35,481 nucleotides of DNA from a virus. Position numbers and translations under genes: made by a program. The stretch is from IMG/VR virus record IMGVR_UViG_3300031539_000146, positions 1-35,481 of that record. The stretch is one strand, 5' to 3'. This document shows, one piece after another, positions 1 through 35,481 of the stretch; positions within the stretch are counted from its first letter, which is position 1; each line of letters opens with the position of its first letter. The notes below the pieces were generated by a model. The model was not told the origin of the DNA. It did not search any database and was given only the letters and a program-made list of their open reading frames with translations.

Positions 1-127
1 TCCCGCGATAAGGGCGTCCAGTTCGGCCAGGGTCCAGGCGTTCCCCGTGTTCGGGTTCGTGTAAAAGATTTCGCATACTTGACAAGGGTTCCCAGGGGAA
101 GGCGCGGAAATGTCGCCCGCGGCCCCT
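1..127. repeat. Terminal direct repeat (assembly overlap of a circular genome), left copy
   Basis: Bases 1-127 are identical to the last 127 bases of the window. Both copies lie inside one reading frame that continues unbroken across the join. The repeat is therefore most simply an assembly overlap from closing a circle (127 is a common largest k-mer size), not a biological terminal repeat. The true genome may be circularly permuted or cohesive-ended; this repeat does not say which. Confidence 0.95.
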
Positions 128-2310
128 GTATATGTGACGCCGTGGGTCCGAAGTTCCCTTTTGTATTTGCCGAAGGGATAACCGCTTCGCCAAAGGTTCG
201 CCCGATACTTGACCTTCATTATGGCCGTGTCGCGAATTATCGGGTTCGTCAATGTGAAAAGGTCCGTATAATAATTGTCGTTGTAATAGTTCTTTTCGTA
301 AACGAAGTTACCCGTTAGATAACCCCACCAACCGAAGACCGTGTAATCAGTGTCGGCCCCGCGGCATAAGATATAATGCGATATGGTCCCGCCCGCGACG
401 TGCGGGTATCCGCCGCCTGGCGAACTGTCAAAGCGAATTCCTTTCGAATAGTCGCTTGAAGCGAAAAGATAATCAACCTTCGAATTCGTCAAGAACGGAA
501 GTTCGCCGCCGTAACGATAGCCGTCCGTATTGTAGGCATAGGCGCGGACATAATAGACTTTGTTCGCGGTCAATCCCGTGACGGCCAGGGTGTAAACTTC
601 GTTGACGTATGGCCCGTCGCTTTCTTCCGTCGAACTGTCATATCCCGACGCGCCTGGCGCGACGTTCCCAGGGTTCGAATGACTGGACAAGCCATAAACG
701 AACCCGCGCTTCGTAACGTCGCTGTCGCCCTGGTCCGTGACTTCCCCCGCCAGGGTTGCCGTCGTTTCCGCCTTCGCGGTCGGCGATAAGGTTTCAACGG
801 TCGGCGTCGCCAGCGGCGTCTTGAACGATTGTTCGTTCCCGTAATACCAGCCGTCAACCGAATGGTTCATTTTGGCGCGGTAATAATAAGTCGTGTCGGG
901 GTCCAGGCTTGTCAATTCCATTGAGTAATCGCCGTCGGGGTCAACCACGGGGACTTCGGTCACGTCGTCCCCGTATGGTCCGCCCAGGGACGTTCCCCAT
1001 TCGAAGCCATATTCGTCAATACTGTCGCCGTCGGGAATGAACCCGTTCCCCGTGGCTTGCCTGGCGCGGATATTGTTCGCTTCGTTCGTTTGAATTGACG
1101 GAAGACCGTATTCATAGAATGAAAAGTCCCAGGACCACAAGGTCCAGGATACGCCCGCGTTCGAAGAACTTGTCCCCTGGCCGACGGCGTAAACGCTTGA
1201 CCCGCTTCTGGTCCAGTAGGCAAGCCCGCCAGTCTTACGAATGACAATTGCGTATAGGGTCGCGGCTTGCAATAGGACGCCGTCGCCGAAGCCGAATTCA
1301 TGCCAGGCCGCCCCCGTCGTAAGATATGACCCTGGCATGGTCGCCAATACCAGGTCCGCCCCCGACGGCTTGCCCGCCGTGGTCTTCCGAATAGCAACGG
1401 TCACAAGGCCGTCGCCGCCGCCTGGTTCATACAACTTCAGCTTGACGGCTTTCAGCCAATGCGACGACGCGGGCGTGAATGTTTGGCCATTCCAGCCGTT
1501 GCCGTAAAAATTCCAAAGTCCAGTCGCGACCGTTTGTTCGATATACTCGACAAGCCTTGTGTCATGGGTTGTTCTGAAGGATACCTGGTCGCCATAAATC
1601 CAACCATGTGTCGGGTGATGTATCTTCGCGCGGACATAATAGACATACGCGGCTTCAAGCCCCGTTATCGGAACGGTGAACGTAAGACCTGGCGTTCCGA
1701 CCACGGTCGCTTCTTCGGTATAGGTCCCCGAAACGGTCCCCCATTCGAAGCCATATTCGTCAACCCCCGACGCTTCGATTATTGTCGCGTTGCCGTCGGC
1801 CTGGTTGTATTCAATGTCGGAAACGGCGTTCGTATCAATAGAGTAATCGCCATAAATAGCGAAGCCGCCGTCATAACCAGAATACGGGTAAATTCCAAGC
1901 CAGTTCCCGCCCGAATAAATCCACATTTGGCCGCCGCTATATCCGCCCCCGCGTCGCCAGTAAAGACCAGTATTATTCGTGACCGTCGGGGCTATGACGA
2001 TTGCATATAGTGAACCAGCGACCAGGGAACCGTAAGCAACGGCGAAGTCATACCAGGTCGGGCTTGTTGACAAGTCGGCTAGATTATAAGGCCCGACTGA
2101 AGCTAAGATTGTGCTGGTCGGGTGTCCCGACGTTGTGGTTCTTAATTCGACCGTATAAGTTCCAGTTTGGCCCGTCCCGCGATATAGCTTCAGCCTGACC
2201 TTCGTTGTGTTATGCCCTGGCGAAGCCGTGAACGTTTGGGCCCAATAGCCGTGAACGTAAGCGGTCAAGTCGCCGTCGTTGTCGTAGCTTTCGAATTTAG
2301 TTTCAGCCAT
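1..2310 (-). CDS. Tail-tip/host-contact protein, N-terminal 770 residues (continues across the contig join)
   Basis: ATG at 2310, three bases after the tape-measure stop. The frame stays open to base 1 and resumes at 35354, ending at 33459, for a 1401-residue protein. The part here has two copies of a beta-sandwich module (residues about 1-165 and 265-400). Both share the pattern QTFT...KLKLY...W-[YH]-[DE]-F...LYAIVI, like 'choice-of-anchor' surface domains. Each is followed by a fibronectin-III-like domain holding the same DEYGFEWGT motif (near residues 184 and 432). A third Fn3-like domain (about 503-605) and a LamG-like domain (about 611-785) follow. These modules suit adhesion and extension of the tail tip towards the host surface. 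The C-terminal hub domain is in the 33459-35481 piece. The open frame is seen directly; the role is inferred from domain type and from its place straight after the tape measure. Confidence 0.88.
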   Translation of the reverse strand, partial: MAETKFESYDNDGDLTAYVHGYWAQTFTASPGHNTTKVRLKLYRGTGQTGTYTVELRTTTSGHPTSTILASVGPYNLADLSTSPTWYDFAVAYGSLVAGSLYAIVIAPTVTNNTGLYWRRGGGYSGGQMWIYSGGNWLGIYPYSGYDGGFAIYGDYSIDTNAVSDIEYNQADGNATIIEASGVDEYGFEWGTVSGTYTEEATVVGTPGLTFTVPITGLEAAYVYYVRAKIHHPTHGWIYGDQVSFRTTHDTRLVEYIEQTVATGLWNFYGNGWNGQTFTPASSHWLKAVKLKLYEPGGGDGLVTVAIRKTTAGKPSGADLVLATMPGSYLTTGAAWHEFGFGDGVLLQAATLYAIVIRKTGGLAYWTRSGSSVYAVGQGTSSSNAGVSWTLWSWDFSFYEYGLPSIQTNEANNIRARQATGNGFIPDGDSIDEYGFEWGTSLGGPYGDDVTEVPVVDPDGDYSMELTSLDPDTTYYYRAKMNHSVDGWYYGNEQSFKTPLATPTVETLSPTAKAETTATLAGEVTDQGDSDVTKRGFVYGLSSHSNPGNVAPGASGYDSSTEESDGPYVNEVYTLAVTGLTANKVYYVRAYAYNTDGYRYGGELPFLTNSKVDYLFASSDYSKGIRFDSSPGGGYPHVAGGTISHYILCRGADTDYTVFGWWGYLTGNFVYEKNYYNDNYYTDLFTLTNPIIRDTAIMKVKYRANLWRSGYPFGKYKRELRTHGVTYTGAAGDISAPSPGNPCQVCEIFYTNPNTGNAWTLAELDALIAG

Positions 2311-2313
2311 GCG

Positions 2314-2859
2314 TTATCTTCCCAACCTTTCGCCTTCGCGACTGAAGCGTTGAACCTTTCCCGCGAATTGCCTGGCGTCGGCGTCCCTTCCCATGAAGGC
2401 GGCCGTATTGACGTTGACCGTGGTCCCGCCCCCGCCGAAGCCGCCAGTCGCGGCGACAATGCCAGCGGTCGCGGCCGCGGCGACCCCCAGGCCAATTCCT
2501 ATCTTCGCCCAACCGACGGGCCCCGAAAGCGCGGCGACAAGTGTCTGGGCGATTGCCAGGGTTCGCAAGGTCGCAATCAGGCTCTTGATATACGGAAGCA
2601 TTGTCCCGATTGCGGAAACGGTCATAAGTATCGCCCCGCCCGTCATAAGGAAGGTTGACGCCGTCTTCGCCAGCGGGTTGTCCAGTTGCCCCAAAAGGGA
2701 ACCGATAGCGGTCAACGCCCCCCCCGTTGCCGTCAATGCGGCGTTCAACTGAAGCGATTGAATTTCCGCTTGTTGGGTCGTTTGCCCGAAATTCTGCATT
2801 TGAACTGAAGCTTCGTCCTGCATTCGTAAGACCAGCGTCACGGCCGCTTCATTTGCCAT
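2314..2859 (-). CDS. Tail tape measure protein, unusually short (181 aa)
   Basis: It starts with MANEAAVTLVLRMQDEAS, typical of tape-measure N-termini. Gln-rich helical sequence follows, then several hydrophobic Gly/Ala segments (about residues 50-145). It ends with GGGGTTVNVNTAAF and a basic Arg-rich tail, as many tape-measure C-termini do. It directly follows the gpG/gpT chaperone pair, the conserved position for this gene. Tape measures are usually 600-1500 aa. At about 1.5 angstroms per residue, 181 aa would set a tail of only about 27 nm. The ribosome site is GAAGGGGG, seven bases before ATG. It could instead be a fragment of a formerly longer gene, but no remnant is visible around it. 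Confidence 0.8.
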   Translation of the reverse strand: MANEAAVTLVLRMQDEASVQMQNFGQTTQQAEIQSLQLNAALTATGGALTAIGSLLGQLDNPLAKTASTFLMTGGAILMTVSAIGTMLPYIKSLIATLRTLAIAQTLVAALSGPVGWAKIGIGLGVAAAATAGIVAATGGFGGGGTTVNVNTAAFMGRDADARQFAGKVQRFSREGERLGR

Positions 2860-2871
2860 TTAAGACCCCCT

Positions 2872-3054
2872 TCATGGTTGCCAGTTGCCCCCGTATTGCG
2901 CGACGTTCTTGACCCCCTTGTATATCAAAAGCCTTTCGATAAGGCCCTGGGGCCATTCGTCAATTACCTGGGGCGGGAACCCTATTTCGATTATTAACAT
3001 TGCTTCTTCCATATCGGGCGGCAAGCCAAAACGGGAAGGCATTTTCAGGGCCAT
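2872..3054 (-). CDS. Tail assembly chaperone gpT-like segment, reached by -1 frameshift from gpG
   Basis: This 60-codon frame lies -1 relative to the upstream gpG-like gene and is open upstream through the slippery heptamer at 3090-3084. After a -1 slip, reading passes from gpG through ten linker codons (Arg-rich, then ELGEGLF) into MALKMPSRFG and stops at 2872. The fusion is about 199 aa. In lambda-type phages gpG and the less abundant gpGT bind the tape measure and load the tail tube protein. The internal ATG at 3054 has a GAAGGGC upstream, so separate initiation is possible. The position just before the tape measure and the perfect frame relation make the frameshift product the better reading. 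Confidence 0.78.
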   Translation of the reverse strand: MALKMPSRFGLPPDMEEAMLIIEIGFPPQVIDEWPQGLIERLLIYKGVKNVAQYGGNWQP

Positions 3055-3068
3055 GAAAAGCCCTTCGC

Positions 3069-3470
3069 CTAGTTCCCGCCGCCGCCCTTTACTAAAGGGC
3101 CCGCGGCCCCGTATAGTTCGTTACACTTCGCAACCAGGGCCGCGCGGAAGCCTTCTGGAAGGCTGTCAAGGCTTGCCTGGTTGACTTCGCCGAAGGACCA
3201 TTCCTTGACCTGGCCGACGATTATCGCGTCGTTGACGGCGTCGTAATCAATGGCCCCCAGGTCCACTTCGACCGCGGTCGCGCCTTCGACCGTCGGCTTC
3301 TGGTCTTCGCCCTGAAGTGTAAGCTTCGGGGCCTTCCCGTCGGGATACTTCAGGAAGGGCCGTGTCAAGGAATTGACGGCCCTTTGGGTTCCGTGTCGGG
3401 TTTCCGTGAATAGGACGGCGTAAAGTTCGCCCCCCAGGTCAACCCGTTCCGTTTTCGGTTCGTATGACAT
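3069..3470 (-). CDS. Tail assembly chaperone (gpG-like), 133 aa
   Basis: Small acidic protein encoded between the tail tube gene and the tape measure, the standard place for the lambda gpG family. It has an N-terminal beta-rich half and a helical C-terminal half ending in a Gly-rich tail, where the slippery site lies. Start ATG at 3470 with AAAGGGGGACAATCAA before it. It probably coats the tape measure during tail assembly, most copies ending normally here and a minority reading on into gpT. I do not recognise the exact Pfam family; the call rests on position, size and the frameshift arrangement. Confidence 0.72.
   Translation of the reverse strand: MSYEPKTERVDLGGELYAVLFTETRHGTQRAVNSLTRPFLKYPDGKAPKLTLQGEDQKPTVEGATAVEVDLGAIDYDAVNDAIIVGQVKEWSFGEVNQASLDSLPEGFRAALVAKCNELYGAAGPLVKGGGGN
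3084..3090 (-). other. Programmed -1 frameshift slippery heptamer AAAGGGC
   Basis: In the gpG frame the sequence reads A-AAG-GGC, an exact X-XXY-YYZ heptamer, five codons before the zero-frame stop. A -1 slip enters the open frame that encodes the gpT-like segment. The heptamer, its phase and the downstream open frame are all read directly. Slippage itself is inferred from the conserved lambda G/GT design. Confidence 0.78.
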
Positions 3471-3516
3471 TTGATTGTCCCCCTTTCGGTATATACTAAA
3501 GTTCTATATTTCGGGC

Positions 3517-3951
3517 TTATGGCGGATATGTAGAACGGCCGACGGTCCCGTTGACCTGAAGTTCACAACGGGACGTTACCATTTGGCCGACCCTGGAAAG
3601 GATACGATAATCACGGACCAGGGCGTTCCCGTAATATTTAATGTCGCCGTTGACCTTCCCTTCGGGGCCATAATCGAAGGCGACGGCCGCCGAATGTGTC
3701 CGAAGCGGACCCAGGACGGTATCGGACCCGACGTCTGCGTCGTCCGACCAAAGAAGTTCCAGGCTTATGACGACGTTTTCCAGTATCGGGTAATACTGGC
3801 GGCCCGTGTCGTTCAAGGTCGTCGCTTCGGCCAGTTCCCGCGGACCAGGAAGTCCGTCAATCGAAACGATATACGGCGTTATGTCCTTTACTCCGCCAAC
3901 CGAAGCCGTAATCTGGAAGACTGATTGTTGGCTATCGAATAAGACTGTCAT
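3517..3951 (-). CDS. Major tail tube protein (144 aa)
   Basis: Beta-rich 144-residue protein placed between the tail terminator/neck genes and the tail chaperones. It shows the pattern of small siphovirus tube proteins: an early DITPYI...DGLPGPRELAE stretch (about residues 24-42), a central LEN-V-I-S-LELLW strand, and a C-terminal strand pair ending near SRCELQVNG. It would polymerise as stacked rings around the tape measure. Start ATG at 3951 with AAAGGGGGAAAGTGGA before it. High expression is expected. The family is inferred from context and fold-like pattern rather than a diagnostic motif. Confidence 0.72.
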   Translation of the reverse strand: MTVLFDSQQSVFQITASVGGVKDITPYIVSIDGLPGPRELAEATTLNDTGRQYYPILENVVISLELLWSDDADVGSDTVLGPLRTHSAAVAFDYGPEGKVNGDIKYYGNALVRDYRILSRVGQMVTSRCELQVNGTVGRSTYPP

Positions 3952-3968
3952 TCCACTTTCCCCCTTTG

Positions 3969-4469
3969 TTAGATTGCGGCCTTCCCGCTGATATACTCGC
4001 CAATCTTTTCGCCCATTTGGTTGACCACGTTTTGAATTTGCGGCATAAGCCGCGCCAGGGCGCGGCGGTGATACGGGTTCGGGGCCGCTGGTCCGACCCG
4101 CTTCCTGAAGAATTCCTGGTCCCCAATGAAGAAATGAAGGAACTTCGCGTTGACCGCTTCAATGGCCCCCCGTCCTTCGCGGACAATGTAACCATAAAAG
4201 ACCCCTTCGGGCGACCTGGCGGCCTGGCGTATTTCAAGGACCTGGTTCATTGCCCCGCCGATTATCTGGAAGACCGTTGACCTGGCAAGCTTCCCCGATA
4301 CCTTCGGGGTTTCATTCGCCAGGGGACCAGTCCCCGCGGCGGGAACGATAAGGCGGCCAATCTTCCGAAGCCCTTCATTCAGAATTATTCGGTCAATGGT
4401 CCCGCCCGCCTTGTTGACGCGTTCGTTTAGCGCGGCCAACTCGACGTAATCGTATTCGGTCGTTCTCAT
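3969..4469 (-). CDS. HK97 gp10-like head-tail/neck protein (166 aa)
   Basis: The sequence fits the HK97-gp10 family: an N-terminal helical region with INDREGL-like spacing, a central YGYIVREGRGAIEA segment and the C-terminal signature PNPYHRRALARL (about residues 130-142), where the PxP-[FY]-hxxA pattern is typical. Members sit in the neck between connector and tail or help tail completion. Its ATG overlaps the stop of the preceding gene (TAATG at 4471-4467), so translation is coupled. It lies just upstream of the tail tube gene, as expected. Confidence 0.78.
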   Translation of the reverse strand: MRTTEYDYVELAALNERVNKAGGTIDRIILNEGLRKIGRLIVPAAGTGPLANETPKVSGKLARSTVFQIIGGAMNQVLEIRQAARSPEGVFYGYIVREGRGAIEAVNAKFLHFFIGDQEFFRKRVGPAAPNPYHRRALARLMPQIQNVVNQMGEKIGEYISGKAAI

Positions 4470-4909
4470 TATTCCGCCCTTCCTGGGTCGTATATTTCGA
4501 TAACGTCCAGGGTATGACGCCGTCCCCGATACGCGGTCTTCCGTTCCGATATGACGTCGGGAAGGGCCGAAAGCGACATAATGGTTTTGCTTACGTCGGC
4601 GACCCCGTTCAAGCGCGGATACTTCCCCAGGGTATCAATGACCTTTTGCGTTTCGGTCCCGACCCGAACGTCAAGTTCGGTTAGTTCCCCGCGCCAGGGG
4701 ACCAGGACGTCCACGTTGTAAGTCCATATCCGCCGTTCAAGCTGAAGGGTCAATTCTTCCTTCCGTAAATTGGCATACGACACGACGACCAGCCGGTCAA
4801 GCCCTTTCCCCAGGGCCCGCTTGTCGTACAGATAACAATTCGTCGCGTCGAAGTCGGCGTGAAGCTTAATCGTCGCGACAATGCCCGCTTCAATCGTTGC
4901 TTGTGACAT
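4469..4909 (-). CDS. Probable tail terminator/neck protein (146 aa)
   Basis: A 146-residue alpha/beta protein between the gp6-like connector and the gp10-like gene, the conserved position of tail terminator proteins (lambda gpU-like). It begins with MSQATIEAGI and has a central beta region (RLVVVSYANLR, RRIWTYNVDVLVP) and a C-terminal strand LDVIEIYDPG. Start ATG at 4909, preceded by GAAGGGGAAGAATA and touching the upstream stop. I see no diagnostic motif, so function rests on gene order. Confidence 0.6.
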   Translation of the reverse strand: MSQATIEAGIVATIKLHADFDATNCYLYDKRALGKGLDRLVVVSYANLRKEELTLQLERRIWTYNVDVLVPWRGELTELDVRVGTETQKVIDTLGKYPRLNGVADVSKTIMSLSALPDVISERKTAYRGRRHTLDVIEIYDPGRAE

Positions 4910-5436
4910 TATTCTTCCCCTTCCGTCAAGGACCGGCGGCCAGGATAATCGTCTTCGCCCCGCTTGAATATCGGAAGCTTTTCGTTCCCCTGGTCGTCTT
5001 CCTGGGAACCGGCGAAAGCGTCGGCCAGTCTTCCCTTCCGCCTGGCCGCCCGAAGGCGGCTTTCCCGAATGGCCTTCAGCGCGGACTTGAACTTGTTCGC
5101 GTATGTTTGGGCCCTGGTTGTTCCAGGGGTTTCGACTTCTTCGGTCGGTTCGTATCCTTCCGACGGGACCGTGGATAATAGGACCGCGGCCGCCCCGTAA
5201 GCATTGGCCGCCTTCAGGAAGCCGAAAGCGGTCGGCCAGTCCGCCAGGACCACGGGGACCGTATAACCGACCTGGTCCAGTTCGCGGTTCAATTCCGCGG
5301 CGGCGTTGTCCAGTTCGCTTTCAACCTGGTCCAGCGACGGGACCGTGGTTTCGTCGAAGGTCCTATTCAAAACAATGTCGCCGATAAGACGTTCAATGTC
5401 TTCGTGTTCGGCGTAAGTGTTCGCCCCGACTGTCAT
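4909..5436 (-). CDS. Head-tail connector protein (HK97 gp6-like adaptor), 175 aa
   Basis: Mostly helical protein. N-terminal 'AEHEDIERLIGDIV' (about residues 9-22), a DQVESELDNAAAELNRELD helix and a long C-terminal helix rich in Lys/Arg fit small head-completion adaptors that bind under the portal and open the binding site for the neck. The last about 45 residues are very charged (EDDQGNEK, RRSLTEGEE) and probably disordered. Start ATG at 5436 with AAAAGGGGGACGAT before it. Position first in the connector-terminator-neck series supports the call; the family is inferred. Confidence 0.62.
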   Translation of the reverse strand: MTVGANTYAEHEDIERLIGDIVLNRTFDETTVPSLDQVESELDNAAAELNRELDQVGYTVPVVLADWPTAFGFLKAANAYGAAAVLLSTVPSEGYEPTEEVETPGTTRAQTYANKFKSALKAIRESRLRAARRKGRLADAFAGSQEDDQGNEKLPIFKRGEDDYPGRRSLTEGEE

Positions 5437-5448
5437 ATCGTCCCCCTT

Positions 5449-5964
5449 TTATTCTTCGTATTCGTGACTACCGACGAAGAAGTCAATCGTTGCGTTGTCG
5501 GTCGCGTTCTTCGCCCGAACCCATACCTTGTCGGTTCCACAATCCCGCCGTTCCATTATCAGTTCGACGGGCGACCCCTTCTTCGCTTCCGTTACCATGA
5601 CGTCGGAATACTGGCCCAGGGCTTCCATTGCGGACATTGCCCCCGACCCGTAAATGACCCGAAAGACCCAGGGCGTCGCGACGCTGGAAGCTTCAACCAT
5701 AATCCGATGAAGGTCGAACGTCGTCTTCCCCGATATTGCGGGCGTGTCGTCGGTCCCCAGGACCAGGGCTTCGTCGTCGGCGTCGCCGCCGAAGTCGCCG
5801 TTCCCTGATATGGCGCGGAAGCAGGTCAAGCCCGCTTCAACGGCCCAATCGTTCCCCGACTGGTCGCCCGATTTCCCGAACCAGCGTTCGCGGTTGTGAA
5901 CGTGTTCTTCGCTGATTATGGCGTCTTCGACGGCTTCTTCAATTTGACTTCGTTTCAATACCAT
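5449..5964 (-). CDS. Putative virion structural protein (171 aa)
   Basis: Not recognised by name. The C-terminal half (WVFRVIYGSGAMSA ... KVWVRAKNATDNATIDFFVG) resembles beta-rich phage structural proteins that end in an RAKN/S-type beta-sandwich strand. The N-terminal part is helical (RSQIEEAVEDAIIS) and acidic. It sits between the capsid/beta-helix genes and the connectors, so it is likely a head or neck component. Start ATG at 5964 with GGGGGGCGAC before it. Confidence 0.6.
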   Translation of the reverse strand: MVLKRSQIEEAVEDAIISEEHVHNRERWFGKSGDQSGNDWAVEAGLTCFRAISGNGDFGGDADDEALVLGTDDTPAISGKTTFDLHRIMVEASSVATPWVFRVIYGSGAMSAMEALGQYSDVMVTEAKKGSPVELIMERRDCGTDKVWVRAKNATDNATIDFFVGSHEYEE

Positions 5965-5973
5965 GTCGCCCCC

Positions 5974-6375
5974 CTATATTCCGAAGGTTAAATTCGTAAA
6001 GACTGTGACCGTCTTCTTCGGGTCGTCGGTCGGCGCGACGGCATACGCCAGGCGAAGAAGGAAGAACGGGAAGGAGTATCCGAACCATGCGTCGTCGAAC
6101 TTGTCGGCGGCGGCAATCGCCCCCGTGTCAATTTGCATGGTCCCAGGGTCGCCGACGGCCGCGTCTTCAGCGTGTGTTCCGTAAAGCGTCCAGGTAAGTT
6201 CGGCGTTCGGGGCGTTGTCAACGTCAACCTGGGGAATGGACTTGCCCCGTCCTTTGAATACGAAGTCGTGGTTGTCGGTATCGTCCCCGACGAATGACCC
6301 CGTTTGGTGATTTGGCGAAATGGTCTGGCGGTAATGGACTTCGACGCCCAATGTGGATAATGCTTCGACTGTCAT
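5974..6375 (-). CDS. Putative virion structural protein (133 aa)
   Basis: Unrecognised beta-rich protein. It is acidic in the middle (GDDTDNHDF, DVDNAP) and has a conserved-looking 'WTLYGTH' and a hydrophobic aromatic segment WFGYSFPFFLLRLAYAV (about residues 95-111). Start ATG at 6375 with TAAGGGGGGCACA before it. Only ten bases separate it from the next gene, so it is in the late head operon. Function unknown. Confidence 0.55.
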   Translation of the reverse strand: MTVEALSTLGVEVHYRQTISPNHQTGSFVGDDTDNHDFVFKGRGKSIPQVDVDNAPNAELTWTLYGTHAEDAAVGDPGTMQIDTGAIAAADKFDDAWFGYSFPFFLLRLAYAVAPTDDPKKTVTVFTNLTFGI

Positions 6376-6438
6376 TGTGCCCCCCTTATTTGGTTATTCA
6401 ATCGCGGCCAGGTCGGGCCGCCTTATTCAGTTGTCGAA

Positions 6439-6467
6439 GGGGCCCCCAGGTCGTCCCCAGGGGCCCC
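6439..6467 (-). terminator. GGGGCCCC intergenic hairpin (weak or partial terminator)
   Basis: Two copies of GGGGCCCC (6439-6446 and 6460-6467) can pair with a 13-base loop in the gap after the 67-aa gene. No U-run follows, so it is more likely an mRNA end-protecting or processing hairpin than an efficient terminator. Confidence 0.4.
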
Positions 6468-6477
6468 CAGGTTCACG

Positions 6478-6681
6478 TTAAGGCGTGTCTTCTTCTTCGC
6501 CAGTATCTTCGCCCCCGTTGCCTTCCCCTTCGCCTTCAGCGGTCGGTTCGGTTTCGGGTTCGACGTCCTGGCCCTTCTTCGCGGCCTTGTGATGTGGAAG
6601 GCCCCGATACCCGCGTTTCAGAATATCAGCGGGCGGCGGTCCTGGGTCCTTTGCGTTGGCCGCTGTAATTACTTTGACCAT
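6478..6681 (-). CDS. Small acidic-tailed protein (67 aa), unknown
   Basis: N-terminal 'MVKVITAANAKDPGPPPADILKR' region, then a basic patch (HHKAAKK), then about 25 residues almost wholly Glu/Gly/Thr (PTAEGEGEGN, GEEEDTP). Start ATG at 6681 with AAAAGGGGGACCGAACAA before it. Such short proteins with a charged disordered tail are common beside phage capsid genes. No function can be assigned. Confidence 0.6.
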   Translation of the reverse strand: MVKVITAANAKDPGPPPADILKRGYRGLPHHKAAKKGQDVEPETEPTAEGEGEGNGGEDTGEEEDTP

Positions 6682-6723
6682 TTGTTCGGTCCCCCTTTTC
6701 CCTGGACCTTGCCAGGTTATTCG

Positions 6724-7635
6724 TTACGCGGTTTCCATTGCGAAGACGCCGTTGACGTTGGTTTCATTCTGAAGCTTGTTACCGGCCGCCAGGCCGTGAA
6801 TTGCGTCGCCCGCGCCTTCGACGATTATCCGGTTCTTGATTGCCTTCAGTTTGGAACCAGTGTCCGCGCCGCCGCCGAAGCCGTCAATCCCCTTGCCCGT
6901 GGTCAGAACGTTTATGAAGTTTTCTTCGGCTATCGCCTGGGTCGCGACGCAATCCTGGGCGATATAAATTCCGTTCGACTTGACGAACATATTGTTTCGG
7001 CGGTATCGGACGTTATGGGCGAACTTGTCGGCCCCGCCGCGGTTGTAGATTGCGGCGTCCAGGGGTTGAAGCTGGCCGCTTTCGAAGTCGCTGTCTTCGA
7101 CGGTCAAGTGTGTGCAGTTTTCCGTATCAATGGCAACGACCCCCGCGACATTCGCGCCCAGGGCGAAGATGCAAGCCCTTATCAGGCTATTGTTACAAAT
7201 GCCAATGTCCAGAAGCGGGACGGAAGCTTCTTCGCCTTCAAGCCAAAGGTTATGAAGCCCCAGGCCCAGGAAGGTTCCCGTTATGACGGAACCCGTCGCG
7301 ACGTGAATTTCGGACATGGTATCGGTTCCCCGAATACCCAAGCCGACGATATGGCAATAGTAGGCGGGCGTCAAGTTTTCGGCGTAAACGCCAGGTTCGA
7401 CCCATATCACATTGTAACGCTTCGGGGTCGCCCCCCAGTCAATCGTCGCGTTGTTCAAGGTAATGGCCGCCTGAACGGTCAAGACGGGCTTGTCGGGACT
7501 GGTCCCGACGTTGTTGTCGTTTCCACGGTTCTTCGAAACGAAATACTGAATTCCCGTGAGGTATTGCGGAAGACCTTCAATCAGGCCCGCGCCAATCTGG
7601 TCAAAGACGTGTCGTCCTCTCCAACGTACTGTCAT
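6724..7635 (-). CDS. Right-handed beta-helix (pectate-lyase-like) virion protein, 303 aa
   Basis: After a short N-terminal segment it shows the repeating short-strand pattern of parallel beta-helix proteins: KPVLTVQAAI near residue 49 (the usual 'G-P-TIQ-AI' opening), VIWVEPGVY near 75, then HIVGLGIRG, LGLHNLWLEG, SLIRACIF, HLTVEDSDF, HNVRYRRNNMF and KAIKNRIIV, each about 22-25 residues apart. Such folds are found in tail spikes, depolymerases and capsid-decorating fibres. This gene lies directly after the major capsid gene, not with the tail genes, so a head-decorating or head-fibre role is likely. No catalytic residues are evident. Start ATG at 7635 with AAAAGGGGGAATAAGACA before it. Confidence 0.75.
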   Translation of the reverse strand: MTVRWRGRHVFDQIGAGLIEGLPQYLTGIQYFVSKNRGNDNNVGTSPDKPVLTVQAAITLNNATIDWGATPKRYNVIWVEPGVYAENLTPAYYCHIVGLGIRGTDTMSEIHVATGSVITGTFLGLGLHNLWLEGEEASVPLLDIGICNNSLIRACIFALGANVAGVVAIDTENCTHLTVEDSDFESGQLQPLDAAIYNRGGADKFAHNVRYRRNNMFVKSNGIYIAQDCVATQAIAEENFINVLTTGKGIDGFGGGADTGSKLKAIKNRIIVEGAGDAIHGLAAGNKLQNETNVNGVFAMETA

Positions 7636-7667
7636 TGTCTTATTCCCCCTTTTCGATTATTCGATTT

Positions 7668-7697
7668 CGGGGCCCCAGGGTTGGGCCCAGGGCCCCG
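7668..7697 (-). terminator. Strong GC hairpin after the major capsid gene
   Basis: Eight-base arms CGGGGCCC/GGGCCCCG (7697-7690 and 7675-7668) with a further inner TGGG/CCC pairing, 15 bases after the capsid stop. No U-tract follows. It may protect or process the capsid mRNA, or partly terminate, raising capsid yield over the genes below. Confidence 0.5.
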
Positions 7698-7711
7698 ATA
7701 AGGTTCCTTTG

Positions 7712-8674
7712 TTAGCTTATGACGGAAGCGAAGTAAACCCCCAGGTCGGACCCCGTGACCTTGAAGTCGAAGGCGTGTTTCCCTTTCAGGAAGTCGCGGT
7801 CCCGTTCTTCCTGGACCGTCGGGATTATCGCCGTGGTGAAGCCGGTATCTTCCAGGTTCCAGGTGAAGGTATAACCCGCGGCCGGTTCGTCCAGGGCGGG
7901 GGCCGGCGGGACATACATTAACAGGGCGTGTTTGCCCCATACGAACGCCTGGACCGCGGCCGCGGCCCCTTCAACGGAAGTCCGCTGGACGCATGACCCG
8001 ACCAGAAGCCTTTCAATGTCCAGGGCTTCGGCGACCTGGGCTTCCGTAAGAATGCCCTTGCCGGTGTATTTGAACATATCCAGAAGTATCGGGTGTCGGC
8101 GGAGTTTCGAAAGGACCTGTTTCCCGATAACCAGGGTGTTCGGAAGGACGCCCGTATTCTGAAGGACCGTGTCGCGATAGGTGTCAATGTCTTCGGGCGG
8201 GTCGGAATTGTCGTAATCGTCCCAGGCGACGAAGTCGGCCCCGACGACTGGGTTCGTGTCCCATATCGAGCCGGCGAAGACGGCGGCGGCGATTTGGACT
8301 TCACGGTTCAAGGCGAACTGATGTGCCAGCCAATTCGTCCCCGACCGTTCAAGGTTGATTGCGGTATCGGCGTTCTTCTTCTTTTCCCAGGGTATCGCGT
8401 AACCCAGGTGATAAATGTCGCAGAAGTATTCGTCGTTCGAAAGCTTCATTCGGCCTTCTGGATACAGGTCCCCAGGCGTCCGAACTTCGACCTGGTTGGT
8501 AAGCCATGAACCCTTGTCCCAAACGTAATACTTGTCGGATTGCTTGTCCACGGGGACCAGCGGCAAGACCTGTTCGGCGATAAACGATTTGTTCTTGTAC
8601 GCTATCGCGATTTCGGACAAAGCCGCGTCAATGTGGACGTCGCCAGCGGTAGGATTTCCGAAGTATCGTTTCAT
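7712..8674 (-). CDS. Major capsid protein, HK97 fold (320 aa)
   Basis: A 320-residue protein after protease, scaffold and decoration genes, the standard capsid position. It begins MKRYFGNPTAGDVHIDAALS and continues SFIAEQVLPLVPVDKQSDKY, then FALNREVQIAAAVF (about residue 125), PNTLVIGKQVLSKLRRHP (about 175), a KGILTEAQVAEAL helix and WGKHALLMYVPP (about 235). This P-loop/spine-helix layout is typical of HK97-type capsid proteins that need a separate decoration protein. The C-terminal 'GVYFASVIS' strand also fits. Start ATG at 8674 with AAAAGGGGGAAATTCTAAA before it. Confidence 0.88.
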   Translation of the reverse strand: MKRYFGNPTAGDVHIDAALSEIAIAYKNKSFIAEQVLPLVPVDKQSDKYYVWDKGSWLTNQVEVRTPGDLYPEGRMKLSNDEYFCDIYHLGYAIPWEKKKNADTAINLERSGTNWLAHQFALNREVQIAAAVFAGSIWDTNPVVGADFVAWDDYDNSDPPEDIDTYRDTVLQNTGVLPNTLVIGKQVLSKLRRHPILLDMFKYTGKGILTEAQVAEALDIERLLVGSCVQRTSVEGAAAAVQAFVWGKHALLMYVPPAPALDEPAAGYTFTWNLEDTGFTTAIIPTVQEERDRDFLKGKHAFDFKVTGSDLGVYFASVIS

Positions 8675-8713
8675 TTTAGAATTTCCCCCTTTTCAATATT
8701 TCATTGACGCGGT

Positions 8714-9112
8714 TTAAGCAGTAACAATCGCGTTCGGGAACACGAAGTCAAAGACCCCCATTTCCCCGTCGTCGCCCGCGCCTTCGACGCAAGTCCCGAC
8801 GCAATACATTGAAGTATCCGTCTTTTCCCAAAGGGCGACTTTGCCCCCGCTGGCAATGCGAACCTTTTGGCCCGCGGTAATCGCTTCCGCGACCACGCCA
8901 GGGGCCCGACCGATAATAAGCAGGGACGCGTCCTTGCTGTTTCCAGGTTTATTCAGGACAAGACCGTACGGCACGTCGGTATCCCCAGTCGGAAGGATAA
9001 CTTCGCGGTCGTCGTTCAGTTTTGCCCCGTAGTATTGTTTGGACGAATAGTCGGCCAGCGAAGAAGCCGTCTTCATGCTTTCCGTCCAGATAAGCTTTTC
9101 GTTCATTCCCAT
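8714..9112 (-). CDS. Capsid decoration/stabilisation protein (DUF2190-like), 132 aa
   Basis: The pattern YGLVLNKPG...ASLLIIGRAPGVVAEAITAGQKVRIASGGKVAL (about residues 50-95) matches DUF2190-type proteins (lambda gpD-like role, RecA/RadA-intein-like fold). It lies directly upstream of the capsid gene, as usual. Two ATGs are possible, at 9112 and 9106; the ribosome site AAGGGGGAAAGTTCA favours 9112. It would trimerise on the expanded capsid. Confidence 0.75.
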   Translation of the reverse strand: MGMNEKLIWTESMKTASSLADYSSKQYYGAKLNDDREVILPTGDTDVPYGLVLNKPGNSKDASLLIIGRAPGVVAEAITAGQKVRIASGGKVALWEKTDTSMYCVGTCVEGAGDDGEMGVFDFVFPNAIVTA

Positions 9113-9150
9113 TGAACTTTCCCCCTTATTCAGATTTTATTCGGGACCGT

Positions 9151-9825
9151 TTACTGGTCCCAACCTTCACGCCTGGCGAAATACAGGTCGGGCCGTTCCT
9201 TCGATACGGCTTCAATCGCCTGGACCTTCGTCGCGTCCTTGTGTTCGGACATATACCTTTTGACTTCGTTGTCGAAGTCGGTCACGCCGCCGGTCCGCGC
9301 GGTTCCAACGACCTTCGTCGCTTCAGCGGCCAGCTTGTTCGCGTGTTCCAGGGCCTTGAACTGGGTTTCCGCGGCGTCCTTGCCGGCCTTGCCTTCAATG
9401 TCGGCCAGGCTTACGGCGTGTTCGTGGGGTGTTCCTGGAATGGTCGTGAATTCCGCGGTCCTGGTTTCCCATTCCCGAAGACTTCGTTCGCTTGCCAGGG
9501 TCTTTTCCAGGTTGGCGATACGGTCGTTCGCTTTCGCGAATTCCTTCCCCATTTCGCCTTCAGGCGGTTTCGCGCCTTCGCCTTCGCCGGCGGCGGCGGC
9601 CTTTTCAGTCAAGGCAGTTATGGCGGCGACCATGTCTTCGACGGTCGCTTCTTCGCCCAGGCCCAGGGCCGCGGCAATGGCGGCCAGTTCGCCTTCCTGG
9701 AAGGCGGCCTTCAGTTCTTCAACCTTCGGGGTTTCCCCTTCCGCGAAAAGCTTCGCCAGGTCGGGAATGCTCATTGCCCGAATATCTTCGGGCTTCTTCC
9801 CTTGAAGTGCTTTCGGTAAATTCAT
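9151..9825 (-). CDS. Nested internal-start scaffold protein (224 aa)
   Basis: An in-frame ATG at 9825 (residue 392 of the protease gene) is preceded by GAAGGGGGAACTGAC, one of the best ribosome sites in the genome. The product, starting MNLPKALQGKKPEDIRAMS, is helical and charged: a long Glu/Ala-rich stretch (residues about 30-90) and a coiled coil AKANDRIANLEKTLASERSL. It ends in a basic C-terminus that scaffolds use to bind capsid protein. The design matches lambda C/Nu3, where the scaffold is the C-terminal part of the protease gene. It lies immediately upstream of the decoration and capsid genes. Confidence 0.8.
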   Translation of the reverse strand: MNLPKALQGKKPEDIRAMSIPDLAKLFAEGETPKVEELKAAFQEGELAAIAAALGLGEEATVEDMVAAITALTEKAAAAGEGEGAKPPEGEMGKEFAKANDRIANLEKTLASERSLREWETRTAEFTTIPGTPHEHAVSLADIEGKAGKDAAETQFKALEHANKLAAEATKVVGTARTGGVTDFDNEVKRYMSEHKDATKVQAIEAVSKERPDLYFARREGWDQ

Positions 9826-10998
9826 GTCAGTTCCCCCTTCATTCGATTTTGAATGCGCCTGGCCTTTCAACCAACCACAAACGCGGGTCGGGTCGGTAAT
9901 GCCAGGCTTTCCCGTCAAAGCGGCAACGCAAGCGTCGAAGCCGACGGTCCCCGCCCAGGCGATAAGGGGTTGAACGTTCCCTTGATATTCCTGGACGGCA
10001 TAAGCGCGGATTTCGGCCAGGACTTCCGCGTCGTCCTGGGCGGCGTGTTTCCCCGCCGTCAACCGTTCGAACAATTCCGAAAGGTTGCCGAACATGGCCC
10101 TGAATATTGGCGCACCACGCTTGCCCTTCACGATTTCGGCAAGCTTGCCCCGTATGTCGTCGAATTCGGCTTTCAGTTCGGACATTGGAATATCGTCGCC
10201 AACCTTGAACGACCATACCCGCGCGCCTTGTCTAGTCCCGCCGAATACCAGGGCCCTTTCGGTTGTCGCCCCTTCAACTGCCGGTTCTTCCGCGCCAAGC
10301 AGGGCGACGCCCGTTATTACGGGGCCGTATTCCCCGACTTCGTCTTCAATCTCGACCGACACGGTCGAGTATTGGCCGCCTTCAATCAAGTTGGCGATAG
10401 GTTCGGGGACCTTGTCAAAGGAAGCTATATTCCAGCTTCCCTTCCGCTGAAGGGCGACCATTCGCCCCAAAGCAATTTGACCCTGGCCGTGGTCCCCCGT
10501 CACGTTTTCGACGGGAACGCCCAGGGCTTCCGCTATCCGCATATTGAATTCGTCGGACGTATGCCCGCATTTAAGCGGGACGACGGCGGGAACCCCCGCC
10601 GCAAAAGCGGCAATCATATTGTCAAGGTCCTGGTCCGACCAGGTTCGTTCGAACCCCGCGCTATCGGTCCAGGTTCCGGACCCGAAAACACGAACGCCGG
10701 TAATGGTCTTCATGTTCGGGGCCTGGAATTCCTTGACCCAACCGAAGCGGGTCAATGAATAACCGGCGGCTTCGGCCGCCGTGACCGCTTCCTGGTAAGC
10801 TTCCTTGTCGGCCTTCTTCGCGGACAAGGCGGCGTCGTAAGCGGTCCAGAATTGTTCGGGGTACTTGTCGGCCGATAAGTGACCAGGCCAGGCCCCCGTT
10901 ATCTTATGTTCAAGCCACGCGCAAAAGGCTTCGGGGTTCGATTTGTCCCCGTTCTTCATTACGCAATCGTTGAAGTCGCCGTATGGTCCGAATGGCAT
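9151..10998 (-). CDS. Prohead protease fused in frame to scaffold (615 aa)
   Basis: N-terminal protease part resembling Mu gpI-type serine proteases. It has a conserved His in CGHTSD (H146), ALGRMVALQRKG (about 177-187), FDKVPEPIANLIEGG and the catalytic-Ser segment YSTVSVEI (S211/S214), then VITGVALLGAEEPAV. The C-terminal 224 residues are a coiled-coil scaffold that can also be made alone from an internal start (9825). Two short Cys modules are present: C12-x13-C26 with FCAWL, and C357-x16-C374 with VCGWL. Start ATG at 10998 with GAAGGGGGTCCTAA before it, overlapping the preceding gene's end by 40 bases. The protease would clear the scaffold during capsid maturation. Fold and residues are inferred from family resemblance. 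Confidence 0.82.
   Translation of the reverse strand: MPFGPYGDFNDCVMKNGDKSNPEAFCAWLEHKITGAWPGHLSADKYPEQFWTAYDAALSAKKADKEAYQEAVTAAEAAGYSLTRFGWVKEFQAPNMKTITGVRVFGSGTWTDSAGFERTWSDQDLDNMIAAFAAGVPAVVPLKCGHTSDEFNMRIAEALGVPVENVTGDHGQGQIALGRMVALQRKGSWNIASFDKVPEPIANLIEGGQYSTVSVEIEDEVGEYGPVITGVALLGAEEPAVEGATTERALVFGGTRQGARVWSFKVGDDIPMSELKAEFDDIRGKLAEIVKGKRGAPIFRAMFGNLSELFERLTAGKHAAQDDAEVLAEIRAYAVQEYQGNVQPLIAWAGTVGFDACVAALTGKPGITDPTRVCGWLKGQAHSKSNEGGTDMNLPKALQGKKPEDIRAMSIPDLAKLFAEGETPKVEELKAAFQEGELAAIAAALGLGEEATVEDMVAAITALTEKAAAAGEGEGAKPPEGEMGKEFAKANDRIANLEKTLASERSLREWETRTAEFTTIPGTPHEHAVSLADIEGKAGKDAAETQFKALEHANKLAAEATKVVGTARTGGVTDFDNEVKRYMSEHKDATKVQAIEAVSKERPDLYFARREGWDQ
9833..9839 (-). promoter_or_regulatory. 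Internal ribosome-binding site for the scaffold (GAAGGGGG)
   Basis: AAGGGGG inside the protease gene, six to eight bases before the in-frame ATG at 9825. It encodes Glu-Gly-Gly of the longer protein and matches the consensus seen before nearly all starts in this genome, so it decides a second start. Confidence 0.75.
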
Positions 10999-11168
10999 TT
11001 AGGACCCCCTTCCTGGTCGCCCTGGGGCGGCCAGCATTGCGTTAGAATATCGCCCGAATACAACGCGGCAAGCCCGCAACGGGGGCATTCGAAGAATGCC
11101 TGGTTCCCCATTCCGCGGGATAGTTCTTCGTTCAATTTCAATTCCGCTTTGCAATTCGGGCACTCCAT
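10959..11168 (-). CDS. Small zinc-ribbon protein (69 aa)
   Basis: MECPNCKAELKLNEEL followed by FECPRCGLAALYSGD gives two CxxC knuckles (C3/C6 and C27/C30), a classic zinc ribbon. The frame is open back to an ATG at 11258 that touches the tRNA 3' CCA, but that start would require reading through the terminator hairpin at 11191-11232. I therefore take ATG 11168, although its purine run GAAGGAA abuts the ATG. The gene overlaps the protease start. Function unknown; such proteins in phage head operons are common and uncharacterised. Confidence 0.65.
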   Translation of the reverse strand: MECPNCKAELKLNEELSRGMGNQAFFECPRCGLAALYSGDILTQCWPPQGDQEGGPKCHSDHTATSTIA

Positions 11169-11190
11169 TTCCTTCGTCCCGACCAGGCCG

Positions 11191-11232
11191 TAAAATAAAA
11201 GACCCCGAAGACGGTTATCCGTCAACGGGGTC
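11191..11232 (-). terminator. Rho-independent terminator just downstream of the tRNA
   Basis: Read on the minus strand: GACCCCG, TT, GACGG, loop ATAA, CCGTC, TT, CGGGGTC, then TTTTATTTT. Seven plus five perfect base pairs with a symmetric TT/TT internal loop and a U-rich tail. It lies between the tRNA and the protease/capsid genes, so it should set either a partial stop or a 3' end for the tRNA transcript. Confidence 0.85.
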
Positions 11233-11258
11233 GGTCGGGCCAACTTTCGGGCGGTCAT

Positions 11259-11332
11259 TGGTAGCGGGTCGGGGAATTGAACCCCGTCCTTCGGCTAATG
11301 GGGCCGACGACTTGCCGGTTGTCCTACCCGCG
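11259..11332 (-). tRNA. tRNA, anticodon CAT (Met-type, initiator-like features), CCA encoded
   Basis: A 74-base cloverleaf can be drawn from the sequence. The acceptor is CGCGGGT with ACCCGCT (six pairs, C1 unpaired with U72), the D arm GAC/GTC with a GG-containing loop. The anticodon stem is TCGGC/GCCGA with loop CCCATTA, followed by a four-base variable loop, T arm CGGGG-TTCAATT-CCCCG, A73 and CCA. Anticodon positions read CAT. Oddities: base 33 is C instead of U, base 37 is U, and base 8 is A. The unpaired 1:72, A11:U24 and GC-rich anticodon stem are traits of bacterial initiator tRNAs. It could also be read as Ile (lysidine-modified CAU). Structure is seen; charging is inference. Confidence 0.75.
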
Positions 11333-11350
11333 CCGCCTGATATTCGGTTG

Positions 11351-11554
11351 TTAAGTTTCGGCCGTAACCGCGGCCTGGTCCTTGACGATATTGTCCCCTT
11401 TCCGGTTCAATATGTCAAGCAAGTCGGCGACCTTGATTACGGCGACGTGCTTTTCCCCATGCCGGCGGTCCTTGATTACCAGGCTATCGCCGACGACCTG
11501 GGCCAGCTTTTCGGACCCGCAACAATCGCAATAAATGACGTCGCCGTTTATCAT
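11351..11554 (-). CDS. Small CxxC/zinc-knuckle protein (67 aa)
   Basis: MINGDVIYCDCCGSEKLAQV carries a CDCC knuckle, followed by IKDRRHGEKH and a C-terminal helix VADLLDILNRKG. The frame is open upstream to 11662, but the ATG at 11554 lies two bases after the preceding gene's stop (TAA-A-ATG) with GCGGAAG before it, which fits coupled translation. Similar short phage proteins resemble Mu Com-like zinc-binding proteins, but identity is uncertain. Confidence 0.62.
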   Translation of the reverse strand: MINGDVIYCDCCGSEKLAQVVGDSLVIKDRRHGEKHVAVIKVADLLDILNRKGDNIVKDQAAVTAET

Positions 11555-11555
11555 T

Positions 11556-11822
11556 TTACGCTTCCGCAATCGCGACCAGTTGCTTCGCGACTTCAGGGTC
11601 AAGCTTATAACGAAGGTCAAATTCGGGTGACGTGAATTCGACTTCCGTATGGTAAGAAGCATTCGCCAGGAATATTCGTTGCTTGAATGTGGACGGGGCT
11701 TCGGGTCCCGTGATTTGCTGGAATTGGGCCGTCAAGTTCTTCTGGACCCCGTCGGGGCCCCATACTTTCACGTCGAACGAACTGTCCGCCATGCGCTGAA
11801 TTCTCATTGCGTTAGTCGGCAT
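11556..11822 (-). CDS. Unknown small protein in head operon (88 aa)
   Basis: An 88-residue alpha/beta protein: MRIQRMADSSFDVKVWGPDG, a central TFKQRIFLANASYHTEVEF strand region and a C-terminal helix PEVAKQLVAIAEA. Start ATG at 11822 with GGAAGGGGGTTATT before it; ATG 11807 (MRIQ) is an alternative. It follows the minor head gene by 16 bases. I do not recognise a family. Confidence 0.58.
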   Translation of the reverse strand: MPTNAMRIQRMADSSFDVKVWGPDGVQKNLTAQFQQITGPEAPSTFKQRIFLANASYHTEVEFTSPEFDLRYKLDPEVAKQLVAIAEA

Positions 11823-11838
11823 AATAACCCCCTTCCGC

Positions 11839-12666
11839 TTAATCTTCGAATACCCCGCGACGCCATTGGCCGTCGCGGTAAACAGTCAAATGACAACGGC
11901 AATTCCCGCGGCAAGTGACTTGTCCCGCGGGGACCGTCGGAAGTTGGGACCAGGACGTATAAACCTTCGCCAGTTCCGGACAACCATAAAAGCCCGCCGA
12001 CGGCTTGCAATGTTCCGCCCGCGGGTCCAGGTTCCACTTGACGGGTTCGGGCTTCAATCCCTGGGCGGCCCGTTCTTCTTCGCGGACGCCCCCCAGGGTC
12101 TTTTCGGTTTCGAATATCGCGACCCAGTAACCGCCGGCATATTGGGCGGGGGCCGACCTGGTCGCGGCCGACGCGTTCTTGATTGCCAGGGCGACGGACC
12201 TTTGTTGTTCAACGGCCAGGCCCCCGATAACCAGGCCAGGGACCGCGACCGCCAGGGCCAGGGAAAGCTTTTCGTGAATATGCGGGACCAGGTTTTCACG
12301 GACCAGGGCGACGTTGTCGGCGACCATGCGTTCGGCCTTCGCGCGTATCTGTGGAAGGTCCGCCCGTCCCCCCGCAACGGTCTTGACCGCGGTTTCAATG
12401 CCTTTGGTCATAACTCCGACCAGGTGTTCTTCAAGCTTCGGGACCTGGCGGTCCAGGTAAGCCGAAAGTTCGGGAAGCGTCGCCCCCCCCTTCGCCCTGG
12501 ACAATAGGTCCCGCTTCAGCGCGGCGACCCAGGCGTCGAACGTTGATACAATCTTCCGTTGCTGGCGGTTGGTCCGTTCTTCATAGGACCCCGAACCGAT
12601 ACGTTGCTTTTGCCCCGCTTTCGGTCGGGCCTGGAAGGTCGGCCGCCGCTTCAGTGATACGCCCAT
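11839..12666 (-). CDS. Minor head protein (Mu gpF / SPP1 gp7 family), 275 aa
   Basis: A helical N-terminal two-thirds is followed by the family's C-terminal signature: KWNLDPRAEHC (about residue 207), YGCPELAKVYTSW and a closing CRGNCRCHLTVY (about 252-263), where conserved Cys/His residues precede a final beta strand. These proteins bind the portal and enter the procapsid in few copies, and some are needed for DNA exit. The ATG overlaps the portal stop (coupled translation), the usual portal-minor head order. Confidence 0.83.
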   Translation of the reverse strand: MGVSLKRRPTFQARPKAGQKQRIGSGSYEERTNRQQRKIVSTFDAWVAALKRDLLSRAKGGATLPELSAYLDRQVPKLEEHLVGVMTKGIETAVKTVAGGRADLPQIRAKAERMVADNVALVRENLVPHIHEKLSLALAVAVPGLVIGGLAVEQQRSVALAIKNASAATRSAPAQYAGGYWVAIFETEKTLGGVREEERAAQGLKPEPVKWNLDPRAEHCKPSAGFYGCPELAKVYTSWSQLPTVPAGQVTCRGNCRCHLTVYRDGQWRRGVFED

Positions 12667-14081
12667 TATTTCGCCCCCGCCTTCACTAACCCCGCGACCT
12701 GGTCGCCCAGGTCTTCAAGCTTTCGGGGAAGGTCGAACAACCCGCCCAGGGGCGGCGTTTCCACGTCACGCGGGGCCCCCCGTACGTCGTCGGGAAGGTC
12801 CGGAAGGTCCGCAATCGCGCGAATGTGGTCTTCGTCAAGGTCGGTCGGCGTCAATATCTTCGCCCCGACCGCGGTATTCAATGAATTGATAAGGGCCGCC
12901 AGGTCAACGCGGCCTGGCTTTTCCCAGGTGATTGTCGGATAGCCTGAAATGCCTTGCCACTGGTTGAACTTGAAAAGGTACGGGACCAGTTGAAGGTTCC
13001 AGGTTTCCAGAAGGTAACGCTGGACCGCTTCAAGGGCCAGGCCGAAGAAGTCCTGGGAACCTTTGACAAGGGCCTGGGTCCCGACGTTCCCCATTCCCAG
13101 GATTAAGAACTGGGAAAAGAAACGCATTAACATAATCTTATGCCAGCGGTCAATGACGACGTTCGTGTCGTATATCTTCGACCCGCCGGCGTAAGCGCGA
13201 ATGTCCACGCCTTCGGGTTCGATAAGGTAAACTTCTTCGTCCTTCCGAAGCCCCTTCAGGGCCTTCTTTATAGCTTCAATGTCGTTGTCTTCGTAACCGC
13301 CTTCCTTCAGCTTCGCGACCGGCATTCCGCCGACGTCGCGTTCAATGCCGATACCTTCCAGGTCTTCCAGGTTGCGGGCGAACTTATAAGGCCGATACAG
13401 GGCCCGAAGTATCGAATGGCCCTGGGGGTTTCCCTTCCGGCCGCGGAACTTGTGGTGAACGCATTTCGCAATCGGTATGTCGAACGTTTCGCCTGAATTC
13501 GGGTCCTGTTGAATGAAGTATCGAAGCTTGTCCCTTTCGACTGGGTCATATTCCCAACGGTTCAAGCTTTCCTGGCCGCGCGGGTCAATGTTCCGAAGCC
13601 AAAGCCGGCCGTCGGCCCGCTTGTCCAGGATAATTTCGCCCAGGGCGAACCCGAAGTCCAGGATTTCCAGGGCGTCTTCGACATGGGAATTCCACGTTTG
13701 CCCGTCCATATTGGTCATGTTTTCGTAAAGCCATTCGGCGGCGGCTTCGTCGTTCGGGGCCCCACCTGGGGCCGGTTCGACCGTTATTTCGGCCGCCTGA
13801 AGGGGAAGCTTGATTGCGTCCAGTTGGGCCCCGATAATCGGGTCGTCCCTCATTTCCAGGTATAGCTTGATTTCGCTGGACCAGCTTTTGATTGCGTTCA
13901 GGTATTCTTCACGGATACGGCCGCCCAGGTGCTTCAACCCAGTGACGCCGATTATGGTCCGGAACTTCCCGTCCCCGTCGCCCTGGTATTTATAGGAACG
14001 CCGCCCTTCTTCCTGGCGGCGTTGACTACGTTTTGAATTCGGGTCGGGCGGGGTATATCCTGGTCGGCTTTGTGTAACCAT
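12666..14081 (-). CDS. Portal protein, DUF935 / Mu gp29-like (471 aa)
   Basis: Right length for a portal (471 aa). It contains DDPIIGAQLDAIKLPLQ (about residues 80-96), AAEWLYENM, LEILDFGFALGEI (about 140-152), KCVHHKFRGRKGNPQGHSIL (about 213-232), a GMPVAKLKEGG segment and FLILGMGNVGTQALV in the C-terminal helical region, all typical of DUF935 portals. It forms the dodecameric DNA channel at the capsid vertex and docks terminase. The frame opens with TTG at 14087, but ATG 14081 is correctly spaced from GAAGGGGG. A near-consensus promoter with an operator-like palindrome lies just upstream. Confidence 0.87.
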   Translation of the reverse strand: MVTQSRPGYTPPDPNSKRSQRRQEEGRRSYKYQGDGDGKFRTIIGVTGLKHLGGRIREEYLNAIKSWSSEIKLYLEMRDDPIIGAQLDAIKLPLQAAEITVEPAPGGAPNDEAAAEWLYENMTNMDGQTWNSHVEDALEILDFGFALGEIILDKRADGRLWLRNIDPRGQESLNRWEYDPVERDKLRYFIQQDPNSGETFDIPIAKCVHHKFRGRKGNPQGHSILRALYRPYKFARNLEDLEGIGIERDVGGMPVAKLKEGGYEDNDIEAIKKALKGLRKDEEVYLIEPEGVDIRAYAGGSKIYDTNVVIDRWHKIMLMRFFSQFLILGMGNVGTQALVKGSQDFFGLALEAVQRYLLETWNLQLVPYLFKFNQWQGISGYPTITWEKPGRVDLAALINSLNTAVGAKILTPTDLDEDHIRAIADLPDLPDDVRGAPRDVETPPLGGLFDLPRKLEDLGDQVAGLVKAGAK

Positions 14082-14120
14082 GTTCAACCCCCTTCAGGTA
14101 TAAATTCGGCCGTTTATGTA

Positions 14121-14149
14121 ATATTAAATGGAACTTTCCATTGTGTCAA
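14121..14149 (-). promoter_or_regulatory. Sigma70-type promoter for the portal/head operon (TTGACA-17-TAATAT)
   Basis: TTGACA at 14149-14144 and TAATAT at 14126-14121 with a 17-base spacer, in the 96-base gap between terminase and portal. Start of transcription would be near 14114, about 33 bases before the portal ATG. The -35 box is inside the 39-bp palindrome described separately, so it is probably regulated. Confidence 0.72.
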
Positions 14150-14169
14150 GTTGACACTATCGAAAGTTC
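14131..14169. repeat. 39-bp palindromic operator-like site over the head promoter
   Basis: Inverted repeat with 17 of 19 arm positions matched around a single central G. Outer arms are GAACTTTC/GAAAGTTC, inner arms GTGTCAA/TTGACAC. The inner core ATTGTGTCAAGTTGAC is the same as the origin iterons at 22712-22802, and the outer GAAC-TTTCCAT also recurs next to iteron 3. It covers the -35 box and part of the spacer of the portal promoter. Confidence 0.8.
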
Positions 14170-14177
14170 ATGCCTGG

Positions 14178-15668
14178 TCAATCGCGCCAACGGGACTTCT
14201 TTTCTTCGGACATGACGCCGACTTCCAGTCCCTTCAACCGCGGCTTCAGGGCCCGAAGTCCGTGGACCAGGACGTCAACAATATCGTCATGGGCCCCGTT
14301 CGGGAAGTCCCCGATTTCCTTCAGGAAGTCCGCCAACCAGGAAGCGCGGACGGGGACCAGGACTTGACCGACTTCCATAATGCCCGTGACGGTATGGGCC
14401 CGCGTGACCTTGTCGTCAATGGCCTTGACCGCCCGAAGCGGGACGCCGCTATCAACCCGTAATTGCTGAATAAGGGATATTCCGGAAGACTTGTCTTCAA
14501 TCAGGACGCGGTCGGGGTTCCATTTATCATATTGCGCGGTCGCCGCCCTGGTCAATTCGGGGAAGGTAAGCCTGGCGACGTATAGGTCCAGAAGGAAGAA
14601 GCGCGTCGGCTTCCGCTGGTATCCGATAGTCAAACACGCCGAACGGTCATGCCGTTGCTTTTCCTTGTGGGCCGTGTCCCATATCTGAATTAAGCGGGAC
14701 CAGACCCGCGGAAAGTCCTTTTCTTCATACGACTTGAACCAGGCCGTCTTGATAATGCCGCCGCCTTCCGGTTGCGGCTTCCCGCGGTATTGGGCCGACC
14801 ACCAAAACGGACCGGACGATATTCGAAGCTTCTTCAGGGCGACGTCGTCGTATCGTTCGGGCCAAAGGGCTTCCCCGACCTTCCGCCCCAGGACGTCGTT
14901 TTCTTCCGCCAGGGCGGGAAGGTTGATAACTTCCCAGGGGTCCGGTTCGACGTCGCTTTCAACTTCCAGGACGCGGCCTTCGTCTTCTTCCTGGGGCGGG
15001 TTCCCCAACAAGGCCCCCGCCAGGTCTTGTTCATGCCAGCGTGTCATAATGACGATTATCGAACCGCCAGGGGCAAGCCTGGTCCTGGCGACCGACCGAT
15101 ACCAGTTCCAGTTCCGCCGGCGGTAAACGTCGGAAAGGGCTTCGGCGTCGTTTTTAATAGGGTCGTCAATGATAACCAGGTCGAAGCCGCGGCCGGTAAA
15201 CGGGCCCCCGATACCGGCGACGAACATTCCGCCGCCATATCCCCGAAGGTTCCAGCGGCCCTTCGCTTGCGTATCCTGGCGAAGCTGAAGCCCCAGTTCG
15301 TCGGGGTTGTCGGATATTGTGTCCTTCGCCTTGCCGCCCCATTCGGCGGCGTATTGCATTTCGTAAGACGCCAGGCCGACCTTCTTCCAGGGGAACTTCT
15401 TCAGGAACCAGACGGCGGTCCAGTGTGAAATAAGTTCGCTTTTCCCGTGTTGGGGCGGGACGGTTAGCACGAAGAAGCGTTGGCCCAGGGCGACTTCGGC
15501 GATACGTTCGGACAAGTATTCGACATGGCGCGGCCGTGTGTAAGCCCCGCGGGATATGTGTTCGGCCAGCGACGCCGGCGTCCTGGTCCAGTTCGCCAGG
15601 TTTTCCCGCTTCCGGATTTCGACCGAAGCGGCGGCGTCCTTCAATAGATACGGTTGTCGTGTTATCAT
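14178..15668 (-). CDS. Terminase large subunit (496 aa)
   Basis: ATPase motor plus nuclease. Walker A is PPQHGKSE (about residues 71-78), Walker B LVIIDDP (164-170), and the coupling segment IVIMTRWHEQDLAG follows. The C-terminal RNase-H-like nuclease shows acidic positions in QIWDTAHKEK, VLIEDKSSG and HDDIVDVLVHG. It packages DNA into the procapsid and cuts concatemers. The frame begins with TTG at 15674 and ATG at 15668. A promoter-like -10 overlaps the ATG, and no good ribosome site is visible, so the exact start is unsure. It lies below a probable small subunit two genes upstream. Confidence 0.9.
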   Translation of the reverse strand: MITRQPYLLKDAAASVEIRKRENLANWTRTPASLAEHISRGAYTRPRHVEYLSERIAEVALGQRFFVLTVPPQHGKSELISHWTAVWFLKKFPWKKVGLASYEMQYAAEWGGKAKDTISDNPDELGLQLRQDTQAKGRWNLRGYGGGMFVAGIGGPFTGRGFDLVIIDDPIKNDAEALSDVYRRRNWNWYRSVARTRLAPGGSIIVIMTRWHEQDLAGALLGNPPQEEDEGRVLEVESDVEPDPWEVINLPALAEENDVLGRKVGEALWPERYDDVALKKLRISSGPFWWSAQYRGKPQPEGGGIIKTAWFKSYEEKDFPRVWSRLIQIWDTAHKEKQRHDRSACLTIGYQRKPTRFFLLDLYVARLTFPELTRAATAQYDKWNPDRVLIEDKSSGISLIQQLRVDSGVPLRAVKAIDDKVTRAHTVTGIMEVGQVLVPVRASWLADFLKEIGDFPNGAHDDIVDVLVHGLRALKPRLKGLEVGVMSEEKKSRWRD

Positions 15669-15691
15669 AGCCAAAAGGTAACTTTTGTCAA
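15664..15691 (-). promoter_or_regulatory. Promoter-like TTGACA-16-TATGAT over the terminase start
   Basis: TTGACA at 15691-15686 and TATGAT at 15669-15664 with a 16-base spacer. The -10 box contains the terminase ATG, so a transcript from here would start inside the gene and could not give the full terminase. It may drive downstream genes or be chance. It overlaps the palindrome at 15678-15711. Confidence 0.45.
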
Positions 15692-15711
15692 CCGTGGTTC
15701 ACTAAAGTTAC
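15678..15711. repeat. 34-bp imperfect palindrome upstream of terminase
   Basis: Perfect outer arms GTAACTTT/AAAGTTAC and inner AACC/GGTT with symmetric GT/AC matches between them. It fills the 39-base gap between the upstream gene and terminase and covers a TTGACA box. It looks like an operator rather than a terminator, as no U-run follows on the minus strand. Confidence 0.6.
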
Positions 15712-16166
15712 TCATTCTTCCATTCAACTTTCACTTCGACCAGGTCCGCGAAGGCGTCGGGGTCCGCTTCGACCTGGTAATCGGGGACGGGTATCACTTC
15801 GAACCCAACGCCGAAGCCTGGTATAAGGATTGTCTTCGCCAGTCGTTCACGGACGCGAGCCGCCTGGTCCTGGGTCATAAAGAAGCGATACCTGGTCGGC
15901 GGCTCGACGGCGAATACCCCTTCGTAAGTGACGGGGCCGCCCGTTGTGTCCTGGGGCCGCTGAAGGCCGTTCCCCGCGGTTCCGAACAAAGCCGAAGCGT
16001 TCCCTGGCGGCTTGTATTTATGCGCGATTTCCAGGAAGGACGATTGCGGCTTCACTTCAGGACAACGCCGGCATTCACGCCAGGGCCGCTTCTTCCCCCT
16101 GGGACGAACGACCTTGATATTCCCCTTCTTCAGCGGGGCCCCGCATTTATGGCAAGCCCCTTTCAT
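15708..16166 (-). CDS. Zinc-ribbon protein upstream of terminase (152 aa)
   Basis: MKGACHKCGAPLKKG has a CxxC knuckle, completed by RECRRCPEV (CxxC, about residues 31-34). The rest is alpha/beta, with a central helix DQAARVRERLAK and an acidic end (LVEVKVEWKNE). The start overlaps the preceding stop (ATGA). It may bind DNA or assist terminase, as its neighbours do packaging, but this is inference. Confidence 0.65.
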   Translation of the reverse strand: MKGACHKCGAPLKKGNIKVVRPRGKKRPWRECRRCPEVKPQSSFLEIAHKYKPPGNASALFGTAGNGLQRPQDTTGGPVTYEGVFAVEPPTRYRFFMTQDQAARVRERLAKTILIPGFGVGFEVIPVPDYQVEADPDAFADLVEVKVEWKNE

Positions 16167-16402
16167 TTATCCCGCCAGTATCCCGTCAAGCTGATATTGA
16201 CCACGAAGCGGCCCGTCGGCCGGAATTGACATTGACCGATAAGGGTCGCTTGCCCTGGGTGTTCGCCTGGTTCCCGTTCCGTATATGGTTCGACGCATTC
16301 CGCTTCGGCCAGGACTTCCGTCTTCATTTCAACGATACGGAAGCGGCGAAGGAAGCGGCGAAGTTCCCCGACGAACGCGTGTTTCCTTTTCCATTCTGTC
16401 AT
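16163..16402 (-). CDS. Unknown small basic protein (79 aa)
   Basis: A basic N-terminus (KRKHAFVGELRRFLRRFRIV) is followed by beta strands ending VVNISLTGYWR. Start ATG at 16402 with AAAGGGGGACACA before it. It overlaps the genes on both sides by ATGA-type junctions, so it is a real member of this operon. No family recognised. Confidence 0.6.
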   Translation of the reverse strand: MTEWKRKHAFVGELRRFLRRFRIVEMKTEVLAEAECVEPYTEREPGEHPGQATLIGQCQFRPTGRFVVNISLTGYWRDK

Positions 16403-17073
16403 TGTGTCCCCCTTTCGGGAAGTGCCTTCGTCTTCCCGTAATAAGTGTTCAAGACCTGGTCGCCGCGCTGAATGAATTCGGCTTCCCGCTTCCGGACCAG
16501 TTCGGGCGGGTCGTTCGTGATAACGTTGACGGCCAGGAAGACGGCGAACATATCCTTGACCAGCGGCGGAAGGACTTCGATAATGACTTCGGCCTTCGAC
16601 GTGGCAAGTCCACGGGCCAGGCGTTCGCCATATTGGAACGTTTGGGCCAGCTTGCCGATAGTCTGAAGGTCAATGTCCAGGGTCGGGGCCATGCCCGCCG
16701 CGACCTTCTTTTCGATTTCCTGGTTCCAGTGTTTTATCCCCGCCGTGACCAGCGCGCCAATATCCTTGAAGGTCCGCGCGTGTTCTTCGTTCATTCGGTC
16801 AACCTGGTCCTGGACGTCAACGAACCCCGCGCTTTCATGCCTGGCGGCCCGTTCCAGTATCTTCGCTTGCCAACCGTAATCGGACGAATACCGTTCCAGG
16901 GTCTTCAGGGATATTTCCGCCCCGACGCCGCGGACAAGCCCCCACAATCGCTTCAGGGTTCGCGTAACCCCCATTTGTTCATATACCAGGAAGAAGTATT
17001 CCTGGCGTTCGTCGGCCCGAAGCGCGTTCCAAGGACGGACCGTCTTCTTATGACTTCGCGGCTTTTCGTTCAT
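16399..17073 (-). CDS. Probable terminase small subunit (224 aa)
   Basis: An N-terminal helix-turn-helix-like region (GVTRTLKRLWGLV ... ISLKTLERYSSDYGWQAK, about residues 36-75) is followed by a long helical, oligomerisation-type domain (VDRMNEEHARTFKDIG onward), as in small terminases that recognise the packaging site. It lies three genes above the large subunit. The frame extends upstream to 17151, but the ATG at 17073 with GGAAGGATACGATA before it is better placed and overlaps the Rmf-like gene by only 26 bases. The small terminase identity is inferred from fold pattern and position. Confidence 0.65.
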   Translation of the reverse strand: MNEKPRSHKKTVRPWNALRADERQEYFFLVYEQMGVTRTLKRLWGLVRGVGAEISLKTLERYSSDYGWQAKILERAARHESAGFVDVQDQVDRMNEEHARTFKDIGALVTAGIKHWNQEIEKKVAAGMAPTLDIDLQTIGKLAQTFQYGERLARGLATSKAEVIIEVLPPLVKDMFAVFLAVNVITNDPPELVRKREAEFIQRGDQVLNTYYGKTKALPERGTQ

Positions 17074-17236
17074 TATCGTATCCTTCCAACCACGCCCGAA
17101 TATAGCCGCGCGACCAGGTAATCGCCCCGCGATATGTTCGGTTGTCGCCATACGGACAAGCGGTTCGGGGCTTGCCTTCGCGGGCGGCTTGACGCCCCTT
17201 TTCTTCCGCGGCGGCCAGGCGTGGGTTATCGTTCAA
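17048..17236 (-). CDS. Ribosome-modulation-factor-like small protein (62 aa), TTG start
   Basis: The pattern EKGRQAAREGKPRTACPYG ... WSRGYIRAWLEGYDNER matches Rmf-like proteins (G-x2-A-x-G ... CPY ... W-x2-G), small factors that in bacteria bind and dimerise idle 70S ribosomes. Phage copies are known but their role is not. The first codon is TTG at 17236, placed six bases after GAAGGGGG, and no ATG lies nearby, so the ribosome site decides the start. It overlaps genes on both sides. Confidence 0.62.
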   Translation of the reverse strand: MNDNPRLAAAEEKGRQAAREGKPRTACPYGDNRTYRGAITWSRGYIRAWLEGYDNERKAAKS

Positions 17237-18326
17237 TGTCGGCCCCCTTCCCGTGTCCGTGGTTACTCATTCCGATTGGCGTCCGTTTCCCGACGGCGAC
17301 CGCGCGGCAATGCCGGCATATCCGGTCGCCCGCGTTTTCCCGCCAGTCCAGGGCGGCGGCCAATACCTGAATATCGTCGGCGGGACCCGCGACGCCCTGG
17401 CATTGCCCGACTTCTTCAATGTCGGTCTTTTCGACCATAATCCAGTCGCAAAGGCGTATCGGGTAGCCGTAGGGTTGCCGGTAAACGTGGACGCGGTTCC
17501 GCTTTTGTCCCGCCTGGCGGCCGATAATGTCACGGTTCGGCTTGCCCGCTTCCAGGGTTTCCCGCGGGATATTGACGACCGTGGTCGGCCGTTTGTCCAG
17601 GTCCTTCAGTATTTCGTCAACCCTTCCTGGAACCGCGCGAATGTCCCGAACACGTTCCCGCCAAGCTTGCCCCTTCGTCCCGTTGTGGAAGTCAATCCGA
17701 ACCAGTTCGCCGCGGGTTTCCGCCAGGACATATTCACAAGGTAACGGGGCATGACCAGGGGCCCGAAGTTGAATGCCGACCGCGCGCCAGGCTTCGAAGA
17801 CAAGTTCGGTACAAATGAAAGCCTGGTCCCTGGCGTATGGAATGTCGGCGGGTCCCATGCGGCGCGGGGCTTTCCCGTGGACCAGGCGGCCGGCCTGGAA
17901 CTGAAGGACCCCGACCAGAAGCTTCAGGTATAGCGTGAAGTCGTATCCGTGACGGCCGAACCGTGACGCCTTTTCGACGACGATTTGGCCCAGTTGGTCG
18001 AACGACCGCGACGCGTTCAATCGAAGCTTGTGGTTGTTGAAGACGAACCAGAATTTCGCGTGTTCGTCGTTGACCCTGAAGACCTGGTAATCGCGGCCCC
18101 GATACCAGGAAAGCCGGCCCATTGTCGGGCCCTTCGCGACGCTTTCGATTATGGAATAATCGTCTTCGCCGGCCAGGTAAGCGTCAATCAATAGGAAGTG
18201 GTAAAGCGCGGTCCGCGGGGTGAATAGGAAGCGGGCCAGTTTACCCAGGAATGAGTAATTCGCGACGCCGACGACGTCGCCAGGTTCATATATTACCCGC
18301 CGGTCTTCGTCTTGTCTAACCTTCAT
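17226..18326 (-). CDS. Permuted NlpC/P60 (papain-like) hydrolase with C-terminal extension (366 aa)
   Basis: The YaeF/YiiX-type permuted papain order is visible. PGDVVGVAN (about residues 15-23) is followed by a His in LYHFLLIDAY (H43), then IIESVAKGPTMG (59-70), and the catalytic Cys comes late in AFICTELVFEAWRAVG (C172). Such enzymes cut peptide or ester bonds in the cell wall or lipids. The last about 150 residues are unrelated and contain a CxxC (RICRHC). It is the only lysin-like gene in the genome, so an endolysin role is possible, though its place beside packaging genes also fits a virion or internal enzyme. It overlaps its neighbour by ATGA. Confidence 0.68.
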   Translation of the reverse strand: MKVRQDEDRRVIYEPGDVVGVANYSFLGKLARFLFTPRTALYHFLLIDAYLAGEDDYSIIESVAKGPTMGRLSWYRGRDYQVFRVNDEHAKFWFVFNNHKLRLNASRSFDQLGQIVVEKASRFGRHGYDFTLYLKLLVGVLQFQAGRLVHGKAPRRMGPADIPYARDQAFICTELVFEAWRAVGIQLRAPGHAPLPCEYVLAETRGELVRIDFHNGTKGQAWRERVRDIRAVPGRVDEILKDLDKRPTTVVNIPRETLEAGKPNRDIIGRQAGQKRNRVHVYRQPYGYPIRLCDWIMVEKTDIEEVGQCQGVAGPADDIQVLAAALDWRENAGDRICRHCRAVAVGKRTPIGMSNHGHGKGADIER

Positions 18327-18616
18327 GGTTTCCCCCTTTGCGCTTGTCGCGCTTCTTTTATTGCCTGGTCCCCCATGCCAGGCTTCGGGATATATAGCTT
18401 CGGGCCCTGGTCCGTCGCTGGCCCTTCCGCCGGCGGCGGTTCCCCCAGGTGGTTCATTATGAACACGACGTCTTCAATCAAGTTCCTATGCTTGATACAG
18501 GCGTCGGGCTTGCCTGGTTCCTTCGCGAATATGGCCCCGCAATTCGGGAACCCGCAACGGAAAAGCGGTTCGCGCTTTGCATTGAAGACTTGTTTCCCGC
18601 CCTTCTTATTCGCCAT
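18323..18616 (-). CDS. Small Cys-containing protein (97 aa)
   Basis: FRCGFPNCGAIFAKEPGK with a later Cys and His (DACIKHRN) suggests a C2HC-like zinc site near residues 19-43. The C-terminal half is Pro/Gly-rich. The frame opens at 18631, but ATG 18616 has GAAGGGGGTATCA at the right distance and is preferred. Function unknown. Confidence 0.62.
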   Translation of the reverse strand: MANKKGGKQVFNAKREPLFRCGFPNCGAIFAKEPGKPDACIKHRNLIEDVVFIMNHLGEPPPAEGPATDQGPKLYIPKPGMGDQAIKEARQAQRGKP

Positions 18617-19043
18617 TGATACCCCCTTCAAGATTGACTTCGAATAGCTTCAGCGCGCCCTTGTATGGTATAGGCGTATCGTATCGTTTCGGGTCCGCCA
18701 GGACAAGGCCGTATCCGCCGACGAACCACGGCGACCACTGGACGGGCGACCGATATTCAGGGAAAAGCGGTTCCTGGCCCTGGCGAAGACAATCAACCAG
18801 GACCGCTTCGCCGATAATCGCCCCCCTGGTCCGCGGGGTCGCCTGGAATAGTTCGCGGTCCGCGGGTTCCAGGTTCGCGTTCAACCATTCTTCCGTATAT
18901 GGCGGCGGGTAGTAATCGGGGGCGTCGGACGCGTGAATGTATATCAGGCCGCGGAAGGCCGTTCGCCAGGGCCGGTTGTCCACGGGCTTCAGGCCCAGGA
19001 CCGCCAGGGTCGCCCAGGGTTCCCGAAACGATAACGCCTTCAC
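18606..19043 (-). CDS. ASCH-domain protein (145 aa), GTG start
   Basis: The opening VKALSFREPWATLAVLGLKP, then NRPWRTAFRGLIYIHAS (about residues 22-38), is the ASCH signature (PWA-x-LI-x-G-K...R-x-W-x-T-x-RG). The domain binds or acts on RNA or modified nucleosides; some members deaminate or hydrolyse N4-acetylcytidine. GTG at 19043 overlaps the preceding stop (GTGA) and has GGGGAAGG upstream. The frame runs back to 19196, but that part has no family resemblance. It sits with DUF1643 and radical SAM genes. Confidence 0.75.
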   Translation of the reverse strand: MKALSFREPWATLAVLGLKPVDNRPWRTAFRGLIYIHASDAPDYYPPPYTEEWLNANLEPADRELFQATPRTRGAIIGEAVLVDCLRQGQEPLFPEYRSPVQWSPWFVGGYGLVLADPKRYDTPIPYKGALKLFEVNLEGGINGE

Positions 19044-19303
19044 TTCGCCTTCCCCGACGCCGTGACCGCGGCTTCGTTGTCCTGGCGATACCGTTCGCCG
19101 CCGGCGCGGATATTGGCGGCTTCTTCTTCCGTGAACATACCCGACGCGACGGCCTTCTTCAGCGTGAAGGTATGGCCGCGCTTCCCGCCAGGGCAAGCGA
19201 AAGTAATCCCTTCGTTCAGGTCCCCTTCGGTCAAGCTAACGTAAGAATGAAGTTCGGTCGCCTGGACCGTGTGACCGGACGGGCAAGTGAATTCGGTCTT
19301 CAT
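19040..19303 (-). CDS. Unknown small protein with CPSGH motif (87 aa)
   Basis: MKTEFTCPSGHTVQATE and ITFACPGGKRGHTFTLKK give two C-P-x-G-(x)-H units, possibly a small zinc site. A helical end FTEEEAANIRAGGERYR follows. Start ATG at 19303 with AAAGGGGGACAAT before it, overlapping the DUF1643 stop. No known family recognised. Confidence 0.62.
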   Translation of the reverse strand: MKTEFTCPSGHTVQATELHSYVSLTEGDLNEGITFACPGGKRGHTFTLKKAVASGMFTEEEAANIRAGGERYRQDNEAAVTASGKAK

Positions 19304-19797
19304 ATTGTCCCCCTTTCGTATGTAATGAACGGCGTGTCCGCCTTCAAGTAAAGCGGGTGTTTCGGCCAGCCGTCCTTCGTTTTCCCCAGGCATAAGACGG
19401 GGTTCCCGACCAGGGCCAGGACTTCTTCGGGCCTGGTCCGCGCCAGGTCCCCGAAATGGCCCCAACCGGCCAGGGTCGCCGAACAAAGCCCCCGCATTTG
19501 GCGAAGGGCTTCGTCGTTGGAAGCCTGGTCCCGCGTCATGTCCAGGTTCCCAGGGTTCGCCGTTACCTGGTCGAATAGGTTCCCGACGAATAGGCCGCCC
19601 CAACCGTTTTCGCGGGCGAAGCGGGCGACGCGGACAATGGTCGGGTCGTCCTGGTATTCGGTCGCCGTGGACGGGTTCAAGCCTATGAAAAGAAGCGCGG
19701 GTTTCGCCTGGTCCCATACCCGCCAAAGCGCGAAGCGGAAGCGTCGGCATTCGCTTTCACTGAAGACGGCCCCGCTTATGGTCCCGCCGATATCCAC
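19300..19797 (-). CDS. DUF1643 protein (165 aa), GTG start
   Basis: RRFRFALWRVWDQAKPALLF, then IGLNPSTATEYQDDPTIVRVARFARENGWGG-type sequence (about residues 35-65) and VGNLFDQVTANP, is the DUF1643 signature (LNPSTA-x4-DPT). It is a widely spread phage/bacterial family of unproven function, related by fold to uracil-DNA-glycosylase-like proteins in some analyses. GTG 19797 lies seven bases after GAAGAAGG and overlaps the zinc-ribbon gene by 22 bases. A longer frame to 19905 is Pro/Arg-rich antisense-like sequence and is rejected. Confidence 0.8.
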   Translation of the reverse strand: MDIGGTISGAVFSESECRRFRFALWRVWDQAKPALLFIGLNPSTATEYQDDPTIVRVARFARENGWGGLFVGNLFDQVTANPGNLDMTRDQASNDEALRQMRGLCSATLAGWGHFGDLARTRPEEVLALVGNPVLCLGKTKDGWPKHPLYLKADTPFITYERGTI

Positions 19798-20000
19798 TTC
19801 GGGACCTTCTTCCCGCTGGCGTCCCGCTTCCACGGGAAGCCCCCCAGGACGTTTCGGTTCCGCTTCAGCGGTTGGGCCCCTGGGACCCCGCGGCATTGCG
19901 GACAAACGGGCGTGTCCCTTTCCCAGTCCTTTTCGACCCCGTCAACGGTTTCTATTCGGGCCATGTTTTGCCCGCATTGTGAACAAACGACAATGTCCAT
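19776..20000 (-). CDS. Zinc-ribbon protein (74 aa)
   Basis: MDIVVCSQCGQNMARIETVD and TPVCPQCRGV provide two CxxC knuckles (about residues 6-9 and 33-36). Start ATG at 20000 with AAAGGGGGAAAT before it; an upstream in-frame ATG at 20015 lacks such spacing. It lies between the radical SAM and DUF1643 genes and could be a partner for either. Unknown role. Confidence 0.68.
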   Translation of the reverse strand: MDIVVCSQCGQNMARIETVDGVEKDWERDTPVCPQCRGVPGAQPLKRNRNVLGGFPWKRDASGKKVPKWISAGP

Positions 20001-20011
20001 ATTTCCCCCTT

Positions 20012-20791
20012 TCAATTCGGGACCAGGCCGACGGTTATCCCGTCGGGGCGGCCGATATAGCGCGCCAGGTCCTTCTTGATATAGTAATTCGCCCCCAGGC
20101 GGTCCAGAAGACCGACGACTTCCTGGGCGAATACCTTCCAGTCAACCGGCGGCGGAACCAGGTCCCGCGGAAGCTTCCCTGAATAGTTCAACGTCCCGAC
20201 CTTGAAGACGTCAACGAATTTCGCCGTCGCTTCAATCAGGGCCAGGGTTTCCGTATAGTCAATGACGGGTTCACATGATACCCAGGTCCCAATTCCGCGC
20301 TTGTGGGCGTCGTCCAGGGAAAGCATTCGGTCAATGGGAAGGGCCGCCCCTGGTTCCCAGGTCCGCGAAAGCTTCGGGTCCATAAACGTCAAGGTCGTCC
20401 CGAATAGGTCCCCGCCGTCCAGAAGGTCGAAGTCGTGTGTCGCGCGGAAGCCGCCCTTCGTTAGAATGGCGACGCCCAGGTTCGCCGCGTGAAGAATTTC
20501 AATCGCCCGCCTGGTCAAGTGGAAGCGTTCTTCGGCGGGTTGATACGGGTCCGTCACGAACGACAAAAGAACGTGCCGGCTTTCATAATTTCCTTCAAGG
20601 CGCGCGGCGTCCTTCGCCAGTTCCCCCAGGACGTCGGCCCGCCTGGGGAACGACGGCCCGAAGAATTCCTTCGGGTCCTTCCGAAGAACGTCGGCCCCGT
20701 AGCAATAGGCGCAAGCGTGTTCGCAACCTGAATATAAGTTGGCCGCCAGTTCGAAGTATTCCCTGGCGCGGCCCCTGGTTTCGTATATCAT
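20012..20791 (-). CDS. Radical SAM protein, SPL-like (259 aa)
   Basis: The Fe-S motif C-x3-C-x2-C is at residues 23, 27 and 30 (SGCEHACAYCYG). FVTDPYQPAE (about 98), ILTKGGFRATHD (about 125) and VSCEPVIDYTETL (about 188) follow. This is the spore-photoproduct-lyase/Rv2578c-like radical SAM group, found in many phages and in DNA repair contexts. It would bind a 4Fe-4S cluster and S-adenosylmethionine. The substrate is unknown; nucleic acid is the best guess given the nearby ASCH and DUF1643 genes. Confidence 0.82.
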   Translation of the reverse strand: MIYETRGRAREYFELAANLYSGCEHACAYCYGADVLRKDPKEFFGPSFPRRADVLGELAKDAARLEGNYESRHVLLSFVTDPYQPAEERFHLTRRAIEILHAANLGVAILTKGGFRATHDFDLLDGGDLFGTTLTFMDPKLSRTWEPGAALPIDRMLSLDDAHKRGIGTWVSCEPVIDYTETLALIEATAKFVDVFKVGTLNYSGKLPRDLVPPPVDWKVFAQEVVGLLDRLGANYYIKKDLARYIGRPDGITVGLVPN

Positions 20792-21015
20792 GCGGGCCCC
20801 CTTTCCAGCAAAGCGCGAAGGTCGTCCGCTTCAATCAGGACGGGGCAAGTCAAGCTTTCCAGGTTGTCGTTCCCGTCGCCTTGCCAATACCAGACTTCGC
20901 CCTGGCGTTCACGCTGAAGCGCGGCGTTTTCGTCGGATAGCTTTTCGGCTTCCCGTTTTATCACGGCCAGGGCTTCGTCCAGGTCGTGAAATGCCTTTTC
21001 CAGTTCGTTTCCCAT
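20788..21015 (-). CDS. Coiled-coil small protein (75 aa)
   Basis: The first about 40 residues form an evident coiled coil (LEKAFHDLDEALAVIKREAE, then EKLSDENAALQRER). A short strand region and helix ADDLRALLERG follow. Start ATG at 21015 with AAAGGGGGAAATTGAA before it. It overlaps the radical SAM ATG (ATGA). Unknown function. Confidence 0.62.
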   Translation of the reverse strand: MGNELEKAFHDLDEALAVIKREAEKLSDENAALQRERQGEVWYWQGDGNDNLESLTCPVLIEADDLRALLERGPA

Positions 21016-21030
21016 TTCAATTTCCCCCTT

Positions 21031-21237
21031 TCATGCTTTGCCCCACAACTTCTTCCGTCGTTGGGGCGGTTGATAACATTCTTCGTGTTTATAAATGGTC
21101 GTCATATAGGACCCGCCGCAACTTGATTGACGGGACGTCGTCTTGATAGCGCGGTCCCCGACGTGAATGGTCTTGTCCGCCCGCTGGCATTTATGGCATT
21201 CGTGTTCGGCGGTCGCCGTGAATAATATCGCGGTCAT
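21031..21237 (-). CDS. Zinc-knuckle protein (68 aa)
   Basis: HECHKCQRADKTIHVGDRAI and a later CGGSYM...HEECYQ give C-x2-C ... H-x2-C zinc ligands (residues about 14-17 and 51-54), as in small PARP-finger-like phage proteins. The end is very basic (PPQRRKKLWGKA). It overlaps the RuvC-like gene by ATGA. Confidence 0.65.
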   Translation of the reverse strand: MTAILFTATAEHECHKCQRADKTIHVGDRAIKTTSRQSSCGGSYMTTIYKHEECYQPPQRRKKLWGKA

Positions 21238-21725
21238 GTCGTCATTCCTTCCAGCTTCCGAAGGCCCCCGTGGTAAACGCCTATCGCGACGGCGTCGTAT
21301 TCGTGTTCGGTCAAGTCGTCGGGGATACTGGGGAACCTGAAGCGGATATTGTTCTTCACGATTTCCTTCGGGGCGTGGACGTGCCCGACGACGGCGTTCT
21401 TCCAGGTCGCGGGGTTATAGGCGGCCAGGGGAAGCTTGACCCCCTTCGCCCATTCCTGAATTGACCGGAAGATAATCTGAAGCCCCGCGATATTCCGGAA
21501 GCGGTTCTTCGAATGCCAGGCCGTCTTCACGTCTTCGATAGCGATTTCCTGGAAGTGATACACTTGTGTCAAGTGTATCAACTCATTGACGACGTACTGG
21601 AACCGGAAGGAATATTCGACTTTGCGAAGGTCAATCTTCCCCCAGGCGACCAGTCCTTCGTCCTGGAATATGGCCCAACCCGTGAAGGTCGTCGCGGGGT
21701 CAAGTGATATGAACCTGGTCGTCAT
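21234..21725 (-). CDS. RuvC-like Holliday junction resolvase (163 aa)
   Basis: RNase-H-fold nuclease with acidic residues D9 (FISLDPATTFTGWA), E64 (AIEDVKTAW) and a C-terminal H-x2-D (EHEYDAVAIG, D144), the order seen in RuvC. Phage RuvC-like proteins resolve branched replication or recombination intermediates before packaging. It is coupled to the helicase loader upstream (overlap 21722-21725). A 25-bp palindrome with the iteron core lies inside it. Confidence 0.82.
   Translation of the reverse strand: MTTRFISLDPATTFTGWAIFQDEGLVAWGKIDLRKVEYSFRFQYVVNELIHLTQVYHFQEIAIEDVKTAWHSKNRFRNIAGLQIIFRSIQEWAKGVKLPLAAYNPATWKNAVVGHVHAPKEIVKNNIRFRFPSIPDDLTEHEYDAVAIGVYHGGLRKLEGMTT
21556..21580. repeat. 25-bp palindrome with iteron-like core inside the resolvase gene
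   Basis: TGATACACTTG and CAAGTGTATCA arms around a TGT centre; 11 of 12 arm positions match. It contains TTGTGTCAAGT, the eleven-base core of the first origin iteron, so the same protein could bind here. Confidence 0.65.
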
Positions 21726-22309
21726 TTGGTCGCCCCCTTCCCGCGCCAGCTTTCGCCGGTTATGACCGCGGACGCGCCTTCCTTGACGCGGTCCAGGATA
21801 CGTTCGGACTGGTCCGCCAGCTTGTTCGCCGTCATTACCAGGGGAAGGCGTTCGCGGTATCGGTAGTCAACCAGGGCGTCCAGTTGGGCGTCCCGCCAGG
21901 CGGTTCGGTTATGGGCCCCCAGGTCGTCCAGTATAACCAGGTCGGCTTCCTTCAGGCGCGACCATATTCGGCCGAATTCCTTCCCTTCGGTCAAGACGGC
22001 CTGAAGTTCGTTCAAAAGTTCTTCCGCCTGGTAGTAAAGGACGCGGTCGCCCGCTTCCAGGAACCCCCAGGCGATAAGGTATGCCAGGGTCGTTTTGCCG
22101 ACGCCTGGAATGCCAATGAAAAGAAGAAGCGGCGGGTCAATCCTTCCGACCAGGAAGTTCGTCGCGGTCCGTATCGCTTTTCGGTTGCCTTCGGTTTCCG
22201 TTAGTTCCTTGAACTTCAATCCGCGGCTTATAATCGGGACCCGCGACGCGTGGACGTTGGCTTCGACCCGTTGCTTCCAGTAGAATTCCCGCTTTTCTTC
22301 TTCGTTCAA
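21722..22309 (-). CDS. DnaC/DnaI-like helicase loader ATPase (195 aa)
   Basis: AAA+ ATPase with Walker A GIPGVGKTT (residues 66-74), Walker B LVILDDLG (about 124-131), a sensor-1-like MTANKL (about 158) and an N-terminal helical, charged region suited to binding DnaB. This is the DnaC/IstB-type fold used to load the host replicative helicase at a phage origin. It follows the initiator gene with a four-base overlap. The phage encodes no helicase or polymerase, so it must recruit those of the host. Confidence 0.86.
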   Translation of the reverse strand: MNEEEKREFYWKQRVEANVHASRVPIISRGLKFKELTETEGNRKAIRTATNFLVGRIDPPLLLFIGIPGVGKTTLAYLIAWGFLEAGDRVLYYQAEELLNELQAVLTEGKEFGRIWSRLKEADLVILDDLGAHNRTAWRDAQLDALVDYRYRERLPLVMTANKLADQSERILDRVKEGASAVITGESWRGKGATK

Positions 22310-23163
22310 TTCAACCCCCTTTCCTTCGCCTGGGCGACCAGGTCGTCTTCGGTCGGAAGGAAGGTCGTTTGCCGCGGGAATGTTCGGGACGGTTTTCCCA
22401 TGTCTTCGTTGACGAAGACCATTGAAACGAATTCGCCGCGGGCCCTGACCTTCACTTGCCAGGCGGCCAATATGTCGTCTTCAGAATACCCCCTGGCGAC
22501 CATTCGGTCAATCGCTTTCGCTTCCTTGCCGTAATTCGGTATCGGGTCCTTGTCGGTCTTTTCAGGGTATCCGAATTCGATTTGCATTGAAGCGAATATG
22601 GGCCTGGAATGAAGTTTCGGCGCGCGCCGTTTCTTCTCTGTGCTAATCTCTGAAGGTTGTTTCTGGTTACTCTCTGGTCCCCCGTTTTCGTGCGTAGCTT
22701 GTGCCTGGCCCGATTGTGTCAAGTTGACCGATTGCATAGTGTCAAGTTGACCCTTTCCATTGGGCCATTCTGACACTATGGAAGGTTCATTCTGACACAA
22801 TAGGGAAAGCCGTTCATGGTTCACGCGATACCATTTGGTCCGGTCAATGTTCGACTTATTGAAGCGGCCCGAAATAAGGAAGCCCGCCTTTTCCAGACGC
22901 GCGAATATCCGCTTCAGTGTGCTTGTGGACCAAAGGAAGGAAAACTGTTCGGCCCAGGCGTTGAACGTGTTATACGTCCAGAAGAAGCCTTCCTGGTTGT
23001 TCCGGTCGGCCCGCTGGTTCATTATTACCCAATAATGGACTTGCTGAAGGACCAGGGCTTCGTCAATGCCGTTGAACCCTGGGACGCCCTTCAGTAACCG
23101 CGCCAATTCGGGAATAAGGACCAGGGGCCGTTCGTCATATAGCAAACGGCTTTCGGCCCCCAT
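22306..23163 (-). CDS. Replication initiator with origin inside the gene (285 aa)
   Basis: N-terminal winged-helix region (about residues 15-115: LARLLKGVPGFNGIDEALVL, VHYWVIMN, LKRIFARLEKAGFLI, WYRVN), like phage replication proteins that bind origin DNA. A low-complexity linker (about 120-180) follows. The C-terminal part (GYSEDDILAAWQVKVRARG, about 232-250) is DnaD/RepO-like. The linker coding sequence holds four iterons, as lambda O does. It is followed at once by the helicase loader (O-P order). Start ATG 23163 with AAAGGGGAATAAAAC before it. The initiator role is inferred from fold pattern, gene order and iterons. Confidence 0.82.
   Translation of the reverse strand: MGAESRLLYDERPLVLIPELARLLKGVPGFNGIDEALVLQQVHYWVIMNQRADRNNQEGFFWTYNTFNAWAEQFSFLWSTSTLKRIFARLEKAGFLISGRFNKSNIDRTKWYRVNHERLSLLCQNEPSIVSEWPNGKGQLDTMQSVNLTQSGQAQATHENGGPESNQKQPSEISTEKKRRAPKLHSRPIFASMQIEFGYPEKTDKDPIPNYGKEAKAIDRMVARGYSEDDILAAWQVKVRARGEFVSMVFVNEDMGKPSRTFPRQTTFLPTEDDLVAQAKERGLN
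22712..22802. other. Probable replication origin: four 18-bp iterons
   Basis: Four copies of an 18-bp site with consensus NATWGTGTCARRWTGRCC. Two are direct on the plus strand (22712-22729 and 22735-22752). Two are on the minus strand (22763-22780 and 22785-22802). Starts within each pair are 23 and 22 bases apart, about two helical turns. They fall in the linker region of the initiator gene, and the surrounding sequence is less GC-rich than the rest. This matches the lambda-type origin inside the initiator gene. Confidence 0.8.
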
Positions 23164-23166
23164 GTT

Positions 23167-23895
23167 TTATTCCCCTTTTCCGGAATTCGCTTCCCCCTTG
23201 CCTTCCTCAATATCGAAGGACCCGACGTCCAGGGCCCGAATAAGCTTGTATCCTTCGGCCGACGGTTCCAGGGTTTCCAGGGCCGCGCGGATTTCGAAGG
23301 GTTCCTTCTGGTCGGCGGCCAGGCCGCAATTATGGACGCCGGCGATTACGGCTTCGGTCGGGTTCTTCCCGCGGCCGGCGACCGTTCTTATTTCCCCCGT
23401 CCCGTTGACGACGTACTCAATCAGGACCCCGAACGGCTTTTCTTCTTCGGGAATATGGTTGAAGCCGACCGAATGAATGGCGGACGCGGGCTTTGCCTGG
23501 TCCGGTTCCTGGGTCGCGGTTGGCTTGTCCAGCGCGGGCGTCTTCGCCTTTTCCGCGGCGATTGCCGCCTTCACAATTTCGACCCGCCCGTCCTTCGTGA
23601 ACTTGAAGTCCATTGCCGTTTGCGGGCTTCCGATTGTCGCGAATAATGAACCGTGTGGTTGCTTCAGAAGATTGACCAGGCGGAAGATTTCGTACTGGTC
23701 AACGCGGGAAGTGAACTGGACCCTGATTAAAAGGTTCCCGTCCGCGTCGAAGGCCAGGGCTTGCTTCAGGTCGGTTATGGACGGGAAGTTGATTTCGACC
23801 CGAAGCGATTGAACAACTTCCGTCTTCGCGACGTCGGCCTTCGCCTGGGTCTTCTTCGGTCCTTTGTCGGGCTTGCTTTCGGTATTCTTCGCCAT
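23167..23895 (-). CDS. Unknown protein of the replication operon (242 aa)
   Basis: A Lys-rich N-terminus (about 25 residues) is followed by a beta-rich domain with LRVEINFPSITDLKQALAF and LLIRVQFTSRVDQYEIFRLV, a Pro/Ala/Lys linker (about 120-145), and a second alpha/beta part with GRGKNPTEAVIAGVHNCGL. It ends acidic (EEGKGEANSGKGE). Start ATG 23895 with AAAGGGGGAATATATC before it. It directly precedes the initiator gene. I do not recognise a family; a role in DNA replication or nucleotide metabolism is only suggested by position. Confidence 0.6.
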   Translation of the reverse strand: MAKNTESKPDKGPKKTQAKADVAKTEVVQSLRVEINFPSITDLKQALAFDADGNLLIRVQFTSRVDQYEIFRLVNLLKQPHGSLFATIGSPQTAMDFKFTKDGRVEIVKAAIAAEKAKTPALDKPTATQEPDQAKPASAIHSVGFNHIPEEEKPFGVLIEYVVNGTGEIRTVAGRGKNPTEAVIAGVHNCGLAADQKEPFEIRAALETLEPSAEGYKLIRALDVGSFDIEEGKGEANSGKGE

Positions 23896-23916
23896 GATAT
23901 ATTCCCCCTTTCGGAA

Positions 23917-23952
23917 ATAGAAAAGGACCCCGATTAAAGATTTTCGGGGTCC
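23917..23952 (-). terminator. Rho-independent terminator at the end of the RHH gene
   Basis: Nine-base arms GGACCCCGA/TCGGGGTCC with a ten-base loop, then TTTTCTATTT. The left arm encodes the last residues of the ribbon-helix-helix protein and the stop codon is in the loop. It separates that gene from the replication operon, perhaps leaky. Confidence 0.82.
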
Positions 23953-24149
23953 AGCCTGATTGTTTCGCCGTTGAAGTATCGGGTGAAGTGGTTGTTGACA
24001 AGGGTCGCGACGCCCTTTTCCCCGTAACCCTGGCGAACCGCTTCGTCGTGAAGCTTCTGGTCAATGCCGATATTTATTCGCCAGTTCCGGTTTACTTTGC
24101 CAGGGGCGACTTGCCCCTTCTTATGGGTCGTCTTCGCGTTCGTTACCAT
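23934..24149 (-). CDS. Ribbon-helix-helix transcription regulator (71 aa)
   Basis: After a basic N-terminal tail (KTTHKKGQVAPGKVNR), the segment WRINIGIDQKLHDEAVRQG followed by GVATLVNNHFTRYF fits the beta-strand/helix/helix of Arc/CopG-type proteins (about residues 22-62). These bind operators as dimers. It has its own promoter (24204-24175) and lies between two terminators, so it is transcribed separately. That suits an autoregulated repressor or early/late switch protein. Start ATG 24149 with GAAAGGGGGTTCCCAA before it. Confidence 0.7.
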   Translation of the reverse strand: MVTNAKTTHKKGQVAPGKVNRNWRINIGIDQKLHDEAVRQGYGEKGVATLVNNHFTRYFNGETIRLDPENL

Positions 24150-24174
24150 TTGGGAACCCCCTTTCGTTTTCCTG

Positions 24175-24204
24175 ATTGTAACGCCCCCGTCCCGCCAATG
24201 TCAA
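24175..24204 (-). promoter_or_regulatory. Promoter TTGACA-18-TACAAT for the RHH regulator
   Basis: TTGACA at 24204-24199 and TACAAT at 24180-24175. Transcription would start near 24168, about 20 bases before the ATG. The spacer is GC-rich, unlike the shared spacer of the other early promoters. A run of eight T on the plus strand lies just upstream. Confidence 0.75.
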
Positions 24205-24242
24205 GCCCGAAGCGTCCTTTTTTTTACCCTGGGCGGGACAAA

Positions 24243-24274
24243 GGAAAGGCCGTCTTTTAACCGGCGGCCTTTCC
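24243..24274 (-). terminator. Terminator hairpin closing the early operon upstream of the RHH gene
   Basis: Perfect ten-base arms GGAAAGGCCG/CGGCCTTTCC (24274-24265 and 24252-24243) with a twelve-base loop, followed by TTTGTCC. It lies 23 bases after the stop at 24297 and insulates the RHH promoter. The U-run is short, so efficiency is uncertain. Confidence 0.65.
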
Positions 24275-24296
24275 CCTGGTAAAATAACGCCCTGGG

Positions 24297-25202
24297 TTAT
24301 TCGAACAAGCGTTCGCCTTCCCCGCCGGCCGCGGCGGTCGTTTGCTTTTCGTCCGCCTTCGGCTTGCCTTGAACCTTCGCCGCGCTGATTTCTTGGGCCT
24401 TCTTCCAGGCGGCTTGAAGGTCTTTTATTTCCGTCAAGTCTGTGATACCCAGGGCGACAACCAGGTCGTCACGGGTCACGGGCGGTTCAAGTTTCGCCGC
24501 CCTGGTCAAAAGGTCGCCGGCGTGTTTTATCGGTTCGGCGGCGGGCGGCTTGTCGGTTGATACCGCCGCGGGCTTGTCGGCCGCCTGGCGTTTATCCTGG
24601 GCCGCCTGGGGGGGCTTTGCCGCGGTTGTCGGCGGCGGGGCCAGGTAATTGTCCAGGCCCTTTTCAACCGCCTTCCAATACTTCCCCAGGATACGCTTCC
24701 AGGTTTCTTCGTCAAGCCCGTGTCGTCCCCATTCAGCGGACGGGACCTTCAGAATGTCGGCCAGCCGTTCGCCGACCTGGGCGATTGCCGTTTGCCCTTC
24801 AATGGAAAGCCGCTTCACGCCTTCCAGGACCAGGTCGTCTTCCAGGGACCGGCGTTGATAGCCGCCCCCGCCGCCAGGTTGCTTCCTGGAAACGGGGTTC
24901 CCCTGGTCGTCATATACCTGGACAATGGTCCGGTCGGGCCCGTATTCGCTTTCGGGGCGGGGCCGTTCTTCGACGTCGGCGACAATGGTTGACTTCCCGC
25001 GGACGAAGGTCTTCAATTCCTGGTTGAAGATAGTCATTCGAAGGGGCTTGCCCGCCAGGGGATTGTCGTCCGGAAGGGAAAGGTTGACGGCCTGGACGCG
25101 GTCAAGTGACTTCGTCCCCTGAGAATACGGGACGTCAATTTCGAAGTGGTCAAGCTGAAGTCGTTGTTTCGAAAGTGTCGTTCCTTTCGGTTTGTCGTTC
25201 AT
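24297..25202 (-). CDS. Possible OB-fold/ssDNA-binding-type protein (301 aa)
   Basis: The N-terminal part (KPLRMTIFNQELKTFVRG, then STIVADVEERPRPESEYG, DRTIVQVYDDQGNPVS, about residues 50-108) reads like a beta-barrel nucleic-acid-binding domain. A Gly-rich turn and a helical segment with SIEGQTAIAQVGERLADIL follow. The middle is a Pro/Ala/Lys linker and the C-terminus ends GEGERLFE. Position among replication/recombination genes fits. No firm family match, so the SSB-like idea is inference. The start at 25202 is in a poor ribosome context (GGAAC). Confidence 0.5.
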   Translation of the reverse strand: MNDKPKGTTLSKQRLQLDHFEIDVPYSQGTKSLDRVQAVNLSLPDDNPLAGKPLRMTIFNQELKTFVRGKSTIVADVEERPRPESEYGPDRTIVQVYDDQGNPVSRKQPGGGGGYQRRSLEDDLVLEGVKRLSIEGQTAIAQVGERLADILKVPSAEWGRHGLDEETWKRILGKYWKAVEKGLDNYLAPPPTTAAKPPQAAQDKRQAADKPAAVSTDKPPAAEPIKHAGDLLTRAAKLEPPVTRDDLVVALGITDLTEIKDLQAAWKKAQEISAAKVQGKPKADEKQTTAAAGGEGERLFE

Positions 25203-25203
25203 A

Positions 25204-25947
25204 TCAGTTGACCCCCGTGGAAATAGTCTTCACGACGGCCCGATAAGCGCGGCAACGCGGGTTCGTGCAACGGATAGCGTCACGGTATCGGTTGAAGGCG
25301 GTCCTTTTAAGCGACCGTGTGCATGACGGACAAGCCCCGTAATCGGTTTCGTCCGCCGCAAAGCGCGCGGGGTCCGGACGGGCGATAACGTCTTCCCGCA
25401 TGACGGCGACGTCTTCTTCCTTTTCTTCTTCGGTCCCTTCCGCCCCTTCGTCTTCGTTCAAGTGGACCAGTTCGGCGGGAACCCCGTCGCATTCGTCCTT
25501 CGGACAATCTTCGAAGCATTCCGGATAATCGCGAAGGTGTTCGACGTCGCAAACGCGGGGGCCCGTCGCCGGCTTTTCCCCCTGGTCCCCGCCAGTCTCA
25601 TTCGGACCTTTGTCGCCGGCGTCATGGGCGGCGTCGGGACCTTTCCCCTGGTCCGCGGTCGGGAAGGTTTCGACGTTCGCGTATCCTTTGCATTCGACGA
25701 CGCGGTCGGACCCTTCTTCTTCCCCGAACTTCGGGACCCCTTCGCATTCGCCGAATTCATACGCGCAAGTATCGCAAAGGTTCAAGCCTTCGGACGGCGT
25801 CGGGTCTTCGCCGGCCGGCGGGTCCCCTTTCGGTTGCTGGACCGTGACGGCGGTCGTGGACGGGGCCTTTTGCTGGTTCGATTTGCGGGCGGCTTTTCGG
25901 GCGGCCCTTCTGTTCGCCCTTTCCTGGGTTGATAATGGTTTCGTCAT
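25204..25947 (-). CDS. Cys-rich zinc-ribbon protein (247 aa)
   Basis: Highly basic N-terminus (RANRRAARKAARKSNQQ), a first Cys cluster (LCDTCAYEFGECEG, about 57-70), a second (VCDVEHLRDYPECFEDCPKD, about 132-151), a Glu-rich acidic linker (about 165-185) and a C-terminal ribbon (GACPSCTRSLKRT ... IRCTNPRCRAY). Three probable zinc-binding units separated by disordered charged stretches suggest a nucleic-acid-binding or adaptor protein. Start ATG 25947 with AAGGGGGAAAAGAAC before it. Function unknown. Confidence 0.62.
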   Translation of the reverse strand: MTKPLSTQERANRRAARKAARKSNQQKAPSTTAVTVQQPKGDPPAGEDPTPSEGLNLCDTCAYEFGECEGVPKFGEEEGSDRVVECKGYANVETFPTADQGKGPDAAHDAGDKGPNETGGDQGEKPATGPRVCDVEHLRDYPECFEDCPKDECDGVPAELVHLNEDEGAEGTEEEKEEDVAVMREDVIARPDPARFAADETDYGACPSCTRSLKRTAFNRYRDAIRCTNPRCRAYRAVVKTISTGVN

Positions 25948-25960
25948 GTTCTTTTCCCCC

Positions 25961-27262
25961 TTATGATTTCGTTCGCATTGTGGTTATTCGGTCGTTGTAG
26001 AATTCAACGCCTGGTATCGGGCGTTCGCCCTTCGTGGACCTGGCATGGCTATTCAGAAGGCTTTCGTTCGGAAGCTTCCACTGGTCGTCCAGAAGCTTGA
26101 AGTCAACGACGCGGGCTTTCCAGTTGTCCCGCCCCCCCAGGGTCCCCAGGTCCGTTCGGGTCCGTTCGGGCGGCGGGGCGACTTCTTCAATGGTCCCCAG
26201 GGGAACGTCGAATTCGCCCGTTCCAGTGAAGGCGGCTTCTTCCCTGGCAAGCCTGGTCTTTTCGTCTTCAATCCGCTTCGCTTCCGCGGCCCTGGCGCGC
26301 TGGTCGTTGTCGAACTTCGTTACCTGGGCCCTGGTCAAGCGGTCGGCTTCCAGGACGGGGAACATAATGTCGTTGAACGCCTGGTTGACCAGGTCAAGCT
26401 TCGCCTTCATGGGCCCGACAAGTTCGTCCTTCCTGGCGAACATGGCCTTCTTACAAGTCGCGATAATTGCCAGGTCGTTCGTCGCGGGCTTCAGGTCTTC
26501 GGCCGTGGCAATGACGCGGGCCTTCGCGAACTGAAGAAGCCCCGCGGCTTCCAGGTAAAGCGGAAGCAATTCGGGGGCGGGTTTCCCGACCTGGCGTTCA
26601 ATCGTTACCAGGGCGGGCGGGACGCTTTGTTCGGCCGCCTTTTGTTCGTCCCAAAGTTGTTCGACGTGTTCGCCTTCCGACGGGCCTTCGTCCTGGGGCG
26701 GTTCGGCTTCCGGTTCGGGTTCGGGCTTCTGGTCGAATAGATTGACTTCCTTCACTTCCGCGCCAGCGGCTTCAGCGGCGGCGGCCAGGGAATTCGGTTC
26801 GGGGTCCGCGACCTGGGCGACGGGCGGGGTTTCGGCCGCGGGTAATTCGATTTCAGGGGCGGGCCGGACCATTATCGAACCCGCGGGGATAGTTCGAACG
26901 CGGTCCCTGAAGGCGGCGACTTCCGCTTCGGGGACGTCCAGGGCGGTCACGACGGCTTCGACGTGGCCGTGTTCGGTTGGGGCCTTGACGTGGAAGGCCA
27001 GGCCCAGGGGTTCGGCCGTGAAGTATGAATATTCGCGGCCTTCGGGTTCCCCCGTTTCCCGTTTGATATATCGAACCTTGACGATTGAAACGGGCGCGGC
27101 GGCGGACTGATTGACGTCCACGAAGTCCCCGCGTTTCCCACAATGCGGGCAAGTGACGTTTGACTGGTGTCTTCGAACGGAATTATGTTCCGTGAAGGGT
27201 TGGTGACAATGCGGGCAAGTGTAGTCGAAGGGCTTGTATTCTGGTTCTTCTGGAATTCCCAT
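25961..27262 (-). CDS. Zinc-finger protein with conserved C-terminal phage domain (433 aa)
   Basis: The N-terminus has two zinc knuckles CPHCHQPF and CPHCGKRG (about residues 16-45) with His residues between them. An alpha/beta domain and a long Pro/Glu-rich linker (about 135-205) follow. The C-terminal half is helical (ATCKKAMFARKDELVGPMKA, about 265-285; AEAKRIEDEKTRLAREEAA). It ends with a domain WKARVVDFKLLDDQWKLP ... RPIPGVEFYNDRI. This C-terminal pattern is common in phage recombination-operon proteins of unknown function. Start ATG 27262 with GAAAGGAAGGAAAACAA before it. It has its own promoter and a 5' mRNA hairpin. Confidence 0.65.
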   Translation of the reverse strand: MGIPEEPEYKPFDYTCPHCHQPFTEHNSVRRHQSNVTCPHCGKRGDFVDVNQSAAAPVSIVKVRYIKRETGEPEGREYSYFTAEPLGLAFHVKAPTEHGHVEAVVTALDVPEAEVAAFRDRVRTIPAGSIMVRPAPEIELPAAETPPVAQVADPEPNSLAAAAEAAGAEVKEVNLFDQKPEPEPEAEPPQDEGPSEGEHVEQLWDEQKAAEQSVPPALVTIERQVGKPAPELLPLYLEAAGLLQFAKARVIATAEDLKPATNDLAIIATCKKAMFARKDELVGPMKAKLDLVNQAFNDIMFPVLEADRLTRAQVTKFDNDQRARAAEAKRIEDEKTRLAREEAAFTGTGEFDVPLGTIEEVAPPPERTRTDLGTLGGRDNWKARVVDFKLLDDQWKLPNESLLNSHARSTKGERPIPGVEFYNDRITTMRTKS

Positions 27263-27288
27263 TTGTTTTCCTTCCTTTCGAATAGATT

Positions 27289-27316
27289 TGGGGCCAGGCT
27301 TTGACCCCTGGCCCCA
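27289..27316 (-). promoter_or_regulatory. 5'-leader hairpin TGGGGCCAGG/CCTGGCCCCA
   Basis: Ten perfect base pairs with an eight-base loop, beginning right after the -10 box of the promoter at 27345-27316. It would sit at the very 5' end of the mRNA for the 433-aa protein, where it could stabilise the message or act as an attenuator. No U-run follows. Confidence 0.6.
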
Positions 27317-27345
27317 TTGTATCGCCGTTGTAATGCCCTTGTCAA
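27316..27345 (-). promoter_or_regulatory. Early promoter with shared spacer element (TTGACA-18-TACAAT)
   Basis: TTGACA at 27345-27340 and TACAAT at 27321-27316. The spacer begins AGGGCATTACA, the same eleven bases as in the promoter at 27826-27797 and nearly the same as at 31545-31517. It drives the 433-aa gene and what follows. Confidence 0.8.
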
Positions 27346-27353
27346 GTAGCCGG

Positions 27354-27767
27354 TCAATTCAAGTGGCAACGGATTTCGGGTTCGGTTGAAACGCGGACCT
27401 GAAGTTCGGCCAGGTCTTCGACCAGAAGGTAATGTCGCCCGCGTTCGCCCCGAAGCAAACATTGGGCGTGAAGGTTCGGGTTATTTCGAATTAAGAAAAG
27501 CAACGCTTCGTCTTCTTCCTGGTCTTCGGCGTCGTGATAACGCTTACGGGCCCTTCGGCGTTCCAGGAAGCGGCCGACCAGGTTCCAGCGGGCGGGCGGC
27601 GGACCGCCTGGGGCTTTCGCCCATTCAATCTTCGCGCATTGCTTACAAATGCCGTGTGTCGTCCCCGTCGAACCGTGACCTTCCTTCGTCCCCATATCAA
27701 GTTCGAAGCCGAAGTTCTTCTTATGCCAGGCGCAAACGACTTTCATTGTGGTTTGTTCCTTCTTCAT
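27354..27767 (-). CDS. Small Cys/His protein with HGIC-x2-C motif (137 aa)
   Basis: KVVCAWHKKNFGFELDMG and GTTHGICKQCAKIEW (about residues 9-48) give the C-x2-H ... H-x2-C-x2-C pattern seen in small phage zinc-binding proteins. A Pro-rich turn, a basic helix (RFLERRRARKRYHD) and an acidic helix follow. Start ATG 27767 with AAAGGGGGACCAA before it and a promoter 30 bases upstream. Its stop is only nine bases before the -35 of the next promoter. Unknown function. Confidence 0.66.
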   Translation of the reverse strand: MKKEQTTMKVVCAWHKKNFGFELDMGTKEGHGSTGTTHGICKQCAKIEWAKAPGGPPPARWNLVGRFLERRRARKRYHDAEDQEEDEALLFLIRNNPNLHAQCLLRGERGRHYLLVEDLAELQVRVSTEPEIRCHLN

Positions 27768-27796
27768 TTGGTCCCCCTTTCGTTAGAATGCTATTT

Positions 27797-27826
27797 ATTG
27801 TAAAGCCTGTGTAATGCCCTTGTCAA
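27797..27826 (-). promoter_or_regulatory. Early promoter with shared spacer element (TTGACA-18-TACAAT)
   Basis: TTGACA at 27826-27821 and TACAAT at 27802-27797, separated by 18 bases that begin AGGGCATTACA. It lies in the 79-base gap between the lipoprotein stop and the 137-aa gene. The seventeen bases TTGACAAGGGCATTACA are identical to the promoter at 27345. Confidence 0.82.
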
Positions 27827-27846
27827 TGGGTAGAGGCCCCCATATT

Positions 27847-28407
27847 TCAATCAAGTGGCCCCTGAATGGCGGCGACGAAGGTCCCCGTCCAGTGGTTCGG
27901 GCGGACCTGAACCTTGTTCCGGTTGGTCAATACCTGGACGATTATCCGGTCCAGGCGGGACGTCGCTTCGAAGTCCTGGAAGCCCGCGAACCCGAACCCC
28001 GCGCTTTCGTAATTGTCGGGGCCCAGGACCAGGGCGAAGGGTATCGGTTCGACCAGGTCGTTCAAGGGACCGTGTTCCGGAACCTGGAATTCACAAGGGC
28101 GGCCGTCCTGGAAGACGAAGGTTATCAGAAGACGGTCGAACTTCAGGCCAGGGACCGCGGGGTCCGCCTGGCGTATGGTCCCCGATATGGACCAGGCTTC
28201 GGGCGACCTGGTTTCCTGGAAGCCGGTCACGACGAAGGACGGGACGGCGAAGACCTGGTCTTCCTGGACCGGCGCGGCCGCCAGGTCCGCGAAACGCGGG
28301 GACCCCGCCGGCGGCTTTTCAGTCGCGACGGGGTCGGTCGTTGGTTGGCAACCCAGGGCCCCCATGACAAGCCCCAGGACGGCTATTAAAAGGATTATCG
28401 TTTTCAT
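27847..28407 (-). CDS. Phage-encoded lipoprotein (186 aa)
   Basis: MKTIILLIAVLGLVMGALGC is a lipoprotein signal: a Lys, a hydrophobic core, and a lipobox ALGC with the lipidated Cys at residue 20. The mature part is Pro-rich at first (QPTTDPVATEKPPAG), then a beta-rich domain (SWSISGTIRQ-like, LLITFVFQDGRPCEFQVP, DRIIVQVLTN). Phage lipoproteins made early often block superinfection or DNA injection; others aid lysis. The frame is open upstream to 28575, but the lipoprotein start overlaps the preceding stop (ATGA) and is clearly right. Confidence 0.78.
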   Translation of the reverse strand: MKTIILLIAVLGLVMGALGCQPTTDPVATEKPPAGSPRFADLAAAPVQEDQVFAVPSFVVTGFQETRSPEAWSISGTIRQADPAVPGLKFDRLLITFVFQDGRPCEFQVPEHGPLNDLVEPIPFALVLGPDNYESAGFGFAGFQDFEATSRLDRIIVQVLTNRNKVQVRPNHWTGTFVAAIQGPLD

Positions 28408-29270
28408 TGATACTTGTCCTTCCATTCTTCGAATAGGACCCGAAGGTCTTCGCGTTCGTCTTCGTCCTGGGCCTTCCTTTCGTTCCAGGCGTCCCAGTCC
28501 GTGACTTCGCCTTCGGTCGCTTCGTGGATTAGCCGAACCAGTTCGGGCGGTTCGATTGCGTCCAGTTCCCAACATTCGTCCCCGTACTGGGCCATGTATC
28601 CCGCGGCCCGCGGGTCCGTAATCTTCGTCGGGTTCGGTATAAGGTCGTATTGCTGGACCTGGTCGAAGGTCAAGGCGACGCGGCGGACTTCGACGCTGAA
28701 AAGGAAGCCGGCGGCGTAAGCGTTGAAGCGGTCCCGAAGGTCCCGCGTCATGTCCAGGCCCGACGGGTCATGGTCCGTCATGTGAAGAATGACGACCCGT
28801 TCGGCTTCCCCGCGGTTCTTCTGGAACCGGCGGACGGCGTCGCGGACGTATGAATAAGAAGAATATCCCCTGGACGGGGCGACGATTGTATTCAGTTCTT
28901 CGACGGCCCCCGCTAGGACCTGGGAAAGCGCGTCCTTTTCGACCCAGGCTTCGACATAGGTTCCCTGGGTTGACCAGTACCGGCGGAAGAAGCGGTTTTC
29001 GGCGGTCCAGACACAAGCTTCCAGGAAGTCCTTCGGGCTATCGTAAGCGCGGTCGTCAATGGACCTGGAACGGTCCACGATACGGCGTTCGTTGACTTCC
29101 CCCGCTTCCCTGGCCTTGACCAGTTGGGCGGAAAGGCCGTTGTACGCGCTTCGGCGGTTCGGGATAAGCCCGCCGGCGACAAGCCGGTAATAGATTTGTC
29201 GAAGGGTCAAGGGCATATTGTATTGTCGAATGACGGCGTTCACGGCGTTGACTGTTTCATTATAGTTCAT
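28404..29270 (-). CDS. Spo11/Topo VI-A-like protein with Toprim domain (288 aa)
   Basis: Two parts match type IIB topoisomerase A subunits. The first is a winged-helix segment with TLRQIYYRLVAGGLIPN (residues 22-38), where a Tyr (Y27 or Y28) is at the place of the DNA-cleaving tyrosine. The second is a Toprim domain with AWVEKDAL (E111) and HMTDHDPSGLDM (D166, D168). A further IVDRSRSIDD also fits. At 288 aa it is shorter than Topo VI A and no B (ATPase) subunit is present, like the 'Mini-A' proteins reported from mobile elements. It could nick or cut DNA, or act in recombination. Start ATG 29270 with GAAGGGGGTTCCGC before it. Confidence 0.78.
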   Translation of the reverse strand: MNYNETVNAVNAVIRQYNMPLTLRQIYYRLVAGGLIPNRRSAYNGLSAQLVKAREAGEVNERRIVDRSRSIDDRAYDSPKDFLEACVWTAENRFFRRYWSTQGTYVEAWVEKDALSQVLAGAVEELNTIVAPSRGYSSYSYVRDAVRRFQKNRGEAERVVILHMTDHDPSGLDMTRDLRDRFNAYAAGFLFSVEVRRVALTFDQVQQYDLIPNPTKITDPRAAGYMAQYGDECWELDAIEPPELVRLIHEATEGEVTDWDAWNERKAQDEDEREDLRVLFEEWKDKYQ

Positions 29271-29997
29271 GCGGAACCCCCTTCAGCGCGTCTTCCAGGA
29301 CCTTCTTCATTGCTTCGGCCTGGACCGCCCGCTTTTCGTCCTGGCGTTGGTCAACCAGGCGGCGGACTTTGTTCCCGCGTTCTATCAATTCGGCGTTGGT
29401 CCCGCCCGCGAAGGGGCTTTCCTTCAGGGCGACTTCGGTCGCGTCGGCCCTGGCCTTCTTCCTGGCGGTTTCGTAAGCGTCGAAGATTTCGTGACGAACG
29501 CGGCGGACAATGGTTCCCGTCCGTTCCTTCGGGTCCTTCGCCGCGTCCAGTTCGCGGTATTCTTCGCCGTAATTGTCGTCGGCCCCGCGAATGGCCCTGA
29601 TTGCGCGGTCGGCCAGGTCGGAAAGGCCAAAGGCGGACCAGTAAGAAGTCCGACCGAAGGACCCGCGTTCCCGCAAGCCCTGAAGAACGTCCAGGGTCCG
29701 CTTGTCGGCGTCAACCAGGGGCTTCAGTTCGGCCATACGTTCGACGATTGCCCGATATTCCTTCGGGACCCGCGGGTCGTCCAGCAAGTTCGGCCTGGGG
29801 ACCGCGTCTTCAGCGTCGCGGGCCTTCTTCGAAACGTCGGCTTCGGCCGCGTTCCCCGCCAGGTAAGCGTTGTATTCGGCTTCGGTCAAAAGACCCAGGC
29901 CGACCCATTCCCCCGTATTCCCCGTCATATAGGTTCGGACGTGGTCGTAATTATCAACCAGGCCCTTCAGGTTTCCGATTATGGTTCTTCGTTTCAT
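29260..29997 (-). CDS. Unknown helical protein (245 aa)
   Basis: Charged, largely helical protein. Segments include NLKGLVDNYDHVRTYMTGN (about 9-27), EYRAIVERMAELKPLVDADK, LSDLADRAIRAIRGADD and a C-terminal coiled coil (ELIERGNKVRRLVDQRQDEK). Start ATG 29997 with GAAAGGAAGGAAACA before it. It overlaps the Spo11-like gene by eleven bases and may be its partner. No family recognised. Confidence 0.6.
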   Translation of the reverse strand: MKRRTIIGNLKGLVDNYDHVRTYMTGNTGEWVGLGLLTEAEYNAYLAGNAAEADVSKKARDAEDAVPRPNLLDDPRVPKEYRAIVERMAELKPLVDADKRTLDVLQGLRERGSFGRTSYWSAFGLSDLADRAIRAIRGADDNYGEEYRELDAAKDPKERTGTIVRRVRHEIFDAYETARKKARADATEVALKESPFAGGTNAELIERGNKVRRLVDQRQDEKRAVQAEAMKKVLEDALKGVPHEL

Positions 29998-30059
29998 TGT
30001 TTCCTTCCTTTCGAACGTAATCGGACGGCGGGGTTGCCCGCCGCCCGTCGTGGTCCGTG

Positions 30060-31082
30060 TTAGTTCCTGGACCGTAAGCCTTCGGTCAAGACCTTCGCCC
30101 CCAGGCGTTCCATATCATACTTCGCTTCGCCTTCGAAGGCATGGGCCGCCCTGGTAATGGAGTTCGTGACGGCGTATAGGTTGTTGTCCGGTTCCAGCAT
30201 GAAGGCGTCCATTGCGGCCTTGAACTGGTCCTGGGTCATTTCGTTGGTCTTGTCCTTCGCGATACGTTCCAGGTAATTGTACGGGTCGTCAACGGCCTTT
30301 TCCAGCGACGCCTTGAACTGTGCAATCATCTTCGTTCCTTCCAGGTATGTTTCGTCAATGGCCGCGCTTACCTGGTCCCGAAGCTTGTCCGTGTCGCCGA
30401 CGTGACGGAAGCGACGTATCCCGCCGCCTTCGCCGCCGCCGATTGCGGCGTTCGAACATATCACGCGCCAAACGTAACCGGCAATCGTGACGCTTCGGAC
30501 GCCGACTTCGGAATTCGAAATGTGAATGCCGCGCTGGACCACGTCGCCGACCTTGATTTCTTCTTCGGTATTCGGCCAGGTGACGGAAACGTGAAGGGTC
30601 ATGTCGTCGTTGTGATACCAGCGGACGGTCGCGTCCTGGCAAAACGGTTCCAGGATATTCAGAAGTTCCAGGTTGTCGAAGGGTTCGAATTGCGCGGACA
30701 AAAGCGCGCGGACCTGGTTGTCGTCCTGGCAACGAAGAAGAATATCCCTTTCGTAGTGGTTTTGAATAAGCCAATTCAACGCCAGGATATTCATTTTATC
30801 GGGAAGGCGTTCGAATAGCTTCTTCGTGTAGTCAAGGCGGGCCAATAGTTGACCGTGGGCCTGGTCCTGAAGATAGATTGTCGGAATGTCGCGGCGGACG
30901 ACCTGGTTCGGGTCCTGGAACGGGACCAGGGCCCCGCCAGTTCCTTCTTCGATAATATACTGGAAAAGGGGAAGGCGGGAAGTTCGGTCGAAGGGTTCGT
31001 GGTCCGTTTCCCATTGACGGGCGTTGTCAACGATTTCCTGGAATGTGACCTGGGTCTGTGTCTGGTTCCTTTCGGTTGTCAT
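30060..31082 (-). CDS. DUF932 family protein (340 aa)
   Basis: Contains RALLSAQFEPFDNLELLNIL (about residues 125-144), VQRGIHISNSEVGVRSVTIA (about 183-202) and VWRVICSNAAI (about 205-215), all features of DUF932, a family common on phages and plasmids with unknown biochemical role. The end is helical (MERLGAKVLTEGLRSRN). Start ATG 31082 is preceded by GAAGGAGTATTGAAAC, a rare canonical GGAG-type ribosome site in this genome and one of the few places where GAG occurs. It is an early gene. Confidence 0.8.
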   Translation of the reverse strand: MTTERNQTQTQVTFQEIVDNARQWETDHEPFDRTSRLPLFQYIIEEGTGGALVPFQDPNQVVRRDIPTIYLQDQAHGQLLARLDYTKKLFERLPDKMNILALNWLIQNHYERDILLRCQDDNQVRALLSAQFEPFDNLELLNILEPFCQDATVRWYHNDDMTLHVSVTWPNTEEEIKVGDVVQRGIHISNSEVGVRSVTIAGYVWRVICSNAAIGGGEGGGIRRFRHVGDTDKLRDQVSAAIDETYLEGTKMIAQFKASLEKAVDDPYNYLERIAKDKTNEMTQDQFKAAMDAFMLEPDNNLYAVTNSITRAAHAFEGEAKYDMERLGAKVLTEGLRSRN

Positions 31083-31180
31083 GGTTTCAATACTCCTTCG
31101 GTTTTAATTTGGGACTTCTTCGCCCCCTTCGGGCCCCGACCTGGTCGGAACGCGAAGGCGGGGAAGGAACCCCGCGGCGA

Positions 31181-31477
31181 TTACAGTTCGGCGACGTTCG
31201 ATACCAGGACGACGCCCAGGAAGGCGACCGCGCTTACCAGGCCGACGGCGGTCACGGGTTGGGTCTTCGGGTATCGGCGGCCCAGGCGGGCCAGGGCCCA
31301 AACGACCAGGGCGGCGGGAAGTATCTTGACCAGGGGCGACGCCCAGGTTCCAGCAATCGGGGCCAATATCGGGTTGACTTCCTGGAAGCCGTGGTTCACG
31401 GCCCAAAGCGTCAAGAAGGCGTCGGCCGCTTCAGCGGCGACGAAGGCAATTCCCAGGGTTGCGATAAGCTTCTTCAA
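31181..31477 (-). CDS. Small membrane protein, DUF5658-like (98 aa), TTG start
   Basis: Three hydrophobic segments are visible: about residues 3-22, 47-65 and 75-95. Between the first two lies AADAFLTLWAVNHGFQEVNP, where the D-x2-LT ... G-x2-E-x-NP pattern is typical of DUF5658 inner-membrane proteins. It is the first gene after the early promoter at 31545. The first codon is TTG at 31477, eight bases after GAAGGGGG, with no nearer ATG. It could be a holin or an early membrane modifier; early position argues for the latter. Confidence 0.68.
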   Translation of the reverse strand: MKKLIATLGIAFVAAEAADAFLTLWAVNHGFQEVNPILAPIAGTWASPLVKILPAALVVWALARLGRRYPKTQPVTAVGLVSAVAFLGVVLVSNVAEL

Positions 31478-31516
31478 TTCAATCCCCCTTCGGTCGGGCT
31501 ACAACCGACCATATTC

Positions 31517-31545
31517 AGTCTATAACTATGTAATGCCCGTGTCAA
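31517..31545 (-). promoter_or_regulatory. Leftmost early promoter (TTGACA-17-TAGACT) with shared spacer element
   Basis: TTGACA at 31545-31540, spacer starting CGGGCATTACA, and TAGACT at 31522-31517. The spacer shares ten of eleven bases with the other two early promoters. The -10 is poorer than theirs, so activation may be needed. It would drive the membrane protein and DUF932 genes. Confidence 0.7.
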
Positions 31546-31553
31546 GCCCCGAC

Positions 31554-31573
31554 CGTAAATATGGCGTAAATAT
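31554..31573. repeat. Paired direct repeat CGTAAATAT upstream of the early promoter
   Basis: CGTAAATAT occurs at 31554-31562 and 31565-31573, eleven bases apart, about one helical turn, ending nine bases upstream of the -35 box. This placement suits a cooperative activator or repressor site. Confidence 0.6.
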
Positions 31574-31602
31574 CAGCTTCAGGAATGAAGTATTTCGTCC
31601 TG

Positions 31603-31614
31603 GGACTAAAGTCC
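31603..31614. repeat. Small palindrome GGACT-AA-AGTCC
   Basis: Perfect five-base arms with a two-base centre in the control region. It is operator-like; no partner is known. Confidence 0.4.
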
Positions 31615-31650
31615 TATATGAAGAAGGCCGTTGTTTTCCAATGGTTTTCC

Positions 31651-31667
31651 CGTTGAATTCCAACGGT
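31651..31667. repeat. Palindrome CCGTTG-AATTC-CAACGG
   Basis: Perfect six-base arms around a five-base centre in the control region, about 105 bases upstream of the early -35. It may be a regulator site. Confidence 0.45.
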
Positions 31668-31763
31668 AATTCGTGGGTTGGTGGCCGACCTGGGTCCCGA
31701 TATGCCCGCGGACCAGGGAAGGCCCCGCATTTGCGACCTGGGGGCCGCTGAAGGGCCTTCTGG

Positions 31764-31808
31764 ACAAAAGTTGGGGCCCCAGGGATTGCCCGTAATCCCC
31801 AGGGCCCC
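31764..31808 (-). terminator. Late transcript terminator 2 (GGGGCCC long hairpin)
   Basis: Outer arms GGGGCCC/GGGCCCC and inner arms GGGATT/AATCCC with a six-base loop, followed by AACTTTTGTCC. Thirteen base pairs in all make it the strongest hairpin seen. It backs up the smaller hairpin just upstream. Confidence 0.8.
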
Positions 31809-31823
31809 GTCCGAAAGGAAGAC

Positions 31824-31839
31824 CCCGCCCGAAGGCGGG
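31824..31839 (-). terminator. Late transcript terminator 1 (CCCGCC-TTCG-GGCGGG)
   Basis: Six perfect GC pairs closed by a stable TTCG tetraloop, followed by GTCTTCCTTTC. It lies eight bases after the last late gene. Confidence 0.75.
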
Positions 31840-31846
31840 ACCCCTG

Positions 31847-32152
31847 TTAAGGGGCGGTATTCCGCCGCGCTTTCAGTTCCTTGACGTCGCGTTCCGCGGC
31901 GACCAGGCGACCGTCAAGGCCCGTCGAAGTGACGCCGCAATGGTTGACCATATCGTTGACCTTGTCGTTGATTGCCGTCAACCCATGCTTCGGGTCGTCC
32001 AGTTTCTTGATTATGTTTTCCTGGTTCAATGCCAGGCGTTCGTCCCTGGCGGCCGCGGACTTCCCGTTCTTCCGCCAGGTCACAACGACGCCGCCAGCGG
32101 CAACGACCGCGACGACCAGCGAAGACCCCGCGATAATAATTTCAAGTGCCAT
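31847..32152 (-). CDS. Holin-like/XhlA-like membrane protein (101 aa)
   Basis: One N-terminal membrane segment (IIIAGSSLVVAVVAAGGVVV, about residues 5-24) is followed by a basic stretch WRKNGK and a long soluble coiled coil (LNQENIIKKLDD ... AINDKVNDMV ... VAAERDVKELKARR). This layout resembles XhlA-type holin partners or single-spanning holins. It is the last late gene, next to tail fibre genes, a usual place for lysis genes. Start ATG 32152 with AAGGGGGAAATC before it. Confidence 0.62.
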   Translation of the reverse strand: MALEIIIAGSSLVVAVVAAGGVVVTWRKNGKSAAARDERLALNQENIIKKLDDPKHGLTAINDKVNDMVNHCGVTSTGLDGRLVAAERDVKELKARRNTAP

Positions 32153-32162
32153 GATTTCCCCC

Positions 32163-33017
32163 TTATGCCAGGTCTTCTTGAAGTATTGCTTTCCCTAGTG
32201 TCAAATGGGCCGTTGTCGCCCCGCCGCCCCCGTCGCTTTCGAATAGGCATGACCATTCCAGGTCGCCCGTCGGGACCACGGTCAAGGTATCAACCAGGAC
32301 GCCGTTCAAGTAACATTCGACCGACGTCCCCGCAATCAGAAGCATTTCGACGACGTATCGCGTGTTGACGCTGATTGATTGAGTTCCCGAAGCGTCCACG
32401 GTCGAAGCGTTCATGCTTTGGAATTGCCATATTGCCCCCGTCCATACCAGACCGAAGGCGTGTTCGGACGCGGAAACGGGCGGTTGTGACCCTGGCGTTT
32501 GTCGAAGACCTATGAAGGCCGACGCGTTCGAACGGTTGGCGTCAACGGCGAATTCCTGGCGATAATACGGGGACCTGGAAGCGTTGAAGGAAACGTCCAG
32601 GGCGGAATTTTGTTCGGGTATCGGTTCGAAGTATGCCGACCCCGAAGCGTTGTCGGTTATCCCCAGGACGCATTGACCCAGGCCGCCCATGTCCACGCTT
32701 CCGCCCGCGCCAGGGGTTCCAGGGTTCAAGTTGTAAGTCCCGAACGCGTCGCTTTCCCAATTGATTATCAGTTCCCGAACGAACCTATGAAGCGCGTATC
32801 GGGGCCCCGCGTATAGCTTGTCGAAGTGACCTTCCGACCAGGGCGCGGTCGAAAGCCCGCAACGTTCCGAAGCGGCGGGGACAATGTCGTCTTCGAATTC
32901 AATGTCCAGGCCAGCTTCCCCCTTCAGATATGCCAGGTTGTTGACAATATCAGTGTTCCAGTCGGACGCCGTGACCAGGTATCCCGTCGCCCTTATTGTT
33001 GGCGTTGTCCATGACAT
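32163..33017 (-). CDS. Tail fibre/receptor-binding-like protein (284 aa)
   Basis: The N-terminus SWTTPTIRATGYLVTASDWN, followed by TDIVNNLAYLKG, matches the start of many phage fibre proteins (VTASDWN...L-x-YLK). The remaining about 200 residues are beta-rich with a lectin/LamG-like pattern (SAFIGLRQTPG, ISVNTRYVVEMLLIAGTSVE, YLNGVLVDTLTVVP), suggesting a carbohydrate-binding sandwich. It lies after the tail-tip gene. It probably binds the host surface. Start ATG 33017 with GAAGGGGGCTTAAT before it. Confidence 0.76.
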   Translation of the reverse strand: MSWTTPTIRATGYLVTASDWNTDIVNNLAYLKGEAGLDIEFEDDIVPAASERCGLSTAPWSEGHFDKLYAGPRYALHRFVRELIINWESDAFGTYNLNPGTPGAGGSVDMGGLGQCVLGITDNASGSAYFEPIPEQNSALDVSFNASRSPYYRQEFAVDANRSNASAFIGLRQTPGSQPPVSASEHAFGLVWTGAIWQFQSMNASTVDASGTQSISVNTRYVVEMLLIAGTSVECYLNGVLVDTLTVVPTGDLEWSCLFESDGGGGATTAHLTLGKAILQEDLA

Positions 33018-33018
33018 A

Positions 33019-33441
33019 TTAAGCCCCCTTCGCCGCGGTCAATAGTTCGGCGGCGTGTTCTTCGTTTTCGCGTTCCAGGTCGGCGACCGTTTCCTTCGGG
33101 GTCCAGTTCCGATTGTCCAGCGGTCGGACGACCAGAAGTTCTTCAATCCTGGCGCGGTCGGGCGGGAAGACCAGGCGGCGAAGGGCGTGTCCCATGTAAG
33201 AATTCTTACACGAACAACAAAAGAAGACGCCTTCTTCCCAGGCGTATTCGGCCCCGCCGCATTTCGGGCAAAGGACCAACCAGTTTCCCTTGTTGACGAA
33301 CGCCTTCACGGGGAAGGATAGTTCGTCAACGGGCTTGTTCGGTATCCTGAAGCGGCGTCGAAGCTTCCCCAATTGAACGCGGTTGAAGGTCCCGAAGTTC
33401 GTTTCGAACCAGGTGTTCGCGGTTATCAGTCCATTGTCCAT
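33019..33441 (-). CDS. Zinc-ribbon protein in the tail operon (140 aa)
   Basis: VLCPKCGGAEYAWEEG and FFCCSCKNSYMG provide two CxxC knuckles (about residues 57-60 and 74-77). The C-terminus is helical (TVADLERENEEHAAELLTAA). The frame is open to 33720 inside the tail-tip gene, but ATG 33441 has GAAAGGGGGAAATT at the right distance. It sits between tail-tip and fibre genes, and may be a virion component or chaperone; function unknown. Confidence 0.66.
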   Translation of the reverse strand: MDNGLITANTWFETNFGTFNRVQLGKLRRRFRIPNKPVDELSFPVKAFVNKGNWLVLCPKCGGAEYAWEEGVFFCCSCKNSYMGHALRRLVFPPDRARIEELLVVRPLDNRNWTPKETVADLERENEEHAAELLTAAKGA

Positions 33442-33458
33442 AATTTCCCCCTTTCGAA

Positions 33459-35481
33459 TTAGAAGCCAAGCCTTGTCGTCAAGCCTAGTTCGCCGAAGCC
33501 CGCTTCGCCTAGCAACCAGTATAACCCTTCTGCGGACCCTTCCGCCGCTTCCAGGGACCAGGTCGTTTCCCGAACGAAGCCGCTTTCGTTGAAGGCGTAT
33601 TCCTGGACGACCTTGTTGATATAAAAGTCCGCGCTTATTCCCAACAATGCCGAACCGATTGTGACGCGGTCGCTGATATGAAGGGCCAGGGTCGCAATGT
33701 AAATCGTATCGTCGGGCCAACCAGTCCGCGCAACGAACTTCGCCTGGACGGGAACGGGTATCGGGGACGAATGTCGTTCCTTCAGGTATTGGGCGAATGC
33801 CAGTATATCGTTTGGGTTCGACTTGAAAGGCGTATCAAGTGTCAAGGTCCGCTTCCCGTATGTTTGTTGACTGGCCGTGTCTTCTTCGATAATGGTCATA
33901 TTGTCTTGACCATATAAGGACCCGTATATCAGAAGCGTTCGGTCGGTCGGGGCCCCCACTGGCGGGCTTCCTGGTTCGATTAAATATGCCCCCTGGGAAC
34001 CCGCGTTCGTAATCGTCAAGCGGACCGCCTGGCCGAATTGCCTTTCGACAATGGTTATATTCGCCCCGACGTCGGTCCCCGTTCCGTCGGGTTCCGTGTT
34101 CGCGTCCCAATGGGTCCCCTTGACCAGCGTCGTGTAATCGTAAAGCGGGGCGTTGAATTCGGCCCAAACGACCACGGTCGAAGCCTGGGGGATATAAGGG
34201 GCGGCGGTATCGCCAGCATGGGCGGACCATACCAGGTCGTCGTCAATCGTCGCCAGGTCGTAACCCATGAATAGTTGAACCCCGCCCGCGAAGTATCGGC
34301 GGCCCGTCACATTGACTTCGTTATACAGAAGCCGCTTCGAATATTCATACGCCAGTTCGACCATTGTTTCGTCGAAGGTCCCCTGGGAAATAAGCCTGTC
34401 GCCAGTGACGCGGAAGTGTCGGTTTTCCCAACGGGCGTTCCCGTTCGGCTTGACCCAAAAGCGACCGTTTTCGACCTTTTCCAGCGTCCGAAATGCTTCA
34501 AGCCCCTTGACCCTATGGAACCAACCCAGGGACAAGCTATCAATCCCCGTGTCTATTTCCCGACGGACCGCGGACCAGGCGGCTTCGTCCAGGACCGCCG
34601 CGGCAAGTTCGCCCGTGTCGGTCGGCGTGAATAGCGCGGTTGATATTTCGACGTTCGCCAGGTCGTCCATTCCGTCCAGGGCTTGAATGTAACAAATAAG
34701 ATTGTCCTTTTCAGCGTGGGGAACGATACGGTCAATTCGTCCCGTGAATATCGGATACAGTTTGCCGCCGTATATTTCCCGTTGCGTTATCCTGGCCCCC
34801 AGGAATAGGAAGCCGTAAAGCGGGGAAGCGACGTTGTCGGGGCTGAAGTAACCCAGGTGATTGTCGGCCGTGTATTCGCCAATGCCCGCCGTCGCCTGGG
34901 CCAGTTCGTCGTCCCAACCGATTTCGCTTCGGGCCGCCAGGATATAGTCGGTTATCTCTAATTGATACCAGTCGTCTTCGTCGCCCAACCATATTCCAGG
35001 AAGGTCGGGGTATGAAGCGTCGGGACCGTAAAACGTTTCGCCGCAAGCGGTCACGATAACGGGGCGGAAATGGACAATCCCGCTTTCGGGAATGGTCACG
35101 TCGGCCAGGAAAGCGTCGCCCTTGATTTTATCCGTTTGGTCGGCCGTGACGTTTCCGTAAGCGGTCGTTTCGCCCCATTCGAAATATACAGTCACGTCGG
35201 CCGCTTCGTCTTCAACGACCGTTCCATTCAAGCGAAGGTCGTCGCCAACTTCAACCCAACCGTCGTTCGATACTTCAGCGTTCGCCCAAAGCGCGACGAC
35301 GCGGACCATGTCGCAAGCGGCAAGCCCGAAGCCGCCCGAATGCCCCAGGGTAATTCCCGCGATAAGGGCGTCCAGTTCGGCCAGGGTCCAGGCGTTCCCC
35401 GTGTTCGGGTTCGTGTAAAAGATTTCGCATACTTGACAAGGGTTCCCAGGGGAAGGCGCGGAAATGTCGCCCGCGGCCCCT
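33459..35481 (-). CDS. Tail-tip protein, C-terminal part (joins the 1-2310 piece)
   Basis: The frame enters from the right edge (35355-35481 duplicates 1-127) and runs to the stop at 33459, giving residues 771-1401 of the joined protein. The ATG at 35309 (residue 786) is internal: it has no ribosome site and the frame is open through it. Contents: the end of a LamG-like domain, an Fn3-like domain (about 795-890) and a long baseplate-hub-like region with YFSPDNVASPLYG, RIDRIVPHAEKDNLICYIQA and an FDETMVELAYEYSKRLLYNE segment. It ends WLLGEAGFGELGLTTRLGF. The hub part resembles siphovirus tail-tip/Tal-type proteins at the end of the tube. Confidence 0.88.
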   Translation of the reverse strand, partial: GAAGDISAPSPGNPCQVCEIFYTNPNTGNAWTLAELDALIAGITLGHSGGFGLAACDMVRVVALWANAEVSNDGWVEVGDDLRLNGTVVEDEAADVTVYFEWGETTAYGNVTADQTDKIKGDAFLADVTIPESGIVHFRPVIVTACGETFYGPDASYPDLPGIWLGDEDDWYQLEITDYILAARSEIGWDDELAQATAGIGEYTADNHLGYFSPDNVASPLYGFLFLGARITQREIYGGKLYPIFTGRIDRIVPHAEKDNLICYIQALDGMDDLANVEISTALFTPTDTGELAAAVLDEAAWSAVRREIDTGIDSLSLGWFHRVKGLEAFRTLEKVENGRFWVKPNGNARWENRHFRVTGDRLISQGTFDETMVELAYEYSKRLLYNEVNVTGRRYFAGGVQLFMGYDLATIDDDLVWSAHAGDTAAPYIPQASTVVVWAEFNAPLYDYTTLVKGTHWDANTEPDGTGTDVGANITIVERQFGQAVRLTITNAGSQGAYLIEPGSPPVGAPTDRTLLIYGSLYGQDNMTIIEEDTASQQTYGKRTLTLDTPFKSNPNDILAFAQYLKERHSSPIPVPVQAKFVARTGWPDDTIYIATLALHISDRVTIGSALLGISADFYINKVVQEYAFNESGFVRETTWSLEAAEGSAEGLYWLLGEAGFGELGLTTRLGF
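35355..35481. repeat. Terminal direct repeat (assembly overlap), right copy
   Basis: Identical to bases 1-127. One copy should be removed to obtain the circular genome of about 35,354 bp. Confidence 0.95.

Follow-up and report, generated by a model that had tools for sequence, protein, structure and literature searches.

The timing of structural-gene expression relative to DNA replication is understood mechanistically in few phages, including T4 (the sliding clamp), lambda (Q) and phi29 (p4 and p6). The late genes of lambda depend on Q antitermination, and to our knowledge no site for the lambda O protein is found on a late promoter. Operators for autorepression by the replication initiator are a feature of iteron plasmids, as seen with the π protein of R6K and RepA of pPS10. 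RepE of plasmid F binds both the origin iterons and inverted repeats at a promoter, and RepE is titrated by the iterons (PMC13028717). Among phages, O dimers bind the four 19-bp iterons of the lambda origin (PMC3985674), gp38 of SPP1 recognizes an origin within its gene and also binds a second region located among the late genes (PMC6316719), and late transcription in T4 is coupled to DNA replication (PMC2988020).

The locus described here lies in the window, the whole stretch of 35,481 nucleotides of viral DNA that was analysed (IMG/VR record IMGVR_UViG_3300031539_000146), and its features are collected in the table. A preliminary description had reported a palindrome that shares the core of the origin iterons, an outer arm that recurs beside one iteron, and a position on the -35 element of a near-consensus promoter reading into the portal gene, all of which are borne out. 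The dyad comprises the arms GAACTTTCCATTGTGTCAA and TTGACACTATCGAAAGTTC with 1 base between them, matched at 17 of 19 pairs; an exact-repeat search with a 9-base seed misses it, there being no exact run that long. The operator core is GTGTCAAGTTGACAC at 14143-14157, and the exact core GTGTCAAGTTGAC has three occurrences in the record, at 14143, 22716 and 22739. It is thus present in only two of the four iterons, the other two reading GTGTCAGAATGAACC and GTGTCAGAATGGCCC (minus strand). Next to one iteron, the outer arm is found again in the form GAACCTTCCAT (10/11, 22778-22788, minus strand). The operator and promoter are placed between terL and the portal gene, the right half of the core doubling as the -35, and the promoter agrees with the consensus at 10 of 12 positions. 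The portal ORF, with its ATG at 14081, is extendable to a TTG at 14087, and the promoter presumably starts an operon of head genes. A promoter-like match for terL (15691-15664) is not conserved and was set aside, as was a reading of the dyad as an RNA hairpin or terminator: a run of T is lacking, and one stem pair is lost wherever the left arm reads GTATCA, as it commonly does.

Features of the window that bear on the putative operator
Feature	Position	Strand	Remarks
Portal gene, first behind the promoter	12666-14081	-	Pfam Portal_Mu E=1.5e-36; phrog_113 E=1.9e-64
Predicted portal promoter	14121-14149	-	TTGACA (14149-14144), 17 bp, TAATAT (14126-14121); -35 invariant, -10 conserved, spacer variable (17 distinct sequences)
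Putative operator, 39-bp dyad	14131-14169	.	Top match of the iteron-only PWM; kept upstream of portal in 19/25 relatives
Terminase large subunit (terL), just upstream of the portal promoter	14178-15674	-	Terminase_6N/6C; phrog_38
IstB/DnaC-like AAA+ ATPase, probable helicase loader	21722-22309	-	PF01695 E=5.8e-14
Replication initiator (O-like/DnaD-like helicase-loader families)	22306-23163	-	N-terminal winged helix (type 1), iteron-bearing linker, C-terminal domain
Origin inside the initiator gene	22709-22805	.	Four iterons, 22-23 bp spacing; encode a disordered linker, about residues 119-152
Small ribbon-helix-helix (RHH)-like protein, rival operator binder	23934-24149	-	Present in each complete or nearly complete record examined; AF2 model with two helices, low confidence
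Predicted promoter of the rhh-p242-initiator operon	24175-24204	-	TTGACA-18-TACAAT; dyad there only in relative G015

The likeness to the iterons was scored with a position weight matrix (PWM) of 15 bp, made solely from the in-gene iterons of six genomes. The score at 14143 is 23.66, the highest in the window, as against maxima with a median of 11.8 and a largest value of 18.6 in 100 dinucleotide shuffles. In every record holding the operator the portal site is the top or near-top match, and the sole other intergenic site lies in one relative (G015:28788). An additional GTCAACTTGAC at G002:21336 falls within a coding gene and was discarded.

Relatives comprised 25 IMG/VR records found through the portal protein. 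Those that hold the dyad upstream of portal keep it in the same register, its centre 1 base upstream of TTGACA and the -10 about 17 bp further on. Over 17 distinct sequences, the half-site to the left of the -35, for which the promoter has no need, carries 1.40 bits per column, whereas the outer flank has 0.34 and the remaining spacer 0.41. Where a gene has been inserted between terL and portal (L005), the operator stays directly before portal. This conservation rules out a chance dyad, and 14131-14169 is almost certainly a real regulatory site. The operator is nonetheless dispensable, since four relatives, all fragment contigs (L048, L049, L051 and L052), have lost it and retain a promoter, TTGACT-17-TAAACT, at the terL stop; two further portal relatives also have no dyad. 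It was not found in more distant relatives (terL 48-61%). One contig without a portal gene (L117, terL 67% identity) has a partial half-site, GTATCAATTTGAA, behind terL at 4825-4880, possibly a decayed or divergent operator. Megablast of window positions 12000-24000 against phage records gave no match. A search of bacterial and archaeal genomes returned no portal, and terL there reached at most 42% identity. The operator-bearing phages form a clade of undescribed phages.

The operator and the iterons have more than a core in common. They share one extended half-site, CSAWWGTRTCAA, and the operator half-sites, taken together with 46 half-sites from the iterons of six type-1 genomes, agree on C-S-A-W-W-G-K-R-T-C-A-A. 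The outer CSAWW is therefore shared as well, and it stands on both sides of the operator. The operator is in effect one complete, stand-alone iteron of nearly full symmetry. It departs from the iterons in its left arm, which is mostly GTATCAA (10/17), whereas A occurs at this place in only 3 of the 46 iteron half-sites; the A may serve to avoid creating an antisense -35. Read backwards, a GTGTCAA half-site is TTGACAC, and any stray iteron therefore supplies a consensus -35.

The initiator has family matches to phrog_6493 (E=4.6e-32), 11233, 428, 678, 270 and 391 and no match in Pfam; a profile search of solved structures gave nothing convincing. Its N-domain is a confident winged helix in an AF2 model, with the disordered linker encoded by the iterons behind it. 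In a fold search with this domain the nearest solved folds, at Z about 10, were annotated as initiator or Rep-DNA complex, and are plasmid-type initiators, one of them bound to DNA. The same layout recurs in relatives, the iterons lying in the initiator gene between the DNA-binding and C-terminal domains. Distant initiators of the family have their own in-gene iterons at 22-23 bp; in those families a crude automatic iteron finder, which picked other repeats in L004, L005 and L006, detected essentially no stray iterons outside the initiator gene within 10 kb. A conserved radical SAM protein (phrog_13321) is encoded near the replication genes, at 20012-20791 of the window.

The N- and C-domains of the initiator have been exchanged in this clade so that each of the four combinations occurs, and they are joined at the in-gene origin (L095, L096, L097, L103, L112, L113 and window 22306-23163), and one type of C-domain contains a DnaA_N domain (PF11638). 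Type-1 N-domains go with GTGTCAA-TTGACAC iterons and type-2 N-domains with CGGTWNCC repeats (the CGGTWNCC iterons) in 10 of 10 initiators, whichever C-domain is attached. Because the iteron type tracks the N-domain, it is very probably this winged-helix domain that reads the iterons, and, the operator motif being identical to the iterons, it would read the operator too in type-1 phages.

The best explanation of the locus as a whole, given a probability of about 0.6, is that a stand-alone origin iteron is used as an operator over the head promoter. The winged-helix domain of a type-1 initiator would bind the operator as well as the iterons of its own gene, probably as a dimer, and the shared half-site makes such binding in type-1 phages quite probable. 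Bound initiator would cover the -35, and repression of the portal/head operon by this means is rather likely. With four origin iterons per operator in each genome, replication could titrate the initiator: a fall in free initiator per site would release the head promoter, and head synthesis would then keep pace with the number of genomes. This titration step is speculative and seems doubtful. The complete circuit, in which the initiator represses the head operon directly, is titrated off by new origins so that the phage counts genomes, and is rewired by a swap of the N-domain, is unlikely as a package. The preliminary description's proposal of the initiator as head-operon repressor stands in part: the common extended half-site, the retention of the site in 19 of 25 relatives and the tracking of iteron type with N-domain speak for it, and the four relatives that lost the operator, with two that keep it beside another initiator, speak against.

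Those two relatives, G006 and G017, have type-2 initiators with an unrelated N-domain and unrelated iterons, yet the operator is still present before portal, reading GTATCAACTTGACAC (both outer arms present) and GTACCAAGTTGACAC. The operator is present in 5 of 5 genomes with type 1 and 2 of 2 with type 2, that is, without association, so its presence is not tied to a type-1 initiator. In G006 and G017 it may be a relic, may have been carried there by recombination, as the clade shuffles freely, or may be read by another factor. Upstream of the type-2 initiator of G006 (L098, 16204-17040), a gene that by eye resembles PAPS reductase and an AT-rich, foreign-looking stretch replace p242.

The other factor could be a conserved regulator, either the RHH-like protein or a host repressor, with the initiator perhaps sharing the site. 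This explanation is rather unlikely. In its favour, no complete or nearly complete record lacks rhh, not even G006 and G017, in which the operator persists without a type-1 N-domain, and the A-for-G departure of the operator left arm from the iterons is systematic. Among the remaining proteins of the window, Pfam and PHROG scans picked out zinc-ribbon-like proteins but no further clear DNA-binding regulator. The rhh promoter itself carries no dyad in any genome compared except G015, in which a second copy (the site at G015:28788; L101, 11750-11830) immediately follows the -10 of the promoter for the operon headed by rhh. This second copy is a point in favour of the RHH-like protein; it also fits the expectation of autorepression under the initiator reading, in which the motif at this promoter would let the initiator repress its own operon. 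The strand residues of the RHH-like protein presumed to face DNA vary (N, D, L, Y or R at position 26; G, T or D at 28, in a register that we take from alignment to Arc), whereas the operator is constant. A regulator of this kind also leaves the same 12-bp half-site in type-1 iterons unexplained, and there is no conserved third site. Upstream of rhh, the window and all relatives have a strongly conserved GGGCTTGACA-N17/18-TACAATC with a variable spacer. It is a probable early promoter and appears to drive rhh-p242-initiator and the following genes, presumably as one operon.

Alternatively, the operator could be a replication element bound by the initiator, such as a fork barrier or secondary origin, its overlap with the promoter being incidental. 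Such an arrangement has a precedent in SPP1, where gp38 binds oriL, inside its gene, as well as oriR, far away in the late region, and where gp38 at oriR has been proposed to stall forks (PMC6316719). The portal site, however, is a single dyad without a repeat array, with its centre always 1 base upstream of TTGACA and a conserved -10, and this alternative is improbable. Least probable is a strong promoter whose dyad arose by chance: the right half is the -35, so TTGACA forces part of the symmetry, and four relatives have the promoter alone, but the left half is conserved far above spacer and flank, the score exceeds those of all 100 shuffles and CSAWW stands on both sides, so that this reading is disfavoured.

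The reading of the operator as an iteron recognized by the initiator can be set against the described systems. Lambda O and plasmid initiators of the RepA_N type have a similar plan, with an N-terminal DNA-binding domain, iterons in the gene that encode a linker, and a C-terminal contact to the loader. SPP1 resembles the window in that its initiator has an in-gene origin and a second site among the late genes. SPP1 oriR, however, consists of repeats plus an unwinding element at a proposed fork-stall site, whereas the operator of the window is a dyad on a -35; the portal site is a single dyad, not an array of initiator boxes with an AT-rich unwinding element. Coupling in T4 is positive and acts through the sliding clamp gp45, in contrast to the derepression by initiator titration proposed here. 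A literature search with partial coverage turned up neither a late promoter repressed by a phage initiator nor an initiator operator on a head promoter. An initiator site in the head promoter, if true, would tie capsid supply to genome number very economically, and the clade, in which the initiator's DNA-binding domain has been swapped naturally, offers a ready-made genetic test. Operators of the RepE type are alike in being inverted repeats of iteron-like half-sites that overlap a promoter. In those plasmids the operator controls the initiator's own gene, whereas in the window it would control the portal/head operon about 8.6 kb away; the initiator-operon promoter of the window has no dyad, so autoregulation of the RepE kind is not seen there, and both sites occur together only in G015. 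Initiator operators on the initiator's own promoter are already known, and what is new would be the transfer of a plasmid-style initiator operator to a virion promoter.
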